Positions 1-64,000 of a DNA stretch of 64,000 nucleotides are shown piece by piece (the first letter of the stretch is position 1; every line of letters starts with the position of its first letter). Position numbers and translations under genes: made by a program. The DNA is from Levilactobacillus lanxiensis (GTDB taxonomy: Bacteria > Bacillota > Bacilli > Lactobacillales > Lactobacillaceae), in NCBI RefSeq assembly GCF_016861655.1, contig NZ_BOLN01000003.1, positions 124,001 through 188,000 on the forward strand, read 5' to 3'. The notes beneath the pieces were generated by a model. The model was not told the origin of the DNA. It was given only the letters and a program-made list of their open reading frames with translations, and did no database searches.

Positions 1-381
1 GCCCACGCCGAAGATGGCGTCGACGATGACGGTGGCGTTGACCACGTGGTTCAGGTCGTTGGTCACCGGAATGCTGTAGTAGTTCGCAATCTTTAATTGC
101 TGGCTGGTCTGCGGCGTCGCCTTGTCGGGGTTGCCCAGCAGGTAGATTTCCACGTCAATGCCGCGAATCTTGAGTAGGCGGGCGACCGCGATACCGTCGC
201 CGCCATTGTTGCCGGTAGCGGCCACGACCACGACGCGGCTCAGGTCGAAGTCGTCATTTAAAATGTTGTTGAAAGTTGCCAAGGCGGCTCGTTCCATCAG
301 GACTAGCGCGGGGATGCCGATCACGTTGATGGTGTGGGCGTCGTAGCGCTGGGCCTCGGCAATGGTAATGGCTTTACTCAT
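1..381 (-). CDS. nnrE: NAD(P)H-hydrate epimerase, N-terminal part (runs off the window)
   Basis: The reverse strand reads 127 codons from ATG at 381 to the window edge without a stop. The protein starts MSKAITIAEAQRYDAHTI and contains the YjeF_N glycine-rich segment ATGNNGGDGIAVARLL and VDAIFGVG near the edge. Both are hallmarks of NAD(P)H-hydrate epimerase, which interconverts the R and S forms of hydrated NAD(P)H so that the dehydratase can repair it. A GGAGGG ribosome site lies just upstream (about 389-394). The following MarR gene is on the same strand and reads towards it, 31 bases upstream, so they may be co-transcribed. The C-terminal part, and whether a dehydratase domain is fused, cannot be seen. 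Confidence 0.9.
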   Translation of the reverse strand, partial: MSKAITIAEAQRYDAHTINVIGIPALVLMERAALATFNNILNDDFDLSRVVVVAATGNNGGDGIAVARLLKIRGIDVEIYLLGNPDKATPQTSQQLKIANYYSIPVTNDLNHVVNATVIVDAIFGVG

Positions 382-412
382 AAAAATCCCTCCTTAGTAG
401 GGAAAGGCGTGG

Positions 413-865
413 CTAGTGGGATTCGGACTGCTGGTCACGGAGAACACGTGATGAAAGTAGTTGGAGCTGGGTGGTGATGTTGGCGTAGTCAAAGTCGCTG
501 TCTGGCGGCGTGGCTTCCTGCCACCAGTCGTGAAGCACGGCAATGGCCTGTTTGACCAATTCCTGGCCGTCGGCGGTGAGCTTGAGACGCCGGTTGCGGC
601 GGTCATCGGGATCGGTTTCTTTTTGTAGTAAGGACAGGCTGACGAGGTGCTGGACCATGCGGGCCATTAAGCCCTCGTCGACCGCCATCGTCCACGCGGC
701 GCGCCGTTGATTGAGCTGGCTGGTTTCGGAGACCAGCACTAACAAATAAAATTCGGTGATGTTGACCGGCATCTTGTCGGCCTCCAGAATCTGGTTCATT
801 GCCCGCTGAAACTGCCGGTGGAGGATGGCCAGGTTCGTGGTAAAGTCTAATATCGAGTCTTCCAT
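413..865 (-). CDS. MarR family transcriptional regulator
   Basis: A 150-residue winged-helix protein of usual MarR length. The centre carries the DNA-binding helices (SETSQLNQRRAAWTMAVDEGLMARMVQHLVSL region) followed by the wing with DPDDRRNRRLKLT, the typical MarR D-x-R-x-x-R-x-x-x-L-T pattern. I chose ATG at 865 because AGGAGG lies at about 877-882, eleven bases upstream. A longer reading from GTG at 877 would overlap that ribosome site. It lies directly before nnrE on the same strand. The ligand and target genes are unknown; autoregulation is usual in the family. Confidence 0.88.
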   Translation of the reverse strand: MEDSILDFTTNLAILHRQFQRAMNQILEADKMPVNITEFYLLVLVSETSQLNQRRAAWTMAVDEGLMARMVQHLVSLSLLQKETDPDDRRNRRLKLTADGQELVKQAIAVLHDWWQEATPPDSDFDYANITTQLQLLSSRVLRDQQSESH

Positions 866-925
866 GAGTCGCCCCACCTCCTAGGTTACTAATTAGTCAT
901 GTCCGGTACGTGGTGCGCTGACGGG

Positions 926-1103
926 GCCTCCGGGCTGGTGAAAATGAGACCGGTTCGCGGTGGGCGCCCGTCCGGAGCCAAAGAGCGGTCTCCGGACTTA
1001 CTTTGTGCCTCTGAGAAGCGAGTCACAAAGATAGCAATTCCCTAACCGGCGTTGCCGCTAAGGGAATTCCCACGGCTGAGCTCATTTTCACCAGCCCTGC
1101 GGC
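926..1103 (+). repeat. Structured repeat family A, copy 1
   Basis: A 178-base element between divergent genes. Outer arms GGGCTGGTGAAAATGAG and CTCATTTTCACCAGCCC pair perfectly. Inside are three hairpins: GTCCGGAG/CTCCGGAC, CTTTGTG/CACAAAG and AATTCCCT/AGGGAATT, and a GTGGG/CCCAC closing pair. Four more copies occur at 7755, 23551, 62377 and 62733 with changed but still paired stems. I know of no named family that matches it. Confidence 0.8.
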
Positions 1104-1293
1104 GAACGTTGACGTAGCCCCAACCGTCCAAACTGAATGAGAGACTTAAATCTAGACGGTTGCCGGTACCAAAACATAGTCGTTCATATACCCTTAGTTT
1201 ACACCAGATTGCGGAGAAGGATAACGCTTTGACTCTATTCTTTGCCGGAACGTGCTAGAATAGCAATAAAACTAATTATAGGAGGCAACAAAT

Positions 1294-1620
1294 ATGATTA
1301 TCCAAGTACCAACCGATATGGATGAGGTTCAGATGCGCCAGCTTCAGCTGAAACAGCAGGGGGAGGACGTGAGTGAAGACGTCATCATCCGGCAGGCCGT
1401 CCTGGATATTTTTCAAAATGTGCTCGACCAGATTGAAGACGGGCACTACGATACAGCGGATTGGGCCGGGGAAACCATGACCGTTACCGACATTAATGGT
1501 GATCAGACCGCTGTGGTCAAGCCCCAGGGCGACTCGTTTGTGGCCGATTTCCGCGAAAATTCAGATGCCGCAGAAGACTATTTAGAACAACAAGCCATCA
1601 AAGCATCTGGCGCCCGATAA
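1294..1620 (+). CDS. Hypothetical protein, 108 aa, acidic
   Basis: I do not recognise this protein. It is an acidic soluble protein of 108 residues with no signal peptide or membrane segment. The ATG has a good GGAGG site (1281-1285) at normal spacing. An extended -10 box, TGC followed by TAGAAT at 1256-1261, lies upstream and makes transcription from here likely. It is followed by a tRNA-Arg gene and a long hairpin terminator, so it may share a transcript with the tRNA. Codon use is like the neighbours, so it is probably a real gene. Confidence 0.7.
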   Translation: MIIQVPTDMDEVQMRQLQLKQQGEDVSEDVIIRQAVLDIFQNVLDQIEDGHYDTADWAGETMTVTDINGDQTAVVKPQGDSFVADFRENSDAAEDYLEQQAIKASGAR

Positions 1621-1667
1621 AAATATTTGGTCATTGGACTAATTTAGGACTAAAATAAAGGCGTAGC

Positions 1668-1739
1668 GCGCCCTTAGTGTAATGGATAGCACATGAGATT
1701 TCGGTCCTCATGATCCGAGTTCGACTCTCGGGGGGCGCA
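1668..1739 (+). tRNA. tRNA-Arg (anticodon read as TCG)
   Basis: A 72-base cloverleaf. The acceptor stem GCGCCCT/GGGGCGC has one T-G pair, the discriminator is A1739, and CCA is not encoded. The T arm is CCGAG-TTCGACT-CTCGG and the D arm has GTG/CAC. The anticodon stem 1694-1698/1706-1710 encloses a seven-base loop TTTCGGT, giving anticodon TCG at 1701-1703. The last stem pair (A1698 and C1706) is a mismatch. Position 37 is G, usual for CGN-reading tRNA-Arg. Confidence 0.88.
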
Positions 1740-1770
1740 TCGCGTATTTAGGTTAATTAGTCGTCTAAGA

Positions 1771-1847
1771 CAACGAGTCTTTACTTAATATCTCTAACAA
1801 CGGAAAGTTTGGTTGAGATATTGGTTGAGACTCGTTGCCTTTTTTTC
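1771..1847 (+). terminator. Long hairpin terminator after the tRNA
   Basis: CAACGAGTC pairs with GACTCGTTG, with an inner stem AATATCTC/GAGATATT, then CCTTTTTTT. It is well placed to end the 1294-tRNA transcript. Confidence 0.8.
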
Positions 1848-1905
1848 GCTTGGAATGAAAAACAGGTCAACCGCATGATTGCGATTGACCCGTTAGTAAA
1901 GCAAT

Positions 1906-3084
1906 TTAAAATTTCCGCGTCTGACCCTCAACGGTAATCCGGTCGCGGCCGCCTTCTTTGGATAGGTACAGGTAGTGGTCGACCCGTTTGAACCAGCTGT
2001 CAAAGTCCAGGTCCGCCGGCTGGAGCGCGGAAATGCCGACCGAGACCGTCACACTTAATTTCTGTCCGTTGACATGGACCGGATGTTCTTCCAGCGTATT
2101 GCGGATGGCCGTGACCACACTTTGAGCGGTACTAGGGGATTCGTCCTCAAAGATAATGACGAATTCCTCGCCCCCGTATCGGAACAACTCGCCGGTATTG
2201 GTCTGCCGGGCGAGTTCTTGGTTGAAGTGCTGCGCGACGTGTTTGAGGACGGCATCCCCAGTGAGATGGCCGTAGTCGTCGTTGAAGTGTTTAAAATGGT
2301 CAATGTCAAACATCGCCATGGTAATCGGCTTCGCGGGGTGCTGCTGGTAAACGCCGAAGACGCCGACCGTGGTCGTGTCAAAGTTGGCGCGGTTACGGAC
2401 ACCGGTCAGCTCATCGTAGTTGGCCGCCTGACTGAGCCGCGCAAAGTGGGCAATCATCAGGTTGACCCGGGTCACGAAGACGCGAATGATCCACATGTAG
2501 AGAATGAAAATCACGAGCACGTTGATTGCGTAAAACCAGTGATACGGTAGGACTGACCAGATGATCACACACCAAGCCAGGCCATATAGGAACTGTAATA
2601 AGAGATAACGCCATTCGGATTCCAGTGCCAGGGCCTGGTGTCGACTGATATAGCCAACCACGCCGCCTAGCAGGAGGAGCATTAAGGTGAAGAGCCACCA
2701 TAGCCGGGGGCTGGCGCCGAGGTAGAGGGACTGGCCATAAAAGACTAATGGCATCAGGAGATTGACCACGGTCACCGCCAGCGTTTGCATGGCGTAGAGA
2801 CTGAACAACAGAATGATCAGCTGGGCAATCACGTAGCCCCAGTCGGCCACACTCCCGCCATTTAGGGCCCAGAAGGTTTGACGCAATAGGACGACCCCGC
2901 CGATAACGATGGCGGCTTCAATCAGATGGACGCCCACGGTATAAGCCCGTGACCGCCGAATGGTGCGCTGAGAAACCAGGTAAGTCATGACCAGCATAAT
3001 GGCAATCAACCCGATGGTAATCAGGGCCATAATGACCGATTTTATATTAAAAAGATCCTGAAAAAAGTTTTCGAGAATTGACAT
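1906..3084 (-). CDS. Membrane-bound diguanylate cyclase (GGDEF)
   Basis: A 392-residue protein. The first ~205 residues are mostly hydrophobic and look like six or more membrane helices without a recognised sensor domain. From ~220 a GGDEF domain follows, with YDELTGVRNRANFD at its start, FDIDHFKHFNDDYGH and the active-site loop GGEEF at 304-308. It should make c-di-GMP from two GTP. The residues before GGEEF (RQTN) do not form an RxxD inhibitory site, so product inhibition through that site is not expected. ATG at 3084 is preferred over the adjacent TTG at 3087; AGGTG lies five bases upstream. It stands alone. No EAL or HD-GYP phosphodiesterase is seen nearby. Confidence 0.9.
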   Translation of the reverse strand: MSILENFFQDLFNIKSVIMALITIGLIAIMLVMTYLVSQRTIRRSRAYTVGVHLIEAAIVIGGVVLLRQTFWALNGGSVADWGYVIAQLIILLFSLYAMQTLAVTVVNLLMPLVFYGQSLYLGASPRLWWLFTLMLLLLGGVVGYISRHQALALESEWRYLLLQFLYGLAWCVIIWSVLPYHWFYAINVLVIFILYMWIIRVFVTRVNLMIAHFARLSQAANYDELTGVRNRANFDTTTVGVFGVYQQHPAKPITMAMFDIDHFKHFNDDYGHLTGDAVLKHVAQHFNQELARQTNTGELFRYGGEEFVIIFEDESPSTAQSVVTAIRNTLEEHPVHVNGQKLSVTVSVGISALQPADLDFDSWFKRVDHYLYLSKEGGRDRITVEGQTRKF

Positions 3085-3225
3085 CAATTCACCTGCTCAA
3101 AGAACTGTTCTAAGTACAGCCTTAAGCATACCATAAATGGGGAGAACGGTTTCGCTGATTAATAAATATTTCGTCAAAATAGTGGCCATGTTGGGGAGAG
3201 TGAGGGAAATATGCGCGGGCAAACC

Positions 3226-3257
3226 CAAAAAGCCGCTAGCTGTAGGACTAGCGGCTT
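3226..3257 (-). terminator. Terminator on the reverse strand
   Basis: AAGCCGCTAG and CTAGCGGCTT form a ten-pair stem. Read on the reverse strand it is followed by TTTTTTGGG. It could stop reading from the HxlR gene at 3575, beyond the family B repeat. Confidence 0.65.
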
Positions 3258-3379
3258 GGAAAAGTACACGGGAGCGCAAAAGAATACCATGGTTATGTAA
3301 GCGGTTACGTTTATGTGAATGCCAATATCATGTAGAAGTGAAAAGACCCCCCAAAGGTTAAAAATGAACGTCTGTGTAA

Positions 3380-3565
3380 GTGACCAGAGGCGGGCCAAAG
3401 TGGCCAGCTGTGTCGGTGGTCTTAACTGAGTGAATTTCTCAGTTTAGAGCACGGGACGACCTTTGAGACCGAGCTTTGGCTCAAAGGCGAGGCCCCAGAC
3501 CGCTTCCCAGGCTGGAGCCGTTCCCCATAGCAGGCCACTTTGAGCCCGCCGCCGGGAACGTAAAA
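3380..3565 (-). repeat. Structured repeat family B, copy 1 (full)
   Basis: A ~186-base element ending about ten bases after the stop of the HxlR gene (reverse strand). The outer arms GGCGGGC and GCCCGCC pair, extended by CCAAAGTGG/CCACTTTGAG. Inner hairpins are AACTGAG/CTCAGTT and CCTTTGAG/CTCAAAGG. A second full copy is at 47435 and a deleted 45-base copy at 38113. Strand is given as that of the adjoining gene. Confidence 0.75.
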
Positions 3566-3574
3566 CAAGGACCG

Positions 3575-3976
3575 CTAGTCATTTTTAACCGGACCCAGAT
3601 TGAAGGGGACGTTGTTCATATGCAGCTCCTGCAACCGCTGTTCGCCCCAGTCATACATGCTATCGATGATGGGCAGGAGCGACTCACCCAGTGGTGTCAG
3701 GGAATAGGCCATTTTAATGCGGGGCCCATCCTCTTCCTCCCGGCTGATCAAACCGTCTGCGACCAACTCCTTGAGTTTCTTAGCGAGTTCCTTGTGCGAC
3801 GCGTTAGGAAGCAGCGTTTGTAATTGATAAAAATAATAAGTCCCTTCGTGGCCCAAATGGTAGATGATGTTCACCTTCCATTTGCCACTAAACATGGCTA
3901 GGGTGAATTCCTTGCGACAAGTGTAATCGCCGTTCTTCAGCCTTTGCCGAACGAGTTTACGAACTGTATCAGTCAC
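3575..3976 (-). CDS. HxlR family transcriptional regulator
   Basis: A 133-residue single-domain winged-helix protein. The HxlR signature is clear: C20 in YTCRKEFTLAMFSGKWKVNIIYHL near the N-terminus, then the LLPNASHKELAKKLKELVADGLI recognition helices and the wing RIKMAYSLTPLGESLLPI. The start is GTG at 3976, with AAAGGAGG seven bases upstream. It is divergent from the 2-hydroxyacid dehydrogenase at 4079 across about 100 bases, so it probably controls that gene and itself. HxlR proteins often respond to electrophiles or redox through the N-terminal Cys; that is family knowledge only. Confidence 0.88.
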   Translation of the reverse strand: MTDTVRKLVRQRLKNGDYTCRKEFTLAMFSGKWKVNIIYHLGHEGTYYFYQLQTLLPNASHKELAKKLKELVADGLISREEEDGPRIKMAYSLTPLGESLLPIIDSMYDWGEQRLQELHMNNVPFNLGPVKND

Positions 3977-4078
3977 GTGAAGACCTCCTTTGACGGACCG
4001 GTAACTAAAAAGTGCGTTATTGTGGGACAGCAGATTAGGGCTTAAGCTAAGTGTATCAAAGTTTAGGAGGAAAAAATC

Positions 4079-5041
4079 ATGACAAAAGTATATTTAACTG
4101 CCCAATTCCCTGAAGTTGCCCTGAAACAGCTGCGTGACAATCATTTAGACGTTGAGAGTTATACCGGCGATGGTCTGATTTCACACGAAGAGTTACTGGC
4201 CAAGGCCGCCACTGCTGATTTTCTGATCACCACGTTATCCACGTTCGTTGACCAAGAAATTATCGATGCGGCACCGAAACTTAAGTTGATTGCGAACTTT
4301 GGCGCTGGCTTCAACAATATTGATAGCGCTTACGCCAAGGAAAAAGGCGTTCTCGTCACGAACACACCCAAGGTTTCGACGAACTCGGTAGCTGAATTGA
4401 CGCTTAGTCTGATTTTAGCCCTGAGTCACCGGATGGTCGAGGGTGACCAGCAGATGCGCACCGTGGGCTTTCCTGGCTGGGCACCGCTCTACTTCCTGGG
4501 TCATGAAATTACCGGCAAGACGCTGGGCATCTTTGGCTTAGGCAGTATCGGGAGCGAAGTGGCACGCAAGGCCGGTAGTCTGGGGATGAAGGTCAGCTAC
4601 TTCTCCCCACATCGTTTGGCTAGTGCGGATGAAGAGGCCCTCAACGTGACCTACCAATCGGTTGACGACCTGGTTAAGAACAGTGATTTCATCAGTATCA
4701 ACGCACCGCTCACGCCAGAAACGAAGCATCAATTTAATGCGGAAACGTTTAAGCAGATGAAATCAACGGCCGCTATTATTAATGTGGGTCGGGGACCAAT
4801 CCTGGATGAAGCCGCGCTGTTACAGGCCTTACAAGCAAAGGAAATTGGTGGCGCCGCACTGGACGTTTACGAAAACGAACCGCAATTCGATGCTGGGTTC
4901 ACCACGCTGAAGAACGTCATTTTGACGCCTCACATTGGTAACGCAACGGTGGAAGCCCGGAACGCTATGGCCGACATCGTTGCCGGTAACGTGGTGTTGA
5001 TGGCTAAGGGCCAAGATCCGAAGTATGTCGTTAATAAATAA
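4079..5041 (+). CDS. D-isomer-specific 2-hydroxyacid dehydrogenase
   Basis: A 320-residue NAD(P)-dependent oxidoreductase of the GyaR/hydroxypyruvate reductase-like branch. The Rossmann motif is GLGSIGSEVARKAGSLGMKV (about 154-173). Catalytic elements are NVGRGPILDEAAL with Arg, the ALDVYENEP segment with Glu, and TPHIGNAT with His. GAGFNNID near residue 80 is the usual N-terminal signature. It should reduce small 2-keto acids such as glyoxylate, pyruvate or branched keto acids; the exact substrate cannot be read from sequence. An AGGAGG site precedes the ATG. It is divergent from an HxlR regulator, its likely controller. Confidence 0.88.
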   Translation: MTKVYLTAQFPEVALKQLRDNHLDVESYTGDGLISHEELLAKAATADFLITTLSTFVDQEIIDAAPKLKLIANFGAGFNNIDSAYAKEKGVLVTNTPKVSTNSVAELTLSLILALSHRMVEGDQQMRTVGFPGWAPLYFLGHEITGKTLGIFGLGSIGSEVARKAGSLGMKVSYFSPHRLASADEEALNVTYQSVDDLVKNSDFISINAPLTPETKHQFNAETFKQMKSTAAIINVGRGPILDEAALLQALQAKEIGGAALDVYENEPQFDAGFTTLKNVILTPHIGNATVEARNAMADIVAGNVVLMAKGQDPKYVVNK

Positions 5042-5059
5042 GCGCTAAACAAGTTATGA

Positions 5060-5102
5060 GACCCGTCAACTTTCCTAGTGGAAGGCTGGCGGGTCTTTTT
5101 GT
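5060..5102 (+). terminator. Terminator of the dehydrogenase gene
   Basis: GACCCGTCA pairs with TGGCGGGTC, followed by TTTTTG. Confidence 0.8.
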
Positions 5103-5219
5103 CGTGGTCTGGTTTTAATTTACTTTCACTGCCGTTATTCGACAAATTCTGTCGGAACGGGTTGCTAAACTGAAGGCATCAAGTGGAGTTAACCCAGCAA
5201 TAGAGAGGAGTCTTGTGCA

Positions 5220-5417
5220 ATGAAACCCACCTATGTTCCACTCACTGACCGCGAGAAAATGGTGATTGGCTTGTTAACCGTCAGCCAACGATTGTCCGGC
5301 ACCTTGCCCACGCCGGCCGAGTTTGATGCCAGCCTCCAAGCGTTGGGGGTGGCGCGCACGGAAGCGTTCATGGCGACCGTTGCCCGTTTATTCCCGGCGA
5401 TGGGGTTGCGGTGGTAA
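5220..5417 (+). CDS. Small hypothetical protein, 65 aa
   Basis: I do not recognise it. It is a 65-residue soluble protein with an amphipathic predicted helix (DREKMVIGLLTVSQRL) and no membrane segment. A GAGAGGAG ribosome site lies before the ATG. It precedes the WYL operon on the same strand by 125 bases and may belong to it, though a separate start of transcription before 5543 is possible. Confidence 0.55.
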   Translation: MKPTYVPLTDREKMVIGLLTVSQRLSGTLPTPAEFDASLQALGVARTEAFMATVARLFPAMGLRW

Positions 5418-5542
5418 CGACGATTCACCCGCCTATCGTGACTAGGTCGGCCGTATTTTTAACAAATTTTTCAGGACGACATATGGTGTCGTGGGTGGTC
5501 GGTATACTGAAAAGTGACAAATCAATCTGAGGAGGATGCGCG

Positions 5543-6754
5543 ATGACAATACCCAAAATTCAAGGCGATGTGAACAAATTCATCCGGCATCACGATCTTT
5601 ACCTAAACTTCGTGACCCAACAAACGAGTCAAGGCGAATCAATCGAGGCAGATGGGAAAGGCACGCTACTGACGCGGGGGATTCGGCGATTCGATCAGGC
5701 CCATAATCGGTTTCAGCTGTACAACGAGAACGGTGAGGTATACGTGGGTCCCTATCTCACGTCGCAGGATCTACAGCGCACCCTGGCGCGGTTCATGGCA
5801 AGCGGCGTGGACAAACCGGCCTCGCGGTGGGACGCCGAGTTGGGAGTCCTGGTCTTTCTGATCCACGAGTTGAACCAGCAGGGGTTCGTGGTCACCGGGG
5901 GCGTGCAAGAAACCCAACATATCTGGCAATCCACCAACGATCGCTGGGTGGCGCACGAAGTCCTGGAGGCTAACGGTGAAGATTGGCTGGCAAAGATGCC
6001 GGATCAGACGGACTTCTTACGGCCAAGCGACCTCCCCAAAGTCCTGTTGACCACCACGGGCGACTACTACGCCGTGCGTGATCAACACGGCAGCGTGGTG
6101 ATTGACAACGTGCCGTTGGAAAAGTTGGTTAGTGTCTTATTGGGGCTCCGGCTCGGCATTCCCGCCTGGGCATTGACCTCCTTATTGTTAGCGCCACGGG
6201 TTTCCACGGAGTCGTTTGCCGATGCGCAGCTGGTGATCACCCGCAATGATTGTTCGGCTGCCCATGAAATTCGGACGCTGGCGGACTTTGATGCTGTTGC
6301 GGCATTACCGATCTTACACGATCACCAGCATCAGACGTACCAGTACCAATTTGATACGCCGCACGAGCAGTTGGGTGACCCGATGACGGCGTCTGTTTTT
6401 TGTGGGATGACGTCGTTTATTTATCACGGCATGCCTCTGCGCGATTTGACCGCCGATGAGAATTTGACCGCTTGGCTGGCCAACTTGGCGTTTAGCGCGG
6501 GCATGCGAATTTCCCTGCGCCAGCAACGGCAAGTGCACCAGGCAAGCGTGGAAGCGCTGATTGTGACGGACGGGATAATCAACAAGCTACAGTTAAAGGA
6601 AAATGATGAGCAGCGGGGTGAAATCGAGACGGTCTACGACGTTTACGCCGGGGATGCGGACGACCCGATCATGTACGACTTAGCATTTGATGAACTGGTG
6701 ACGGCCTTATTGGTGGTTGGCCAGATGCAAGGGATTTTGAAATTTCCAAACTAA
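5543..6754 (+). CDS. Hypothetical protein, 403 aa, paired with a WYL regulator
   Basis: I do not recognise a catalytic domain. It is a soluble mixed alpha/beta protein of 403 residues with no signal peptide, membrane helix or obvious metal site. The central part, FYAVRDQHGSVVIDNV-like in spacing (about 175-190), looks like a small beta-sheet domain, and the C-terminus is acidic. A GAGGAGG site precedes the ATG. The WYL regulator starts only 16 bases after its stop, so the two are translationally close and probably act together. It may be a partner or target of the regulator; nothing in the sequence decides this. Confidence 0.75.
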   Translation: MTIPKIQGDVNKFIRHHDLYLNFVTQQTSQGESIEADGKGTLLTRGIRRFDQAHNRFQLYNENGEVYVGPYLTSQDLQRTLARFMASGVDKPASRWDAELGVLVFLIHELNQQGFVVTGGVQETQHIWQSTNDRWVAHEVLEANGEDWLAKMPDQTDFLRPSDLPKVLLTTTGDYYAVRDQHGSVVIDNVPLEKLVSVLLGLRLGIPAWALTSLLLAPRVSTESFADAQLVITRNDCSAAHEIRTLADFDAVAALPILHDHQHQTYQYQFDTPHEQLGDPMTASVFCGMTSFIYHGMPLRDLTADENLTAWLANLAFSAGMRISLRQQRQVHQASVEALIVTDGIINKLQLKENDEQRGEIETVYDVYAGDADDPIMYDLAFDELVTALLVVGQMQGILKFPN

Positions 6755-6770
6755 TTAGGAGGCGGCATTT

Positions 6771-7739
6771 ATGAAGGGACGCGAACGCGCGGTTGACGTG
6801 CTGGTAAAGTTATTAGCGGGTGGAAAGATTACGACGGATACGAATGGTAAGGAAACTTATCAGGTCTCTGAACGAAGCCTGGAACGGGATACAAAACTCA
6901 TTCGCGAAACGTTGGCGGACAACGACTCGGCCTACCAGCTGCAGCAAAAAGGCAAGACGTACTGGTTAGAAAAGGACGGGGCACTGTCGGCCGAAGAGAT
7001 TCTCGCGTTGATAAAAATTGTGATTGGGACCCGGTCACTGACGCGAGAGGAATTGTTGCGGGTCAAGGACAGTTTGCTCGACCTGGTCGCGGATAATAAA
7101 CGTGGGCCGATTCAGAAATTGATCAGTAACTCACTGGTCCACTACACGCCGTTATTTTCCAATGGCGATAAGGAAATCTTGCCATTGTTGAAGGATTTCG
7201 CCAACTGGGTCAGCCACAAGACACCGATTAAGTTTCATTACCGCAGTAGTGTGCCCGATGCGCAGGGCCGGGCGCTCAGTAAGCCCGGTTCCGGCGTGCC
7301 GTTGAGCATTTACTTCGCCGATTTCTACTTTTACGTGGTGATGTACATTCCGGAAATCAATAAGAGCCTGGTGTACCGATTGGACCGTTTCCAAGATGCT
7401 CGTACCACCCGTGCCGTGGTGAAGGTGCCTGGCGATAAGAAAATTGATGAAGGCGCTTTGCGAAATAAAACTTACCTCTTGAGCGGTGGGACGGATATTC
7501 CGTACGAGTTCCGCTACTGGGGCTACCCACAAACGGCGCTGGACAAGCTACCCAACTCTCGAATCACCGAGTGGAATCGGGAGGATGGCAGTGTCACCAT
7601 CAAGGGGGACCACTTGGCGTCACAAGGGGCACTGCTGTGGGTGCTGAGCCAGGGCGCCCAGATTCAGGTGGTGGCGCCACAGTCGCTGGTAGATTCCGTC
7701 AAGCGCGAGCTCACGAAAACCATGAGTTACTACGACTAA
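6771..7739 (+). CDS. HTH/WYL-domain regulator
   Basis: A 322-residue protein with an N-terminal winged helix (residues 1-70, ERAVDVLVKLLAGG ... VSERSLERDTKLIRETL), a helical linker, and a WYL domain (~150-235) seen in IKFHYRSS, LSIYFADFYFYVVMYI and VYRLDRFQDARTT. WYL domains bind nucleic acid or nucleotide ligands and control many DNA-damage and phage-defence loci. It is co-transcribed with the unknown 403-aa gene (gap 16 bases). No target promoter can be assigned. A family A repeat starts 15 bases after its stop. Confidence 0.88.
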   Translation: MKGRERAVDVLVKLLAGGKITTDTNGKETYQVSERSLERDTKLIRETLADNDSAYQLQQKGKTYWLEKDGALSAEEILALIKIVIGTRSLTREELLRVKDSLLDLVADNKRGPIQKLISNSLVHYTPLFSNGDKEILPLLKDFANWVSHKTPIKFHYRSSVPDAQGRALSKPGSGVPLSIYFADFYFYVVMYIPEINKSLVYRLDRFQDARTTRAVVKVPGDKKIDEGALRNKTYLLSGGTDIPYEFRYWGYPQTALDKLPNSRITEWNREDGSVTIKGDHLASQGALLWVLSQGAQIQVVAPQSLVDSVKRELTKTMSYYD

Positions 7740-7754
7740 ACGGTGCTTGGATTC

Positions 7755-7935
7755 GCCTACAGGGCGGCGCCAACCTACTGGAACGGCTGTGGGCGGACGT
7801 CTGGAGCCAAAGGGCGGTCTCCAGGCTTGCTTTGAACCTCAAAGGTCGAGTTTCAAAGACACCAATTCTCTAAGCGGTAAAAATCACCACTAAGAGAATT
7901 CCCACGGCTTAGCAAGTTGGCGCCGCTCTGTAGGC
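7755..7935 (+). repeat. Structured repeat family A, copy 2
   Basis: 181 bases beginning 15 bases after the WYL stop. The outer arms here are GGGCGGCGCCAAC and GTTGGCGCCGCTC, wholly different from copy 1 yet still paired. Inner stems GTCTGGAG/CTCCAGGC, CTTTGAA/TTTCAAAG and AATTCTCTAAG/CTAAGAGAATT also changed together. The unpaired boxes TGTGGGC and CCCACGGCT are kept. Confidence 0.8.
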
Positions 7936-8017
7936 TGATACTGGTTTAGGTCGTCGCTGGTGATTTTCCTGAACGGTTTCCTCTCAAATGTGATTTACCG
8001 TATCAATTTGTGGCAAT

Positions 8018-8061
8018 AAAACCGTTATGCGGGGTGATTCAGTACCCTACATAACGGTTTT
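8018..8061. terminator. Bidirectional terminator
   Basis: AAAACCGTTATG pairs with CATAACGGTTTT (12 pairs), with an inner GGGGT/ACCCT stem and T runs on both strands. It closes the WYL operon. Confidence 0.75.
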
Positions 8062-8080
8062 GTCTTGGTGTTAAGTGCAC

Positions 8081-8122
8081 AAAAACTGGCCCAGGGATTT
8101 TGTCCCGAGCCAGTTTTTATTA
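8081..8122. terminator. Bidirectional terminator
   Basis: AAAAACTGGC pairs with GCCAGTTTTT around GGGATTTTGTCCC. It lies just after the stop of the reverse-strand gene at 8129. Confidence 0.75.
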
Positions 8123-8128
8123 TTCAAT

Positions 8129-8713
8129 TTATTTTGTGATTTCGACCAACTTATTGTGGACGTCTTCTGCGTTCCAGTGGCCGTTGGCGCCTGAGTAATG
8201 CTGGATTTGCGCGACCGGGCGCTTGGCGAACTTGGTCAGCGGTGCGGCGGTCTTGCCGCCCATGGCAATCAAGGTGGCGTCACTTGGCACGCCGAGCTCG
8301 TCGAGATGGTTTTCCAGATTGTTCACGTCGGCGGCGGTGATTTGGACCTTGGTGCTATCGCTTTCGACCGTGCCTGACAGGTCGGTCATGAAGGCGCCCC
8401 AGGCTGGCGTGTCATAAGCAGCGGCGGCCAAGCGGTAGTCGAGGCTCTTCTTTTGACCATGGAAATTTAAAAAGTCGACATCGGCTGGATGATCAATAGC
8501 GGCGTTGCCAGGGTTCATGCCTACGAGCACAAATTTGCTGGCTTGGAGGGCGGCGCCTAAATCGCTAGGTAATTCAGCCGCTGGGAACGTTTCGGATTGG
8601 TAAGCGGCGCCAAAGGCTTGTTCGCGTTCTTTAGCAGTTTTGCCGGCTAAGGATTCAGTGGGAACGGACCAGATGGCCCAGCTATCAACGTTTGAAAATG
8701 CTAAGTTTGTCAT
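8129..8713 (-). CDS. Uncharacterised protein, possible UDG-superfamily fold
   Basis: A 194-residue soluble protein. The segment KFVLVGMNPGNAA resembles motif 1 of the uracil-DNA glycosylase superfamily (G-x-N-P-G), and the late HYSGANGH could supply the second motif, but the match is short and the function is not established. ATG at 8713 is preferred: AAAGG lies nine bases upstream. Upstream in-frame ATG at 8848 would add 45 polar residues of low complexity and has no better ribosome site. It stands alone, convergent with the WYL operon. Confidence 0.7.
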   Translation of the reverse strand: MTNLAFSNVDSWAIWSVPTESLAGKTAKEREQAFGAAYQSETFPAAELPSDLGAALQASKFVLVGMNPGNAAIDHPADVDFLNFHGQKKSLDYRLAAAAYDTPAWGAFMTDLSGTVESDSTKVQITAADVNNLENHLDELGVPSDATLIAMGGKTAAPLTKFAKRPVAQIQHYSGANGHWNAEDVHNKLVEITK

Positions 8714-9068
8714 AGATATCGACCTTTCTTTTGTCAGAGACGAACACTTAATTTTGTCACGTAAGTAGGACAGATAGGACTGTCGGGGCGAGTTCACGGA
8801 GGTCGTGTTTGCTTTTAGTGGACTAAACGATTGGTCGTTTTCCTTCACAACCCCTCATTTGTGAGTCGCAACCTTGCCTATCTGATGGTTCTAGCATAGC
8901 ATTCGGGGGTGTCACATAATGTCGTTTGGCTGAGATGGGGAGGAGTTATTGGGGAAATTTGTAAAAGTTGTGTAACGGGCTGAGAAATCAGCCGGTGATC
9001 GCGAATTTTAGCGCCGGGACCGGTATACTTAGGGTATACATCAGCGTTTTCGAGGAGGATACGGGCAA
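8714..9068. other. Divergent intergenic region, 355 bases
   Basis: Between the reverse-strand 8129 gene and mrr. The only clear signal is GGTATACTTAGGGTATAC around 9021-9038, a short dyad containing a TATACT -10-like box for mrr. Nothing else is recognised. Confidence 0.4.
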
Positions 9069-10019
9069 ATGGATTACCAGCAATTGAAATTGGGCAAGCA
9101 TGGGCTACCGACGTGGGATGCCCTGGCACCAATCGTTTTGAAATTAGCGGAACAACAGACCGAATGGCATGGTCGTGCGTTAAATGCGGCAGTCGCCGAC
9201 GACCTGAATTTACCAGCGATATTGCGGCAATTAACCTATCCCAATCAACAAAATATCATTGAAGATCGAGCGGGGTGGGCAGTTAGTGAGTTGACCACCG
9301 CCGGACTTTTGCGGCGCACCCGGCGTGGATTTTATGGGGCGACTGATTTAGGCCGTCAAGTGTTGCACGGCCTAAATCAGCTGGTAGACCGGAATGTCAT
9401 CCATCAACAGCCTAAATATAGTCAACATCAACAGGATTTACAGGAACGACAAACCCGTAACCAAATTAGTCCGGCGCCGGAATTAGAAGTGGATGAAACA
9501 GAAAACACGATATCCCTAGATCAGCTGACCCAACAGGTGAAAGGCTACAACGCGGAGGTGGCCACGGACCTCCTCCAACGAATTCGGGAGTCGGCGCCGG
9601 AGTTTTTTGAAAACTTAGTGGTCGACCTGCTTTCAGCGATGGGGTATAAGGGCCCGAACGGTTCGGCCTGGGTGACACAACTGAGCAACGACGGTGGTAT
9701 CGACGGCGTGATTAATCAAGACGCGCTGGGAACCAGCACGGTCTATGTGCAGGCTAAACGTTACGAAGCGGAAAATACTGTTCAGCGGCCGGCTATCGAT
9801 TCATTTTACGGGGCACTGTCGCGAAACCACGCGGACCGGGGTGTTTTCATCACAACGTCGAGTTTTTCTAAAAAAGCAGTTGAAACGGCCAAGGGCTTCT
9901 CAATTGTTCTGGTTGACGGTATTCAGCTGACAGAATTGATGCTCCAGTATCACGTTGGGGTTCAGGTGAAACGCCAGTTTGAAGTGTTTGAGATTGATCA
10001 GGATTTCTTTGAAGACTGA
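9069..10019 (+). CDS. mrr: Mrr-type restriction endonuclease
   Basis: A 316-residue protein with an N-terminal Mrr_N winged-helix domain (1-100, ending FYGATDLGRQVL) and a C-terminal Mrr-cat domain. The nuclease core shows FFENLVVDLLSAMGYKG, then NDGGIDGVI with D212 and YVQAKRY with Q228-x-K230, the usual D-QxK form of PD-(D/E)xK in Mrr. Mrr proteins cut modified DNA and need no methyltransferase partner, consistent with its lone position. GAGGAGG precedes the ATG and a terminator follows immediately. Confidence 0.92.
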   Translation: MDYQQLKLGKHGLPTWDALAPIVLKLAEQQTEWHGRALNAAVADDLNLPAILRQLTYPNQQNIIEDRAGWAVSELTTAGLLRRTRRGFYGATDLGRQVLHGLNQLVDRNVIHQQPKYSQHQQDLQERQTRNQISPAPELEVDETENTISLDQLTQQVKGYNAEVATDLLQRIRESAPEFFENLVVDLLSAMGYKGPNGSAWVTQLSNDGGIDGVINQDALGTSTVYVQAKRYEAENTVQRPAIDSFYGALSRNHADRGVFITTSSFSKKAVETAKGFSIVLVDGIQLTELMLQYHVGVQVKRQFEVFEIDQDFFED

Positions 10020-10025
10020 ACACAA

Positions 10026-10063
10026 AAAATCCGTACCGGCCCAAGTAGGCTAGTACGGATTTT
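10026..10063. terminator. Bidirectional terminator between mrr and the GH20 gene
   Basis: AAAATCCGTAC pairs with GTACGGATTTT. The two convergent genes share it. Confidence 0.8.
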
Positions 10064-10066
10064 CAG

Positions 10067-11152
10067 TTATTTCGGCACCGACAATTGCCGAATAAAGTTG
10101 ACGATGGCCGCTGGCTTGACCTTTTGGGCGTCGTGACCCCAGAGACTGACCAGTGTGCCATTGGTTTTAATGCCAGGAACGTAGGTGCGGTCCTGGTTGA
10201 GGCCGGTCGCGCTGATTTCGTTGAACAGGTTGGGCCGGTAAGAATCGCGCAGATAACTGATGAAGTATTGGTCGTGCGCGGCGTTGCCAATGTACTGGAA
10301 CTGATAGTAGGTCGCGTAGCTATTGGCGTTAACGATGCCGCGCTTGGCCTTAACGAGGTCGTTGACGGACACACGCTGGGTGCGGCGGGTCGTTAACTCC
10401 TTCGTAGTCGCCCGGTTGCCGGACTGGGACCAGTAATTTACGGTGATGTTTTTGTTGAGCTTACTCAGCTGACTCTTCAGGAGGGAGTCGTTCCAAACCA
10501 CCGTGGTAAAGCCGCGCTTGTTTTGGGCCTTATTCACCTGATTGATATAGGTGATCAGGGACTTGTACATCTTGTTCGTGCCGGGAACTTCGTCGGCCCC
10601 CAGTAGAAAATCACGTTTGGGTTGTTTCTTAAAGCTAGCAGTCAATTCGCCGTACAACTTATTGGTCAGCGTCACGGACTGCTTCTTGGTGTAATCCAGG
10701 GTGTGACTGTCTAGTTTGACCTGACGATAAAGTTTGGGATGCGACTTCTTGAGTTGGCGTAAAATCGCGCCGCTATGCGAAGGCATGTCCACGGCCGGGA
10801 CCAGTTGGACGTTCTTACTGCGAGCATAACTGACCAGTTGCTTCAAGGTTTTCGGTGAGTGGACGGTCTTGGTGGCCTTGTTTTTCAGGTATTTAGATTG
10901 AAAACTCAGATGTTCGTTGTCGCTCAGGTAGAGCACCACATAGGTGAATTTACGGTCGGCCGCGGCCTTGATCATCTGCTTGATGGCACTGGCCGTCATG
11001 GGCTTGCGCCCCAAATCAAGGAGTAGGCCCTGCTGTGTGGGCAGCGTCGATGCTTTGACGGCTGCCTGAGCGGGTGCCGGACGGTTAAAAAATAGGACTA
11101 AACTTAATGTTGCCAACAGGATGGTTAACCACCATCGATTCTTTTTGAACAT
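10067..11152 (-). CDS. Secreted GH20-like beta-N-acetylhexosaminidase
   Basis: A 361-residue exported protein. The signal peptide has a KKNR start, a hydrophobic core and APAQAA before the probable cleavage at ~31. The rest is a TIM barrel of the GH20 type: LVPAVDMPSHSGAIL in the middle and LLGADEVPG, whose D187-E188 pair is the GH20 acid/assist pair, then VVWNDSLL and VNYWSQ. It likely removes N-acetylglucosamine-type residues from glycans or peptidoglycan outside the cell. No anchor motif is present. ATG at 11152 is chosen because AGGAGG is six bases upstream; ATG at 11197 would add 15 basic residues. Confidence 0.85.
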   Translation of the reverse strand: MFKKNRWWLTILLATLSLVLFFNRPAPAQAAVKASTLPTQQGLLLDLGRKPMTASAIKQMIKAAADRKFTYVVLYLSDNEHLSFQSKYLKNKATKTVHSPKTLKQLVSYARSKNVQLVPAVDMPSHSGAILRQLKKSHPKLYRQVKLDSHTLDYTKKQSVTLTNKLYGELTASFKKQPKRDFLLGADEVPGTNKMYKSLITYINQVNKAQNKRGFTTVVWNDSLLKSQLSKLNKNITVNYWSQSGNRATTKELTTRRTQRVSVNDLVKAKRGIVNANSYATYYQFQYIGNAAHDQYFISYLRDSYRPNLFNEISATGLNQDRTYVPGIKTNGTLVSLWGHDAQKVKPAAIVNFIRQLSVPK

Positions 11153-11298
11153 CGCGCGCCTCCTAGCGTAAACGGTTTTTAGTGTTCCTTTTAGCATAGT
11201 GGTTCGAGTGAACTACCGTCAACGAGTTAGCTCGGTGGTCGTCATTTTTCGATGGTTGGGCTTCGAGATTTGATTTGGCAGTGAATTTTTGAGGGATT

Positions 11299-11338
11299 TA
11301 AAAACAGCTAAGCCGGCTTGGGAGCTGGCTTAGCTGTT
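11299..11338 (-). terminator. Terminator of the HicB-like gene
   Basis: AACAGCTAAGCC pairs with GGCTTAGCTGTT; reverse-strand T run follows. Confidence 0.8.
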
Positions 11339-11362
11339 AGGCGAACGCTTGGGTCAATCGTA

Positions 11363-11626
11363 TCAATTAGATTTTGTATCAACTTCAATTGGAATTAGGC
11401 GTTGTTGGGAATCAGGTGTGAGGTCTTGAAAGCTTGAGGGTTGTGGCAGCTTGATGCCCAAACTTTCAGCTGTCAGTAAGTAACCCACTAGTGCGTCGGC
11501 CGCCATGCGCTGGGCATCGGGTAGATTATTGCCGAAAGTAGCCACGTGTGGCGCCAAATCGGGAAATGTGACTTCAATGCGTCCTTGATTATTGGTGGTG
11601 AACAGAGCGTAGTATGAATATTTCAT
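11363..11626 (-). CDS. HicB-like antitoxin-fold protein (orphan)
   Basis: An 87-residue protein with the HicB partial RNase H fold: YYALFTTNNQGRIEVTFPDL then ATFGNNLPDAQRMAADALVGYLLTAE. There is no C-terminal DNA-binding helix and no HicA-like dsRBD toxin on either side, so it is an orphan. Such proteins are common in lactobacilli and may not be toxin partners. ATG at 11626 has GAGGAG eight bases upstream. The longer reading from 11692 has no ribosome site. It is divergent from the brnQ leader. Confidence 0.8.
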   Translation of the reverse strand: MKYSYYALFTTNNQGRIEVTFPDLAPHVATFGNNLPDAQRMAADALVGYLLTAESLGIKLPQPSSFQDLTPDSQQRLIPIEVDTKSN

Positions 11627-11729
11627 TGTAAAATCTCCTCGGCTAACGTCAGCAGTATAGCACGAATCGAGCTGTGATTCAGAAAATGCCACTCAATCCA
11701 GCTAATCTCATTTAATTTTAATTTACCCA

Positions 11730-11758
11730 TTGATTTTTAATGATCATCAAGCTATAAT
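11730..11758 (+). promoter_or_regulatory. Promoter of the brnQ leader
   Basis: TTGATT at 11730-11735 and TATAAT at 11753-11758 with a 17-base spacer. Confidence 0.8.
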
Positions 11759-11764
11759 ACACAA

Positions 11765-12021
11765 CAATACTTATAAAACGTTGAAGAAAGTAGTAGCGAA
11801 CCCGTTGGTGCCTAGGGAGTCACGTGAAGTGCAAAGTGACCACCACCTGTTCGTGAAGGTTAATTCTGAGTTCGGTAGTTGAGAAGGCTGCCGTGGTTGC
11901 CACCATTACTTGGCTAGCGGATGTCAGTCCGTGATGAGTGTGATGGCCGCGGTCGTCACAAAAAGGTGGTACCGTTCTACTTGTAGAGCCCTTTTCCCAT
12001 AGTGGGAGAAGGGCTCTTTTG
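11765..12021 (+). promoter_or_regulatory. T-box leader, probable valine specifier
   Basis: Upstream of brnQ. The T-box AAAAGGTGGTACCG is at 11960-11974, followed by the terminator AGAGCCCTTTTCCC/GGGAGAAGGGCTCT with TTTT to 12020. Stem I has the AGTAG side and, opposite, TGAA-G-GTT-A, placing codon GTT (Val) at 11859-11861. The same TGAA-N-codon-A spacing gives a sensible Tyr codon in the second T-box of the window. Uncharged tRNA-Val would open the terminator and permit transport. Confidence 0.88.
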
Positions 12022-12057
12022 ACGTTTACGGGTAAAAATTAAGAGTTGGAGGAATTG

Positions 12058-13446
12058 ATGATGGAAAAGACAAATGCAACACCAAAACAAAGTTGGGGTC
12101 AATTATTGGTCGTCAGTTCCTTAATTTTTGGCATGTTCTTTGGCTCCGGCAACCTAATTTTTCCCGTTCATTTAGGACAGATGGCCGGATCGAACTGGTT
12201 CATGGCCGCCTTGGGATTCGCCATTTCTGGGTCGCTATTCCCGTTGCTGGCCATCATGGCCGTGGTCGTTACCAAGAGTGACGGCCTGTTGGATTTGGCC
12301 CGCCCCGTGGGCAAGCATTACGCAGCCATTTTCTTAATTTTAGTCCACCTGACGATTGGACCGTTCTTCGCCACGCCCCGGACGGCCGCCACGGCTTACG
12401 AAATGGCTGCGGAACCCTTTATTCCCAAGGATTTTTCGACTATTGGCATGTGGCTCTTCACGGGGGTGTTCTTTGCCCTGACTTACGTCGCCGCCATGCA
12501 CCAGGGCGCATTACTGAAAATCGTGGGTAAATACCTCAACGCCGGGTTCCTGGCGCTGTTGGCCATCGTCTTCCTGGTGGCCTTTCTCAAACCCATGGGT
12601 GGCTTGACCCAGGTCCCAACTGCGACCTATCAAGCTAACGCCACAATTGGCGGGCTACTCGAGGGCTACAATACCCTGGATGCCGTGGCATTGTTGGCAT
12701 TGAGCGTCACCCTGATCCACGCGATTCGGGGTCTTGGGTACCACGGCCGGGAGCTGACCAAATTAACGGCGAAGGCCGGCCTCATCAGTATTTCACTCGA
12801 AGTCTTGATTTACTTTGGCCTGGTCCTCTTGGGCGCCCTAAGCATGAGTCAGTTAAAATTGTCGGCTAATGGCGGGGTGGCGTTGTCGCAAATCGTTGGC
12901 CATTACTTCAGCAGCGTGGGCACGTTGTTACTGGGCGCCTTAGTCACGCTGGGGGTGTTGACCACGGCGATTGGACTGGTGTCCTCGTTTGCCCAGGACT
13001 TCCACAAGCTATTTCCTAAGGTCAGCTACCGGGCCTGGTTGCGGGTCACGACGATCCTATCCTTCCTGGTGGCTAACGCTGGTTTAGATACGATTATCAG
13101 CTGGTCGTTGCCGGTTTTGATGCTGATGTATCCGTTGGCCTTGGCGTTGATTCTGCTCTCACTGACGGTGTCCAAGCGGCCGTACGCGGGCGTGGTCTAC
13201 AAGGTGACGATTGCTTTCACAGTGTTGCCAGCCGTGCTGGACATGCTAAATAGTGCACCGGCCATGATCACCAGTTTGGCACCGATTCAAGCGGCGCTCG
13301 GCCTGTACCACCAGTTCATCCCGTTTGCCAGCATGGGCTTGGGTTGGTTGGTTCCGACGCTGATTGGCTTTGGCTTGAGTCTGATTTGGGGCCATTTACG
13401 CTTTGCTGGTCAACGGGGGACGTTGCCGGAGCGGGAACGGTTTTAG
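12058..13446 (+). CDS. brnQ: Branched-chain amino acid transporter BrnQ
   Basis: A 462-residue LIVCS-family sodium/proton symporter with about 12 membrane helices. The N-terminal signature GMFFGSGNLIFPVHLGQMAG is diagnostic. GPFFATPRTAATAYEMA in helix 3 is also typical. It imports leucine, isoleucine and valine, controlled by the T-box leader just upstream. GGAGG at 12048-12052 indicates ATG at 12058 or the next ATG at 12061; TTG at 12046 overlaps the ribosome site and is rejected. A terminator follows. Confidence 0.95.
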   Translation: MMEKTNATPKQSWGQLLVVSSLIFGMFFGSGNLIFPVHLGQMAGSNWFMAALGFAISGSLFPLLAIMAVVVTKSDGLLDLARPVGKHYAAIFLILVHLTIGPFFATPRTAATAYEMAAEPFIPKDFSTIGMWLFTGVFFALTYVAAMHQGALLKIVGKYLNAGFLALLAIVFLVAFLKPMGGLTQVPTATYQANATIGGLLEGYNTLDAVALLALSVTLIHAIRGLGYHGRELTKLTAKAGLISISLEVLIYFGLVLLGALSMSQLKLSANGGVALSQIVGHYFSSVGTLLLGALVTLGVLTTAIGLVSSFAQDFHKLFPKVSYRAWLRVTTILSFLVANAGLDTIISWSLPVLMLMYPLALALILLSLTVSKRPYAGVVYKVTIAFTVLPAVLDMLNSAPAMITSLAPIQAALGLYHQFIPFASMGLGWLVPTLIGFGLSLIWGHLRFAGQRGTLPERERF

Positions 13447-13461
13447 GTGAAGAGATACTGT

Positions 13462-13492
13462 ATCCCAGCTGGAAATCAGTTGGGATTTTTTA
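13462..13492 (+). terminator. Terminator of brnQ
   Basis: ATCCCAGCT pairs with AGTTGGGAT, then TTTTTT. Confidence 0.8.
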
Positions 13493-13587
13493 TTGGCATG
13501 ACGCCATTAAGCGCAGAAATTAGCGGACGGCAAGATCACCGAAATGGTATAATTTGACCAACTAAAGGGAACGAGGGGGATTGGCGC

Positions 13588-13908
13588 ATGGCTGATTTAG
13601 ACTACACACAGGTGATTCAGGAACTTCGGGATTTTCGGGATGCGCGGGGCTGGCGAAAGTATCATACGTTGCCGGCGTTGGCCCGGGCCTTGTCAGTGGA
13701 GGCCGCGGAAATCAATGAAATTTTTCTGTGGCAGGATGGCCAAACGACATTCTCTGATAAGCAAACCGCCGATTTGAAATTAGAAATGGCTGACGCCCTG
13801 ACCTACCTGTATTACATGTGTGATCAGTTGGGGGTTCAGCCCAACGAGTTGGTCCAACAGAAGCACGAAATCAATGTGCAGCGGCATTGGAAATTCGACC
13901 AAAAGTAA
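13588..13908 (+). CDS. MazG-like nucleotide pyrophosphohydrolase
   Basis: A 106-residue all-alpha NTP pyrophosphatase of the RS21-C6/iMazG type. The metal site shows SVEAAEINEIFLW (E-x-x-E) and KLEMADALTYLYY (E-x-x-D), and HTLPALARALSVEAAEI matches the family helix 1-2. It should convert non-canonical or deoxy NTPs to NMP plus pyrophosphate. The next gene starts 12 bases after its stop with its own AAGGAGG site, so the two form one operon with a GIY-YIG/DUF2075 protein. Confidence 0.88.
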   Translation: MADLDYTQVIQELRDFRDARGWRKYHTLPALARALSVEAAEINEIFLWQDGQTTFSDKQTADLKLEMADALTYLYYMCDQLGVQPNELVQQKHEINVQRHWKFDQK

Positions 13909-13920
13909 GGAGGGACGCGG

Positions 13921-15675
13921 ATGGCAGACACAACTAAATCGGAGGCGGCAGGCCTACCTCAGCCAGTGGTTGAGGAGGTCGCGTTTAGTCGGCAAGGGCT
14001 GACGGATATTCAAAAGAAAGTGGCCGGCAATCGGGTGGAATTACTCCTGGAATACCCGACCGTCTACATCGTTTATGACAAAGAAAAGCCGCACGCTTAT
14101 CAGGTATATGTCGGTGAGACCAATAATATTGAGCAGCGGACGCGACAACACCTGGAGGATGATCCGTTACGACGTGAGGATTGGCGGTATCTGGCAGAAA
14201 GCTCCGCGTCACAATTACTGGTGATTGGGCATCCCCATTTCAACAAATCATTAACGCTAGACATCGAAAACAACATGATGCTCTACATGTCCGGCGTCGA
14301 AAGTGTTAAGAAACTCAATAACCGCCGGGAAAATCAGCAGAACAAGTACTACACCTTCAAGGAAAAAGATAAAATTTTTTCAGCCATTTGGCGGAAACTA
14401 CATAACTTTGATCCGGAACTCTTTCCGATTGAAGAGGTCGTACGTGACTCAGCGTTGTTTAAAGCGTCGCCGTTTCACACACTGACCAAGGAACAGGACC
14501 ATGCCCGAGAACTGATCTTGCGGCGAATTCAAGCTGCCCTGCATGTGCCTCAGGGGCATCAACTGATTTTAGTTGAAGGAGAAGCGGGCTCCGGAAAAAC
14601 AGTTCTGCTCAGTTCGCTGTTCTACCAGCTCTGGCAATTGGGTGAGGATAAGAACTATTCCGAATTTAATACGGCGAATAGCTACCTGCTGGTCAACCAC
14701 AACGAGCAGGTCAAGGTCTACGAAAATATCGCCGCGAAGTTAGGCATGAACACGGCCAATGTCAGCAAGCCAACGGCGTTTATCAATAATGAGCAGACTG
14801 CGGCGGGCGTGGATGTCGTGCTGGTCGACGAAGCCCATTTACTCTGGACGCAGGGGAAACAGTCCTATAGGGGCGAAAATCAGCTGGATGATATTTTGGC
14901 CCGGGCCAAGGTGGTGGTCGCCGTCTTTGATAAGAAGCAAATTCTCAGTCGGGAAGGCTATTTGACGACCAATGAGATTCACAAGCTTGAACACCACGCG
15001 AAGCAGCAGGGCAACTGGATTCAGTTTAAGCAGCAGCTGCGAATGAATGCGAGCGAGGCCACCCAGACGTGGTTGACCAGCCTTATCGAACGACACGTGG
15101 TGGATCCCATTCCAGCGGATTCGAGCTACGATTTAAAAATTTTTGATGACCCGGTCGCCTTGTACCAGGCCATTCAAGCCAAGGCCCAGTCCAAGGAACA
15201 CGGGTTGTCACGGATGTTAGCCACCTTCGACTGGCCGTATAAAAATAAGCCACCCAAGGATGGTCAACTCTACCGGGTCACGGTCGGCAAGTTATCGCTG
15301 CCGTGGAACCTCCAATTGAAGCCGGCCAAGCAACAACGCGGTCGGATGAAACGGCTCGCTTGGGCGGAACAGGACCAAACGATTGGCGAAGTGGGGTCGA
15401 CCTTTACGATTCAGGGATTCGACCTGAACTATAGTGGCGTCATCATTGGCCCATCGGTCAAGTACCGCGATGGGCACGTGGTGTTCGATCCAAAGGCCAG
15501 TCAAAACCAAAAGGCCACGACCAGACGGACGTTAGCTAATGGTGAAAAGGTCTACGTGGATAAAGAGTTATTGCCCAACGAGCTCAATGTCTTATTAACG
15601 CGGGGCGTCAACGGTCTCTATATTTATGCAGTGGACGATGCCCTGCGTGCCGCGCTGTTGGCCGCGCAATCATAG
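13921..15675 (+). CDS. GIY-YIG nuclease fused to DUF2075 (Schlafen-type) helicase domain
   Basis: A 584-residue fusion. Residues ~43-130 form a GIY-YIG domain: VYIVYD (48-53), YVGET (63-67), R73 in IEQRTRQH and a candidate catalytic Glu in LDIENNMM. From ~185 to the end is a DUF2075 P-loop ATPase with Walker A GEAGSGKT (220-227), Walker B VVLVDEAH (~299-306), a QLRMN segment like helicase motif IV, and late VGSTFTIQGFDLNYSGVIIG and NVLLTRGVNGLYIY motifs of superfamily 1 helicases. It is co-transcribed with a MazG-like enzyme. A nuclease-helicase with a nucleotide pyrophosphatase suggests DNA restriction or repair; the phage-defence role is inference. Confidence 0.88.
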   Translation: MADTTKSEAAGLPQPVVEEVAFSRQGLTDIQKKVAGNRVELLLEYPTVYIVYDKEKPHAYQVYVGETNNIEQRTRQHLEDDPLRREDWRYLAESSASQLLVIGHPHFNKSLTLDIENNMMLYMSGVESVKKLNNRRENQQNKYYTFKEKDKIFSAIWRKLHNFDPELFPIEEVVRDSALFKASPFHTLTKEQDHARELILRRIQAALHVPQGHQLILVEGEAGSGKTVLLSSLFYQLWQLGEDKNYSEFNTANSYLLVNHNEQVKVYENIAAKLGMNTANVSKPTAFINNEQTAAGVDVVLVDEAHLLWTQGKQSYRGENQLDDILARAKVVVAVFDKKQILSREGYLTTNEIHKLEHHAKQQGNWIQFKQQLRMNASEATQTWLTSLIERHVVDPIPADSSYDLKIFDDPVALYQAIQAKAQSKEHGLSRMLATFDWPYKNKPPKDGQLYRVTVGKLSLPWNLQLKPAKQQRGRMKRLAWAEQDQTIGEVGSTFTIQGFDLNYSGVIIGPSVKYRDGHVVFDPKASQNQKATTRRTLANGEKVYVDKELLPNELNVLLTRGVNGLYIYAVDDALRAALLAAQS

Positions 15676-15731
15676 GTTTTAATGACTTTTGTAAATCGGC
15701 CAAACGGGTTATCATAGACCTAAAAGGGTGG

Positions 15732-15747
15732 TGTTTCACGTGGAACA
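15732..15747 (-). promoter_or_regulatory. Chromosome partition site parS
   Basis: The 16 bases TGTTTCACGTGGAACA read on the reverse strand as TGTTCCACGTGAAACA, the classical ParB/Spo0J site of Bacillus and other Firmicutes. It overlaps the start codon of rarA. parS sites cluster around the origin, so it suggests an origin-proximal position. I found no second full match in the window. Confidence 0.85.
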
Positions 15748-17053
15748 AGAGTCGTTGTTTGCCAGCCAACAGAAGTCGCCGTTGGCCAGTCGGGTACGGC
15801 CGCGGACGTTGGACCAGTTTGTGGGTCAGACGCATCTGCTAGGCACCGGGAAGATTCTGCGGGAACTGATTGAAAATGACCAGGTCTCGTCGATGATTTT
15901 CTGGGGGCCGCCGGGTGTGGGCAAGACCACGCTGGCCGAGATTATTGCCCGCCAGACCAAGGCCAAGTTTCTGAGCTTTAGTGCCGTCGACAGTAGCATC
16001 AGCAAGATTAAAAAAATCATGCACCAGGCTGAAAGCGACCGTGAAATTGGTGAGGAGACCATCGTCTTCGTTGATGAAATCCACCGGTTTAACAAGGCCC
16101 AACAGGATGCGTTTCTGCCTTACGTGGAACGGGGAAGCATCATCCTGATTGGGGCCACGACCGAAAACCCTTCATTTGAAGTGAACTCGGCCCTGTTGTC
16201 GCGGTGTAAGGTCTTCGTGCTCAAGGCACTGGAGACCAGTGACATCACGCAACTGTTGACTAATGCCTTGCAGAACCCCGATGGTTTCAAGGCAGACGTC
16301 AAGATTGGGTCGGATGAGCTGCGGGCCATCGCGGAGTTTGCCAACGGGGATGCGCGGAATGCCCTGAACACACTAGAGATGGCGGTGTTGAATGGTGACA
16401 AACAGGGTGACCAGATCACCGTGACCATGGACGACCTGAAACAGCTGATCAGCCAGAAGTTTGTGCTCTACGATAAGAGCGGTGAGGAACACTACAATAT
16501 TATTTCCGCGCTGCACAAGTCGATGCGTAACTCCGACGTGGACGCGGCCATCTATTGGTTGTCACGGATGCTAGAGGGTGGTGAAGACCCCCTGTACATT
16601 GCTCGTCGGCTGGTACGCTTTGCCAGTGAAGACATTGGTTTGGCCGATACCAACGCGCTCAACGTGACCATCAACGTTTTTCAAGCCTGCCAGTTTCTAG
16701 GGATGCCGGAGTGTGACGTTCACCTGACCGAGGCCGTGACCTACCTGTCGCTGGCGCCCAAGTCCAACGCCATTTATAAGGCCCGGCAAGCCGCGAAGAA
16801 GGATGTCAAAGAAACGCGCGACGAGCCAGTGCCGCTCCAGATTCGTAACGCGCCGACCAAGTTAATGAAGGATTTGGATTACGGTAAGGATTATCAGTAC
16901 GCCCACGATACCGAAGCTAAGCTGACTAACATGCAGACGATGCCGGACGACCTGCAGGGTCACGTGTATTACGAGCCCACTGAGCAAGGACGTGAGGGGC
17001 GCTTTAAACAGCGGCTGGCCTACATTAAGCAGTGGCATCAGGAGCATCAATAG
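15740..17053 (+). CDS. rarA: Replication-associated recombination protein RarA (MgsA)
   Basis: A 437-residue AAA+ ATPase related to clamp loaders. The start LASRVRPRTLDQFVGQTHLLG is typical. Walker A GPPGVGKTT is at ~56-64, Walker B VDEIHRFNKAQQDAFLP, sensor 1 IGATTENPSFEVNSALLSRC and sensor 2 NGDARNALNTLE. The C-terminal MgsA tetramerisation domain (SGEEHYNIISALHKSMRNSD onward) is complete. It acts at stalled replication forks. GTG at 15740 with AAAGGGTGG upstream is preferred; in-frame GTGs at 15728 and 15731 lie in the ribosome site. A parS site sits on the start codon. Confidence 0.93.
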   Translation: MEQESLFASQQKSPLASRVRPRTLDQFVGQTHLLGTGKILRELIENDQVSSMIFWGPPGVGKTTLAEIIARQTKAKFLSFSAVDSSISKIKKIMHQAESDREIGEETIVFVDEIHRFNKAQQDAFLPYVERGSIILIGATTENPSFEVNSALLSRCKVFVLKALETSDITQLLTNALQNPDGFKADVKIGSDELRAIAEFANGDARNALNTLEMAVLNGDKQGDQITVTMDDLKQLISQKFVLYDKSGEEHYNIISALHKSMRNSDVDAAIYWLSRMLEGGEDPLYIARRLVRFASEDIGLADTNALNVTINVFQACQFLGMPECDVHLTEAVTYLSLAPKSNAIYKARQAAKKDVKETRDEPVPLQIRNAPTKLMKDLDYGKDYQYAHDTEAKLTNMQTMPDDLQGHVYYEPTEQGREGRFKQRLAYIKQWHQEHQ

Positions 17054-17062
17054 GAGATTTTA

Positions 17063-17098
17063 GGACCGACCGGCATGTGCCAGGGTTGGTCTTTTTTT
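17063..17098 (+). terminator. Terminator of rarA
   Basis: GGACCGACC pairs with GGTTGGTC, then seven T. Confidence 0.8.
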
Positions 17099-17220
17099 GG
17101 TGGCATAAGTAGCGGTATGCCAGGATTTAATGCGCGTATTGCTGGATAGAAAATTAATGGTCGTAAACCACCGATCTTTCGATTATACTGGAGAAAATAA
17201 CGCGCCAAGGAGGGTTCACC

Positions 17221-17637
17221 ATGTCCCAACAACTCTATTTTCTCTGTACCGGAAACAGCTGCCGGAGCCAAATGGCGGAAGGCTTTGCCCAAGCGTTAGC
17301 ACCCGCTGATTGGACGATTGCCAGTGCCGGTGTCGAAACGCACGGGCTCAATCCCTTAGCCGTGAAGGCCATGGCTGAAATCGGCATCGACATTTCGCAG
17401 CACACATCGAAGCTGATCGATACGGACTATCTGAACAGCAGTGACGTGGTGGTCACGCTGTGTGGGGATGCTCGTGACAAATGCCCAATGACCCCGCCGA
17501 CCGTGGAACGTCGCCACTGGCCGTTGCGTGATCCCGCGCAAGCAACCGGGGATGAAGCCGCGCAATTGGTCGTCTTCCGCCAGGTTCGTGATGAGATCAA
17601 GGAGCGCGTGTCCGCATTGATTCAAGAACTGTCTTAA
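17221..17637 (+). CDS. arsC: Arsenate reductase, thioredoxin-coupled type
   Basis: A 138-residue low-molecular-weight phosphatase-fold protein. The P-loop CTGNSCR starts at C9, and the redox pair is C81 and C88 in [11 protein letters not shown], the three-cysteine set of the S. aureus pI258 ArsC family. It reduces arsenate to arsenite, with electrons from thioredoxin. The DP loop is seen as [12 protein letters not shown]. No arsenite pump or ArsR is adjacent, so it is a lone gene. AAGGAGG precedes the ATG and a terminator follows. Confidence 0.9.
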
Positions 17638-17652
17638 TTTAATAAGTTGACT

Positions 17653-17689
17653 GAAGCCGCCGACAGCCTGCTGTTGGCGGCTTCTTTTG
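17653..17689 (+). terminator. Terminator of arsC
   Basis: GAAGCCGCC pairs with GGCGGCTTC, then TTTT. Confidence 0.8.
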
Positions 17690-17865
17690 GCCAGTTAACA
17701 AAGAAACCGGTGAATTGCTCGTGGGTAGACAGAAAATTTTGAAAAATGGTTGAATTTTGACGATGAGTAGGTGATACTGAAGTTAGTTGGTTCACTAAAC
17801 CATGATAGCGTGATTGTTACCGCTTGCAAAACCAGTTAATTCAGGATTTGCGATGAACACGGTTA

Positions 17866-17888
17866 GTTGGTTTTCTCAATGGTCCAAC
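17866..17888 (+). promoter_or_regulatory. Possible XylR operator before xylR
   Basis: GTTGGTT, nine bases, GTCCAAC. This is the same spacing as the operators of xylA and the transporters, with two mismatches in the right half. It lies 37 bases before the xylR start and may serve autoregulation. Confidence 0.5.
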
Positions 17889-17924
17889 GTAATGATATTT
17901 ACTGACCCAAGAGGAGGGGACGAA

Positions 17925-19118
17925 ATGGTGCAACGAAGCATGAATCGGAATCAACTGCACGACCAAAATTTAAGTTTTGTCCTGCAGCAAATTTTTAATA
18001 ACCATCCCACCTCGCGGATCGAGATTTCTCACCAGTTAAGCCTAAACAAGTCCACGATTTCATCACTGTACAACACCCTGATGGCCGCCGGTTACTTGAG
18101 AGAGCTGGGCCTGGGTGAGGCCTCGACCGCGGGCGGCCGCAAGCCGACATTGGTGGAAATCAACCGGGATTACGGATACACGGTCACGTTTGACTTGGGA
18201 TACCGCCACTTGCACGCGCTGGTCACGTTCTTGGACGGCCACGTCTGGAAGTACGACCGGATTGAAACGCAGGGCCAGTCCATCCACGAAATGCTGGACC
18301 AAATCAAGCAGTACCTGGACGACCGGGACCAAGAAAGCACCACGAGCCACGGATTACTGGGCATCTGCTTCTCCATTCACGGTATCGTGATGGACAACCA
18401 AGTCCAGACCTCGCCGTTTATTGAGATGGCAGACGTTGATTTGGAACAGGTCTTCACGACCGCCTACCAGGTGCCCGTCGTCTTGGAAAACGAAGCCAAT
18501 CTGGCTGCCGTTTACGAACGCGACTTCAACGGTGCCCGGGACCTCAACAGTACCGTCACCGTCAGCATTCACCGCGGAATTGGGGCCGGCATTATTTTAA
18601 AACGCGACCTCTTCCGGGGCGAACACGGCGATGCCGGTGAAATTGGCCAAACCGTGGTCAGCATTGCCCAGGATGGCGCGGGTAATCCGCATCCTGTTCA
18701 CGCCGAAGATATCAGTTCCGAAGACGCCATTATCCAGGAAATTGAGGATAAAAAGGGCTTGGCTAGTTTAGACCGAGCCGGGGTCGTCGCGTTGTACGAA
18801 AAGCACGACATGGATACGATTGCGGTGTTGACGCAGTTTACCACGGCGATTGGCGGGTTGATTTACAACTTGATGCGGTCGCTCGATCCCGATGCGTTCT
18901 TCCTGAACTCACCTTTAGTGGAAGAAATTCCTGATTTGTTGACGCAGATTCGGGGCGTTTACCAACGCTTGGCACAAAATGATGTGCCGATTAACCTGAC
19001 GCAAAATGCCCGTCTGGCCACGGTTTTGGGCGGTTGTTCCTTGATTACGCACCGTGTCTTAGGTTTGGATCACTATGAATTAAACTTTGAACGGCCGAGT
19101 GCCGATGAAACAGCGTAA
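17925..19118 (+). CDS. xylR: Xylose repressor XylR (ROK family)
   Basis: A 397-residue ROK repressor. The N-terminal winged helix spans ~1-75 (TSRIEISHQLSLNKSTISSLYNTLMAAGYL), followed by the ROK linker GGRKPTLVEIN. The sugar-kinase fold domain includes VVLENEANLAAVYE and GAGIILKRDLFRGEHGDAGEIG. The usual CGNxGC zinc cluster of catalytic ROK kinases is absent, as in XylR repressors. ATG at 17925 has GAGGAGGGG upstream; the longer frame from 17814 is rejected. It lies next to the xylose genes, which carry a shared operator. The protein should leave DNA when xylose binds. Confidence 0.92.
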   Translation: MVQRSMNRNQLHDQNLSFVLQQIFNNHPTSRIEISHQLSLNKSTISSLYNTLMAAGYLRELGLGEASTAGGRKPTLVEINRDYGYTVTFDLGYRHLHALVTFLDGHVWKYDRIETQGQSIHEMLDQIKQYLDDRDQESTTSHGLLGICFSIHGIVMDNQVQTSPFIEMADVDLEQVFTTAYQVPVVLENEANLAAVYERDFNGARDLNSTVTVSIHRGIGAGIILKRDLFRGEHGDAGEIGQTVVSIAQDGAGNPHPVHAEDISSEDAIIQEIEDKKGLASLDRAGVVALYEKHDMDTIAVLTQFTTAIGGLIYNLMRSLDPDAFFLNSPLVEEIPDLLTQIRGVYQRLAQNDVPINLTQNARLATVLGGCSLITHRVLGLDHYELNFERPSADETA

Positions 19119-19120
19119 AT

Positions 19121-19160
19121 AAAAAACTTGTCCCCAGTTAGTGTGTGGACAAGTTTTTTT
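19121..19160. terminator. Bidirectional terminator between xylR and the surface protein gene
   Basis: AAAAAACTTGTCC pairs with GGACAAGTTTTTTT. The convergent genes share it. Confidence 0.82.
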
Positions 19161-19170
19161 GTGGTTGCGC

Positions 19171-21459
19171 TTAAGGTTGTTTGCGTTTTAAGCCAAATCC
19201 CAGAAACGTTCCCAGTAGAAGGGCAATGCCCAGCAGTGGAGTGACGCGGTGTTCGCTGGTCTGAGGAAGTGTCGTTTTGCTAGCTGAGTTTGTGGCGACT
19301 GACTTAACCGGAGTTGCCGGATTCTGGTTAGTTAAAGTTGTTGCTGGAACCCGAACGGCTGCGCCACCTTTTTGATTAGTGCTTCCGGGATGGTGAATGG
19401 TTGCGGCCTGGTCGCCGGTTGTTGGTTCTTGCTTAGCTGGCTGAGCGGGGTCGACGGGGTCAATGTTGACTTCAACGCCGTTTCCGGAAGTGTGGTCGGT
19501 GTAGACGTAGGTCACGGACGTATCGGTGTCGCCAAACGTGCCGCTGGCATTTTCAGGTGTCGTCGTGGGGTCGTAACCTGGAATCGTAAAGGCCGTCGTG
19601 CTGTAGCTGTCACCAGCGTGGCCGGTCAGGACCTGGTCGGCGTGAATGGTCTTGCCATTTTGGTCAACGTAGTGAGCGGTCACGGTCGTCTGCGTGGTTG
19701 GCGTGACGACTGGCGGGGTGACGGGCGTGACGGGTTTCGTCGGATCCTTGGTGAAGTACAAGGTTACTGTCAATGGTTTGGCGGTAAAATTACCGGTTAG
19801 CTTACCATCCGCGTGGTCGAAGGTGTAGCCTTTAACGCTGGTTTGTTCGGCAGTCAGGTCATAAGTGTCGCTGATGAATTTGCCTGTCATGATTTTGTCG
19901 GTTTGAATGGATTTGCCAGTCTTATCGACGTAGTGGACGGTGAGGTATTTAGGATTTGTATAGGGAATGAAGACGGTGAAGTGGACATTCTTTTTACTAG
20001 TACTTCCAGTTGGGGTGTAGGAAACTTGAAGATTGGCCCGTAAATAATACTGGTAAGGGTGCTGAATGGGGGTGACATCTGGATATTCAAAAATGTCAGT
20101 CCAATCACTGTAATTGATGATATAACCGTCATTTTGCGGGAAAATATTGGTGAATTGGACGGTGCCAGTATCGTCAAGTACTTTGTAATCAGTAAGCACT
20201 GTTCCAGAGTGGTAGAAGAGCATATTACCAGTTAAGGTATTTGCGGAGGTAGCAGTTTCTGACTCTAATCGTGTGTATCGGGCATATCTAGCATCCTGAT
20301 CGAAAGGTTGTTTATATTGGCCATTAAAGTTTTGAGGTAGCTTCATCAATTGTGATAGTGTGAGGGTTGGATTTTGGGGATCAATAAAATGAACAGTATC
20401 CGGAGTGACGAGCTGATTATCAATGGACAAATTAGTAAATTGAGAGGCATCTAGCATAGAAAAGTCTGAAATTTGATTATCCGATAAATCTAGGACTTTC
20501 AGATTCTTAAGGTTCCCAAGAGGTGAAATATCTGTGATTCGATTGTGGGCAAGAATCAGCGTTTGCAGATTGGTTAAACCAGCAAGCTTCTCGAGAGAAG
20601 TGACGTCACCCCAATATGAACGGGTACCGCTTTGGAGACTAAGAAAGTCAACGCTTGGGTCAAATGAGAGGTCCAAGTAGGTTAAATTGGTTGCCAGTTC
20701 TAATCCTGTAAGGTTGAAAGAATCGGTAGCATTAACAAAAACGTTTGGGCTATATTGTTTATGCGTGGCGGCTAAGGTGGTGAGGCTGGCCATGTCATCT
20801 TTAGTTAAACTATCAACAGATTTATGCAGTTGGTTGGCAACTAAGGCCTGTAAAGTCTTATTCGGCATCCAAACATCAATCGACTCATCGTCTTCAGCAA
20901 TGGGCGCAGTTACGGCAACCGGAGCCGCTGCTGGAGCGGGAGTTGGCGCGCCTGGTGCCATAGCTAATCGTGGTTGTGGTCGTTTCGGAGCGGTTTGCTT
21001 AATCGACGAAACATCTGAATCTCCTGGCGTTTTATTAAGTGAATCAGTGGTGACGCCGGAAGTGCTGTAGTTGTTCTTATGTAAGTTTGAAGGATTCGCT
21101 TCTTCATTATCTTGTGGGGTAATGTTTTTATCAGGCTCATCACTAGGTGCAGGGTCGTTATCTGATTGACTGTCCTTAGGCTCAGTCGGATTGTTGTCTT
21201 CAGGAGATTGAACTGGGGCTGGACCAGAATCAGATTTAGACAGAGTAGTAGGGTCATTTTGACTTGATGGTTGCGCGACTGACTTCTCCGGACTCACTTG
21301 TTCCGCCTGTGGTGCGGCAGAATCTGCGGGTGTATCGGCGAAGGCCGTTTCACCACCGAAGCCTAATAACAAACCAGCTGAAATGAGGCCAGCGAAGACC
21401 CATGATTTGCCACTTTTGTACATCTTGTAGTGGATTGAATGATTATCGGTACCTAACAT
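19171..21459 (-). CDS. LPxTG-anchored surface protein with LRR and MucBP repeats
   Basis: A 762-residue cell-wall protein. The long signal peptide has the KxYKxGKxW motif (K12 to W20), with cleavage likely after AFA near 42. A Ser/Pro/Glu-rich low-complexity stretch follows (~45-170). Leucine-rich repeats (~230-340) include LTNLQTLILAHNRITDISPLGNL and LKVLDLSDNQISDF. Two MucBP-type repeats (~510-585 and ~595-660) start LTVHYVDKTGKSIQTD and TVTAHYVDQNGKTIHAD. The anchor is LPQTS at 731-735, a hydrophobic helix and KRKQP. It should be fixed by sortase and bind mucus or plant polymers. ATG at 21459 has GGAGG seven bases upstream. No SecA2/SecY2 genes are visible. Confidence 0.92.
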   Translation of the reverse strand: MLGTDNHSIHYKMYKSGKSWVFAGLISAGLLLGFGGETAFADTPADSAAPQAEQVSPEKSVAQPSSQNDPTTLSKSDSGPAPVQSPEDNNPTEPKDSQSDNDPAPSDEPDKNITPQDNEEANPSNLHKNNYSTSGVTTDSLNKTPGDSDVSSIKQTAPKRPQPRLAMAPGAPTPAPAAAPVAVTAPIAEDDESIDVWMPNKTLQALVANQLHKSVDSLTKDDMASLTTLAATHKQYSPNVFVNATDSFNLTGLELATNLTYLDLSFDPSVDFLSLQSGTRSYWGDVTSLEKLAGLTNLQTLILAHNRITDISPLGNLKNLKVLDLSDNQISDFSMLDASQFTNLSIDNQLVTPDTVHFIDPQNPTLTLSQLMKLPQNFNGQYKQPFDQDARYARYTRLESETATSANTLTGNMLFYHSGTVLTDYKVLDDTGTVQFTNIFPQNDGYIINYSDWTDIFEYPDVTPIQHPYQYYLRANLQVSYTPTGSTSKKNVHFTVFIPYTNPKYLTVHYVDKTGKSIQTDKIMTGKFISDTYDLTAEQTSVKGYTFDHADGKLTGNFTAKPLTVTLYFTKDPTKPVTPVTPPVVTPTTQTTVTAHYVDQNGKTIHADQVLTGHAGDSYSTTAFTIPGYDPTTTPENASGTFGDTDTSVTYVYTDHTSGNGVEVNIDPVDPAQPAKQEPTTGDQAATIHHPGSTNQKGGAAVRVPATTLTNQNPATPVKSVATNSASKTTLPQTSEHRVTPLLGIALLLGTFLGFGLKRKQP

Positions 21460-21891
21460 GACAGTTCCTCCTTTAATGACTGTGTAATCGTTGTGATAAT
21501 CAATGGTGACGGGGAATGATTGCCCACGTTTATCGGTTGCTAAGCTATACCATTTGTCACTAGTATAGCGGGTAGTTGAAATAAAATCTACCGTATACTA
21601 ATAAAAGTTAAACATAGTTATTATATGAAAATACCCTCAACGTCTTTAGTGGCCATAAGCTGTCATAGTAGTATTTATCACCCGTACAAGGACATGCCCT
21701 TATACGGCTTTGTGACGCTAATTTAGCTAAATTAACTAATTGCACGATCGGTGGCGTGTGGCTAAACAAATAGAAGAAAAACGATCAGCCTGCGGGTGTC
21801 AGTCAGATTCGCCGGTTTGCCAATCAGCTTTCGAAAGCTAGTCCACGAATCACCCAAATACGCCTACCAAAAAGTTTTTCAACTTTCTTCA
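21460..21891. other. Intergenic region between surface protein and xylA
   Basis: 432 bases before the xylA control elements. A hairpin CCGTACAAGG/CCTTATACGG lies near 21681-21707 without a T run. A TATACT-like box on the reverse strand near 21561 may serve the surface protein. No coding sequence is supported. Confidence 0.4.
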
Positions 21892-21905
21892 AGAAAACGC
21901 TTGCA
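21892..21905 (+). promoter_or_regulatory. cre site of xylA
   Basis: AGAAAACGCTTGCA matches the catabolite-responsive element and overlaps the -35 box of xylA, so CcpA would block transcription when glucose is present. Confidence 0.75.
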
Positions 21906-21928
21906 ATAACGAAAAAAGATTGTATACT
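21901..21928 (+). promoter_or_regulatory. xylA promoter
   Basis: TTGCAA at 21901-21906 and TATACT at 21923-21928, with TG before the -10 box and a 16-base spacer. Confidence 0.78.
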
Positions 21929-21939
21929 AGGATTTGTAA

Positions 21940-21962
21940 GTTGGTTGTCGCAACGAACTAAC
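21940..21962 (+). promoter_or_regulatory. XylR operator of xylA
   Basis: GTTGGTT, nine bases, AACTAAC, just after the -10 box. The same 7-9-7 arrangement occurs before both xylose transporters. Confidence 0.8.
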
Positions 21963-21982
21963 TAGGAGGGTATTATAAAATT

Positions 21983-23332
21983 ATGACTGAAGAATACTGG
22001 AAAGGCGTCGACAAGATTCAATACGTCGGCCATCAAGATAAAAAATCAGGTTTAGGTTTCCAATACTACAATCCAGAAGAAGTTATTGCTGGTAAAAAGA
22101 TGAAAGACTGGTTACGGTTTGCCGTAGCTTACTGGCACACCTTTGATCAACGCTTAGTCGACCCATTCGGTGACGGGACTGCACAACGTCCTTACGACAA
22201 GTACACCGACCCAATGGACTTAGCTTTGGCTAAAGTTGACGCTGCATTTGAATTCTACAACAAATTAGGCGTTGACTACCTTTGCTTCCATGACCGGGAC
22301 TTAGCTCCTGAAGGCGATACGTTACGTCAAACTAACGCTAACCTGGACAAGGTTGTTGACAAGATCGTTGAATACCAAAAGACTTCTGGCATGAAGGTTC
22401 TCTGGAACACCTCAAACATGTTCACCAACCCTCGTTTCGTCGAAGGTGCCGGGACTTCTCCATACGCTGATATCTTTGCTTACAGTGCTGCCCAATTGAA
22501 GCACAGTTTGGAAATTGGTAAGCGTGTCGGTTCCGAAAACTATGTCTTCTGGGGCGGCCGTGAAGGTTACGAATCACTCTGGAACACCAACATGAAGCAA
22601 GAACAAGAACATGCTGCTAAGTTGTTCCACATGGCTAAGGACTACGCTAATGAAATTGGCTTCGACGCTCAAATGCTGCTCGAACCAAAGCCTAAGGAAC
22701 CAACGACGCACCAATACGACTTTGATGCCGCTACCACGATTGCCTTCATGAAGGAATACGACTTGGAGAAAGACTTCAAGTTGAACCTTGAAGGGAACCA
22801 TGCCAACTTGGCTGGTCACACTTACCAACACGAAATTCGCGTTGCTCGTGAAGCCGGCATGCTCGGTTCATTGGATGCCAACCAAGGTGACAAGCTGATC
22901 GGCTGGGATATCGATGAATACCCATCTAACTTGTACGAAACCACTGCCGCAATGTACGAAGTTGTTGAAAACGGCAGCATCGGACCTCGTGGTGGGTTGA
23001 ACTTCGATGCTAAGCCTCGTCGTTCATCATTTGCCCCAGAAGACCTCTTCTTAGGCCACATCGTTGGGATGGACAGTTTCGCTGCCGGCCTGCGTGTTGC
23101 TGCTGCTATGAAGGAAGACGGCTTCTTGGACAACTTGAAGGCTGACCGTTACAGTTCATACGAATCTGGTGTCGGTGCTGACATCGAAAGCGGCAAGGCT
23201 GACTTCAAGTCCCTTGAAAAGTACGCTATCGACAAGCCACAATCAGAATTGATTGCTGCTACGCACTCAGATCACCTTGAAGAAGTTAAGGACACGATCA
23301 ACCATTACATCGTTGAAACCCTTAGCAAGTAA
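21983..23332 (+). CDS. xylA: Xylose isomerase
   Basis: A 449-residue class II xylose isomerase of full length. It converts D-xylose to D-xylulose with Mn or Mg. Key sites are [15 protein letters not shown] with the catalytic His (~103), [11 protein letters not shown] with the first metal Glu (~234), [17 protein letters not shown] with metal ligands, and LDANQGD and WDIDEYP near the C-terminus. GGAGG precedes the ATG. Codon use is strongly biased towards frequent codons, as for a highly expressed enzyme. A terminator separates it from xylB. Regulation is by XylR operator and cre site upstream. Confidence 0.97.
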
Positions 23333-23363
23333 TCTTCAGTTGAATACGAAATAACTGACATTA

Positions 23364-23400
23364 AATTGGCGGACGAACGGTGTGTTCGTCCGCCAATTTT
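23364..23400. terminator. Terminator of xylA
   Basis: TTGGCGGACGAAC pairs perfectly with GTTCGTCCGCCAA, then TTTT. Confidence 0.85.
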
Positions 23401-23550
23401 CGTGACTGGATTGTGCGTGGGCAAGTGTCATTAAAAAACACAATTCGGTAAAATAGGGCTAGCTGATTGGCTAGTTTAAACCAATCTAACAACCAGTTAG
23501 TCGATAAATAAGTGAAATGCGATGAGTTTTGTTGGGTTAAACACCCGTTA

Positions 23551-23732
23551 GCCGCAGGGGTGGTGAAAATGAGCCTAGCCGTGGGAATTCTCTTAGCAGC
23601 GGTCCTTGCTGGTTAGAGAATTGATAGTTTTGAGACTCGTTTTTGGAGGCTCAAAATAAGTCTGGAGACCGCTCTATGGCTCCAGACGTTCGCCCACAGC
23701 GTCCCGGTCTCATTTTCACTACCCCGGAGGCG
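23551..23732 (-). repeat. Structured repeat family A, copy 3
   Basis: 182 bases in reverse orientation between xylA and xylB. Read on the reverse strand it has outer arms GGTAGTGAAAATGAG/CTCATTTTCACCACC, stems GTCTGGAG/CTCCAGAC, TTTTGAG/CTCAAAA and AATTCTCTAAC/GCTAAGAGAATT. It splits the xylAB genes, so xylB is probably transcribed from its own promoter. Confidence 0.8.
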
Positions 23733-23802
23733 CTGCCAACGAGGTGTTTGACACAATTCAAGAACTAAACCAAATGAAAAAGCCATCTAGGAGGTATAAC
23801 CC

Positions 23803-25311
23803 ATGGGGAAGTACGTACTCGGCGTGGACCTCGGCACCAGTGCCGTCAAGGTTTCCGCCCTCGACCATAGCGGGCAAATTGTTGCCCAAGAAAGTTTTGA
23901 TTACGATTTGATCCAGAAGCAACCCGGCTACAACGAACAGAATCCAGAGGACTGGGTTTCTGGAACGACCGTGGCCATCGTGCGCTTGATTTTAAACGAT
24001 CACCTGGCCGCCGAAGACATCGAAGGGCTGAGCTACTCTGGTCAAATGCACGGGCTAGTTTTGTTGGACGAAAACAAAAAGGTCCTGCGCCCGGCCATTC
24101 TCTGGAACGATACCCGGAGCACGCCACAACGCGAAGAAATTGAAGCCAAATTGGGCGACGAGTTTGTGGACATCACCCGGAATCAACCGCTGGAAGGCTT
24201 TACGCTGACCAAGTTGTTGTGGGTCAAGGAAAATGAACCTGACATCTGGGCTAAGGCCAAGTACTTTGTGCTGCCAAAAGACTACGTGCGTTACCGGATG
24301 ACCGGCAACCTCGCCATGGATTACTCCGATGCCACCGGGACCGTCTTACTCGACGTTGCCAAGGGCGAATGGAGCAAAAAAATCTGTGACACCTTCGACA
24401 TTCCGATGAGCATGTGCCCACCATTGATTAAGTCGGTGGACTTTGCGGGAACGGTCACGGCCGCTTACGCTGAATTCTCTGGATTGACGACCGCTACCAA
24501 GGTCTTTGGTGGGGCCGCCGACAACGCTGCCGGGGCCGTGGGTGCGGGAATTTTACACCCGAACATGGTGCTCTCCAGTATCGGGACCTCCGGCGTTGTG
24601 CTGAAATACGAAGACAATGCCGACGTGAACTATCATGGCGTCCTGCAGTTTGAGGACCACGCCATTCCTGACAAGTACTATTCCATGGGTGTGACCTTGG
24701 CCGCTGGTTACTCGCTGAGCTGGTTTAAGAAGACCTTTGCGCCGGCCGAAGACTTTACAGAATTCGTGTCGAGTGCTGCCAAGTCTACGGTTGGAGCCAA
24801 TGGCCTGCTGTACACGCCGTACATCGTGGGTGAACGGGCGCCGTACGCGGACGCTGATATCCGGGGGAGTTTCACCGGTGTCGATGGGACGCATCAACGC
24901 TACGACTTTGTCCGCGCCGTGCTGGAAGGTATCAGCTACTCCTTTAGAGATCTCTTTGATATCTACGAGGAAAATGGCGGTGACTTCGATACGGTCGTGT
25001 CCATTGGTGGTGGGGCCAAGAGCCCACTTTGGCTGCAGATTCAGGCCGACATCTTTAACCGTAAAGTGGTCAGCCTGACCAATGAACAGGGGCCAGGGAT
25101 GGGGGCTGCGATGATTGCGGCCACCGGTCTGGGCTGGTTTGACTCGCTTCAAGACTGTGCCGAAACCTTCGTGCACTTCGGCAAGGCCTACGAACCAAAC
25201 CCTGAGAACGTCAAGAAGTATGCCAAAATGCATGCGATTTACAAGCAAGTTTATCAACAAACCAAGAGCATCAGTGCGCAGTTACTCGCGTACCGGAAGG
25301 CCGAACTGTAG
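23803..25311 (+). CDS. xylB: Xylulokinase
   Basis: A 502-residue FGGY-family kinase that phosphorylates D-xylulose with ATP, feeding the phosphoketolase pathway. The phosphate-1 loop [15 protein letters not shown] starts the protein, [13 protein letters not shown] holds the sugar-binding Met-His, IGTSGVV is the phosphate-2 loop, and [11 protein letters not shown] the adenosine motif. Length is normal. GGAGG precedes the ATG. Codon use is less biased than in xylA. A partial inverted repeat GATTGG/CCAATC lies about 340 bases upstream, but no clear 7-9-7 XylR operator was found before this gene. Confidence 0.96.
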
Positions 25312-25356
25312 CCTGCTGGTCAGTGGCGACTGGCAACATGCTGTTGAATAGAGACG

Positions 25357-25392
25357 ATACCCGAACTGACAATGACGTCGGTTCGGGTATTT
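25357..25392 (+). terminator. Terminator of xylB
   Basis: ATACCCGAACTGAC pairs with GTCGGTTCGGGTAT; the T run is short. Confidence 0.7.
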
Positions 25393-25402
25393 GTCGTGCG
25401 AT

Positions 25403-25435
25403 GAAAAAGGACCCGGAATAAGATCCCGAGCCCTC
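25403..25435 (-). terminator. Terminator of the small membrane protein gene
   Basis: On the reverse strand AGGGCTCGG and CCGGGTCCT form an imperfect stem followed by TTTTT. Confidence 0.55.
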
Positions 25436-25443
25436 TGTGTCAA

Positions 25444-25725
25444 TTAAATTAAGTGCAGCGACTGGCTAACGATAGTAGCGGCGAGGGCAATCAAAGTTAA
25501 GCCCAGTGCGAGCCAACGTAACGCCCAAGCCACGGTATGCATGCGATTCACGCCCCGGTTGTCAGCGATAAAGCCGTGAAAGGCAAAGTAGGTGATTGCT
25601 AGAATGATTAAGTAGTTGATGAGTGGCTTGTAAAAATCGTCCATGTTATAGATGAGTGGCAATTGCGCAATGGCTAAAAGACACCATAGATCGAAAAGGA
25701 CCAGTAAAGGTGTTGTGGTTTTCAT
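25444..25725 (-). CDS. Small membrane protein, 93 aa
   Basis: I do not recognise it. A 93-residue protein with three probable membrane helices (residues ~6-24, 36-54 and 66-88) joined by short loops. A GGAGGAG site precedes the ATG. It lies on the opposite strand between xylB and the transporters and need not belong to the xylose regulon. Confidence 0.7.
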   Translation of the reverse strand: MKTTTPLLVLFDLWCLLAIAQLPLIYNMDDFYKPLINYLIILAITYFAFHGFIADNRGVNRMHTVAWALRWLALGLTLIALAATIVSQSLHLI

Positions 25726-25967
25726 GTGAGTCTCCTCCTAAAATTTCCCCCATACCTCTAGTGTAGCAGAACGCTCTCAGAAGGTGAAGGCAGCTAGTGG
25801 GAAGCAGGCAGACTGACTGAGCCTGGTTAGACCAATTTCATGGAAAATTTTTGACTGAGATTTTGGGAAAATTCGTAAACCGCTAAAGCAGGGGTTAAGC
25901 CTGACGTTAGCGAGTGGTCGATGGCTTTCAGAAACTCGGCAAATAAGGTGAAATTCATATTTTTAAA

Positions 25968-25981
25968 AGAAAACGCTTTCA
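25968..25981 (+). promoter_or_regulatory. cre site of the first xylose transporter
   Basis: AGAAAACGCTTTCA, identical to the site before the second transporter and one base different from that of xylA. Confidence 0.82.
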
Positions 25982-26015
25982 AAATAAACCGAAAGATGGT
26001 ATTCTACTTTCTGAG

Positions 26016-26038
26016 GTTGGTTTATCCGACCAACCAAC
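26016..26038 (+). promoter_or_regulatory. XylR operator of the first transporter
   Basis: GTTGGTT, nine bases, AACCAAC: a perfect inverted repeat. Confidence 0.85.
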
Positions 26039-26130
26039 AGCAAAACCAACTTACATGTTCAGCTATACTTCCACATACGTTGTCACGACTTAAGAATTTA
26101 TGGCGCAAAGCCACATAAGGAGCGAAATCT

Positions 26131-27504
26131 ATGCGAAAAGTTTCGACCGGATTTGTTTATTTTTTTGGCGCGTTGGGCGGCTTACTCTTTGGGTACGATA
26201 CCGGGGTAATCTCTGGCGCAATTCTATTCATTCAAAAGCAGATGCACCTGGGTTCCTGGCAACAGGGCTGGGTCGTAAGTGCCGTGCTCTTGGGCGCAAT
26301 CCTGGGGGCCGCCATCATTGGGCCATCCTCTGACCGCTATGGACGGCGCAAACTGTTATTGTTATCAGCTATTATCTTCTTCATCGGGGCCATTGGCTCC
26401 GGGTTGGCGCCAGAATTCTGGACGCTAATCATCTCCCGAGTCATTCTCGGGATGGCCGTGGGGGCCGCTTCGGCGCTGATTCCCACGTATTTGGCCGAAT
26501 TATCTCCCGCTGACAAACGGGGGACGGTCTCCAGTCTGTTCCAACTGATGGTGATGACCGGGATCCTGCTGGCCTACATCACCAATTACGCCTGGGCGGG
26601 CATTCCAACCGGCTGGCGGTGGATGTTGGGCTTCGCAGCGATTCCCGCGGCCTTGCTGTTCTTGGGCGGGTTGATTCTGCCTGAGAGTCCTCGGTTCCTG
26701 GTGAAGACTGGCCACACGGATCAAGCGCGGGCCGTCTTGGATACCATGAACAAACACGATACGGCCGCAGTTGACGCGGAACTGAATCAGATTCAAGAAC
26801 AAGCTCAGATGAAAAATGGTGGCTGGTCCGAACTGTTTGGCAAGATGGTCCGGCCATCACTGATCATTGGGTTGGGCCTGGCGATTTTCCAACAGGTCAT
26901 GGGGTGTAACACGGTGTTGTACTACGCACCAACCATTTTTACCGATGTTGGTTTCGGGGTGAACGCGGCCTTGCTCGCCCACATCGGGATTGGGGCCTTC
27001 AACGTGATTGTCACAGCGATTGCGGTGGCTATCATGGATAAGATCGACCGGAAAAAGATGTTAAACATCGGGGCCGTTGGGATGGGGATTTCCCTGTTCG
27101 TCATGAGTATCGGGATGAAATTCTCCGGTGGCTCACAAGCCGCAGCCATTATTTCTGTGATTGCGCTGACCATCTACATTGCCTTCTTCTCCGCAACCTG
27201 GGGTCCCGTGATGTGGGTCATGATTGGGGAAGTCTTCCCACTCAACATCCGGGGACTCGGCAACTCCTTTGCCAGTGTGATCAATTGGTCCGCGAACATG
27301 GTCGTTTCCCTGACGTTCCCAGCCCTCCTGAACTTCTTCGGGACGGGAAGTCTGTTCATCGGTTACGGCGTATTGTGCTTCGCTTCCATCTGGTTCGTCC
27401 AGAAGAAAGTCTTTGAAACGCGGAACCGTTCGCTGGAAGACATTGAAGCGACACTGCGGGCAAAGGCTGGCGAGACGGCTAGTGACCTGAGTACAGTTAA
27501 ATAA
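26131..27504 (+). CDS. xylT: D-xylose:proton symporter, copy 1
   Basis: A 457-residue MFS sugar porter with 12 membrane helices. Family motifs are FGYDTGVISGA in helix 1, D-R-x-G-R-R (SDRYGRRK) in loop 2-3, LAELSPADKRG, LPESPRFL after helix 6, and MDKIDRKKM in loop 8-9. AAGGAGCG precedes the ATG. It is about nine tenths identical to the next gene, with divergence concentrated in helix 1-5 ends, the central loop and the C-terminus. It has its own cre site and XylR operator, so both copies should respond to xylose and glucose. Substrate is inferred from the cluster. Confidence 0.93.
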   Translation: MRKVSTGFVYFFGALGGLLFGYDTGVISGAILFIQKQMHLGSWQQGWVVSAVLLGAILGAAIIGPSSDRYGRRKLLLLSAIIFFIGAIGSGLAPEFWTLIISRVILGMAVGAASALIPTYLAELSPADKRGTVSSLFQLMVMTGILLAYITNYAWAGIPTGWRWMLGFAAIPAALLFLGGLILPESPRFLVKTGHTDQARAVLDTMNKHDTAAVDAELNQIQEQAQMKNGGWSELFGKMVRPSLIIGLGLAIFQQVMGCNTVLYYAPTIFTDVGFGVNAALLAHIGIGAFNVIVTAIAVAIMDKIDRKKMLNIGAVGMGISLFVMSIGMKFSGGSQAAAIISVIALTIYIAFFSATWGPVMWVMIGEVFPLNIRGLGNSFASVINWSANMVVSLTFPALLNFFGTGSLFIGYGVLCFASIWFVQKKVFETRNRSLEDIEATLRAKAGETASDLSTVK

Positions 27505-27543
27505 TCTAAACACCCACGTGACTGTAGGCGTTTGAAATCTAGG

Positions 27544-27577
27544 GATGGCTGTTCGCAATTTTCGGGCAGCCATTTTG
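27544..27577 (+). terminator. Terminator between the two transporters
   Basis: ATGGCTGTTCG pairs with CGGGCAGCCAT, then TTTTG. The second transporter is therefore a separate unit. Confidence 0.65.
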
Positions 27578-27603
27578 AATTATTACAAAATAAACCGTTA
27601 AAC

Positions 27604-27617
27604 AGAAAACGCTTTCA
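27604..27617 (+). promoter_or_regulatory. cre site of the second xylose transporter
   Basis: AGAAAACGCTTTCA, 223 bases before the start codon. Confidence 0.82.
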
Positions 27618-27651
27618 AAAATCAACAAAATGTGATAACATAATTGTCATG

Positions 27652-27674
27652 GTTGGTTGCGACAATCAACCAAC
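27652..27674 (+). promoter_or_regulatory. XylR operator of the second transporter
   Basis: GTTGGTT, nine bases, AACCAAC: same perfect inverted repeat as copy 1 with a different spacer. Confidence 0.85.
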
Positions 27675-27839
27675 TGGAATGTCAACTTACACTTATTCAC
27701 ATAGATAGGCGTTTGCCACGCTACCAATCCAGAAACCAGACTGCGAGACAGCTGGTTGCCCGATTCCTAACTGACAGAACACCACAAGATTCTCGAAATT
27801 ATTACGTCAACGGCTAAGGGCCGCATAAGGAGCGAGATT

Positions 27840-29213
27840 ATGCGAAAAGTTTCAACCGGATTTGTCTATTTCTTCGGTGCGCTCGGTGGATTACTCTTTG
27901 GGTACGATACCGGTGTCATCTCCGGAGCCATCTTATTTATTCAAAAACAAATGCATTTAGGTTCCTGGCAACAGGGCTGGGTCGTGAGTGCCGTCCTGTT
28001 AGGGGCCATCTTAGGGGCCGCCATCATCGGGCCATCGTCTGACCGTTACGGCCGACGGAAATTATTACTGTTATCTGCTATTATCTTCTTCATCGGGGCG
28101 TTAGGCTCTGCCTTCTCACCCGAATTCTGGACGCTGATTGTGTCACGGATTATCTTAGGGATGGCCGTCGGGGCTGCCTCAGCCTTGATTCCCACGTACC
28201 TGGCCGAACTCTCACCCGCTGACAAACGGGGGACCGTTTCCAGTCTGTTCCAACTGATGGTCATGAGCGGGATTCTCTTGGCCTACATCACCAACTACAG
28301 CTTTTCTGGCATGTACAGCGGCTGGCGTTGGATGCTCGGTTTCGCTGCGATTCCAGCGGCCTTGCTCTTCTTGGGTGGGTTGATCTTACCCGAAAGTCCC
28401 CGTTTCTTGGTCAAATCAGGCCATATGGATCAAGCACGTGAAGTCCTTGAAACCATGAATAAGCATGACGAAGTTGCCGTTAAAAAGGAAGTTGATGCCA
28501 TTGAGGCCTCAGCTAAAATTGTGAGCGGTGGCTGGTCCGAATTGTTTGGGAAGATGGTTCGTCCTTCACTGATTATCGGGTTGGGCTTGGCTATTTTCCA
28601 ACAGGTCATGGGCTGTAACACGGTGCTCTACTACGCGCCAACTATCTTTACTGACGTTGGTTTCGGTGTGGACGCCGCCTTGCTGGCCCACATTGGGATT
28701 GGGGTCTTCAACGTGATTGTGACCGCGATTGCTGTGACCATCATGGATAAGATTGACCGGAAAAAGATGTTGAACATCGGTGCCGTTGGGATGGGGATTT
28801 CCCTGTTCGTCATGAGCTTTGGGATGAAGTTCTCTGGCGGTTCGCAAACGGCGGCCATCATTTCCGTGATTGCCTTGACCATCTACATTGCCTTCTTCTC
28901 CGCTACTTGGGGTCCTGTCATGTGGGTCATGATTGGGGAAGTCTTCCCATTGAATATTCGGGGCTTAGGGAACTCCTTTGCGTCCGTTATCAACTGGACG
29001 GCGAACATGATCGTTTCCTTAACCTTCCCATCTTTGTTGGACTTCTTTGGGACTGGGAGCCTGTTCATCGGTTACGGTGTGCTGTGCTTCGTCTCCATCT
29101 GGTTCGTCCAAAAGAAGGTCTTCGAAACCCGGAACCGTTCTTTGGAAGATATCGAAGCTACGTTGCGGGAAAAGGCTGGCGAAGAAACCACGACCTTGAG
29201 TGCAACGAAGTAA
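27840..29213 (+). CDS. D-xylose:proton symporter, copy 2
   Basis: A 457-residue MFS sugar porter and close paralogue of the gene at 26131, with identical start (MRKVSTGFVYFFGALGGLLF) and the same family motifs (SDRYGRRK, LPESPRFLV, MDKIDRKKM). It differs most at residues ~150-157 (NYSFSGMYSG instead of NYAWAGIPTG) and in the central cytoplasmic loop (~195-225), which could alter affinity. Codon use is more like that of highly expressed genes (more TTG/TTA, ATC) than copy 1. It has its own terminator, cre site and operator. The conserved 5' region suggests duplication of a whole transcription unit. Confidence 0.92.
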   Translation: MRKVSTGFVYFFGALGGLLFGYDTGVISGAILFIQKQMHLGSWQQGWVVSAVLLGAILGAAIIGPSSDRYGRRKLLLLSAIIFFIGALGSAFSPEFWTLIVSRIILGMAVGAASALIPTYLAELSPADKRGTVSSLFQLMVMSGILLAYITNYSFSGMYSGWRWMLGFAAIPAALLFLGGLILPESPRFLVKSGHMDQAREVLETMNKHDEVAVKKEVDAIEASAKIVSGGWSELFGKMVRPSLIIGLGLAIFQQVMGCNTVLYYAPTIFTDVGFGVDAALLAHIGIGVFNVIVTAIAVTIMDKIDRKKMLNIGAVGMGISLFVMSFGMKFSGGSQTAAIISVIALTIYIAFFSATWGPVMWVMIGEVFPLNIRGLGNSFASVINWTANMIVSLTFPSLLDFFGTGSLFIGYGVLCFVSIWFVQKKVFETRNRSLEDIEATLREKAGEETTTLSATK

Positions 29214-29232
29214 GTTAAATAGGTAACTAACT

Positions 29233-29263
29233 GAGGGCCTGACACTGTTGTCGGGCTCTTTTT
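29233..29263 (+). terminator. Terminator of the second transporter
   Basis: GAGGGCCTGACA pairs imperfectly with TTGTCGGGCTC, then TTTTT. Confidence 0.75.
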
Positions 29264-29471
29264 GATGAATCGGTTTCTTTACGTAGGGGGTTCAACCAGA
29301 AAATTCTAGGTGAAGTCTTTCAGAAAGCTATCGGCGCAGAGACGGCCTTTTTAAGTGAGCAAACTATGAATTTAACAAACTATTTAACACCGCATATAGC
29401 GATGGGACCGGATTTGAGCCGGATTAACTGACCGACCATGTGATAAATGAACATTTTTTCACAAAATATGG

Positions 29472-29485
29472 TGCAATCGCTTTCC
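29472..29485 (+). promoter_or_regulatory. Possible cre site before butA
   Basis: TGCAATCGCTTTCC fits the TGNAANCGNWNNCW consensus except the last base. It lies 71 bases before the start. The rest of 29264-29555 shows no other recognisable element. Confidence 0.5.
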
Positions 29486-29540
29486 TTTTCATAATTTTTC
29501 CGTTATGATAAGAACGTACCTGGAAATTTACTTATTCTGA

Positions 29541-30335
<795 letters not shown>

Positions 30336-30369
30336 ACATTTAATGATTCACAAAGATTGATTGGTAAGG

Positions 30370-30400
30370 TCACCACGCAGAGATGTGTGGTGATTTTTTT
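30370..30400 (+). terminator. Terminator of butA
   Basis: TCACCAC pairs with GTGGTGA, then seven T. Confidence 0.85.
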
Positions 30401-30404
30401 GTAT

Positions 30405-30560
30405 AAGAGTGCGGAACGAGCCGTTTAGGTCCTGAGCATTAACGTCGGCTAAGTGATGACCCCGGGCTTGGGTCATTGCTTAGCCGGGGTTAAGCACAGG
30501 GACCTGGCTCGTGGAGCACGTTTCGGAAGCTGCCAGGATCTGGATATAACGGCGAGAGAA
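30405..30560 (+). repeat. Structured repeat family C, copy 1 (full)
   Basis: About 155 bases directly after the butA terminator. A long interrupted hairpin forms from CGAGCC/GGCTCG, AGGTCCTG/CAGGGACCT, GCATTAAC/GGTTAAGC and GGCTAAG/CTTAGCC around a GACCC/GGGTC tip. A conserved single-stranded tail GCACGTTTCGGAAGCTGCCAG follows in shorter pieces. Other copies are at 37624, 37815, 59790 and 59992. Confidence 0.78.
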
Positions 30561-30711
30561 AAACCAGCGATTTAATCGGATGGCAGTTAAACAAAATTGT
30601 CAGCAGCACACCCTAACAGCAAGAAGAACAGTATCCCGAATAATATGTAAGGTTAGATAAATTGCCCCAACACCTATTGTCCCCCAAAACCAGTCCCCAT
30701 AAACCGCAAAC

Positions 30712-30756
30712 AAAAACATCTAGCAACGGAGGGTAAGGACGTTGCCAGGTGTTTTT
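30712..30756. terminator. Bidirectional terminator hairpin
   Basis: AAAACATCTAGCAACG pairs with CGTTGCCAGGTGTTTT with T runs on both strands. It could end a transcript crossing the family C element or the reverse-strand small ORF at 30761. Confidence 0.65.
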
Positions 30757-30760
30757 GGCA

Positions 30761-30871
30761 CTACTTTGATTGGAGTTCTTGGACGGCGGCAGTTAGACTG
30801 GGACTGCCGCCGTCCAGGAGAAGGGACAGCAAAACTAATTCGATGAGATTGGGTGTGTTGGTTTGAGACAT
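30761..30871 (-). CDS. Possible small peptide gene, 36 aa
   Basis: A short reverse-strand reading frame with a perfect AAGGAGG site eight bases before ATG at 30871, an extended -10-like box (TGC TACAAT) further upstream, and a terminator right after the stop. The peptide begins MSQTNTPNLIELVLLSLLLD and ends in polar residues; its centre is hydrophobic. Oddly, codons in the middle form a perfect 14-pair inverted repeat (30780-30793 with 30103 bases offset not implied: partner 30803-30816). I recognise no family. It could be a small regulatory or membrane peptide, or only a leader. Confidence 0.45.
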   Translation of the reverse strand: MSQTNTPNLIELVLLSLLLDGGSPSLTAAVQELQSK

Positions 30872-31045
30872 TGATGAGGCCTCCTTAGGTATCATCGAGG
30901 TTCATTGTAGCAAGCTTATATAATGATTGCGTGTGGTTTATGTATTGAAGATGTAAAGGCCCAAATTGACGATTAATGCGGCAATATTCCCCCGGAAAAC
31001 CATGGTACAATAGGGACGATTGATTAACCGTTTAGGGGTGAAAGC

Positions 31046-31420
31046 ATGATTGCAGAATTTGAAGAATATATCGCCAAGATTGATGATCCAGCGCACCAAG
31101 ACCGTTTACGGACCGTGTTGAATTGGGTCCAGGACACCTTCCCACAACTAGAGCAGCGGTTTGCCTGGAACCAGCCGATGTTCACCGACCATGGGACCTT
31201 CATTATTGGTTTCAGCGTGGCCAAGGCGCACATGGCTTTCGCTCCGGAAGGCCCCGTGATGGCCCAATTTGCCGACCAGATTGCCGCCGCAAACTATAAT
31301 CCGGGCAAGAAGTTCGGGCGCATCAAATGGACGCAGGACGTGGATTACGACCTGCTGAAACAAATTATTGCTTTTAACATTGCCGATAAGGCCGACGTTA
31401 CAACATTTTGGCGTAAATAA
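31046..31420 (+). CDS. DUF1801 / YdhG-like protein
   Basis: A 124-residue protein of the DUF1801 family (YdhG-like, described as frataxin-like iron chaperones in Bacillus, e.g. Fra). Features are the early YIAKIDDPAHQDRLRTVLNWV helix, RFAWNQPMFTDHGTFIIGFSVAKAHMAFAPE core strands and the late GRIKWTQDVDYDLLKQII. A role in iron-sulfur or haem supply is known for one relative only and is not shown here. AGGGGTGAAAGC precedes the ATG. The gene stands alone with a terminator just after the stop. Confidence 0.82.
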   Translation: MIAEFEEYIAKIDDPAHQDRLRTVLNWVQDTFPQLEQRFAWNQPMFTDHGTFIIGFSVAKAHMAFAPEGPVMAQFADQIAAANYNPGKKFGRIKWTQDVDYDLLKQIIAFNIADKADVTTFWRK

Positions 31421-31463
31421 AAAATTCCTCGCTAGCCCAATTTACAGCTAGCGGGGAATTTTA
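31420..31463. terminator. Bidirectional terminator
   Basis: AAAAATTCC and CGCTAGC pair with GCTAGCG and GGGAATTTT around a short loop. Shared by the DUF1801 and usp genes. Confidence 0.8.
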
Positions 31464-31469
31464 ACGTTT

Positions 31470-31985
31470 TTAAGAGAACTTGGGTTGGTTCTTGTTCTTT
31501 GTCGCAACCGTCGAGGCATCAATGGCCAAACCATTTTCATCGGTCCGGACCACGAAGACGTCGACCGCCGTCATTCGGCTAACGTAAGCCGTGACGGAGC
31601 CTTCAACCATCCGGGCAACGGCGCTCATCCCGGTGGCCCCAATGACAATCAAATCGTTCTTATGGTCGGTGACGAACTCGTGAGAAATAACCGTCTTGGG
31701 ATTGCCGAAACGCACGTGAATGGCCATATCTTTGAAGCCAGTGGCCGCGCGGGTCGTTTGGACCAGGGAATCCAAATAGGACGTCGCATCCGCGACCAAA
31801 TCGTGAATGACACCACCGGGCATGGAACCACTTGCATAGAAGCCGTAATGGTTGATGCGTAAGACATTCAAGAGGTCAATGTGAGCATTGTCTTGTTGGG
31901 CAACGATGACCGCCTTCTTTAAGGCCAGTTCCGCTTGGACTGAACCGTCTACGGGAACCAGGATGTTGGTATAGTGCTGTTCCAT
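31470..31985 (-). CDS. Universal stress protein, UspA family
   Basis: A 171-residue Usp with the ATP-binding pattern: NILVPVDGSVQAELALKKAV at the N-terminus and LIVIGATGMSAVARMVEGSVTAYV (G-x-x-G-x9-G-S/T) near residue 135. It is longer than typical because of a polar tail of ~20 residues ending NKNQPKFS. Proteins with this motif bind ATP and help stress survival. It follows the PEBP gene by 20 bases on the same strand and is likely its operon partner. Confidence 0.9.
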   Translation of the reverse strand: MEQHYTNILVPVDGSVQAELALKKAVIVAQQDNAHIDLLNVLRINHYGFYASGSMPGGVIHDLVADATSYLDSLVQTTRAATGFKDMAIHVRFGNPKTVISHEFVTDHKNDLIVIGATGMSAVARMVEGSVTAYVSRMTAVDVFVVRTDENGLAIDASTVATKNKNQPKFS

Positions 31986-32005
31986 AATTAGCCTTCTTTT
32001 TAAGT

Positions 32006-32515
32006 TTAAACTCGTCCGCGTAACGTAATCGTTGCGGTGTCCAGGACGTGGCCGTTGATTTGATGGAGCAGGTCGTTTAACCAGAAGCCTTCGTCCAGGT
32101 CTAGCTTGGTGTTCAGGGCGTAGACGGTCAGGCTGTAATCGTGGTCGCCGTTCGGTGGGAAAGGACCCGTATAATTTTGGAAAATAGCTGGGTCCGTGTT
32201 ATTAATGAGGGAACCGGCATTACTGTTGCGACCGTGAACGTGGGGAATCGCGTTCGTCCGGGACACGTCCGCGGTAATTTCACGCGTGGTGCCAGGGAAG
32301 TTCGCGGCCACCCAGTGAATCCACGGAAAGCCACTGACGGGAACGGCATCGAAGTCGATGAGGTTCAGCGCAATGGTCTGTGTTTTCTTGGGAATCTTGG
32401 ATAGGCTGATAGGGAACGACTTGACGGGCGTCCCATCGTAAACGTCGTCGCCAGTGGCGTGCTTACTGTATTCGTCGGCTAAGAAGCCGTTTTCGGTTGG
32501 CACAAAAATTCTCAT
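32006..32515 (-). CDS. YbhB/YbcL-family PEBP-like protein
   Basis: A 169-residue protein of the phosphatidylethanolamine-binding (Raf kinase inhibitor-like) family. Motifs are FPISLSKIPKKTQTIALNLIDFDAVPVSGFPWIHWVAAN, with the D-x-D and HW ligand-site elements, then YTGPFPPNGDHDYSLTVYALN with GPxPP and H-x-Y. No signal peptide is seen. Its bacterial role is unclear. ATG at 32515 has AGGAGG six bases upstream; the frame from 32584 is rejected. It is upstream of a usp gene in one probable operon. Confidence 0.9.
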   Translation of the reverse strand: MRIFVPTENGFLADEYSKHATGDDVYDGTPVKSFPISLSKIPKKTQTIALNLIDFDAVPVSGFPWIHWVAANFPGTTREITADVSRTNAIPHVHGRNSNAGSLINNTDPAIFQNYTGPFPPNGDHDYSLTVYALNTKLDLDEGFWLNDLLHQINGHVLDTATITLRGRV

Positions 32516-32709
32516 AAAACCCCTCCTATGATCAATCCTTAACATTATTATACCGCAGGAGGTGGTTGTTCCGCGAATATTCATTAATAATGTATAAAAA
32601 TGCGTATAAAATGGATATAAGTAATAAAATTACAAAAATTGGTTGATTTTTTGGTTAACGGGCGTATGATGAATAACAATAAGTTTGGTTCCGAGAAAGG
32701 ATGACGCCC

Positions 32710-33894
32710 ATGACGCCCGCAAAGAAAATTGAAATTTTACAAAAGCTAATTCAAATTAAATCCGTTAACGACCACGAAACCGATGTGGCCGACTACATCG
32801 CTAGCCTGTTTGCCTCGTATCCACAGGCCAAGGTCGAGAAGGTGCCGTTCGCAGAAAATCGCGACAACCTGGTCGTGACGATTGGCAATCCGGACGGGCC
32901 GATGATTGGGCTGTCTGGGCATATGGACGTGGTGTCCGCGGGGGATGAAGCCGCTTGGCAACACGCGCCGTTTGCCGGGGAAGTTGTGGGCGACCAACTC
33001 TTTGGTCGGGGCGCTTCCGATATGAAGAGTGGTCTGGCGGCTATCGTCATTACCATGCTGGAATTTTTGGAAACGGGCACGCCACTAGCCGGAAGTATTC
33101 GCTTGCTGGCAACGGTCGGCGAGGAAACCGGTGAATACGGGGCCGCCACCTTGACCGATGCGGGTTATGCAGATAACCTAGCGGGCCTGGTCATCGCAGA
33201 GCCCAGTGGCCTCGACAACGTCGTTTACACCGCGCGGGGCGTGATTGATTACAAGGTCGTTTCTACTGGAAAGGGCAGTCATAGCGCGCACCCAGAGAAG
33301 GGTATCAACGCCATTGATAATTTGATGAAATTTTATAACGCCGTGGGTCCACTGATGGCACAACACACTAAGACCGATCCCGTCCTGGGCGGTCTGCTAC
33401 ACAACGTCGACCTGATCTCTGGTGGGGAACAGATCAATTCGATTCCCGCGCACGCCGAGTTGATGGCCAATATGCGGACGATTCCGGCCTACCCCAATCA
33501 GGTCATTTACGACGAGCTAGAGGCCTTGATCGCCCAACTGAACCAGGAGGATGGCGTGCAGCTTGAACTGAGCTACAGCTACCCTGAAGAGGCAATTCCG
33601 GGCGATCCTGAGGCACCACTGGTTCAATTGGCTAAGCAAATCAGTGATACGGTCTGTGACCACGATACCCAGGTTGTCGGGTCAGGCGGCGCCAATGATG
33701 GGGCCGAATTTTTGCGGGCCAAGGGCGATTTCACCAGCATTGAAATGGGTCCCGGGAGTAACACGTCACATCAAGTTGACGAGTACGTCTCCGTCACGGA
33801 ATATCTGCAGGCCATTGAGGTCTACAAGCAGTTAGTGCCGGCCTTTTTTGATCAAGTTGCTGAAAAGGACGCGCACGCAACTGCCAATAACTAA
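32710..33894 (+). CDS. M20 peptidase, ArgE/DapE family (probable succinyl-diaminopimelate desuccinylase)
   Basis: A 394-residue zinc amidohydrolase. Metal site motifs: LSGHMDVVSAGDEAAW (H and D), FGRGASDMKSGLAA (bridging D), TVGEETGEYGA (general base E and ligand E), VIAEPSG (D/E ligand) and NTSHQVDEYV (final His). The dimerisation domain starts ARGVIDYKVVSTGKGSHSAHPEKG. It could remove the succinyl group in lysine/peptidoglycan precursor synthesis or act on other N-acyl amino acids; the context does not decide. ATG at 32710 is chosen because the AGAAAGG site directly abuts the ATG at 32701. Confidence 0.85.
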   Translation: MTPAKKIEILQKLIQIKSVNDHETDVADYIASLFASYPQAKVEKVPFAENRDNLVVTIGNPDGPMIGLSGHMDVVSAGDEAAWQHAPFAGEVVGDQLFGRGASDMKSGLAAIVITMLEFLETGTPLAGSIRLLATVGEETGEYGAATLTDAGYADNLAGLVIAEPSGLDNVVYTARGVIDYKVVSTGKGSHSAHPEKGINAIDNLMKFYNAVGPLMAQHTKTDPVLGGLLHNVDLISGGEQINSIPAHAELMANMRTIPAYPNQVIYDELEALIAQLNQEDGVQLELSYSYPEEAIPGDPEAPLVQLAKQISDTVCDHDTQVVGSGGANDGAEFLRAKGDFTSIEMGPGSNTSHQVDEYVSVTEYLQAIEVYKQLVPAFFDQVAEKDAHATANN

Positions 33895-33903
33895 CTAAAT
33901 TGA

Positions 33904-33948
33904 ACCGGGTACGACCAGTTGACTAGGAACTGATTGGGCCCGGTTTTT
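33904..33948 (+). terminator. Terminator of the M20 peptidase gene
   Basis: ACCGGG and CAGTT elements pair with AACTG and CCCGGT, then TTTTT. Confidence 0.78.
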
Positions 33949-34071
33949 GATTGGGTGGAGAATGATTTGGGGGATGGGTACGATAGCGGTGGGATTTAGT
34001 GTACAGTAGGCTAAGTGAACAGGTATACTAGATAGACTGGTATCAGACGGAAACGCCTAAGGAGAAAAGAT

Positions 34072-34530
34072 ATGACTGATGTGTTTAAATTAGTTAATTG
34101 GTTCAGAGCCGTGAGTAATGCACAGATGCGTCAGTACGATGCGGATGAACTGAGCCAAATGAAGGTCATGAAATTGTTATATTATGTGCAGGGAACGTAT
34201 TTGGCAATTCATGGCGAAAAGGCCTTTGCGAATGACATCTTAGCTTGGCGTTATGGACCAGCAATTAAAGCGGTTCATGACAAATATGCTGGAAAAGTGA
34301 GCATTGTTGGGCAACTGGCAACATCGGATTTAGCAGACTACAATGAAGTTCGACAGGATGATAGGCTTGAACCGGTCTTAACGGCTGTTTGGCAGGCGTA
34401 TGGCGATATGTCTGCCATTCAGTTAATGAAGAAAACGCATGAAGAAGCACCTTGGTTAGAGACTAATCAGAGCCAGGTGATTTCGCCGGGACTAATGGCA
34501 GATTTTTTTAAACGAGAAATTGTTCTGTGA
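34072..34530 (+). CDS. Panacea-domain (SocA/DUF4065-like) antitoxin
   Basis: A 152-residue helical protein with the Panacea pattern: MKVMKLLYYVQGTYLAIHGEKAFANDILAWRYGPAIKAVHDKY at ~35-85, then LTAVWQAYGDMSAIQLMKKTHEEAPWLE. Panacea proteins (PanA) are versatile antitoxins that neutralise unrelated toxins encoded beside them. The downstream gene overlaps it by four bases (GTGA), typical of such pairs. G+C of the pair is visibly lower than the surroundings, suggesting transfer. AAGGAGAAAAG precedes the ATG. Confidence 0.88.
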   Translation: MTDVFKLVNWFRAVSNAQMRQYDADELSQMKVMKLLYYVQGTYLAIHGEKAFANDILAWRYGPAIKAVHDKYAGKVSIVGQLATSDLADYNEVRQDDRLEPVLTAVWQAYGDMSAIQLMKKTHEEAPWLETNQSQVISPGLMADFFKREIVL

Positions 34531-34964
34531 GCAAAAAGAGCGTGCGGTTAGCACGCGATTCGCAAGTGTTTCCGCGGGTGAATCAGCATTCTAAGGGGAC
34601 AGATGACCGGTTTGCTTTTAATTTTTCTTTTGTCACGCAAAATGATAAATATGGTTTTAGTGGAAAGCATTTTGATAAAACGATTAAAAATAAATTTGTC
34701 GAGAAACTCATTCGCTTATCGACGGCAGATCTGGTGACCGTATTCGGCTGGCCCAAGAGCATGGGGTTGGAAAATATGGCTGAGAGCGACGTTAAACTAG
34801 CGGTTAACCCAGCCTTTGAGCGGTCAGGTCGGCAGCAGAATTGTCTGGCAGGTATGTGGATTTTTAGATTAGCTAAGAGTGGACGCGTCATTGGCAAAAT
34901 CAATGGCACGATATTTTATGTTTTGGCCGTTGATACGACGTTTGATTTGTACAAGCATGGATAA
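34527..34964 (+). CDS. Candidate toxin partner of the Panacea protein, 145 aa
   Basis: I do not recognise a known toxin fold. It is a basic, soluble protein of 145 residues with a Lys/Arg-rich start, a central helical region (KTIKNKFVEKLIRLSTADLVTVFGWPK) and a C-terminal beta-rich part (MWIFRLAKSGRVIGKINGTIFYVLAVDTTFDLY). The end resembles small RNA-binding or RelE-like sheets only in general outline. GTG start overlaps the stop of the Panacea gene. A terminator follows at once, so the two genes form a closed unit. Toxin function is inferred from this arrangement. Confidence 0.72.
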   Translation: MSKKSVRLARDSQVFPRVNQHSKGTDDRFAFNFSFVTQNDKYGFSGKHFDKTIKNKFVEKLIRLSTADLVTVFGWPKSMGLENMAESDVKLAVNPAFERSGRQQNCLAGMWIFRLAKSGRVIGKINGTIFYVLAVDTTFDLYKHG

Positions 34965-34966
34965 GC

Positions 34967-35004
34967 AAAAGGGACAGATTGTGGTATGGATCTGTTCCTT
35001 TTTT
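34967..35004 (+). terminator. Terminator of the Panacea operon
   Basis: AAAAGGGACAGAT pairs with ATCTGTTCCTTTTTT. Confidence 0.82.
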
Positions 35005-35146
35005 CGGCAAAACATTAAGTTTGCAATTATTTTCTTACTAAATCACTAAAATTGCTGATTATGGCTGGAAAAAATACGGAATCTGACTATATTAGAAGGT
35101 AACTTATGTCGGACAACAAATAAGTCATGGGGGGAAGGGAAACACG

Positions 35147-35908
35147 ATGGCCAAGCAATCACGCGGCCTGATTGCCTATCACGTAGGGGTAACTGCCTTG
35201 ACGTTGGGGTCGGTGCTGAACGTTGGGTTACTCTTTTTAAAGCAGGGAAATTACGCAGTCGAGATGGCGATTGCCAACGGGTTGTTGGCGATTTTTGCCA
35301 TGGATTATTTGGTGCGTCTGATAATCACCAAGAATCGTAAAATTTTCCTGATTCAGTCGGCGTTTGATCTCCTGGGCATCATCCCGCTACACCCGGTCTT
35401 TGCCTTCTTTCGATTAGCCCGATTAGTCCGGTTGATCCGGTTCCATCATCTTTTCTGGCGGTTAGGCATCTCTGGTAAATGGACCAAAGCCTATCACCGG
35501 TTCATTTATCAAACGGGCTTTATCTATTTGTTCTCAATTAGTGTGGCAATCATTGTGTTGAGTGCCTTTCTCTTTTCACTGACGGAGAAACAGAGCCTGG
35601 CCGATTCGCTGTGGTGGGCCATCACGACGGCGACCACCGTGGGGTACGGGGATGAGACGCCGCACACGGCCTTTGGTAAAATCATTGCCAGCTTCCTGAT
35701 GGTTGGGGGTATTGGTTTTATTGGGTTGCTGACCAGTACGATTACGGATTTTATCGCCGACCGGGCCTCTCAATCGGCTACGGCACAAGAAATGCAGCAA
35801 CAGACGGATATCACGGCGCTCTTAACGAAAATTGATACGCTGACTGGCAAGGTCGACCAGTTACAGAATCAACTCGATCGACTGGAAAAATCAACGCCAA
35901 AAAAATAG
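35147..35908 (+). CDS. Voltage-gated type potassium channel
   Basis: A 253-residue six-helix channel subunit. Helices S1-S4 occupy ~1-110; the S4-like helix FFRLARLVRLIRFHHLFWRL (~87-106) has an Arg every third residue. The pore helix and selectivity filter are TTATTVGYGDE, with TVGYGD at 164-169. The tail after S6 ends in a coiled coil (LLTKIDTLTGKVDQLQNQLDRLEKS) that probably holds the tetramer together. It passes K+ across the cell membrane. GGGGAAGGG precedes the ATG. It is a lone gene. Confidence 0.92.
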   Translation: MAKQSRGLIAYHVGVTALTLGSVLNVGLLFLKQGNYAVEMAIANGLLAIFAMDYLVRLIITKNRKIFLIQSAFDLLGIIPLHPVFAFFRLARLVRLIRFHHLFWRLGISGKWTKAYHRFIYQTGFIYLFSISVAIIVLSAFLFSLTEKQSLADSLWWAITTATTVGYGDETPHTAFGKIIASFLMVGGIGFIGLLTSTITDFIADRASQSATAQEMQQQTDITALLTKIDTLTGKVDQLQNQLDRLEKSTPKK

Positions 35909-35938
35909 CCCGAACCCGGTTAGGCTCGCGCTAAAAAG

Positions 35939-36547
35939 TTAACGGACAAACTGTAAATTGTAATTACCTTGGCCATCGGACGTGATGGTATAGGTGGTGT
36001 AGCCCGCCTGCAACCACTGGTCCTTAGACGCCTGAGCCCAGTTCTGAGCGTCGGCGACAGAGGAGAAGGTATGGGTGCTAGCAAACGTGGCGTCGGCATG
36101 GCTGCTAGCCGAAGAAGAACTCGTTGAATTGGCCGAACTCTTTTTGGTTTGGGCCTGATTCAATAATTTCTGCTCGCGGTCTTGCACGGCACTGTTGGAC
36201 TCTTCATTGATGGTGCTTTGTAATTTTTGTTTTTGCGTCACGGTTAACCCGTTGTCATTGTAGCTGCTGTACGTTGATTTAAAACTTTCGAAGGCGGCCT
36301 GTTCCGACGCGGATGATGACTTGGCCACGACGGAGGCACTGGTGCTCGATGACGCACTGGGGTTGGAGCCAGAGTTGTTGTGATGATTGATGGCTAAGAC
36401 CAGCAAGATGGCAATCGCCAACGTAATCAGTGTCATGATCCAAGGCCACCAACGCCGCGGCTTCCGTTGCCGCTGACGGGTAGGCTGGTCCGGCCCCTGA
36501 TTAAAGTTATACCGTTGTACGCGTGATTTTGGTTCTTGGTTGTTCAA
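35939..36547 (-). CDS. Membrane-anchored Ser-rich protein, 202 aa
   Basis: A basic cytoplasmic N-terminus (~1-35, QRQRKPRRWW) is followed by one membrane helix (~37-58), a long Ser/Thr/Ala-rich extracellular stalk and a compact C-terminal part (AQNWAQASKDQWLQAGYTTYTITSDGQGNY) of unknown function. This design is common in lactobacilli in proteins of unknown role. The start is TTG at 36547, with GGAGG eight bases upstream; the in-frame ATG at 36562 sits on that ribosome site and is rejected. Convergent with the K+ channel gene. Confidence 0.75.
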   Translation of the reverse strand: MNNQEPKSRVQRYNFNQGPDQPTRQRQRKPRRWWPWIMTLITLAIAILLVLAINHHNNSGSNPSASSSTSASVVAKSSSASEQAAFESFKSTYSSYNDNGLTVTQKQKLQSTINEESNSAVQDREQKLLNQAQTKKSSANSTSSSSASSHADATFASTHTFSSVADAQNWAQASKDQWLQAGYTTYTITSDGQGNYNLQFVR

Positions 36548-36753
36548 CTGAAAAACCTCCATGTCCAGAACGGTGTGAAAAAACGAGCTTGCCGCCGAGA
36601 CGACAAACTACCACACCCTCCATAATACCTCAAAACGCCAAGAGAAGAAAATTTTACTCCTGATTTCGGTCATTTTTCAATCATTCTAATCCCGATATTT
36701 CCAAACGTATTGTATGATAGAAGTGGAACTAACTTTGAAAGGTGGTTTTATTT

Positions 36754-37617
36754 TTGCATAATGATATTCCCGAATTACCATTAAATAATGGCAACCGGAT
36801 TCCGCAGCTCGGCCTGGGTGTCTTCCAAGTCGATAACGCTGAGGATACGAAGAATTCAATCAAATGGGCCTTGGCCGCTGGCTACCGCCACATTGATACG
36901 GCCGCATACTACGGCAACGAGCAGTGGGTGGGCGAAGCCATCCGCGAGAGTGATGTCAAACGCGAAGACGTTTTCGTGACATCTAAGCTGTGGAACAGTG
37001 TCCGGGGCTACGATGAAACCAAGGCAGCCTTCCAAGAAACGCTGGATAAGTTAGGCTTTGACTACTTAGATATGTACCTGATTCACTGGCCAGCACCTGG
37101 CTATCTGGATAGCTGGCGGGCCATGGAAGACTTGTACAAGGCCGGCAAGATCAAGAATATTGGGGTCTCTAACTTCAATCAAAAGCAGATGGCAGATATC
37201 CTGGCAAACGGCACGGTTAAGCCCGTCGTTGACCAGATTGAAACCCATCCCTACTTACAACAGGACGAAATGCACGCCTACCTGGAAAGCCAAGGTATCC
37301 TGCATGAAGCTTGGAGTCCATTAGGTGGCGGCTCAAACAACGCCTTAACGGATCCCGTCATCAATGAATTGGCCGCTGCCCATGACGTGAGCGCCGCCCA
37401 AATCATCTTACGTTGGCACGTGCAACGCGAAGAAATTGTGATTCCAAAGTCCATCCACGAAGAACGGGTCCAACAAAACCGCGATATCTTTGCTTTTGGC
37501 TTGGATGAAGACGAAATGAAGGCCATCGCAGACCTCGACGCTGGTAAGCGCGTGGGTCCTAATCCCGATGACGAAGAATGGTTGAAGAAGTCCCAGACCT
37601 ATTCAGGACGGAAGTAA
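36754..37617 (+). CDS. Aldo/keto reductase
   Basis: A 287-residue AKR5-type NADPH-dependent reductase. The catalytic tetrad is D48 (HIDTAAYYG), Y53, K78 (FVTSKLWN) and H111 (YLIHWPAPG). NIGVSNFNQ and the C-terminal cofactor segment VIPKSIHEERVQQN are typical, with K and S for the 2'-phosphate of NADPH. It is like 2,5-diketo-D-gluconate reductase homologues; the natural carbonyl substrate is unknown. The start is TTG at 36754, with AGGTGG eight bases upstream; GTG at 36742 lies in that site. A family C repeat begins right after the stop. Confidence 0.9.
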   Translation: MHNDIPELPLNNGNRIPQLGLGVFQVDNAEDTKNSIKWALAAGYRHIDTAAYYGNEQWVGEAIRESDVKREDVFVTSKLWNSVRGYDETKAAFQETLDKLGFDYLDMYLIHWPAPGYLDSWRAMEDLYKAGKIKNIGVSNFNQKQMADILANGTVKPVVDQIETHPYLQQDEMHAYLESQGILHEAWSPLGGGSNNALTDPVINELAAAHDVSAAQIILRWHVQREEIVIPKSIHEERVQQNRDIFAFGLDEDEMKAIADLDAGKRVGPNPDDEEWLKKSQTYSGRK

Positions 37618-37623
37618 AAGAAA

Positions 37624-37798
37624 AGAGTGCGGAAAGAGCCGCTTAGACTCTGAGCATTAACGGAAATAGGGCTTCTGGTCGACAACGTCGGCCAGGAGCC
37701 CTATTTTGGTTAAGCGCAGGAGTCTGGCTCTTTCCGCACGTTTCAGAGGCCGCCAGTTTCCGGATAGGCTGGCGAGAGCAGGATTGGCGGTCTATGAC
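37624..37798 (+). repeat. Structured repeat family C, copy 2 (full)
   Basis: Begins about six bases after the aldo/keto reductase stop. Pairs: GGAAAGAGCC/GGCTCTTTCC, AGACTCTG/CAGGAGTCT, GCATTAAC/GGTTAAGCG and AATAGGGCT/AGCCCTATT. Stem sequences differ from copy 1 but remain paired. Tail GCACGTTTCAGAGGCCGCCAG in conserved position. Confidence 0.78.
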
Positions 37799-37814
37799 AG
37801 TATCACCAGTAAGG

Positions 37815-37955
37815 CAAGGCCGAGCAGGGCGCCTTATTTTTCTAAGCGCAGGGACCTGCCCTGTGTAGCACGTTTCAGAGGCCGCCAGTTTCCGGATAGA
37901 TTGGCGAGAGAAAAGTTAGCGGTCTATGAAGGTAGCGTCAGCAAAATGTTTTCTA
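37815..37955 (+). repeat. Structured repeat family C, copy 3 (right half only)
   Basis: A partial copy in tandem with copy 2. It keeps the right arm (CTAAGCGCAGGGACCTG), GTGTAGCACGTTTCAGAGG and the tail that repeats the GGCGAGAG/GCGGTCTATGA end of copy 2. The left arm is missing. Confidence 0.7.
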
Positions 37956-37976
37956 TCATACAGAAATTAAAAGTGA

Positions 37977-38028
37977 GTAAAAAGCCCAATCAATACCTAC
38001 GCAACGTAGCGTGGATATTGATTGGGCT
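37977..38028 (-). terminator. Terminator of the 38170 gene
   Basis: AGCCCAATCAATA pairs with TATTGATTGGGCT; on the reverse strand TTTTT follows. Confidence 0.78.
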
Positions 38029-38112
38029 AAAATGATCCTAAAAGTTCTACATAGTTAATCTGATTACGTGAAATGGGTCCAAACCCACAAAATAGTGAGC
38101 CGCCAAAATTAA

Positions 38113-38157
38113 GTGACCAGAGGCAGGGCAGCTTGAGCCCGCCGCCGGGAACGTAAA
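38113..38157 (-). repeat. Structured repeat family B, deleted copy
   Basis: 45 bases that join the left end (GTGACCAGAGGCAGGG) to the right end (CTTGAGCCCGCCGCCGGGAACGTAAA in pieces) of family B, with the ~140-base centre missing. It ends 12 bases after the stop of the reverse-strand gene at 38170, the same position as copy 1 after the HxlR gene. Confidence 0.75.
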
Positions 38158-38169
38158 TTTACCAATAAA

Positions 38170-38559
38170 CTACTTATACAACGGAATCCCCTGTTCCTTA
38201 GCCAAAGGAATCAACTTATCGGATAAGACGTTTACCACATTAATCGGTACCTTCGCAAAGGGACTGAAGAAGTCCGGATGGTCGGGGTCGGGAACGTCCT
38301 GGGTCTCCTTGCGATTGGGCACTAACGCCTCTAAATCAGCCTTGTGCAGGCCCAGTTTCTTAGCGTAGTAGACGATTTCACGGTAGGTGACGTTTTTAAA
38401 ATAAAAGTAGTAGCAGAGCGCGGCAACGACAAAGTACCAGAAGATGGTCCACTCTAGACCAATTTTACTGGGGTCTAAAAAGCCAATGACGATGGCCGCA
38501 ACCACGAAGACGACGTAAATCAGGGCTGAAATAGCGGCCCAACGCTGTTTGTGCGTCAA
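38170..38559 (-). CDS. Membrane protein of unknown function, 129 aa
   Basis: I do not recognise the family. Two membrane helices (~8-27 and ~34-53) are followed by a soluble tail of ~75 residues (YREIVYYAKKLGLHKADLEALVP ... FSPFAKVPINVVNVLSDKL) likely in the cytoplasm. The start is TTG at 38559 with GAGG nine bases upstream. It stands alone, divergent from the GNAT gene, and ends at a truncated family B repeat. Confidence 0.7.
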   Translation of the reverse strand: MTHKQRWAAISALIYVVFVVAAIVIGFLDPSKIGLEWTIFWYFVVAALCYYFYFKNVTYREIVYYAKKLGLHKADLEALVPNRKETQDVPDPDHPDFFSPFAKVPINVVNVLSDKLIPLAKEQGIPLYK

Positions 38560-38729
38560 ATTTAAGTACCTCGATTTCCTTAATTGTGTTGGTACCAGTG
38601 TACGGGGTTTCGGCTGGTAAATTCAAGCGATTTCGCTAAAATCTAATTGGAAAGGTCGATTTTCCGCGTCAGTCGTGTATAATAACACGGTAATATTGCC
38701 AATCGCTTAGGAAATGAGAGGTAGACGAA

Positions 38730-39266
38730 GTGAGTTTAAGTTTTGAAACAATCCAACCAACAGATTTCAAACAGGTAGACCAATTAGTTTCAGCGGCGTT
38801 CGCCCCCGTCGAAGAGAGTGACGGTCGCGAGGTCGACTTGATTCACCAGCTCCGGTCAACGTATGAGTACCAGGGCAGCCTGGAAGTCGTTGCGAAGCCC
38901 GCAGTTGATCAGGTCGTAGGCCATGGCTTACTGAGCCCGGTCACGATTCGCGGCAACCAACACAAGACGGCGGTGGTTGCCTTGGCGCCGCTGGCCGTTC
39001 ATCCCGACTGGCAAGGTAAAGGTGTCGGGAGTCAACTGCTAAGTGAGTTAGAGACGCGGGCCCGGCAGGCTGGTTTTCCCGCTATCAGCGTGGTCGGCGA
39101 CATGAACTACTATGGGAGTCGCGGTTACGTGATGGCCGAAGACTTTGCCATCCACAACACGTTGCCCGTACCAATGGGCAGTCACTTGATCAAGCCATTA
39201 ACGGCAGGGGCCTTGGCCCACGTTGGTGGGATGCTGGAATATCCCGGCGTGTTTTACAATGATTAA
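38730..39266 (+). CDS. GNAT family N-acetyltransferase
   Basis: A 178-residue acetyltransferase of the YhbS type. The acetyl-CoA loop is HPDWQGKGVGSQLL (Q/R-x-x-G-x-G/A) at ~90-104, preceded by the LAPLAVHP strand and followed by GFPAISVVGDMNYYGSRGYV, the typical late strands. The acceptor is unknown. The start is GTG at 38730 with GAGAGG upstream. It is followed by a tyrosine T-box of the next gene; the two are separate units. Confidence 0.88.
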   Translation: MSLSFETIQPTDFKQVDQLVSAAFAPVEESDGREVDLIHQLRSTYEYQGSLEVVAKPAVDQVVGHGLLSPVTIRGNQHKTAVVALAPLAVHPDWQGKGVGSQLLSELETRARQAGFPAISVVGDMNYYGSRGYVMAEDFAIHNTLPVPMGSHLIKPLTAGALAHVGGMLEYPGVFYND

Positions 39267-39391
39267 CGTTTGCTGAGAGTGACCGATTTTGATGATGGAA
39301 AATTTAATTGAACTTTTTTCAAATCACCATTGAAGTCAACGGCCACACCGGATTCAGCGACTAACCATTAAGATTAAAATTAAATTAGAGG

Positions 39392-39420
39392 TTGACGGGT
39401 ATCTGTCGTCGTGATAGTAT
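39392..39420 (+). promoter_or_regulatory. Promoter of the nhaC leader
   Basis: TTGACG at 39392-39397 and TAGTAT at 39415-39420, 17-base spacer. Confidence 0.7.
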
Positions 39421-39426
39421 CAAAGT

Positions 39427-39687
39427 CAATCAAATACAGAACGCTAATTTCCATTACCAAGTAGCGTGTCATCTGAGTGTCAGAAAGTCGGTGGTTGCTG
39501 CGAACCGATCAGGGTGATTACGATGAAATACAGTGGAATGTCCTGGTACGCCAGGCGGAGAATGACTAGAACCGTTACCTTCTAGAGAGTGGAGTTACTG
39601 GGTCTAGAACCAGTGGCTCAAGTTGGGTGGTACCACGGTTTAGTCTTAATCGTCCCTGTTGCATAGTTGCAGCGGGGACGATTTTTT
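39427..39687 (+). promoter_or_regulatory. T-box leader, tyrosine specifier
   Basis: Stem I has AAGTAGCG on one side and TGAA-A-TAC-A on the other, with codon TAC (Tyr) at 39529-39531. The T-box GGGTGGTACCACGG is at 39625-39638. The terminator ATCGTCCCTG/GGGGACGAT with seven T ends near 39687. Transcription of the antiporter gene should rise when tRNA-Tyr is uncharged. Confidence 0.9.
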
Positions 39688-39726
39688 TATTACATAAAAC
39701 TTGGCAAATAAGAGGGAGCGATTTTT

Positions 39727-41169
39727 ATGAAAGAACAATCCAACAAGAGTCACAAGCCGGTTAGTTTCGGCGAAGCCATTATTATTTTATTAGCAATGTT
39801 AGCCATCATGGGTCTCGGTGTTATCAAATTTGGGCTTTCCCCAACTACGCCAGTTCTGCTGGTTATCGCGTTAGTGATTCTGTGGGCGAAGGTCCGCGGC
39901 GCCGACTGGGATACCATTCACGGCGGGATTACTGAAGGAATCAAGACCGGTATTATCCCCATCTTCATCTTCCTGTTGATTGGGGCCTTGATCAGTGTCT
40001 GGATCGCCGCTGGGATCATTCCATCTATGATGGTCTTCGGGTTCCATTTAATCTCGGCACAATGGTTCGTGCCATCCGTCTTCCTGGTCTGTGCCATCGT
40101 TGGGACGTCCATCGGGAGTGCCTTCACCATCATCTCCACGATTGGGATTGCCCTGTTCGGGATGGGGACCACGATGGGCTTCAACCCCGCATTAGTCGCT
40201 GGGGCCATCATCTCCGGTGCCATCTTCGGTGACAAGACTTCACCGCTGTCTGACTCCACGAACCTGGCATCAGCCATCGCTGAATCCGAATTATTTGCCC
40301 ACATCAAAAACTTAATGTGGTCCACGATTCCCGCATTCTTTGTTTCCTTGATTCTCTACTTCATTCTGGGGACCGGGGCATCTGACAGTAACGCCATGGG
40401 TAAGATCAACACGACTGTGGCCACGTTAAACGCCAACTTCTCCATTACCTGGTGGGCGGCCTTACCAATCATCGTCATGTTCGTCTGTGCTTGGCGGAAG
40501 ATTCCAGCCATTGAAACATTGTTGTTAAACGTTGGTTTAGGGATCGTCATGTTATTCATCGAAAAGCCTTCAACGTCAATTAGTAGTGTCGCTACCATGA
40601 TTGAATCTGGATTCGTTTCTAAGACCGGTAACGCCAGCGTTGATGCGTTATTGAGCCGTGGTGGGATTAGTGCCATGATGTCCACCGTTTCCTTGATTAT
40701 CTTAACGCTGACCTTAGGTGGCCTGCTGATGCAATTTAACATCATCCAGACGGCTATGGTGCCATTGGCTAAGCGTTTAAAGAGTTCTGGCTCCTTAGTC
40801 ACCGCCGCTATCCTTTCCGGGATTGGCGTGAACATCTTCGTTGGGGAACAATACCTCTCCGTGATCTTACCAGGGAAGGCTTTCAAGCAAACCTTTAACG
40901 ACCGGGGATTAGACAACTTGGCCTTGAGCCGGGTCTTAGAAGATGGTGGGACCGTCATCAACTACTTGATTCCTTGGGGGGTTGCTGCCGTCTTCGCTGC
41001 CAACACGTTGGGCGTCTCCACGTTGGCTTACCTGCCATTCTGTTTCTTCAGTCTTTTCTCACCCGTCTTCTCCATCCTCAGTGGGTTCACTGGCGTTGGC
41101 CTGAAGCGGTTGCCATCATCTGATGATCAAAGTGCCACGGCTGCCTCAATGGCTGCTGACGGGCGTTAA
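39727..41169 (+). CDS. nhaC: NhaC-family Na+/H+ antiporter homologue, T-box(Tyr) controlled
   Basis: A 480-residue membrane protein with ~12 helices. Motifs of NhaC are GTSIGSAFTIISTIGIALFGMG, SGAIFGDKTSPLSDSTNLASA and the late GVNIFVGEQYLSVILPG and LEDGGTVINYLIPWG. NhaC proteins exchange Na+ and H+, but here the leader reads tyrosine. In lactobacilli NhaC homologues sit in tyrosine decarboxylase clusters, so uptake of tyrosine, or exchange linked to it, is a reasonable inference. AGAGGGAG precedes the ATG. No tyrDC or tyrP is present here. Confidence 0.9.
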   Translation: MKEQSNKSHKPVSFGEAIIILLAMLAIMGLGVIKFGLSPTTPVLLVIALVILWAKVRGADWDTIHGGITEGIKTGIIPIFIFLLIGALISVWIAAGIIPSMMVFGFHLISAQWFVPSVFLVCAIVGTSIGSAFTIISTIGIALFGMGTTMGFNPALVAGAIISGAIFGDKTSPLSDSTNLASAIAESELFAHIKNLMWSTIPAFFVSLILYFILGTGASDSNAMGKINTTVATLNANFSITWWAALPIIVMFVCAWRKIPAIETLLLNVGLGIVMLFIEKPSTSISSVATMIESGFVSKTGNASVDALLSRGGISAMMSTVSLIILTLTLGGLLMQFNIIQTAMVPLAKRLKSSGSLVTAAILSGIGVNIFVGEQYLSVILPGKAFKQTFNDRGLDNLALSRVLEDGGTVINYLIPWGVAAVFAANTLGVSTLAYLPFCFFSLFSPVFSILSGFTGVGLKRLPSSDDQSATAASMAADGR

Positions 41170-41175
41170 TCACAG

Positions 41176-41297
41176 TTAGAATAGAAGCATCGCGGGTTGT
41201 TACACGACCAGCAGTCGTTCTTGTGGGTGGCCTCAGGTTAGGGGCCGAGGATGAGTGGGTGGTTGTGAAATGACCGTGATGGATATGAATGTTAGTT
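41176..41297 (+). other. Intergenic stretch after nhaC
   Basis: About 120 bases with a GGCCTCAGG/CCGAGG imperfect hairpin and no coding signal, ending at the terminator. The bases from 41349 to 41622 are A+T-richer and show no clear promoter for the membrane-protein array. Confidence 0.3.
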
Positions 41298-41348
41298 AAA
41301 ATAGTCGTTTCCGTTGGATAGTCTTTCCAGCGGGAGCGGCTATTTTTT
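41298..41348 (+). terminator. Terminator of nhaC
   Basis: ATAGTCGTTTCC pairs imperfectly with GGGAGCGGCTAT, then seven T. Confidence 0.75.
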
Positions 41349-41622
41349 TGAAATTAGTGAGTTAAATGGTTTTTAGCTATAACTATTAGTGATAAAAATA
41401 GAAAAGGTGTTTACTATGCTTGGCTTTAGGCTTACTCTTGAATGTAAAGGGATGAAAATAGCCACGGTGGTAAATGTGTGTGAGTAATAATGGAAACGGA
41501 AAATAACTAACAGTCATGTCAACAGTATTCATTCTGTGGATAAATCGGTTGCACATTGTCTGATCAGTCCTAAGTCGGTGAGGGTTCGACAGGTAATTGG
41601 CTTACAAGTGAAGGGGGCAAGC

Positions 41623-41997
41623 ATGAATCAGAGAAGAACAATCACAACGTGGTTAAACATAATCGTAGGCCTCTTAGTATTGGTTATTGCACTGGTAAAT
41701 GGATTAAGTATTGTGGCAAGCAATCACGAACTGGCTCCAGGACCATGGAAAGTAAGCTGGATAGTTGTCAATATTCAGATGTGGGTGAACTTGCTTTGGG
41801 GCGTAGCTATCTTGATTAAGCAGGTTCCAAACTGGTTTTTATTTATCTTGGGATTAATGGGAACGGCCTTATTTGGTTATCTAAATATCTACGTTCAGTA
41901 TTTTTTCTGGTTCCAGGACTTAATCTTAAGTCTGGTTTGTCTATTCTTCGCGTACGAAACCTATCGGAATTATAAATTTAGTGTGTCCAACGCTTAA
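41623..41997 (+). CDS. Small four-helix membrane protein, paralogue A1
   Basis: 124 residues with four probable membrane helices (~9-27, 41-60, 67-86, 93-112) and a charged C-terminus (YETYRNYKF). It is clearly homologous to the proteins at 42036 and 43702: all start MN-R-basic-T, keep VNIxMWVNLxWG and PNWxLxIL, and end FFWxQxLxLxIVC-Y-F-Y-TYR. I do not recognise the family. AAGGGGGC precedes the ATG; the frame from 41536 is rejected. It opens an array of seven short genes. Function unknown; immunity-like or envelope roles are possible but unproven. Confidence 0.75.
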   Translation: MNQRRTITTWLNIIVGLLVLVIALVNGLSIVASNHELAPGPWKVSWIVVNIQMWVNLLWGVAILIKQVPNWFLFILGLMGTALFGYLNIYVQYFFWFQDLILSLVCLFFAYETYRNYKFSVSNA

Positions 41998-42035
41998 AGT
42001 AAGACTTATACGATATCAGGTAGGAGGCACTTAGC

Positions 42036-42404
42036 ATGAACAGAAAAAGAACAATGAACAAATGGGGCAATCTGATACTCGGGTTGGTGGTACTGCTTCT
42101 AGCTTTGGGACACGGACTAGAAATTTTAGCAAGCAATGCTGGTGCTGGTTCGGAACCGTGGGGGATACGGTGGACAATTATAAATATTGGCATGTGGGTG
42201 AATTTACTTTGGGGCCTTTTAATTTTCGTGAGGCGCCTACCTAATTGGATTTTACTGATTGTGAGTGTGAGTGTGAGTGGTTTAGCTTTTTTTGCTTATT
42301 TTAATTACTATGTTCAATATTTCTTCTGGCTTCGGGTTTTGATTCTGACAATTGTTTGTGGGTATTTTGTGTATGGCACTTATCGAGATTACCGGGAACG
42401 GTAG
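42036..42404 (+). CDS. Small four-helix membrane protein, paralogue A2
   Basis: 122 residues, second member of family A. The start MNRKRTMNKWGNLILGLVVLLLALGHGL and the end YGTYRDYRER are nearly those of the copy at 43702, which is therefore its closest relative. A GGAGG site precedes the ATG. It follows A1 by 38 bases and precedes the B1 gene by 73 bases. Confidence 0.75.
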   Translation: MNRKRTMNKWGNLILGLVVLLLALGHGLEILASNAGAGSEPWGIRWTIINIGMWVNLLWGLLIFVRRLPNWILLIVSVSVSGLAFFAYFNYYVQYFFWLRVLILTIVCGYFVYGTYRDYRER

Positions 42405-42477
42405 CTAAAGGTGCATCAGATACGCTTTACAGAGTCTATTTTTAAGCAGTGATTCGAAAAAGATATAAGGAAAGTTG

Positions 42478-42837
42478 GTGAGTGATATGCGCCATAACGC
42501 TAAGCAATGGATCAAAAAGCCTGTTAGCTGGTTGGAGATGGTACTGGTATTGTTAGTGTTGCTTCTGACATTCACCCCATTTATCCCAAGCAATGCCGTT
42601 AGACTGTGTATTTTGCAAAATGGGCATCCAATTGCGGCTGTGCTTTCAGGGCCCAGCAAGCTGCCTAAATCAGAGATTAAGTATTACAGCGGCAGCAAGC
42701 AACAGCTACATTATCAAATCAATGTGCCTTTTTCTACGGATAGTGCAGACGTGGACGTCTTAGTGGTACATAAGGTTTCTAAAAACCATTTTTATAATAA
42801 GTATGTTGCGACACTTGCCTATGCAGTTGGGCCGTAG
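42478..42837 (+). CDS. Membrane-anchored small protein, paralogue B1
   Basis: 119 residues: a basic start (SDMRHNAKQWIKK), one membrane helix (~21-40) and an outside domain of ~75 residues. It is homologous to the protein at 42956: both have helix-FIPSNAVRL / FSPKNAVRL, then a basic stretch and a closing VSKNHFYNKYVATLAYAV / MSRNSPFYKATYIANAV. I do not recognise the family. The start is taken as GTG at 42478 (AAGG seven bases upstream); TTG at 42475 or ATG at 42487 are alternatives. Confidence 0.65.
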   Translation: MSDMRHNAKQWIKKPVSWLEMVLVLLVLLLTFTPFIPSNAVRLCILQNGHPIAAVLSGPSKLPKSEIKYYSGSKQQLHYQINVPFSTDSADVDVLVVHKVSKNHFYNKYVATLAYAVGP

Positions 42838-42955
42838 AGAAGGATCAATAGATTCTGCGAATATAGGACACTTCTCAGTGTATTCGCTCAGTTTGCATAC
42901 ATATATGGCGTTTAGATAGGCTGTTCCTTGTGAATTGTGCTGGGGTGGGATTATT

Positions 42956-43288
42956 TTGAATAAGTTATTTTCAAAAATCATTATACTTTTTTCTACAATA
43001 CTTCTTATTGTGGTAGGAGTTTTCGTGATACCATTTTCACCGAAAAATGCAGTGCGATTACGAATGGTAGAGGATTTAAGTTTGAAGTCAGCTATTGTAG
43101 CTAATCCGACTAGGTTAACTGTGAAAGGCACGCCGGCTGTCATACGAAAGGAAACAGCAGGTGACATTTATAGCGTAAAGCCATTTGAATCTTACCTCGC
43201 GGGAGGAGATGTCAGCATGCTGAGTGTATCGAAGATGAGTAGAAATAGTCCATTTTATAAAGCAACGTACATTGCGAATGCGGTCTAG
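42956..43288 (+). CDS. Membrane-anchored small protein, paralogue B2
   Basis: 110 residues: helix at ~3-25 directly after the start, then an outside domain. Homologous to B1 as described there (NAVRL after the helix; S-K/R-N...FYK near the end). The start is TTG at 42956, with GGGGTGGG six bases upstream. Longer frame from 42935 has no ribosome site. Lower G+C than the rest of the window. Confidence 0.62.
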   Translation: MNKLFSKIIILFSTILLIVVGVFVIPFSPKNAVRLRMVEDLSLKSAIVANPTRLTVKGTPAVIRKETAGDIYSVKPFESYLAGGDVSMLSVSKMSRNSPFYKATYIANAV

Positions 43289-43328
43289 ATGATGAGTAGC
43301 GTGTTATCCGAAAAGGGAAGCAAGGTTG

Positions 43329-43409
43329 ATGAGTGACGTGATTAGTAATTTTAAGAAATGGACTAAAATGCATATGGAATGGTTGGGGAGAAGGGATGAT
43401 ATTGCGTAA
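43329..43409 (+). pseudogene. Remnant of a third B-type gene
   Basis: 26 codons starting MSDVISNFKKWTKMHMEWLG match the start of B1 (VSDMRHNAKQWIKKPVSWLEM) in spacing and key Trp residues, then run into a stop before the membrane helix. GTTG and AAGG precede the ATG as in B1. It looks like a truncated duplicate, overlapped by the next gene. Confidence 0.5.
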
Positions 43410-43665
43410 TAAGCAAATACCCATGAAATTATTTGGATTCGTTGGGCTCGTAGTTACGGCATTTTGTATTCTAGGTTACATGATAAATGAGGAAGCCATT
43501 TCCGCTCAGGCAGCTTCCCCGATTAATAATTGGGTGTGGGGGATGACCACAGTCTTTGCACTAGCATTTACAATCTGTGCATTTTTAAAGCAAAAACGAT
43601 TCGCAATTATTAGTTTTAGTCTCATGGTGCTGGGGATGGTTATCTATTTTGGATTTTTAAGTTAG
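43396..43665 (+). CDS. Small membrane protein, 89 aa (array member C)
   Basis: 89 residues with three probable helices (~12-29, 45-63, 68-87). It is not obviously homologous to A or B members. ATG at 43396 has GGGGAG five bases upstream and overlaps the B3 remnant in another frame. Family unknown. Confidence 0.6.
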   Translation: MILRNKQIPMKLFGFVGLVVTAFCILGYMINEEAISAQAASPINNWVWGMTTVFALAFTICAFLKQKRFAIISFSLMVLGMVIYFGFLS

Positions 43666-43701
43666 ATAACGGTTTACGCGAATAGATTGAAGGAGCTTGG
43701 C

Positions 43702-44064
43702 ATGAACAGAAAAAGAATGACGAACAAATGGTTCAACCTTGCGTTGGGCATTGTGGTACTGTTCGTTGCACTCAGTAATGGTGTAGATATTTTGGGGAGT
43801 AATGCCAGCTGGGGACGGAATTCATGGGGAATAGGCTGGACCGTTGTGAATATTGAGATGTGGGTGAACTTAATTTGGGGCAGTTTGGTTTTCGTAAAGC
43901 GTGTACCCAATTGGATTTTACTGGTATTGGGTGTGATTGAAATTCCCTTGTTTATCTATTTCAATTTCTATATTAAATACTTTTTCTGGTTTCAAATCTT
44001 AGCCTTGATTATTGTTTGTGGCTATTTTGCATATGGCACCTATAGAGATTACCGAGAGAAATAA
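43702..44064 (+). CDS. Small four-helix membrane protein, paralogue A3
   Basis: 120 residues, third family A member. MNRKRMTNKWFNLALGIVVLFVALSNGVDIL aligns with A2 from the first residue, and ends YGTYRDYREK. AAGGAG is seven bases before ATG at 43702; the frame from 43687 is rejected. It closes the array; a strong terminator follows. Confidence 0.75.
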   Translation: MNRKRMTNKWFNLALGIVVLFVALSNGVDILGSNASWGRNSWGIGWTVVNIEMWVNLIWGSLVFVKRVPNWILLVLGVIEIPLFIYFNFYIKYFFWFQILALIIVCGYFAYGTYRDYREK

Positions 44065-44137
44065 CAGGGTGTGTGTTGGCAGATGATTGGCGTAAACTTA
44101 AGGCTAATAATTTTTCATTTTATCTCCATAACAATCT

Positions 44138-44187
44138 AAAAAGGCAGCAGGCACGACGTAGTTTCTAAAGTCGTGTCTGCTGCCTTT
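44138..44187. terminator. Bidirectional terminator
   Basis: AAAGGCAGCAG and CACGAC pair with GTCGTG and CTGCTGCCTTT. Shared by the membrane-protein array and mntR. Confidence 0.82.
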
Positions 44188-44203
44188 AACGTATCCTAAT
44201 CGT

Positions 44204-44869
44204 TTAACTCTCAACCGAAGCCATGACCGGCACCGTATACAAGTACGTGGCCACCAACGCATTCACGGTCACTTCCCTGTCATCCGACAGTCGCAGATAG
44301 AGCAGATGGAGCTCCTCATCGCGCGCGGTAATTGTAATCGGCACGTTCAACGGCAGGGCTAGGTGATCGACGTAAGCTACCAAATTAGCCGTTTCCAGGT
44401 AGCCGGTCAGCGTGACGGTTGTCGCCACTGGCACGTCACTGAGACGGGTGATGTGGCTATCGTCCGGCAGGGCCGTCGAATCCAGCAGGCCGCCAAAGGG
44501 ACTCCGTTGTGGGTGGTCGAGGTATTCAGCCAGCGCGCTCACCGTGATGGGTGTTAAGGCATCAGCCATTTGCCAGGCCTGCGTTGGAATTTGCGCGAGA
44601 GGTAGGTGTAACTGCTGATCACAAAAGACCTCGCACAACCGGTAAGCGTAGAGTAACCGGCCAGCGACGGCCTTACCCTGTTCGGTCAGCGTCACCCCCG
44701 TATAGCGGCGCCGATGAACGAGGCCCTGCGCCTGTAATTGGCGGGTCGTCTCGGTGACCGTGGCAGGTGTCACGTTGGCGAAGTGAATAATCTGTTTATT
44801 GCTGACGCGAGCGCGGGCAAAACTACACTCTGCGATGATTTTTAAATAAGTATTTTGATGGTTCGACAT
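44204..44869 (-). CDS. mntR: Manganese-dependent repressor (DtxR/MntR family)
   Basis: A 221-residue metalloregulator of the long DtxR type. The winged helix covers ~1-65 (VSNKQIIHFANVTPATVTETTRQLQAQGLVHRRRYTGVTLTEQG), then the dimerisation and metal domain (~70-145), and an FeoA/SH3-like domain at ~150-215. The usual HPxxCPHG metal loop is HPQRSPFG here, so the Cys and His ligands are replaced, which fits Mn rather than Fe sensing. Divergent from mntH with a matching operator in front of each gene. GGGGAG precedes the ATG. Confidence 0.85.
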   Translation of the reverse strand: MSNHQNTYLKIIAECSFARARVSNKQIIHFANVTPATVTETTRQLQAQGLVHRRRYTGVTLTEQGKAVAGRLLYAYRLCEVFCDQQLHLPLAQIPTQAWQMADALTPITVSALAEYLDHPQRSPFGGLLDSTALPDDSHITRLSDVPVATTVTLTGYLETANLVAYVDHLALPLNVPITITARDEELHLLYLRLSDDREVTVNALVATYLYTVPVMASVES

Positions 44870-44898
44870 CCAATCAACTCCCCAGTGAATTGAAAATA

Positions 44899-44918
44899 GT
44901 TAAGTGCCCCTAAAATTT
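44899..44918. promoter_or_regulatory. MntR box upstream of mntR
   Basis: GTTAAGTGCCCCTAAAATTT. It contains TTAAG, five bases, CTAAA, a DtxR-type inverted repeat, and is nearly repeated at 45178 before mntH. Confidence 0.7.
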
Positions 44919-45177
44919 TATTTTACTAGTTTAAATTCTACTGGTATCGGCTTAAAGTTGCAAATCTTTCTGAGTAATCATAAATATCGTGATAGTCTTA
45001 TATGTTTATTTTAAAATAAAACGCCTAATTAACGGCGTTTATCGTTGAAAAGTTTTGCGAACCAAAAAAACTTTTCGATGGGTTTCACTTATTCAGTTCA
45101 GTAAATTCAGTGGCGAAAGGCCGGGGATGAAACCGCTTAAATTACGAATATTATTATTAAAAAGTTCACATTTTAAA

Positions 45178-45197
45178 GTTAAGTCACCCTAAATTTC
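45178..45197. promoter_or_regulatory. MntR box upstream of the first mntH
   Basis: GTTAAGTCACCCTAAATTTC, with the same TTAAG-N5-CTAAA core. It is enclosed by the long inverted repeat AAAGTTCAC/GTGAACTTT (45161-45218). Confidence 0.72.
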
Positions 45198-45261
45198 TAT
45201 TTGATTTAAGTGAACTTTACGGTACAATGGGCCTTGTAGGAAACAGAAGGGGGTCTTGATT

Positions 45262-46854
45262 TTGAGTGATACACCAAAGAAGCACAAACTCATTGAATAT
45301 GCCAATGGGCGGTCACTTGAAGAGATTAACGGTACTGTTAAAGTGCCAAAGGGGAAAGGGTTCTGGAAAACACTATTTATGTATTCCGGGCCTGGTGCGT
45401 TAGTTGCGGTCGGTTACATGGATCCAGGCAACTGGTCAACGTCCATCACTGGTGGGCAAAATTTCCAATACTTATTAATGTCGATTATCTTGATTTCAAG
45501 TTTGATCGCGATGTTACTGCAATACATGGCGGCTAAACTTGGTATCGTGAGTCAAATGGACTTGGCCCAAGCCATTCGGGCACGGACCAGCAAGTCCCTC
45601 GGCATCGTGCTGTGGATCATGACAGAGTTTGCCATTATGGCAACGGATATTGCGGAAGTTATCGGGGCCGCGATTGCCTTATATCTGCTGTTCCACATTC
45701 CATTGGTCATTGCCGTGTTTATCACGGTGTTAGATGTTTTGCTCTTATTGTTACTGACCAAGATTGGGTTCCGGAAGATTGAAGCCATCGTGGTTTGCTT
45801 GATCTTAGTAATCCTGGTGGTCTTCGCTTACGAAGTCGCCTTGTCTAACCCTGACTGGGGTGGCGTCTTTGGCGGCTTGATTCCTAGCATGAAGACGGTC
45901 GCTTCTACGCCACACATTGGTGGACAAACGCCTATCAGTGGGGCTTTGGGAATTATCGGGGCGACAGTTATGCCCCATAATCTTTACCTGCATTCAGCCA
46001 TTTCGCAAACGCGGGAAATTGATCACAAGGATGAAGAAGACGTGGCCCGGACGGTTAAATTTACCAGCTGGGACTCCAACATCCAATTGACTTTGGCCTT
46101 CTTCGTGAATGCCTTGCTGTTGATCATGGGGGTTGCCGTCTTCAAGAGTGGGTCCGTCAAAGACCCGTCATTCTTTGGTCTATTCCAAGCCTTATCTGAC
46201 ACCAGCACCATGAGTAACGGGGTGTTAGCCGGCGTGGCGCGGACGGGGATTCTATCAACGCTGTTTGCCGTTGCCTTGTTAGCTTCTGGGCAAAACTCAA
46301 CGATTACGGGGACCTTGTCTGGTCAAGTTATCATGGAAGGCTTCGTGCACATGCGGATGCCACTGTGGTTGCGGCGCTTAGTCACCCGGCTACTGTCCGT
46401 GATTCCTGTCTTGATTTGCGTCATGCTGACCAGTGGCAAGAGTGCCATCGATGAACATGAGGCGTTAAATGATTTGATGAACAACTCGCAAGTCTTCTTG
46501 GCCTTTGCCCTGCCATTCTCCATGCTGCCGTTGTTAATGATGACGGACAGTGCGGTTGAAATGGGCAAGCGGTTCAAGAACGCGCTGTGGATTAAGGTGC
46601 TCGGCTGGATTTCTGTGCTGGCCCTGACCTACTTGAACTTAATTAACATGCCAGCTTCTATCCAAGGATTCTATGGCAACGCCATTACGGCGAGCCAGAC
46701 ATCCACGGCAAACGTGATTGCTTACGTCTTGGACGCTGCCATTATCATCCTGCTGATTTGGATGATGGTGGAACTCCACAAGGGGAGCAAGCGCTTAGTC
46801 GCAGAACTTGCAGCTGAAAAGGCTGAGAAGTCTTTAGGAAACGAGGAGGCATAG
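45262..46854 (+). CDS. mntH: Manganese transporter MntH (Nramp), copy 1
   Basis: A 530-residue proton-coupled Mn transporter with 11-12 helices. The helix 1 metal motif is GYMDPGNWSTS (D-P-G-N) and the helix 6 motif is GATVMPHNLYLH (M-P-H-N). The cytoplasmic start HKLIEYANGRSLEEINGTV is usual in lactobacilli. The start is TTG at 45262 with AAGGGGG eight bases upstream; TTG at 45256 is too close. The usp gene follows after three bases. The MntR box upstream should repress it at high Mn. Confidence 0.95.
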   Translation: MSDTPKKHKLIEYANGRSLEEINGTVKVPKGKGFWKTLFMYSGPGALVAVGYMDPGNWSTSITGGQNFQYLLMSIILISSLIAMLLQYMAAKLGIVSQMDLAQAIRARTSKSLGIVLWIMTEFAIMATDIAEVIGAAIALYLLFHIPLVIAVFITVLDVLLLLLLTKIGFRKIEAIVVCLILVILVVFAYEVALSNPDWGGVFGGLIPSMKTVASTPHIGGQTPISGALGIIGATVMPHNLYLHSAISQTREIDHKDEEDVARTVKFTSWDSNIQLTLAFFVNALLLIMGVAVFKSGSVKDPSFFGLFQALSDTSTMSNGVLAGVARTGILSTLFAVALLASGQNSTITGTLSGQVIMEGFVHMRMPLWLRRLVTRLLSVIPVLICVMLTSGKSAIDEHEALNDLMNNSQVFLAFALPFSMLPLLMMTDSAVEMGKRFKNALWIKVLGWISVLALTYLNLINMPASIQGFYGNAITASQTSTANVIAYVLDAAIIILLIWMMVELHKGSKRLVAELAAEKAEKSLGNEEA

Positions 46855-46857
46855 CTC

Positions 46858-47289
46858 ATGGCAACGACATTTAAACGAATTTTGGTGGGGGTCGATGACT
46901 CGGCAGACGCATTATTAGCGTTTGACTACGCCATTCACCAAGCTAAACGAGATGCGGCCGAACTGATTATTGTGTCAGTTCTGGAACACGATGACATGAA
47001 CGTCTACCAGGCCTTAGATAGCGACTACGTCCACGGGGAACGGGACGAGTTGCGTGAACACATGCAAGCCTATCAAAAGCAGGCCCAAGATGCCGGTGTC
47101 GCAGACGTGAAAATGGTTATCGCGGAAGGCGAACCAGGGGAAACCATCGTCCGCGACGTGATTCCCCACGTCAAGCCAGACTTACTGGTCATCGGCTCAA
47201 TCGCCAAGAAGGGCGTCAGCCGCTACTTCGGGAGTCAAGCGGCCTACATGGCAAAGTACGCACCCATTTCTGTGATGGTCATTCGGTAG
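46858..47289 (+). CDS. Universal stress protein linked to mntH copy 1
   Basis: 143 residues with the Usp pattern RILVGVDDSADALLAFDYAI and the ATP loop VIGSIAKKGVSRYFGSQAAYMAKYAPISVMVI. GAGGAGG lies within the end of mntH, so translation is coupled. It is about four fifths identical to the protein at 49399. Pairing with a Mn transporter is seen in other lactobacilli; the physical role is unknown. Confidence 0.9.
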   Translation: MATTFKRILVGVDDSADALLAFDYAIHQAKRDAAELIIVSVLEHDDMNVYQALDSDYVHGERDELREHMQAYQKQAQDAGVADVKMVIAEGEPGETIVRDVIPHVKPDLLVIGSIAKKGVSRYFGSQAAYMAKYAPISVMVIR

Positions 47290-47434
47290 GGGTATGATGT
47301 AGCAAGTCTTTTTAAGATTAAGAAGATAGTTACCTAATGAGATTGATTACGAGTTGGCATGAACAAAATATTGGTCAAAAGTTTAGGTGACGATTGATTT
47401 AGCCTTGGGGTGTGAAAAGGCATCATCAGTGTTA

Positions 47435-47621
47435 GTGACCAGAGGCAGGCCAAGCGGACCAGCTATGTCGGTGGTCTTAACTGAGTGGTTTTCTCAGTTT
47501 AGAGCACGGGACGACCTGGGAGACTGGTGATTTTCCAGGCTTTCAGGCGAGGCGAAAGACCGTTTCTCAGGCTGGAGCCGTTCCCCATAGCAGGGAGCTT
47601 GAGCCTGCCGTCGGGAATGAA
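47435..47621 (+). repeat. Structured repeat family B, copy 2 (full)
   Basis: 187 bases between the two mntH-usp modules. Compared with copy 1 the outer arms are GGCAGGCCAAG/CTTGAGCCTGCC, changed on both sides and still paired. CTGAG/CTCAG and the AGAGCACGGGACGACCT, GGCTGGAGCCGTTCCCCATAGCAG boxes are nearly identical. Confidence 0.75.
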
Positions 47622-47662
47622 AGTGATCATGCCATTTGTAAGATAGTAAAAGCGTACGAACT

Positions 47663-47702
47663 AAGCCGTTAGCCCACTAAAACGTGGTCTAGCGGCTTTT
47701 TT
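47663..47702 (+). terminator. Terminator of the first mntH-usp module
   Basis: AAGCCGTTAG pairs with CTAGCGGCTTTTTT. Confidence 0.78.
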
Positions 47703-47823
47703 AATTCCTTAAACTTAACCGCCACCCCCCAAAATTTAACGACTCGCCATTTAACAGCGCCGGTAGCTGGGCATTGCCGTACACTAGCCTTGGTCAGAAA
47801 AGTTGGCCAGGAGGAGTGAGAGC

Positions 47824-49386
47824 ATGCCAGAAGAAAAGAAGCACAAGCTGATTGAATATGCGAACGGCCGCTCACTAGAAGAAATCAATGGGACGGTCAA
47901 GGTGCCCAAGGACATTGGTTTCTGGAAAACCTTGTTTGCGTACTCAGGGCCTGGTGCGTTGGTTGCCGTGGGGTACATGGATCCCGGGAACTGGTCGACG
48001 TCAATTACCGGTGGTCAAAATTTCCAGTACCTGTTGATGTCTGTCATCTTGATGTCAAGTTTGATTGCGATGCTGTTGCAATACATGGCGGCTAAACTTG
48101 GTATCGTGAGTCAGATGGATCTGGCCCAAGCCATTCGCGCGCGGACCAGCAAGTCACTAGGGGTGGTCCTATGGTTATTAACTGAATTGGCCATCATGGC
48201 GACGGATATCGCGGAAGTCATTGGGGCAGCGATTGCGTTGTACCTGCTGTTCCATATTCCGCTAGTTATTGCCGTCTTCATCACGGTCTTTGATGTGCTG
48301 TTGCTATTATTGTTGACCAAGGTCGGCTTCCGGAAAATTGAAGCCATCGTGGTTTGCCTAATTATGGTGATTCTCTTCGTCTTTGTGTATCAGGTCGCTT
48401 TGTCCAATCCCGATTGGGGTGGCGTCTTCAAGGGCCTGATTCCCACCGGTGAAACGTTTTCAACTGGTCATGCGGTTGCTGGAATGACGCCATTAAACGG
48501 GGCTCTCGGCATCATCGGGGCTACCGTCATGCCGCACAATTTGTACCTGCATTCGGCCATTTCACAGACGCGGTCGATTGACCATAACGATGAGGAAGAC
48601 GTGGCGCGGACGGTCAAATTTGCTGGGCTGGATTCTAACATTCAACTGACCTTTGCCTTCTTCGTCAACGCCTTACTGTTGATCATGGGGGTTGCCGTCT
48701 TTAAGACCGGCGCCGTCAAGGACCCTTCCTTCTTCGGTTTGTTCCACGCGCTGTCAGATACGACGACCATGAGCAATGGTGTTTTGAGCAGTGTCGCACG
48801 GACCGGGGTCTTGTCCACGTTGTTCGCCGTGGCCTTGCTGGCTTCCGGGCAAAACTCCACGATTACTGGGACCTTGTCTGGACAAGTCATCATGGAAGGA
48901 TTTGTGCACATGCGGATGCCACTGTGGTTGCGGCGGTTGGTGACCCGTTTGCTGTCCGTGATTCCCGTCTTGATCTGTGTCATGTTGACCAGCGGCAAGA
49001 GTGCGATTGCGGAGCACGAAGCGTTGAATGATTTAATGAACAATTCGCAAGTCTTTCTGGCGTTTGCCCTGCCATTTTCCATGCTGCCCCTCTTGATGAT
49101 GACCGATAGCAAATTGGAAATGGGCGAGCGTTTCAAGAACTCCTGGTGGCTTAAAATTTTAGGCTGGTTCTCCGTCATTGCCTTGACCGGGTTGAACCTG
49201 GAAGGCATGCCGGGGCAAGTTCAGGCTTTCTTCGGCAGTAACGTGACGGGTGGCACGCTGGCCTTGGCCAATGGCATTGCCTACGCGTTGATTGCGGCCG
49301 TGCTGGGCTTGCTGGCGTGGACCATCGTGGAATTGCATTTCGGCAACAAGCGCTTAGCCGCATCACTAGCGGCGAAGGAAAAGTAG
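47824..49386 (+). CDS. Manganese transporter MntH (Nramp), copy 2
   Basis: A 520-residue paralogue of the 45262 protein, about 85 percent identical by eye, with the same GYMDPGNWSTS and GATVMPHNLYLH metal motifs. Divergence is greatest in the last two helices and in the helix 6-7 outer loop (GETFSTGHAVAGMTPLNG). ATG at 47824 has GGAGGAG upstream. Its upstream region lacks a full MntR box: only CCCCCAAAATTT near 47730 recalls half of it, so its control may differ. The usp copy follows after 12 bases. Confidence 0.93.
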   Translation: MPEEKKHKLIEYANGRSLEEINGTVKVPKDIGFWKTLFAYSGPGALVAVGYMDPGNWSTSITGGQNFQYLLMSVILMSSLIAMLLQYMAAKLGIVSQMDLAQAIRARTSKSLGVVLWLLTELAIMATDIAEVIGAAIALYLLFHIPLVIAVFITVFDVLLLLLLTKVGFRKIEAIVVCLIMVILFVFVYQVALSNPDWGGVFKGLIPTGETFSTGHAVAGMTPLNGALGIIGATVMPHNLYLHSAISQTRSIDHNDEEDVARTVKFAGLDSNIQLTFAFFVNALLLIMGVAVFKTGAVKDPSFFGLFHALSDTTTMSNGVLSSVARTGVLSTLFAVALLASGQNSTITGTLSGQVIMEGFVHMRMPLWLRRLVTRLLSVIPVLICVMLTSGKSAIAEHEALNDLMNNSQVFLAFALPFSMLPLLMMTDSKLEMGERFKNSWWLKILGWFSVIALTGLNLEGMPGQVQAFFGSNVTGGTLALANGIAYALIAAVLGLLAWTIVELHFGNKRLAASLAAKEK

Positions 49387-49398
49387 GGGGATGAGTGC

Positions 49399-49830
49399 AT
49401 GCCAACCACGTTTAAGCGAATTTTAGTCGGCGTCGACGATTCGGCGGACGCCTTGTTAGCCTTTAGATACGCGATTCATCAGGCAAAACGAGACGGTGCC
49501 GAGCTGGTGATTGCGTCGGTCTTGGAAAAGGAAACCATGAACGTTTACCAGGCGCTGGATACGGATTTCATCCACGGGCAATATGATGATTTGAAACGGC
49601 ATGTCCGTGAGTACCAGCAACAGGCAGAGGACGCGGGCGTTGCCGATGTCCGCATCATGATTGCGGAGGGCGAGCCGGGTGAGACCATCGTGAAGGAAAT
49701 CATTCCCCAGGTTAAGCCGGACATTCTCATTGTCGGGTCAATCGCCAAGAAGGGTGTCAGTCGTCATTTTGGTAGCCAGGCTGCGTACATGGCTAAGTAT
49801 GCGCCGGTCTCGGTGCTGGTGATCCGATAA
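49399..49830 (+). CDS. Universal stress protein linked to mntH copy 2
   Basis: 143 residues, same length and layout as the 46858 protein: RILVGVDDSADALLAFRYAI and IVGSIAKKGVSRHFGSQAAYMAKYAPVSVLVIR. GGGGGATGAG lies before the ATG. The duplication of mntH and usp together shows that the two genes move as a unit. Confidence 0.9.
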   Translation: MPTTFKRILVGVDDSADALLAFRYAIHQAKRDGAELVIASVLEKETMNVYQALDTDFIHGQYDDLKRHVREYQQQAEDAGVADVRIMIAEGEPGETIVKEIIPQVKPDILIVGSIAKKGVSRHFGSQAAYMAKYAPVSVLVIR

Positions 49831-49866
49831 AGAGCAGTTAGAAAAAAAGCTCAATAAAAAACACAC

Positions 49867-49903
49867 AAAACGACTCATCCGTAAAATAGGATGGGCCGTT
49901 TTT
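49867..49903 (+). terminator. Terminator of the second mntH-usp module
   Basis: AAAACG and CATCC pair with GGATG and CGTTTTT, with a small internal mismatch. Confidence 0.7.
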
Positions 49904-49990
49904 AGACTAGCGTTGCAAATTTTTACCAGTAGCTTATGATGAGAGAGTAAGAAAGTAAACCAGCGATTAACCGAAAGGATGAATAGAATT

Positions 49991-50698
49991 ATGACGATGA
50001 AGGATGTCATTATTGACGATAGTTTTTGGCAAACGTATCCGGAGGCCCAGATCAATTTGATGTGGCTGACGGGTTTTGATAACCACGATACGGACGATAA
50101 TCTGGCTGAACGCCAAGAATTATTGCGCACGGCGACGGCGGAATCTGACAAATTTACCAAGGTTGACCCCTTCCGGAACAACCCGGTCGTGGCCGAATGG
50201 CGGGATGCTTACCAACAATTTCCTAAGCGTAAAGGGGCGCGTTCCTCGATTGAAGCCTTGTTAAAGCGGGCTAGTCAGGGCCACGAGTTCACCCCAATCG
50301 AGCCTTTGGTTGACGTGTATAACAGTATTTCACTGCGTTACGGCGTGCCAGTCGGTATTGAAGACCGGGATAAAATTGCCGGTGACCTGCATTTAGGCAC
50401 GGCCCAAGGCGGCGAATCCTTCTTCCCATTAGGGGCGGAAGAGGATGACCCAGCCCGGGCTGGCGAAATGATTTACTACGATGAAGACGGCGCCGTATGC
50501 CGGAGCCTGAATTGGCGGGAAGCTCAACGGACCATGTTGACAGATGATACCACCAACGGCATTGTCGTGATGGAATCGGTCAACGCCGACCAGGCTGCCC
50601 GGGCCAATGAAGCCATGGCAGCCTTAGCCGAATTGATTCCAACCTATTTCGGGATCAAACCGGATAAGACGGCCGTTTTGACCGCGGAAACGAAGTAA
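49991..50698 (+). CDS. B3/4 domain protein
   Basis: A 235-residue protein of the B3/4 (tRNA-binding, PheT editing-domain-like) family: SDKFTKVDPFRNNPVVAEWRDAYQQFPKRKGARSSIEALLKRA, then VDVYNSISLRYGVPVGIEDRDKIAGDLHLG and the late CRSLNWREAQRTMLTDDT. Free-standing B3/4 proteins may hydrolyse mischarged tRNA or bind amino acids; none is proven. ATG at 49991 is preferred because AAAGG directly abuts the ATG at 49979; 49997 is also possible. Lone gene. Confidence 0.85.
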   Translation: MTMKDVIIDDSFWQTYPEAQINLMWLTGFDNHDTDDNLAERQELLRTATAESDKFTKVDPFRNNPVVAEWRDAYQQFPKRKGARSSIEALLKRASQGHEFTPIEPLVDVYNSISLRYGVPVGIEDRDKIAGDLHLGTAQGGESFFPLGAEEDDPARAGEMIYYDEDGAVCRSLNWREAQRTMLTDDTTNGIVVMESVNADQAARANEAMAALAELIPTYFGIKPDKTAVLTAETK

Positions 50699-50793
50699 CT
50701 AGCTTAATCGCTACTGATGCAAAAATTTCGGGGAAGCTTGTGTTGGTCAGCGATAGACTGAATTTGTCGTGGCAATAGAAGGGGAGAATTTTC

Positions 50794-51561
50794 TTGGAGT
50801 TAAATCAGGGGAGAAGACAGCCAGCTTATCAGTTAATCTTAACGTGGGTACTGGTGATTGTTGTGATGAATGTCGTCGGCTACTTGCTGAAAAAGGCTAG
50901 CTTGTCGACGATGCTAACATCATTTTTGGAAGAAATTGTTGTCTTAACGATTGTTTGTTTGGCTAACCGGTTTTGGTTAGGTGTGCCGATTCATTTAAAG
51001 TCGGAACTGTCATTTTGGCAACAGGTTAAGACTAACGGGGGACCCGTGTTTTTTATGGTGATGAACGGGTCCTTACTGGTCACGGCCAAACACTTTACGG
51101 GGCACTCAGCCCTGCTGGTGTTACTGGCGCTACTGATTGCCATCTTTGAGGAGTTGCTGTTTAGAGGCGTCTTGCTCGGCGGCTTTCTCCGGCGGTTTGC
51201 CAACAATGTGCGGTGGGGCGTGTGGTTAGCGGTGATTTCCAGTAGTTTATTGTTTGCTGCGAGTCACTTGATCAATCTGTCACACCAAAGTCTGACCATG
51301 ACTGTCGGGCAGGTCCTGATGGCGTTCGGTTTTGGCCTGCTGACGAGTGCCATGTATCTCCGGACGGGGAGCTTGTTGTGGACGATTGCGTGGCATTTCT
51401 TGGAGGATGCCCAGGTGTTGGTCAATACGGGATTGCTTCAGCAGGGCGTAAATTTACCTGCTTGGGCTGGCATCGGGCCACTGGTCGTCTATGGCGGTAT
51501 TGCCTGGTTCATGTTGCGGCGGTCTAAGTTGGCTGACGTTCGTGCCCGCTTTTTAAACTAA
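50794..51561 (+). CDS. CPBP family intramembrane metalloprotease (Abi/CAAX-like)
   Basis: A 255-residue protein with about eight helices. Motif 1 EELLFRGVLLGGFLRR (119-134) supplies the paired Glu and Arg; motif 2 is LLFAASHLINL with its His; motif 3 is WTIAWHFLEDAQV. These are the catalytic residues of CPBP glutamic/metalloproteases. In lactobacilli such proteins include bacteriocin self-immunity factors, but no bacteriocin gene is seen next to it. The start is TTG at 50794 with AAGGGGAG seven bases upstream. Confidence 0.9.
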   Translation: MELNQGRRQPAYQLILTWVLVIVVMNVVGYLLKKASLSTMLTSFLEEIVVLTIVCLANRFWLGVPIHLKSELSFWQQVKTNGGPVFFMVMNGSLLVTAKHFTGHSALLVLLALLIAIFEELLFRGVLLGGFLRRFANNVRWGVWLAVISSSLLFAASHLINLSHQSLTMTVGQVLMAFGFGLLTSAMYLRTGSLLWTIAWHFLEDAQVLVNTGLLQQGVNLPAWAGIGPLVVYGGIAWFMLRRSKLADVRARFLN

Positions 51562-51570
51562 ATATGTAGC

Positions 51571-51617
51571 AAAAAGTCACGCGTCACTTTCCACACCGGA
51601 AAGGACGCGTGACTTTT
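51571..51617. terminator. Bidirectional terminator
   Basis: AAAAGTCACGCGTC pairs perfectly with GACGCGTGACTTTT. Shared by the CPBP and guaC genes. Confidence 0.85.
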
Positions 51618-51624
51618 AGTTTGG

Positions 51625-52611
51625 TTAGTAATTGTCGCCGTTCATAATGGAGCTCTTCACGATAACGTAGTCCACGGTCCGAATGTCCAGCAGATTACGG
51701 CCACCTGCGTAGGAAATTGAGGATTGCAGGTCTTCTTGCATGGCGTTTAACGTGTTGGCGATATCACCACGGTAAGGAACCAGCATTTGCTTGCCCTCAA
51801 CGTTGCGGTAGGCGCCTTTTTGCTTTTCAGAGGCGGAACCCCAGTATTGCTTGAAGGTCCGGCCGTCGATAGTTAACAGGCTACCAGGCGATTGCTCGTG
51901 ACCGGCTAACATTGAGCCAATCATGACCATGCTGGCACCGAAACGAATCGACTTGGCGATGTCACCATTATAGCGAATCCCACCGTCAGCGATGATTGGC
52001 TTCCGGGCAGCCTTGGCACAGAGCCGAACGGCTGCGAGTTGCCAGCCGCCGGTCCCGAAGCCCGTCTTGAGCTTGGTGATGCAGGCCTTACCAGGTCCGA
52101 TACCGACCTTGGTAGCGTCGGCACCGGCGTTCTCCAATTCCCGAACAGCTTCAGGAGTGCCGACGTTTCCGGCAATCACGAAGCTATCTGGCAGCTTGGT
52201 CTTGATCTGCTTGATCATCCGAATGACCGCGTCACTGTGACCGTGCGCGATATCGATTGTGATGTATTCAGGCACTAGGTCGGCTGCGGCAAGTTCGTCA
52301 ATGAAGGCGTGCTCGTCGTCTTTGACCCCCACACTAATGGAAGCAAAGAGGGACTTGGCGTGCATCCGTTCAATGAAGCCGCGGCGTTCTTCTGGGTGGA
52401 AGCGGTGCATGACGTAGAAATAATCATGTTGGGCCAGCCAAATGGCTAGGGGTTCGTTGATGACCGTTTCCATGTTCGCGGGAACGACCGGGATTTTAAA
52501 CCGGTGGGGACCGAATTCAATACTGGTATCGGCCTCGCTTCGACTGTCGATGATACATTTGTTAGGAATCAGTTGAATGTCTTCGTAATCAAATACTTCA
52601 GCAGGATGCAT
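51625..52611 (-). CDS. guaC: GMP reductase
   Basis: A 328-residue GMP reductase of the short bacterial type without CBS domains. [13 protein letters not shown] opens the TIM barrel. The catalytic loop is [21 protein letters not shown] with C177, and the phosphate site is [21 protein letters not shown]. It turns GMP into IMP using NADPH, allowing guanine nucleotides to be used for adenine nucleotides. The gene follows purA by 25 bases on the same strand, so IMP made here feeds PurA directly. Control is through the PurBoxes before purA. Confidence 0.95.
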
Positions 52612-52636
52612 GTGCAGTCACTCCTTGTTCGTGGGG

Positions 52637-53923
52637 TTAGGCGTTCCAGACGTCTTGTAAAATGTTAGTTTGTTCGCGGTCGGGGCCGACGGAGAGTGTG
52701 GCGATATCCACACCCACTAGTTCGGCGAGGCGCTTGACGTAGTTTTGGGCGTTGACGGGAAGTTCTTCGACTGAGTGACAGCCAGTGATGTCTTCCGTCC
52801 AGCCAGGGAATTCTTCATAGATGGGTTGGCAAGCGTCCAGGTCAACCAGGCTAGCGGGGTAGTGGTAAATAGCCTCGCCGTTTAATTCGTAAGCCTTGCA
52901 GATCTTGACGGTCTTGAGACCAGTCAACACATCGAGACAGTTCAGAGACAGGCTCGTTAAACCAGAAACGCGCTTGGCATGGCGGAGAACGACGCTGTCG
53001 AACCAGCCGATTCGGCGAGGACGCTTGGTAACTGTCCCGTATTCATGACCGGTCTCACGGATGGTGTCCCCGATTTCATCAAAGAGTTCAGTAGGGAAGG
53101 GACCATCACCGACTCGTGACGTGTAGGCCTTGCAGACGCCGACAACGTGGTCGATCTTGGTTGGGCCAACACCGGCACCGATGGTTACCCCACCGGCAAC
53201 GGGGTTCGAAGATGTGACGAATGGGTAAGTCCCGTGGTCGATATCCAACATCACCCCTTGAGCGCCTTCGAAGAGAACGTTCTTGCCGGCATCAATCGCG
53301 TCGTTAATCACGACGGATGTGTCGGTGACGTGGCCTTTGATTTGTTGGCCCAGTGCATAGTATTCATCGAAAACATCATCAAAATTAAGTGGTTCGACAT
53401 CGTATAACTTGGTTAAAACATTATTCTTTTCAATTAAGTTTTGGCGTAATTTATCAGCAAAAATGTCGTGGTCCAACAAATCCGCGATACGAATCCCGAT
53501 TCGTTCGGCTTTATCCATGTAAGCCGGGCCGATACCCTTGTTGGTGGTCCCAATCTTGTTTTCCTTTGCCTTTTCTTGCGCTTGGTCTAACAAGATGTGG
53601 TAGGGCAGAATCACGTGTGCCCGGTCGGAAATCCGTAAATTATCGGTAGAGATGCCATTTTCATGGAGGTAAGTCAGCTCTTCAATCAGAGATTTCGGAT
53701 TGACGACGACCCCATTACCAATCACACTCAGCTTGTCGGCGTAGAAAATCCCAGAAGGAATCAGCCGTAACTTGAATGTTTGACCATTGAAAACAATGGT
53801 GTGGCCGGCATTGTCACCACCTTGGTAGCGGGCAATGACATCAGCCTTCTCACTCAGAAAATCCGTGATCTTTCCTTTACCTTCATCGCCCCATTGACTA
53901 CCAACTACTACTGTTGATGACAT
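52637..53923 (-). CDS. purA: Adenylosuccinate synthetase
   Basis: A 428-residue GTP-dependent enzyme joining IMP and aspartate. The P-loop is [12 protein letters not shown] near residue 12; GGDNAGHT, the IMP loop [30 protein letters not shown] and the late C-terminal base-specific region are all present. ATG at 53923 has GAGGTG six bases upstream and gives the standard start [17 protein letters not shown]. The longer frame to 53962 is rejected. First gene of purA-guaC; divergent from purB. Confidence 0.97.
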
Positions 53924-53984
53924 TGCAAACACCTCATCGTTATTATTTGCCGGGCCGAACACCCAGCAAGAATAAGTGTATCAA

Positions 53985-54016
53985 GTTCGGAATTAAAAAG
54001 CAAGCGAAAAGCGAAC
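53985..54016. promoter_or_regulatory. PurBox pair in front of purA
   Basis: GTTCG at 53985-53989 and CGAAC at 54012-54016, inverted with A+T-rich flanks (AAGCGAACGATTT), as for PurR boxes in Gram-positive bacteria. Confidence 0.6.
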
Positions 54017-54142
54017 GATTTATTTAATAATGCAGTATAAAGTTCTTTTAATTATGGGTAGAAATTAATTAATAAGGGATATACCACGTAAATCACTAGC
54101 TAAAGTGGGATATTCTGTGCTAAAATAGATATCAGAGAAAAG

Positions 54143-54170
54143 AACGAAAATTAAAATTAATGTTCGTGTT
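54143..54170. promoter_or_regulatory. PurBox pair in front of purB
   Basis: AACGAAAATT and AATGTTCGTG face each other, about 30 bases before the purB start. A TGC-TAAAAT extended -10 box precedes them (54118-54126). Confidence 0.6.
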
Positions 54171-54197
54171 TTACCTATTTTCGAGGAGGAAATGTGC

Positions 54198-55496
54198 ATG
54201 TTAGAACGCTATACCCGACCAGAGATGGGCCAGATTTGGTCCCTAGAAAACCAGTATCAGTCTTGGCTTGCCGTGGAGATTGCCATTGACGAGGCTTGGG
54301 CAAAGTTGGGCGAAGTCCCTGCTGAAGATGCACGTAAGATTCGTGAGAACGCGACCTTTGATGTCGACCGTATCGCCGAGATTGAAGCCGTTACCCACCA
54401 TGATATGGTTGCCTTTACGCGGGATGTTTCGGAATCACTAGGTGCCGAACGCAAATGGATTCACTTTGGCGTCACTAGTACGGACGTGGTTGACACGGCT
54501 CAGGGTTACCGATTAAAGCAAGCCAACGCCGTGTTACGCCAGGATTTGGTGACGTTGATTGCGACGCTTAAGGACATGGCACTTCATTATAAGGACACGG
54601 TCATGATTGGACGGACCCACGGGGTTCAGGCAGAACCCACCACGTTTGGCTTAAAGATTGCGCGCTTCTACGCGGAAATGGAACGGAACTTGGCGCGCTT
54701 TGACCAAGCCGCCACCGCCGTGGAAACCGGGAAAATCAGTGGGGCAGTCGGGACGTTTGCCAACGTGCCACCAGAAGTCGAAGCCTCAGTCTGTGAGGAA
54801 CTTGGCATCAGTGCGCAACCAATTGCCAGCCAAGTGCTGCCGCGGGACCTGCACGCAGACTACATTTCAATGTTGGCCTTGATCGGAACGGGTGTCGAAA
54901 ATATTGCCACGGAGATTCGGAGCCTACAACGCTCAGAAATCCATGAAGTGGAAGAACATTTTAGTGCCGGGCAAAAGGGCTCCTCAGCCATGCCACACAA
55001 GCGTAATCCCATCGGTTCCGAAAACGTGACCGGCCTAGCTCGCGTCTTACGGGGAACCATGGTCACGGCGTATGAGAACGTGAGTCTCTGGCACGAACGG
55101 GACATTTCCCATTCCTCAGCTGAACGCATGATTTTGCCTGAGAGCACGACACTGCTGGACTATATGCTGCACCGAATTAACCGCATCTTGACGAACCTAG
55201 ATGTCTTCCCAGAAACCATGAAGGCGAATATGAACCGGACGTACGGCTTGATTTACAGTCAACGGTTATTGTTGAAGCTGATTGAATCGGGACTTAGTCG
55301 TGAGGCCGCTTATGATTTGGTCCAACCATTGACTGCCCAGGCCTGGGACCAACAAACACAGTTCCGGCCACTGGTGGAAGCCAATGCAGAAATTACGCAA
55401 CGGTTAACGCCGAATCAAATTGACGATGCGTTCGATTATCATTACCACTTGCGCCGCGTGGACTTTATCTTTAACCGCTTGGGATTAACCAAATAG
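54198..55496 (+). CDS. purB: Adenylosuccinate lyase
   Basis: A 432-residue fumarase/aspartase-superfamily enzyme that cleaves adenylosuccinate to AMP and also SAICAR in IMP synthesis. Active-site segments are THHDMVAFT, HFGVTSTDVVDTA, IGRTHGVQAEPT with the catalytic His, and the signature GSSAMPHKRNPIGSEN with the mobile Ser. AGGAGG lies eight bases before ATG at 54198; the ATG at 54192 is too close. Together with purA across the divergent promoter it completes IMP to AMP. Confidence 0.96.
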   Translation: MLERYTRPEMGQIWSLENQYQSWLAVEIAIDEAWAKLGEVPAEDARKIRENATFDVDRIAEIEAVTHHDMVAFTRDVSESLGAERKWIHFGVTSTDVVDTAQGYRLKQANAVLRQDLVTLIATLKDMALHYKDTVMIGRTHGVQAEPTTFGLKIARFYAEMERNLARFDQAATAVETGKISGAVGTFANVPPEVEASVCEELGISAQPIASQVLPRDLHADYISMLALIGTGVENIATEIRSLQRSEIHEVEEHFSAGQKGSSAMPHKRNPIGSENVTGLARVLRGTMVTAYENVSLWHERDISHSSAERMILPESTTLLDYMLHRINRILTNLDVFPETMKANMNRTYGLIYSQRLLLKLIESGLSREAAYDLVQPLTAQAWDQQTQFRPLVEANAEITQRLTPNQIDDAFDYHYHLRRVDFIFNRLGLTK

Positions 55497-55544
55497 GTTT
55501 AGCGACGTCGTTAGCTTGTCTGTGAACTATGGGAGGAATGGCCA

Positions 55545-55775
55545 ATGGAGAAAGTGTATTCACCAATTGATGCGCAACAGAATTTGTTAGAGTTGTTACG
55601 GCAAGTTCATGCCGGGAAGGCCGTTAAGATCGCGTCACCTCAGCAAACCGATGATGGCGCCATTTTGATGAGTGAAGCGCAGTGGGCAGCCATTCAAGCG
55701 CAACTGACCCAGGTAACTCAGACGCACGAGACGCAGCACCGGCAGGATCTGTATAAGGCTTGGCGGTGGTTGTAG
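55545..55775 (+). CDS. Phd/YefM-type antitoxin-like protein
   Basis: 76 residues. YSPIDAQQNLLELLRQVHAGKAVKIASPQQTDDGAILMSEAQWAAIQAQL follows the Phd/YefM pattern (short strand, helix, strand, then the E-x-W-x-x-I/L helix). GGAGG precedes the ATG. No Doc or YoeB-type toxin is present; instead a second, shorter Phd-like frame follows directly. Possibly a solitary antitoxin or a repressor. Confidence 0.72.
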   Translation: MEKVYSPIDAQQNLLELLRQVHAGKAVKIASPQQTDDGAILMSEAQWAAIQAQLTQVTQTHETQHRQDLYKAWRWL

Positions 55776-55943
55776 GTGAGTGAGAAGCCTTCTGAAAAGA
55801 TTGTGGTGGATGCGGATGAATGGCGTTCGTTACAAGAAACCTTGTTCCTAATTAACCAGGGTGTTGACCGGCAGATTAGGGAACGTAGTAATGATAAGAC
55901 TATCGGGTTCGCTGAAGCCTGGCGTCAAATTAAAGACAAATAA
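55776..55943 (+). CDS. Second short Phd-like protein, 55 aa
   Basis: It starts with GTG right after the TAG of the previous gene, with GGTGG inside that gene as ribosome site. IVVDADEWRSLQETLFLINQGVDRQIRE corresponds to the second half of Phd/YefM proteins (D-x-W-x-S-L-Q-E-T-L-x-L) and ends FAEAWRQIKDK. It looks like a partial antitoxin that kept the dimer/toxin-binding end but lost the DNA-binding start. A terminator follows. Confidence 0.6.
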   Translation: MSEKPSEKIVVDADEWRSLQETLFLINQGVDRQIRERSNDKTIGFAEAWRQIKDK

Positions 55944-55958
55944 CGTGAATTGAATTGG

Positions 55959-55989
55959 AAAGTCCAGGAGATATCTTCTGGGCTTTTTT
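55959..55989 (+). terminator. Terminator of the Phd-like pair
   Basis: AAAGTCCAG pairs with CTGGGCTTT, then more T. Confidence 0.8.
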
Positions 55990-56089
55990 GGTGTCTAATG
56001 GTGTTCTGCCTTACATCCCGCACTTTTTAATGTCGGTTAATTCGTAGTAAACTAATCGTGAGTTTATACATAACAAGGAGTGACAAGGT

Positions 56090-56545
56090 TTGAAGTTCAA
56101 AAGACTGATTTTAATACTACTAGCAACCCTTTCCGTTGCCTTAGTATTTAGCAGTACGCCCCAGACGGCACAAGCGGCTAGCTGGAAGACTGGTTTGCCG
56201 AAGGTGTTGCGGGGCCACTGGTGGAGTAGCTATGTACCTGGCGGCGTGCGGGTTCGTTATAAATTCAGCAAAAAATATATTGGAGAAACGGATTGCTTTT
56301 ATCAAAGTCATGGTCGATGGGTCAATAGTCATCAGTCATTGAATGCAGTCAATACCTTTAATCATGAGGTAAAAAGTCATCATTACGCTAAAAATAAGTA
56401 CATGATTAAGTCTGCCGATCATTATAAGTCATTGTTTGGTAGCAATCGGGTTAAGATCACCAGAAAAGGTAAGAACAAGATCGTCATGACATCCCGGTTT
56501 AAAAAGACGTGGTCAAAGCCAGAAACCTTAACACGGGCGAAGTAA
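56090..56545 (+). CDS. Small secreted basic protein, 151 aa
   Basis: A signal peptide (KFKRLILILLATLSVALVF core, cleavage after AQA near 29) is followed by ~120 residues rich in Lys, His, Tyr and Trp (e.g. LPKVLRGHWWSSYVPGG). No known domain or anchor; similar small secreted proteins of unknown role are frequent in lactobacilli. The start is TTG at 56090 with AAGGAG nine bases upstream. Confidence 0.75.
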   Translation: MKFKRLILILLATLSVALVFSSTPQTAQAASWKTGLPKVLRGHWWSSYVPGGVRVRYKFSKKYIGETDCFYQSHGRWVNSHQSLNAVNTFNHEVKSHHYAKNKYMIKSADHYKSLFGSNRVKITRKGKNKIVMTSRFKKTWSKPETLTRAK

Positions 56546-56581
56546 GTTGTTTTCCGGGCGGAACAGAATTCCAGCCCAAAA

Positions 56582-56630
56582 TAAAAGGTTCGTCGCACTC
56601 TCGGGGAAGAGTACGGCGAACCTTTTTTCA
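56582..56630. terminator. Bidirectional terminator
   Basis: AAAAGGTTCG pairs with CGAACCTTTTTT; an inner CTCT/AGAG stem holds a CGGGGA loop (TCCCCG on the reverse strand). It ends the secreted protein gene and, on the other strand, the hairpin run at 56642-56730. Confidence 0.8.
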
Positions 56631-56641
56631 TGAGGAGTGCA

Positions 56642-56730
56642 TTTACATAGGGGGTGTAAACGCAACTTAGAGGGGTGATTAGGCTTGAGGGAACCTAATC
56701 AGGAAGGATTCTCTTAGGGGGAGAGAATCT
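56642..56730 (-). ncRNA. Candidate small RNA: three hairpins with C-rich loops
   Basis: TTTACA-TAGGGGG-TGTAAA (56642-56660), TGATTAGG-CTTGAGGGAA-CCTAATCA (56676-56701) and GATTCTCT-TAGGGGG-AGAGAATC (56707-56729) are perfect stems. Read on the reverse strand their loops are CCCCCTA, TTCCCTCAAG and CCCCCTA, and a terminator with a TCCCCG loop follows. C-rich loops are typical of Gram-positive small RNAs that mask ribosome sites. No clear promoter was found, so a processed 3' end of the 56929 mRNA is also possible. Confidence 0.45.
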
Positions 56731-56928
56731 AAAAGGGATTGGATATAGAATTTGGTTAGTAATAGTTATTGGCTAATTACTATGGTGTTTACTATACCCG
56801 CCGCTTGTGAAGAGAAAAGGGCCAAATCCGTGATGACTTTTTGACAAATTACTAAAGAAAAACTAAAGTGTGAAGATTCTACGATAATCGTAAGGAAGCC
56901 GTAAATGCCGTTAAGTTAGGCTTAAGCT

Positions 56929-57867
56929 TCAGTCCTCGTTGAAGTAAGTTTGCAGGAATTCCGTGACGTGTTGTTGGTAACGCGCCGGATTAGTCCAGAA
57001 ACTTTCCGCATGGGAGGCATTTTTCACAATCCATAATTGCTTTGGTGCGTGAGTGGCAGCGTAGTTTTCGTAAGCCATGCCCACGGGCACGTAGACGTCT
57101 TTTTCGCCGTGGATAAAGAGAATTGGCCGCTGGTTTTTCTGCAGTTGTTCCGTGGCGGTCACGTCGCCCAGGTAGTAGCCCAGTCGGCGCTTAGAAATGG
57201 TGCTGACGAGGGGCTCGATGGGGTACTTGGGTAAATGAAATTGTCGTTTCAACAGATACGTCAATTCGGCTTCGATGCTGGAGTAACCACAGTCGGCGAT
57301 GATGGCCTTGACCTGAGGGGGAAGGCTTTCACCGGAGAGCATTTCCATCGTGGCGCCGCCCATGCTGACACCGAACAATAGAATCTTGACATCGTTGTCG
57401 GCCCGATCGATGACCTGTTGGATCCATTGCAGGTAGTCCAACCGGTCTAGCCAGCCAAAGCTGATATACTTACCGGCACTCTCACCGTGACCCCGGTCAT
57501 CCGGCAACAGGACGTTGAAGCCCAGGCGATGGTACATCTGGGCAAAGTTTGCCATCGTTTCACCGTTACCCTTGTAGCCGTGAGAAATGATCACGGTCTT
57601 GGCGCTCGACGTTTCCGCGGGGATGTACTCCGCTACCATCCGATTTTTCGGATCGTGTTCGTGCAGGTACCATTTTTCCTTAGGAATCTTCTGGTACCAA
57701 TCGACGTAGGCGTAATAGGCATCGGCGTATTTTTGCTTGTCCGCGGAGGTTTCTGGGACGTAATTCACGCGTTTAAAGGCGAAGTTAAAGAGGTGCTCAC
57801 TGGCGGCCAGTGAGGTCAGGGCGATTCCGGCAAGTGGGAGGGCCCAGGTCAACGTTTTCTTCTTCAT
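56929..57867 (-). CDS. Alpha/beta hydrolase with N-terminal membrane anchor
   Basis: 312 residues. A KKK start and one hydrophobic segment (~7-24) give a membrane anchor or signal, so the enzyme likely acts outside. The hydrolase core has VIISHGYKGNGETMANFAQMYHRLGFNVLLPDDRGHGES, the nucleophile elbow FGVSMGGATM, the acid in FIHGEKDVYVP and the final His in KNASHAESFW. Substrate unknown. ATG at 57867 is used; AAAGGA is 11 bases upstream, and TTG at 57873 is an alternative at 5 bases. It follows the phosphatase gene on the same strand after a terminator. Confidence 0.88.
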   Translation of the reverse strand: MKKKTLTWALPLAGIALTSLAASEHLFNFAFKRVNYVPETSADKQKYADAYYAYVDWYQKIPKEKWYLHEHDPKNRMVAEYIPAETSSAKTVIISHGYKGNGETMANFAQMYHRLGFNVLLPDDRGHGESAGKYISFGWLDRLDYLQWIQQVIDRADNDVKILLFGVSMGGATMEMLSGESLPPQVKAIIADCGYSSIEAELTYLLKRQFHLPKYPIEPLVSTISKRRLGYYLGDVTATEQLQKNQRPILFIHGEKDVYVPVGMAYENYAATHAPKQLWIVKNASHAESFWTNPARYQQHVTEFLQTYFNED

Positions 57868-57898
57868 CAGCAATCAGTTCCTTTCGTATAGGTGGGGT

Positions 57899-57935
57899 TA
57901 AAAAACCAGACTACCCGTTAAAACGGTTAGCCTGG
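57899..57935 (-). terminator. Terminator of the phosphatase gene
   Basis: On the reverse strand CCAGGCTAACCGTT pairs with AACGGGTAGTCTGG, then TTTTTT. Confidence 0.8.
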
Positions 57936-57944
57936 CGTGGATGT

Positions 57945-58739
57945 TTAGTCCAAATAAAGTCGTTTCAAAGTGGTTAAGTCACTGTGGGATAAGCCCAGAA
58001 CGTCGTGCAAGTAATCTTGCGTGCCGCCGTATTGGGTGTTGATGACCTTCGTCGCCGCGGCTAAATAGTCGGGGTTGACCGTGGACAGTGCCCGGATGTT
58101 GGTCACAAAGGCTTCTGAATGGCCTTCTTCACGGGCCTTGTCGCTTTGGCGGTCTACCAGTGGCATAACGTTTGGATTCGTTAACAGGTAGTCCTGATGA
58201 ATGATTTGGGGATCAACGTTTAGGGCGCTCAAGGCTAAGAACGCGCCCATCCCAGTCCGGTCTTTACCAGCAGTACAGTGGAAGAGTACAGATTGATCGG
58301 CCGTTTCATTGCTGAGGAGCGTACCGAAGAAGTTGTGGTAGGCTTCCTGCGCCGTGGGCAGCGTCACCATTTTCTGGTAAACGTCTAACATGTGGCGGTA
58401 CCCGGCCTGGTCATCGCCGTTGAAGCGGGCTTCGAGTTCTTCCTGGGTGGCTGAAGCGTCGGTTTCATCGCCAGCCGGAAAGACTGGGAGAAAATGATAG
58501 GTTACCCCAGCCGGAACCTTGTCCGGTGCCAGTTTCTTTTCATCATTGGAGCGGAAATCAACGTCGGCAACGACGCCGTAGTCCGTCAATAATTGTTGGT
58601 CATCCGGGGTGAGGCGCGCTAGCCCGTCTGTCCGCAATAACTTGTGCCACTTAACCGAGTGGCCGTCAACGGTGGTGTAACCGCCCAGTTCTCGGAAGTT
58701 CCAGCCGCCCGTCACGTTTAATTTTCGGTTATTTGTCAT
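57945..58739 (-). CDS. Tyrosine-protein phosphatase (Y_phosphatase3 / LipA-like)
   Basis: A 264-residue dual-specificity-like phosphatase. The N-terminal NVTGGWNFRELGGY segment and the P-loop HCTAGKDRTG (C155, R161; C-x5-R with K and D as in lipid/phosphotyrosine phosphatases) are decisive. ADVDFRSNDE provides the early Arg. Related enzymes (Listeria LipA) hydrolyse phosphotyrosine and phosphoinositides. No signal peptide is present. AAAGGGTGG lies before the ATG. Confidence 0.9.
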   Translation of the reverse strand: MTNNRKLNVTGGWNFRELGGYTTVDGHSVKWHKLLRTDGLARLTPDDQQLLTDYGVVADVDFRSNDEKKLAPDKVPAGVTYHFLPVFPAGDETDASATQEELEARFNGDDQAGYRHMLDVYQKMVTLPTAQEAYHNFFGTLLSNETADQSVLFHCTAGKDRTGMGAFLALSALNVDPQIIHQDYLLTNPNVMPLVDRQSDKAREEGHSEAFVTNIRALSTVNPDYLAAATKVINTQYGGTQDYLHDVLGLSHSDLTTLKRLYLD

Positions 58740-58907
58740 TGGTTTCTTGCCACCCTTTCAGATTTACTGTTACGCCTTCTATTCTAACGGTTTTTCGGGA
58801 AATTACCTAGTAATTCAATCTGAGGGAAGCGTTTTTAGTGGAAACGCTGTATACTGACAATATGAGTCGAGCAAAAAATGAAGTCAAAAAAGATAAGGGT
58901 GATAGTC

Positions 58908-59792
58908 GTGAGTTTGCGCGGGAAATGGTTACTCTTCAAGACCCAGCACAGTCAGCTCAAACAGCAGATTCAACAAGCATTTTTACAGCCCAGCCGGCAA
59001 AACCGGGCCGTGGTGCCAGAAAAGTTTCCGGCTACCATCGTGACTAAGGAACGCAAAGTCTTTGGCGGCCGCATCCTGACCGCTGCATCGGGCGCGCCAT
59101 TACCGCAACATGTGTTGTTATTTCACGGCGGGGCGTACACCATGCAGGGCATCGACAGCCATCGTGAATTGATGGAAACGTTGGTCCAACAGGCTAATTT
59201 GCGAATCTCCTACATTGATTACCCCCTGGTTCCAGAGGCAACGGTTGACGAAACGGTGATTTTTGCCATGAACGCCTACGATTACCTGCGGGCCCAGTAT
59301 CCGGACGACCAGTTCTTCCTGATGGGAGACTCGGCCGGGGGCGGTTTAGCGTTGACTTTGTTACAACAATTGAAAATTCACCAAGAACCCTTGCCAGCCG
59401 GGACGGTGCTGATTTCGCCGTGGACCGACCTGAGCATGATGAATCCTGACCTCCAAACGGCGGCCAAGCACGATCCGTATCTCACATTGGCCACTTTGAA
59501 AAAAATTGGTTTCGATTACGCGGGAGACCACCCCGTGACCGATCCCCTCGTCAGTCCCATTTATGGTGATTTTGACGACTTGGGACCAATCCTCCTATAT
59601 TACGGGACTAATGAATTATTGGCGGCAGATGACGAACGACTGATTCAAAAGCTAAACGAGGCCAGTGGCACGCCAGCCAAGGTTCACGAACTAAAGTCGA
59701 TGCTCCACGACTACATCCTGTGGGGCAAGCTACCCGAGTCCAAGCGGACGTTGAAGGAAGTTAAGCAGTTTATTTTGACGGGAAAGTTATAG
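58908..59792 (+). CDS. Alpha/beta hydrolase, hormone-sensitive lipase-type esterase
   Basis: 294 residues. HGGAYTMQG forms the oxyanion hole (HGG), the nucleophile elbow is GDSAGGGLAL, the acid is in LADPLVSPIYGDF/YYGTNELLAADD and the His in KSMLHDYILWG. This is the HSL (family IV) esterase pattern. The start is GTG at 58908 with AAGGGTG six bases upstream; ATG at 58878 has no good site. A GTGGAAACGCTGTA cre-like sequence and TATACT box lie at 58838-58855. A family C repeat begins at its stop codon. Confidence 0.87.
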   Translation: MSLRGKWLLFKTQHSQLKQQIQQAFLQPSRQNRAVVPEKFPATIVTKERKVFGGRILTAASGAPLPQHVLLFHGGAYTMQGIDSHRELMETLVQQANLRISYIDYPLVPEATVDETVIFAMNAYDYLRAQYPDDQFFLMGDSAGGGLALTLLQQLKIHQEPLPAGTVLISPWTDLSMMNPDLQTAAKHDPYLTLATLKKIGFDYAGDHPVTDPLVSPIYGDFDDLGPILLYYGTNELLAADDERLIQKLNEASGTPAKVHELKSMLHDYILWGKLPESKRTLKEVKQFILTGKL

Positions 59793-59985
59793 AGTGTAGA
59801 GCGGGGCGGTTAACTGGCGAGCATTAACGGCGTAACGGGAATGACCCCGGGCTTGGGTCGTTTTCGTTACGGTGTTAAGCGGAACCAGTTGCCCCGTGTA
59901 GCACGTTTCAGAAGCTGCCAGGACCAGAATTGTTCCGTGTAGAACTAGTGCAACGAACTGAGACAATCCGAATGAGACGACTGGG
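59790..59985 (+). repeat. Structured repeat family C, copy 4 (full)
   Basis: Begins at the stop codon of the esterase gene. Pairs: GGGGC/GCCCC, AACTGG/CCAGTT, GCATTAACG/GTGTTAAGC and CGTAACG/CGTTACG around GACCC/GGGTC. All stems except the GCATTAAC core differ from copies 1 and 2. Tail GTAGCACGTTTCAGAAGC is conserved. Confidence 0.78.
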
Positions 59986-59991
59986 ATATTT

Positions 59992-60110
59992 TTTTAGCCG
60001 GGGTTAAGCGCAGGGACCTGGCTCGCGTAGCACGTTTCAGAAGCTGCCAGGACCAGGATTGTTCCGTGTAGAACTAGCGTAACGAGCCGAGACAGTTCGA
60101 ACTGAATGAC
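59992..60110 (+). repeat. Structured repeat family C, copy 5 (right half only)
   Basis: Tandem partial copy. TTAGCCGGGGTTAAGCGCAG equals the right arm of copy 1 and the tail repeats that of copy 4 (GTTCCGTGTAGAACTAG). The left arm is missing, as in copy 3. Confidence 0.72.
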
Positions 60111-60220
60111 AAGTCCTGCGCCAAACAAGTCCTACCGGTACTGTGGTAAGTTTCAAACCAGTCCAAAAGTAACCCCCAACAATCATTGTCTTCAAAACGC
60201 ATTCAACCCAAAATACAACC

Positions 60221-60273
60221 AAAAACAACAGGTTTCCGCGACCCCAAAAACAAGGCCACGGCAACCTGTTTTT
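60221..60273. terminator. Terminator-like hairpin after family C
   Basis: AACAGGTT pairs with AACCTGTT with T runs on both strands. A similar hairpin follows copy 1 at 30712. The bases from 60274 to 60506 show only the GGAGGGG site of the next gene. Confidence 0.55.
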
Positions 60274-60506
60274 AGTTAACCCACCAAAAGTCCGTCAAAA
60301 TCACGAAATTGCCCCGCCCTTAACCCGTGAAACCATTCTAATTGCTCACAAACGTAAGCGGTAAGACCGCTACGACCGGTAACGGCCACCCACCATTTAG
60401 CAGGACCTTGGTTCGACCATTTAATTATGTCATCATCAACTAGTGATTTGCGCCACCTTTTCGCGGAGTGGCGGGGTATAATGAAGCTTAAATGGAGGGG
60501 ATGCTC

Positions 60507-62351
60507 ATGAGGATTCGTCTGATTGTGGCCGGCTTAATTGTGGGGCTGGGCAGTTTCGGTGGCGTCACAGCGACCGCGGCTAGCACCAGCACGCTGGCGA
60601 CACCGTACCGTGAGAGTGAATTAACCAATTTAAAAAATGTGAAACCCGTTTCTGGCAGTAAAACCGTGACGCTGGACCTGGTCCTCAACACGCGGAATAG
60701 CGCGCAGCTGACCAAGACCGCGTACGCCGTGAATACGTCGGGGAATAAGCAGTTCAAGGCTTACCTGACGCCCAAACAGTTCCGGCAAAAATTTGGACAG
60801 TCCACGACCACCACAAAACGTTTGGCCAAGTACTTCAAGTCACGCAAGTTTAAGGTCACAACCTTTAACGACGGCCTAATCATGCAGATCAAGGGGAGTA
60901 CGACGGCCGTGAACAAGACCTTCGCGACGAACCTGAAGACGGCCACTTATCACGGCAAGAAAATTCAGTTTTCTAAGAAGACGCCAAAGTTGCCAAGCAA
61001 CGTGGCTAAGCCCATCAAGGCCGTCGTCGGCATCACCAACCTGGCGAAGATGAGTAGCTTGGCGGATACGTCCAGCACCAGTTCCGACGGGCCAACCAGT
61101 GATGGTGCGCCGCAGAATTTCTTGAGTCAGTACAATGCGACGAACCTGGCCAAGGGCAATGATGGCAAAGGCCAAACGATTGGCATCATTAGCTTTAGCA
61201 AGGTCAACCAGAATGACATCACCCATTTCTGGTCTGAGGAAGGCGTTGCGTCGTCCGCCAGTCGCATCAGTGTGAAGACCACTGGCGGCATGAATATCTG
61301 GGGCAACGTCGATCCGGGAAACGAAGAGACTTCGCTAGACGTTGAACAGGCCGGGGCCATCGCGCCGAAAGCTAAGATTCGCGTGTACACGGCTTCTCTG
61401 AGTGACGTGGGTTGGCTCAATGCGTTTGCGACAGCCTTTGGTGAGAATCAGGCTAGTTCGTTGTCGTTGAGCTGGGGCCTATCCGAAGGTGTGCTCCAGA
61501 GCCTGAACAAGGAGCACCTGTTAACGCCACTTTATGGCAGCATCATGAACACGTTGCTGGCGCAGGGCGCGATTCAAGGAATCTCGACCTTTGCGGCAAG
61601 CGGGGACACCGGGGCCTATGGCGAAGAGCTCGACAGCCAGGGCAATACCAACGAAGGTATTTACGCCAACTTCCCTGCCAACAATCCGTGGGTCACGGCC
61701 ACCGGTGGGACCACGTTGCCAGTCTCTGGCACGCTGGCCAACGGCATCAAGGTCGACATCCCCAAGGAACGGACCTGGGGCGGCGACGAACTCTTTGGCG
61801 CCTACTTCCAAGATGAAGGCTTTTTCAAAAAGAATTCTGATTTGATGGACACGCTTCAGAGCGGCAGTGGCGGCGGTATTTCCGAACTGTACGCAACGCC
61901 GCAGTATCAAAAGGGCGTGTCTGGCGTGAACACCTATAACGCCCGCCAATACCTGACGGCGAGTGGGTTGCCACGAGAGAATCCGAGTTTGATCACCGGG
62001 ACGGCCAGCGGGCGAAACTTCCCAGACGTCGTGGCTGACGCCGATCCGTTGACGGGGTATGACGAATACACCAGCGCGGATGGTTGGGAACTGACCGGTG
62101 GGACCAGCGTCGTGGCACCGCAGTTTGCGGCGATGGCGGCCGTTATCAACAGTGGTCGCAGTAAGCGCATGGGACTGTGGAACCCGCAGCTGTACGCGCT
62201 GGCCCAGACCAGTCAGTCACCGTTTACCAAATTGGATTCGGCCACGAACAACGGGAATTTGTTCTACGTGGGGCAGCCGGGGAAGACTTATAACCAGGCG
62301 GCCGGCTTAGGTACCCTGGACTTTGACCAGTTAGCCAAGGTCTTCAAATAA
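60507..62351 (+). CDS. Secreted S53 (sedolisin) serine-carboxyl peptidase
   Basis: 614 residues: signal peptide to ~25 (ending TATAA), a pro-kumamolisin activation domain (~30-175, with LTPKQFRQKFGQS), and the S53 catalytic domain from ~200. The catalytic residues are E274 and D278 (NEETSLDVEQAGAIAP), D367 (FAASGDTG) and S534 (TGGTSVVAP). The calcium site lies near the C-terminus with PDVVADADP and GLGTLDF. S53 enzymes work at acid pH, fitting an acid-forming bacterium. ATG at 60507 has GGAGGGG six bases upstream; ATG at 60492 overlaps it. Lone gene followed by a family A repeat. Confidence 0.93.
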   Translation: MRIRLIVAGLIVGLGSFGGVTATAASTSTLATPYRESELTNLKNVKPVSGSKTVTLDLVLNTRNSAQLTKTAYAVNTSGNKQFKAYLTPKQFRQKFGQSTTTTKRLAKYFKSRKFKVTTFNDGLIMQIKGSTTAVNKTFATNLKTATYHGKKIQFSKKTPKLPSNVAKPIKAVVGITNLAKMSSLADTSSTSSDGPTSDGAPQNFLSQYNATNLAKGNDGKGQTIGIISFSKVNQNDITHFWSEEGVASSASRISVKTTGGMNIWGNVDPGNEETSLDVEQAGAIAPKAKIRVYTASLSDVGWLNAFATAFGENQASSLSLSWGLSEGVLQSLNKEHLLTPLYGSIMNTLLAQGAIQGISTFAASGDTGAYGEELDSQGNTNEGIYANFPANNPWVTATGGTTLPVSGTLANGIKVDIPKERTWGGDELFGAYFQDEGFFKKNSDLMDTLQSGSGGGISELYATPQYQKGVSGVNTYNARQYLTASGLPRENPSLITGTASGRNFPDVVADADPLTGYDEYTSADGWELTGGTSVVAPQFAAMAAVINSGRSKRMGLWNPQLYALAQTSQSPFTKLDSATNNGNLFYVGQPGKTYNQAAGLGTLDFDQLAKVFK

Positions 62352-62376
62352 CTGGGTTAAACTGGGTCTTATCATC

Positions 62377-62551
62377 GCCTCCGGGCTGGTGAAAATGGAC
62401 CGTGACGCTGTGGGCGCACGTCTGAAGCCTGAGAAGCGGTCTTCAGACTTACTTTGAGCCGAAAGTCACGTCTCAAAGATAGCAGTTACCTAAGCGGGAA
62501 ACCCGCTAAGGTAACTCCCACGGCTGAGCCCATTTTCACCAGCCCTGCGGC
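62377..62551 (+). repeat. Structured repeat family A, copy 4
   Basis: 175 bases, 25 bases after the sedolisin stop, sense orientation. Stems GGCTGGTGAAAATG/CATTTTCACCAGCC, GTCTGAAG/CTTCAGAC, CTTTGAG/CTCAAAG and AGTTACCTAAGCGGG/CCCGCTAAGGTAACT are all paired. Confidence 0.8.
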
Positions 62552-62621
62552 TGACACGGGTTCAACCCGCAAGTTTGTGGCCATGTGCTTCTTAATAATT
62601 AAGCATAAGCATCATAATCAA

Positions 62622-62660
62622 AGAGCAGCAGCTCACCCAAGTGGTGGACTGCTGCTTTTG
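62622..62660. terminator. Terminator-like hairpin
   Basis: AGCAGCAG pairs with CTGCTGCT around CTCACC/GGTGGA, then TTTTG. It lies between two opposed family A copies. Confidence 0.65.
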
Positions 62661-62732
62661 ATTTACATAGAAAGTAGATAATCGACGTCACTAACGCAAC
62701 GGATGTTGGTCGGATGGTTAACCACAATGTTA

Positions 62733-62901
62733 GCCGTGAGGGCGGTGAAAATAGCCTCAGCCGTGGGATTTCCTGTGTTCTTCAGGAAATGGTGACTTTG
62801 AGACGTGGTGTTGGCGGCTCAAAGCAAGTGGGAAGACCGAACCTCAGGCTTCCCGCGTCCTTCCCACCGCGTTCCAGCCTATTTTCACCGCCCGGTAAGG
62901 C
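62733..62901 (-). repeat. Structured repeat family A, copy 5
   Basis: 169 bases in reverse orientation, ending 11 bases after the stop of the reverse-strand surface protein gene (sense to it). Outer arms GGGCGGTGAAAATAG/CTATTTTCACCGCCC. Inner stems GGGAAG/CTTCCC, CTTTGAG/CTCAAAG and ATTTCCTG/CAGGAAAT. The most diverged copy, still fully paired. Confidence 0.8.
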
Positions 62902-62912
62902 GAATTAAACGA

Positions 62913-64000
62913 TTATTTAACCGTCTGAACCAATTTCTTGTTAGCAGTGACGTAGGTGCCGTTGGTGAGGACGAACCGGGTCGTCAGGTTGTGGGTCACG
63001 ATTTTCTTCACCTTGAGGACCTGGCCTTGACGGTAGTGGTGGCGCTTACCGGTCAGGGACTTTTTACTATAGGCGTTGACGCCGGCTTTGTTGATCACGG
63101 TGATCTTAGGTTGCTTCTTAGCGTAGTACACGCGAGCAGTGTAGCGGCTGTTGGCCGTGATATAACCGGTCTTGCCGGCGGTCTTACTGTGGTGGTTGAC
63201 GTCCTTCACGCGGTAACGTTTGACGCCGTTCTTGGATTTGGCATAGCCGGTGACGACAAACATCGGCCGGTTTTGCCGTGACTTTTTCGCGTACCACTGT
63301 TTACGGGCCTTTTTAGTGAAGGTGGCTGACCGATACAGGCCAATCTTCTTGGTGGCGTAAACCACTGTGCCCTTGGGAGCGACAACTGCGGCACCAGCGC
63401 CACTCGTCAGGACGGCCTGGTACACGTAGGTGACGGTCTGTGCCTGGCTGGTAAATTTACCAGTGGCGTTGGTTGGCGTCGTCTTTAAGGTGTAGTTGGC
63501 AATCTTCAACGCGGCACTCTGATAGCTCGCTCCCAGGTCACCCGTCAGCGTTTTGGCCGGGGCGACCGTCTTGCCAGTGGTATCGACGTAACGGACCGTC
63601 ACCGGTTGACTGGTCACGGGTTCTGGGTCGGGCGTTGGCTGCGGGTTGGGATTTGGTTCTGGTGTCGTAGTCGGTGGCAACAGGGCGTCATCGGAACTGA
63701 AAATTTTAAACTCGATGGCCATCAGAAGACCGCTGACTTGGTAGGTGCCATCCCCTTGTGGTATCAGGAAGTCAGCCATCGGTTGATTCATGGCACGTTC
63801 CGTTTCCGCTGCGGAGATTTCCGGGTTTAACTGGGTCAATTGTTCGTTGGTATACTGGCCTAGGTAGTTCGCTTGGATGAGACCAGGAAATGTATTTTCA
63901 TAGAGCATTTTTTGAATACGTGGGTCTTCAAAGTTTTCCTCTGTAGTAAAAATCTGGTCGTAGGTTCCCATAGTGCTATCAGGGGTCTCAATATTAACCA
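62913..64000 (-). CDS. Large surface protein, C-terminal part (MucBP plus DUF5776-like repeats)
   Basis: The frame is open to the right edge (about 362 codons). ATG at 63971 has no ribosome site and the frame continues upstream (VNIETPDSTMG), so the start is outside the window. From the visible part: an acidic segment, a Pro/Asn-rich linker (PNPNPQPTPDPEP), one MucBP-type repeat (VTVRYVDTTGKTVAPAKTL ... VTYVYQ), and a basic Lys/Tyr-rich end with repeats like RYRVKDVNHHSKTAGKTGYI, as in DUF5776 wall-binding domains. No LPxTG is present; the basic repeats could bind the wall non-covalently. An LRR part may lie outside the window. Confidence 0.82.
   Translation of the reverse strand, partial: VNIETPDSTMGTYDQIFTTEENFEDPRIQKMLYENTFPGLIQANYLGQYTNEQLTQLNPEISAAETERAMNQPMADFLIPQGDGTYQVSGLLMAIEFKIFSSDDALLPPTTTPEPNPNPQPTPDPEPVTSQPVTVRYVDTTGKTVAPAKTLTGDLGASYQSAALKIANYTLKTTPTNATGKFTSQAQTVTYVYQAVLTSGAGAAVVAPKGTVVYATKKIGLYRSATFTKKARKQWYAKKSRQNRPMFVVTGYAKSKNGVKRYRVKDVNHHSKTAGKTGYITANSRYTARVYYAKKQPKITVINKAGVNAYSKKSLTGKRHHYRQGQVLKVKKIVTHNLTTRFVLTNGTYVTANKKLVQTVK

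Follow-up and report, generated by a model that had tools for sequence, protein, structure and literature searches.

We found that the folded repeats first noticed in a 64,000-nt stretch of Levilactobacillus lanxiensis DNA (the window) form a large, old superfamily of non-coding elements dispersed between Lactobacillaceae genes. The element is about 178 nt long with three branches; its fold is constrained in place, and a constraint acting on DNA fits the data better than one acting on RNA, although an RNA of either strand is possible. At three sites, the genomes that carry the element hold an inverted copy of its left flank, a gene end or a promoter, to the right of the element. On balance, we favour the reading that these are non-autonomous DNA elements that are recognised or processed as a folded single strand, in the form of hairpins or cruciform arms, and whose insertion is finished, as we infer from the end products, by foldback synthesis.

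A preliminary description of the window listed five copies of the element, here called the A type, and all five are real (195, 161, 174, 195 and 130 bits against R1, a covariance model built from 29 copies of the host genome with the window's five among them). The layout that it proposed is borne out, with closing arms, GTGGG/CCCAC and then three hairpins, and so is the compensated swap of arm sequence from GGCTGGTGAAAA in copy 1 to GGCGGCGCCAAC in copy 2, where the partner arm matches. Two copies of a diverged B type, absent from that description, bring the window's total to five A and two B copies (Table 1). Many copies also have outer arms like GGGTTAAAC...GTTTAACCC, beyond the ends at which the repeat was first delimited. 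Terminal inverted repeats, a classical trait of MITEs, are present as closing and outer arms.

Table 1. Elements of the A and B types in the window, with the parts of copy 1 and the flanks of copy 2
Feature	Position	Strand	Evidence or remark
A-type copy 1, core	926-1103	+	195.2 bits to R1; minimum free energy -93.4 kcal/mol, z = -7.3 against 200 shuffles
Copy 1 closing stem, 5′ arm	926-948	+	pairs with 1081-1103; inverted repeat I4, 91% complementary
Copy 1 hairpin 1, conserved GAGCC...GGTCTC tip	970-997	+	fold, consensus pairs
Copy 1 hairpin 2	1001-1030	+	fold, consensus pairs
Copy 1 hairpin 3	1036-1067	+	fold, helices 6 and 7
Copy 1 closing stem, 3′ arm	1081-1103	+	inverted repeat I4
B-type relative, diverged	3377-3560	-	49 bits to R1; 166.8 bits to the B profile, which was seeded with it
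Copy 2 left flank X, the end of the upstream frame with stop TAA at 7737-7739	7730-7743	+	frame 6771-7739; pairs with 7943-7956
A-type copy 2, closing-stem sequence differs	7755-7935	+	161.0 bits
Copy 2 right flank X′, imperfect inverted copy of the upstream frame end	7943-7956	+	sequence reading
A-type copy 3	23551-23731	-	174.4 bits
Second B-type relative	47433-47617	-	145.9 bits to the B profile
A-type copy 4, starts 25 nt past the stop of frame 60492-62351	62377-62551	+	194.7 bits
A-type copy 5, adjoins the 3′ end of minus-strand frame 62913-63971	62733-62901	-	129.5 bits

The B-type relatives follow the same general plan as the A type, and B cores lie inside A closing stems both in the host and in its sister species L. 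wangkuiensis. Copy 2 is common to L. wangkuiensis, where a tandem second copy is present. The L. mulengensis ortholog of copy 2 is broken inside hairpin 1, with unrelated sequence beyond (L123, about 4900-4960), which places a rearrangement breakpoint at the element. Elsewhere in the window, a 414-base stretch with a terminator-like hairpin (11290-11703) is absent from L. wangkuiensis.

The covariance-model search that the preliminary description had proposed was run, and it returned at least 150 copies in the host genome, where five had been counted, and relatives in 11 of 40 sampled Lactobacillaceae genera. All 150 candidates scored in the host genome, out of 1,631, match R1; a DNA search of the same genome gave at least 41 matches with 40 of 268 candidates scored. 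Sequence profiles of the A and B types, in counts that include partial hits, mark 219 places in 864 kb of the host genome and 286 in 1,156 kb of L. wangkuiensis, a Levilactobacillus relative whose flanking protein is 94% identical, and the repeats make up 4.2-4.3% of the bases examined in the two genomes.

R1 matches occur in 23 of the 24 Levilactobacillus genomes searched, the host included. In the Levilactobacillus genome G021, none of 68 scored candidates matches, and this genome may serve as an element-free reference. Under stricter filters and a limit of ten scored candidates per genome, 59 of 251 sampled Lactobacillaceae genomes match, in the 11 genera given above. An order-wide sample with nine candidates scored per genome yielded 10 matching genomes of 295, every one in Lactobacillaceae, and 16 genomes of other families yielded no match to R1. 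Eleven genomes of nine other genera, picked for having matches, hold between 6 and 125 each. BLASTN with copy 1 as query found no match in plasmids or in phages. At Rfam's curated threshold, the sole match in the whole window is a tRNA at 1668-1739; the repeats match no family, in agreement with the earlier remark that no family of this layout was known.

The shared features extend to other genera. By eye, the long closing stem around the hairpins is kept in 15 of 15 folded loci from other genera, TGGAACG stands in the left strand of 11 of the 15, and most have tips like GAGCC/AAGCC...GGTCTC/GGTCTT. Many loci across genera also show, by eye, a mismatched TCC/TCC-like step near the ends, within a palindrome that is otherwise nearly perfect.

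We measured covariation in two alignments, one of 118 Levilactobacillus copies (E <= 1e-13) fitted to R1 (A5) and one of 42 matches, comprising 27 from other genera and 15 diverged ones of the genus (A6). In A5, 97.7% of 6,539 cells pair, changes on both sides are found in 44 of the 56 pairs, and 825 cells are double-changed, where shuffles give 212 (sd 14). For covariation, the score reaches 0.345 in A5 and 0.621 in A6, while structures slid along the alignments reach at most 0.069 and 0.116, respectively; in both alignments it lies above all 500 shuffles and every slid structure. All four Watson-Crick types are shown by 17 of 56 pairs in A5 and by 30 of 56 in A6.

Orthologous copies in L. 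wangkuiensis show how the fold evolves in place. Both anchors could be placed in the sister genome for 56 of 100 full-length host hits, and 16 ortholog pairs were kept (40 dropped), each scoring 60 or more, with a single same-strand sister copy and a length difference below 60. With pairing scored on the minimum-energy fold of the host copy, that is, on one partner's fold, 50 of 1896 paired core sites differ (2.6%), compared to 57 of 839 unpaired core sites (6.8%; Fisher p = 9e-7) and 228 of 2179 flank sites (10.5%). At the unpaired rate, about 128 changes would be expected at paired sites, where 50 are seen, so that about 78 are missing. Because the paired core diverges less than the unpaired core, the fold is constrained in place; conversion toward the family consensus could also slow the divergence of the core. 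Together, the covariation and the ortholog constraint support the initial proposal that a fold of RNA or single-stranded DNA is under selection, rather than that an ordinary repeat is decaying.

The alternative named alongside that proposal was gene conversion between inverted repeats. A symmetrical arm-to-arm correction, which comes close to it, predicts many double changes, and the ortholog cores contain three of the Watson-Crick kind, too few for arm correction to be the sole source of covariation. Outside the core, 117 of 657 predicted flank pairs have changed. This amounts to about 9% per site, near the flank rate, so that the flanking palindromes resemble unmaintained remnants.

Folded RNA accepts G.U pairs but not A.C. 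The 6,539 cells of A5 comprise 6,351 Watson-Crick pairs, 37 G.U and 81 A.C. As a control, 16 tRNAs of the same stretches have 326 Watson-Crick, 28 G.U and no A.C among 354 stem pairs; their stems were drawn by ARAGORN with no mismatch left, so the zero for A.C may be partly built in, while the 8% of G.U stands. In the ortholog cores, one-sided changes away from Watson-Crick pairs produced 9 G.U, 10 A.C and 14 other mismatches. The excess of G.U over A.C expected of a structured RNA was thus not found in the genus set, and, wobble being nearly absent there, we read the fold as one of DNA rather than RNA. Weak selection on an opposite-strand RNA would likewise account for the A.C excess in A5. 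Contrary to the DNA reading, A6 contains 55 G.U and 29 A.C, with 39 of the 55 G.U in two neighbouring pairs at which GG stands opposite TT in many sequences; these G.T-rich pairs may be an unpaired box or real RNA wobble.

The elements are positioned with respect to genes, as judged with a home-made gene caller. Between called genes lie 152 of 157 copies (72 in the host, 80 in the sister); of the other five, three overlap a gene call and two are without a neighbour. In the orientation of the element, the left gene is the nearer one for 67 of 72 host and 74 of 80 sister copies, with median distances to the left and right genes of 41.5 versus 403.5 nt in the host and 66 versus 449 nt in the sister. 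Of the 72 host copies, 37 have the left gene in sense and 35 in antisense orientation. A start no more than 35 nt from the stop codon is seen in 33 of the 37 sense copies of the host and, less markedly, in 27 of 43 in the sister. A count of element and gene strands in steps of 200 kb, made with replication bias in mind, gave a mixed result.

We scored inverted copying of the flanks by using RNA duplex energies as a measure of complementarity between the DNA 26-70 nt to the left of an element and the DNA to its right. The flanks of 71 host copies average -21.6 kcal/mol, compared to -16.25 (sd 0.38) after flanks have been exchanged between copies, and those of 31 sister copies average -18.3, compared to -15.65 (sd 0.66). 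At 70-120 nt out, host copies show no flank signal, and in other genera the signal is weak (27 copies, -20.3 versus -19.3, sd 0.63). Judged one by one against the 95% point of swapped flanks, 67 of 152 copies do better when the outer arms are counted, 19 of 152 outside those arms, and 4 of 152 from 60 nt outward. Beyond the outer arms, no clear inverted flank is evident in most copies.

We compared three sites in genomes of the genus, and term the left flank X and its inverted copy X′. At site 1, next to a gene that we take to be galT, 30 of 33 matched places were examined. Its four carriers (the host, G000; L. wangkuiensis, G012; G043 and G020) have the element 17-25 nt past the stop codon, in G012 as a B core inside an A stem, and, on its right, the final coding bases repeated in inverted form (scores 20.5-25.5). 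At the 26 other places, the best inverted match scores at most 13.5; most of these non-carriers run directly into a regulator gene, G019 and G002 hold other elements, and G008 was mis-anchored. By eye, the inverted copy in G000 is closer to the coding end of G020 than to its own, as expected if X′ had been written in a common ancestor and then left behind.

At site 2, following a second gene, 28 of 30 loci were read and two were skipped, their gene end not being located. The carriers G000, G043 and G012 hold the element and an inverted copy (17.2-19.9). Scores of 24 of the 25 non-carriers are at most 14.7, and the exception, G048 (18.4), is a terminator hairpin; several non-carriers have ordinary terminator-like hairpins or other elements farther on. 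At site 3, a divergent promoter where 10 of 30 loci were read, the element in G000, G012 and G043 lies a few bases past a TAGAAT box, and inverted copies to its right score 21.8, 24.6 and 20.1, respectively, the one in G012 standing at +560, past a longer array. Where X is recognisable at element-free loci (G020, G047, G040 and G016), inverted matches reach at best 9.5, 12.4, 8.0 and 7.0; X was not reliably located in G003, G049 and G010.

By our own reading of 402.5 kb of G000/G012 alignment, 15 of 23 clean indels of at least 60 bp fall within elements, and most of these take out, between short repeats, either hairpins or almost all of the element. Two whole-element differences have short direct repeats and extra DNA at their flanks and could equally well be deletions. 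Across these 402.5 kb of synteny, we found no clear insertion younger than the L. wangkuiensis split and no clear target-site duplication. At several sites, an A core in one species corresponds to a B core in the other, in the same place and within the same A stem (near C2 57.8, 89.8 and 398 kb; site 1). Several sites also read as an A element, D, a 5′-truncated element and D′, where D is an inverted flank copy. At L113 in L. wangkuiensis (G012 C2, about 236.6-237.1 kb), the element and its downstream flank stand in tandem, the second element being 5′-truncated, and the host genome has a single unit there. A TCGGGCT-like short tandem repeat is expanded in L. wangkuiensis beside a B-like stretch (L084, about 6660-6806; host C2 46660-46806; G012 C2 218842-219090).

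A search of 2.02 Mb from two genomes gave 30 short partial hits, 13 of the 5′ type and 1 of the 3′ type, with no pair of 5′ and 3′ halves within 6 kb that would mark an autonomous partner. The IS200-type Y1 transposase (PF01797) has 1 to 8 matches in 23 of 35 genomes of the genus and none in 12; it has none in G012, G002 and G022, where 68, 59 and 67 of 68 scored candidates match R1, in draft assemblies that may miss IS copies. Mobilisation by a Y1 or RAYT enzyme was considered and set aside, as PF01797 was not found in some of these carriers (drafts); the patchiness of Y1 transposases argues against a simple RAYT system.

In the mechanism that we favour, a 3′ end that halts after X, just past a stop codon or near a transcription start, would gain a copy of the element from elsewhere, by a template switch, integration of single-stranded DNA or reverse transcription. 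The 3′ end of the element would then anneal to the 5′ outer arm of the same copy (GTTTAACCC to GGGTTAAAC) and prime synthesis along X, thereby writing X′, after which the extended strand would rejoin the old right-hand sequence. X′ continues the palindrome almost without a gap, as expected of self-primed foldback synthesis. Later changes, including the loss of hairpins, the exchange of A and B cores in a shared stem and the tandem units with a 5′-truncated element, would arise from recombination and slippage at palindromes. A more specific version, which we offer tentatively and regard as doubtful, is that the elements spread with no transposase of their own, through template switching onto the folded single-stranded element followed by self-primed foldback, so that an X′ is written at each insertion and intergenic DNA grows. 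Counting against the foldback explanation are the lack of a clear insertion after the species split, the small number of clear inverted flanks, the weak flank signal in other genera and the lack of a partner with matching ends. It is also possible that an older hairpin pre-existed at the sites.

Other explanations account for parts of the data. The repeats could act as structured RNA, as transcribed 3′ or 5′ UTR elements in termination, mRNA stability or protein binding, with selection on the RNA fold. Many copies do adjoin stop codons, one follows a promoter-like box, some unpaired motifs recur in several genera, paired sites are constrained in place and two pairs in other genera are G.T-rich. 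We nevertheless consider this unlikely: the wobble comparison within the genus, unlike that in tRNA stems, weakens a pure RNA element, the orientation of the left gene is balanced between sense and antisense, and the flank palindromes diverge about like other flank sites. An ordinary MITE, moved by an unseen DDE or Y1 transposase into stem-loops such as terminators, with the target stems kept as arms in the manner proposed for EFAR, would explain the intergenic position, the terminal inverted arms, the high copy number and the terminator-like arms that flank some copies (L018, L004). However, the element-free orthologs at the three sites lack an inverted X, save for the terminator hairpin in G048. 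With target-site duplication not clear and Y1 transposases patchy, including in three copy-rich drafts where none was found, this origin appears improbable as well.

Finally, the elements may not be mobile now and may have no function, their covariation being produced by palindrome correction, through arm-to-arm template switching, and by gene conversion among old copies. Core exchange in shared stems and hairpin deletions are indeed frequent, and the near-absence of mismatches is the residue expected of correction. Yet correction in the absence of selection would carry a change to both arms about as often as it undoes one, and by our own estimate the roughly 78 of 128 missing changes are accompanied by only three double changes; correction would also erase the mismatched palindrome steps that, by eye, recur across genera. 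We therefore give this explanation little credence.

The favoured reading, of DNA elements handled as a folded single strand, can be set beside known repeat systems. Venditti et al. are said to have described EFAR in 2007 as a repeat of about 170 bp that is intergenic, modular and strongly folding, integrates into stem-loop targets and keeps their stems at its ends. Going by this description, the present repeats resemble EFAR in size, intergenic position, modularity, strong folding and site-specific flanking stem remnants. They differ in their multi-branched core with three hairpins, and, as far as EFAR can be compared by description, in flanks that copy gene ends or a promoter for which element-free orthologs lack such a hairpin. 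Arms are kept here, and at the three sites the one element-free ortholog with an inverted X has a terminator hairpin. The EFAR repeats of Enterococcus faecalis are classed as MITEs (excerpt of PMC3733652).

The BOX, RUP and SPRITE repeats of pneumococcus are folded intergenic repeats that nest and exchange modules (excerpt of PMC3049150). According to that excerpt, they share with the present repeats an intergenic position, folding, modularity (BOX), clustering or mutual insertion and slow recent insertion. By eye, boxA, boxB and boxC modules are not recognised here and the layout differs, and the excerpt of PMC3049150 makes no mention of inverted flank copies. REP and BIME sequences with RAYT are palindromes handled by a transposase as single-stranded DNA (excerpts of PMC6006769 and PMC3733652). 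They are likewise numerous and extragenic, some with mispaired stems, but in those excerpts a REP is a hairpin of 20-65 nt with a GTAG/GTGG foot, compared to about 178 nt and three branches here, and some of our carriers, as drafts, have no Y1 transposase found. A Lactobacillus johnsonii survey reports three clusters of repeated stem-loops (excerpt of PMC2267715), a likeness at the level of repeated stem-loops in a lactobacillus; overlap of those families with this superfamily is possible. In yeast foldback inversions, the 3′ end of a single-stranded DNA hairpin primes synthesis and yields an inverted duplication (excerpt of PMC7467729). The chemistry is the one suggested here, and is proposed there for ordinary hairpins; as that excerpt has it, the setting differs, being damage repair at an arbitrary locus of a eukaryote, with no repeat family.

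Our searches of the literature on lactobacilli returned no description of these repeats. As far as these searches can tell, the family itself, its spread over Lactobacillaceae, its nearly wobble-free covariation with constraint in place and its inverted flank copying are new. The repeats provide a natural record of flank inverted duplication, a rearrangement mostly examined in the context of damage repair, and a case on which selection for a DNA fold can be told apart from selection for an RNA fold. In the genomes that carry them, inversely copied promoters and gene ends could give rise to new regulation or to antisense pairing.
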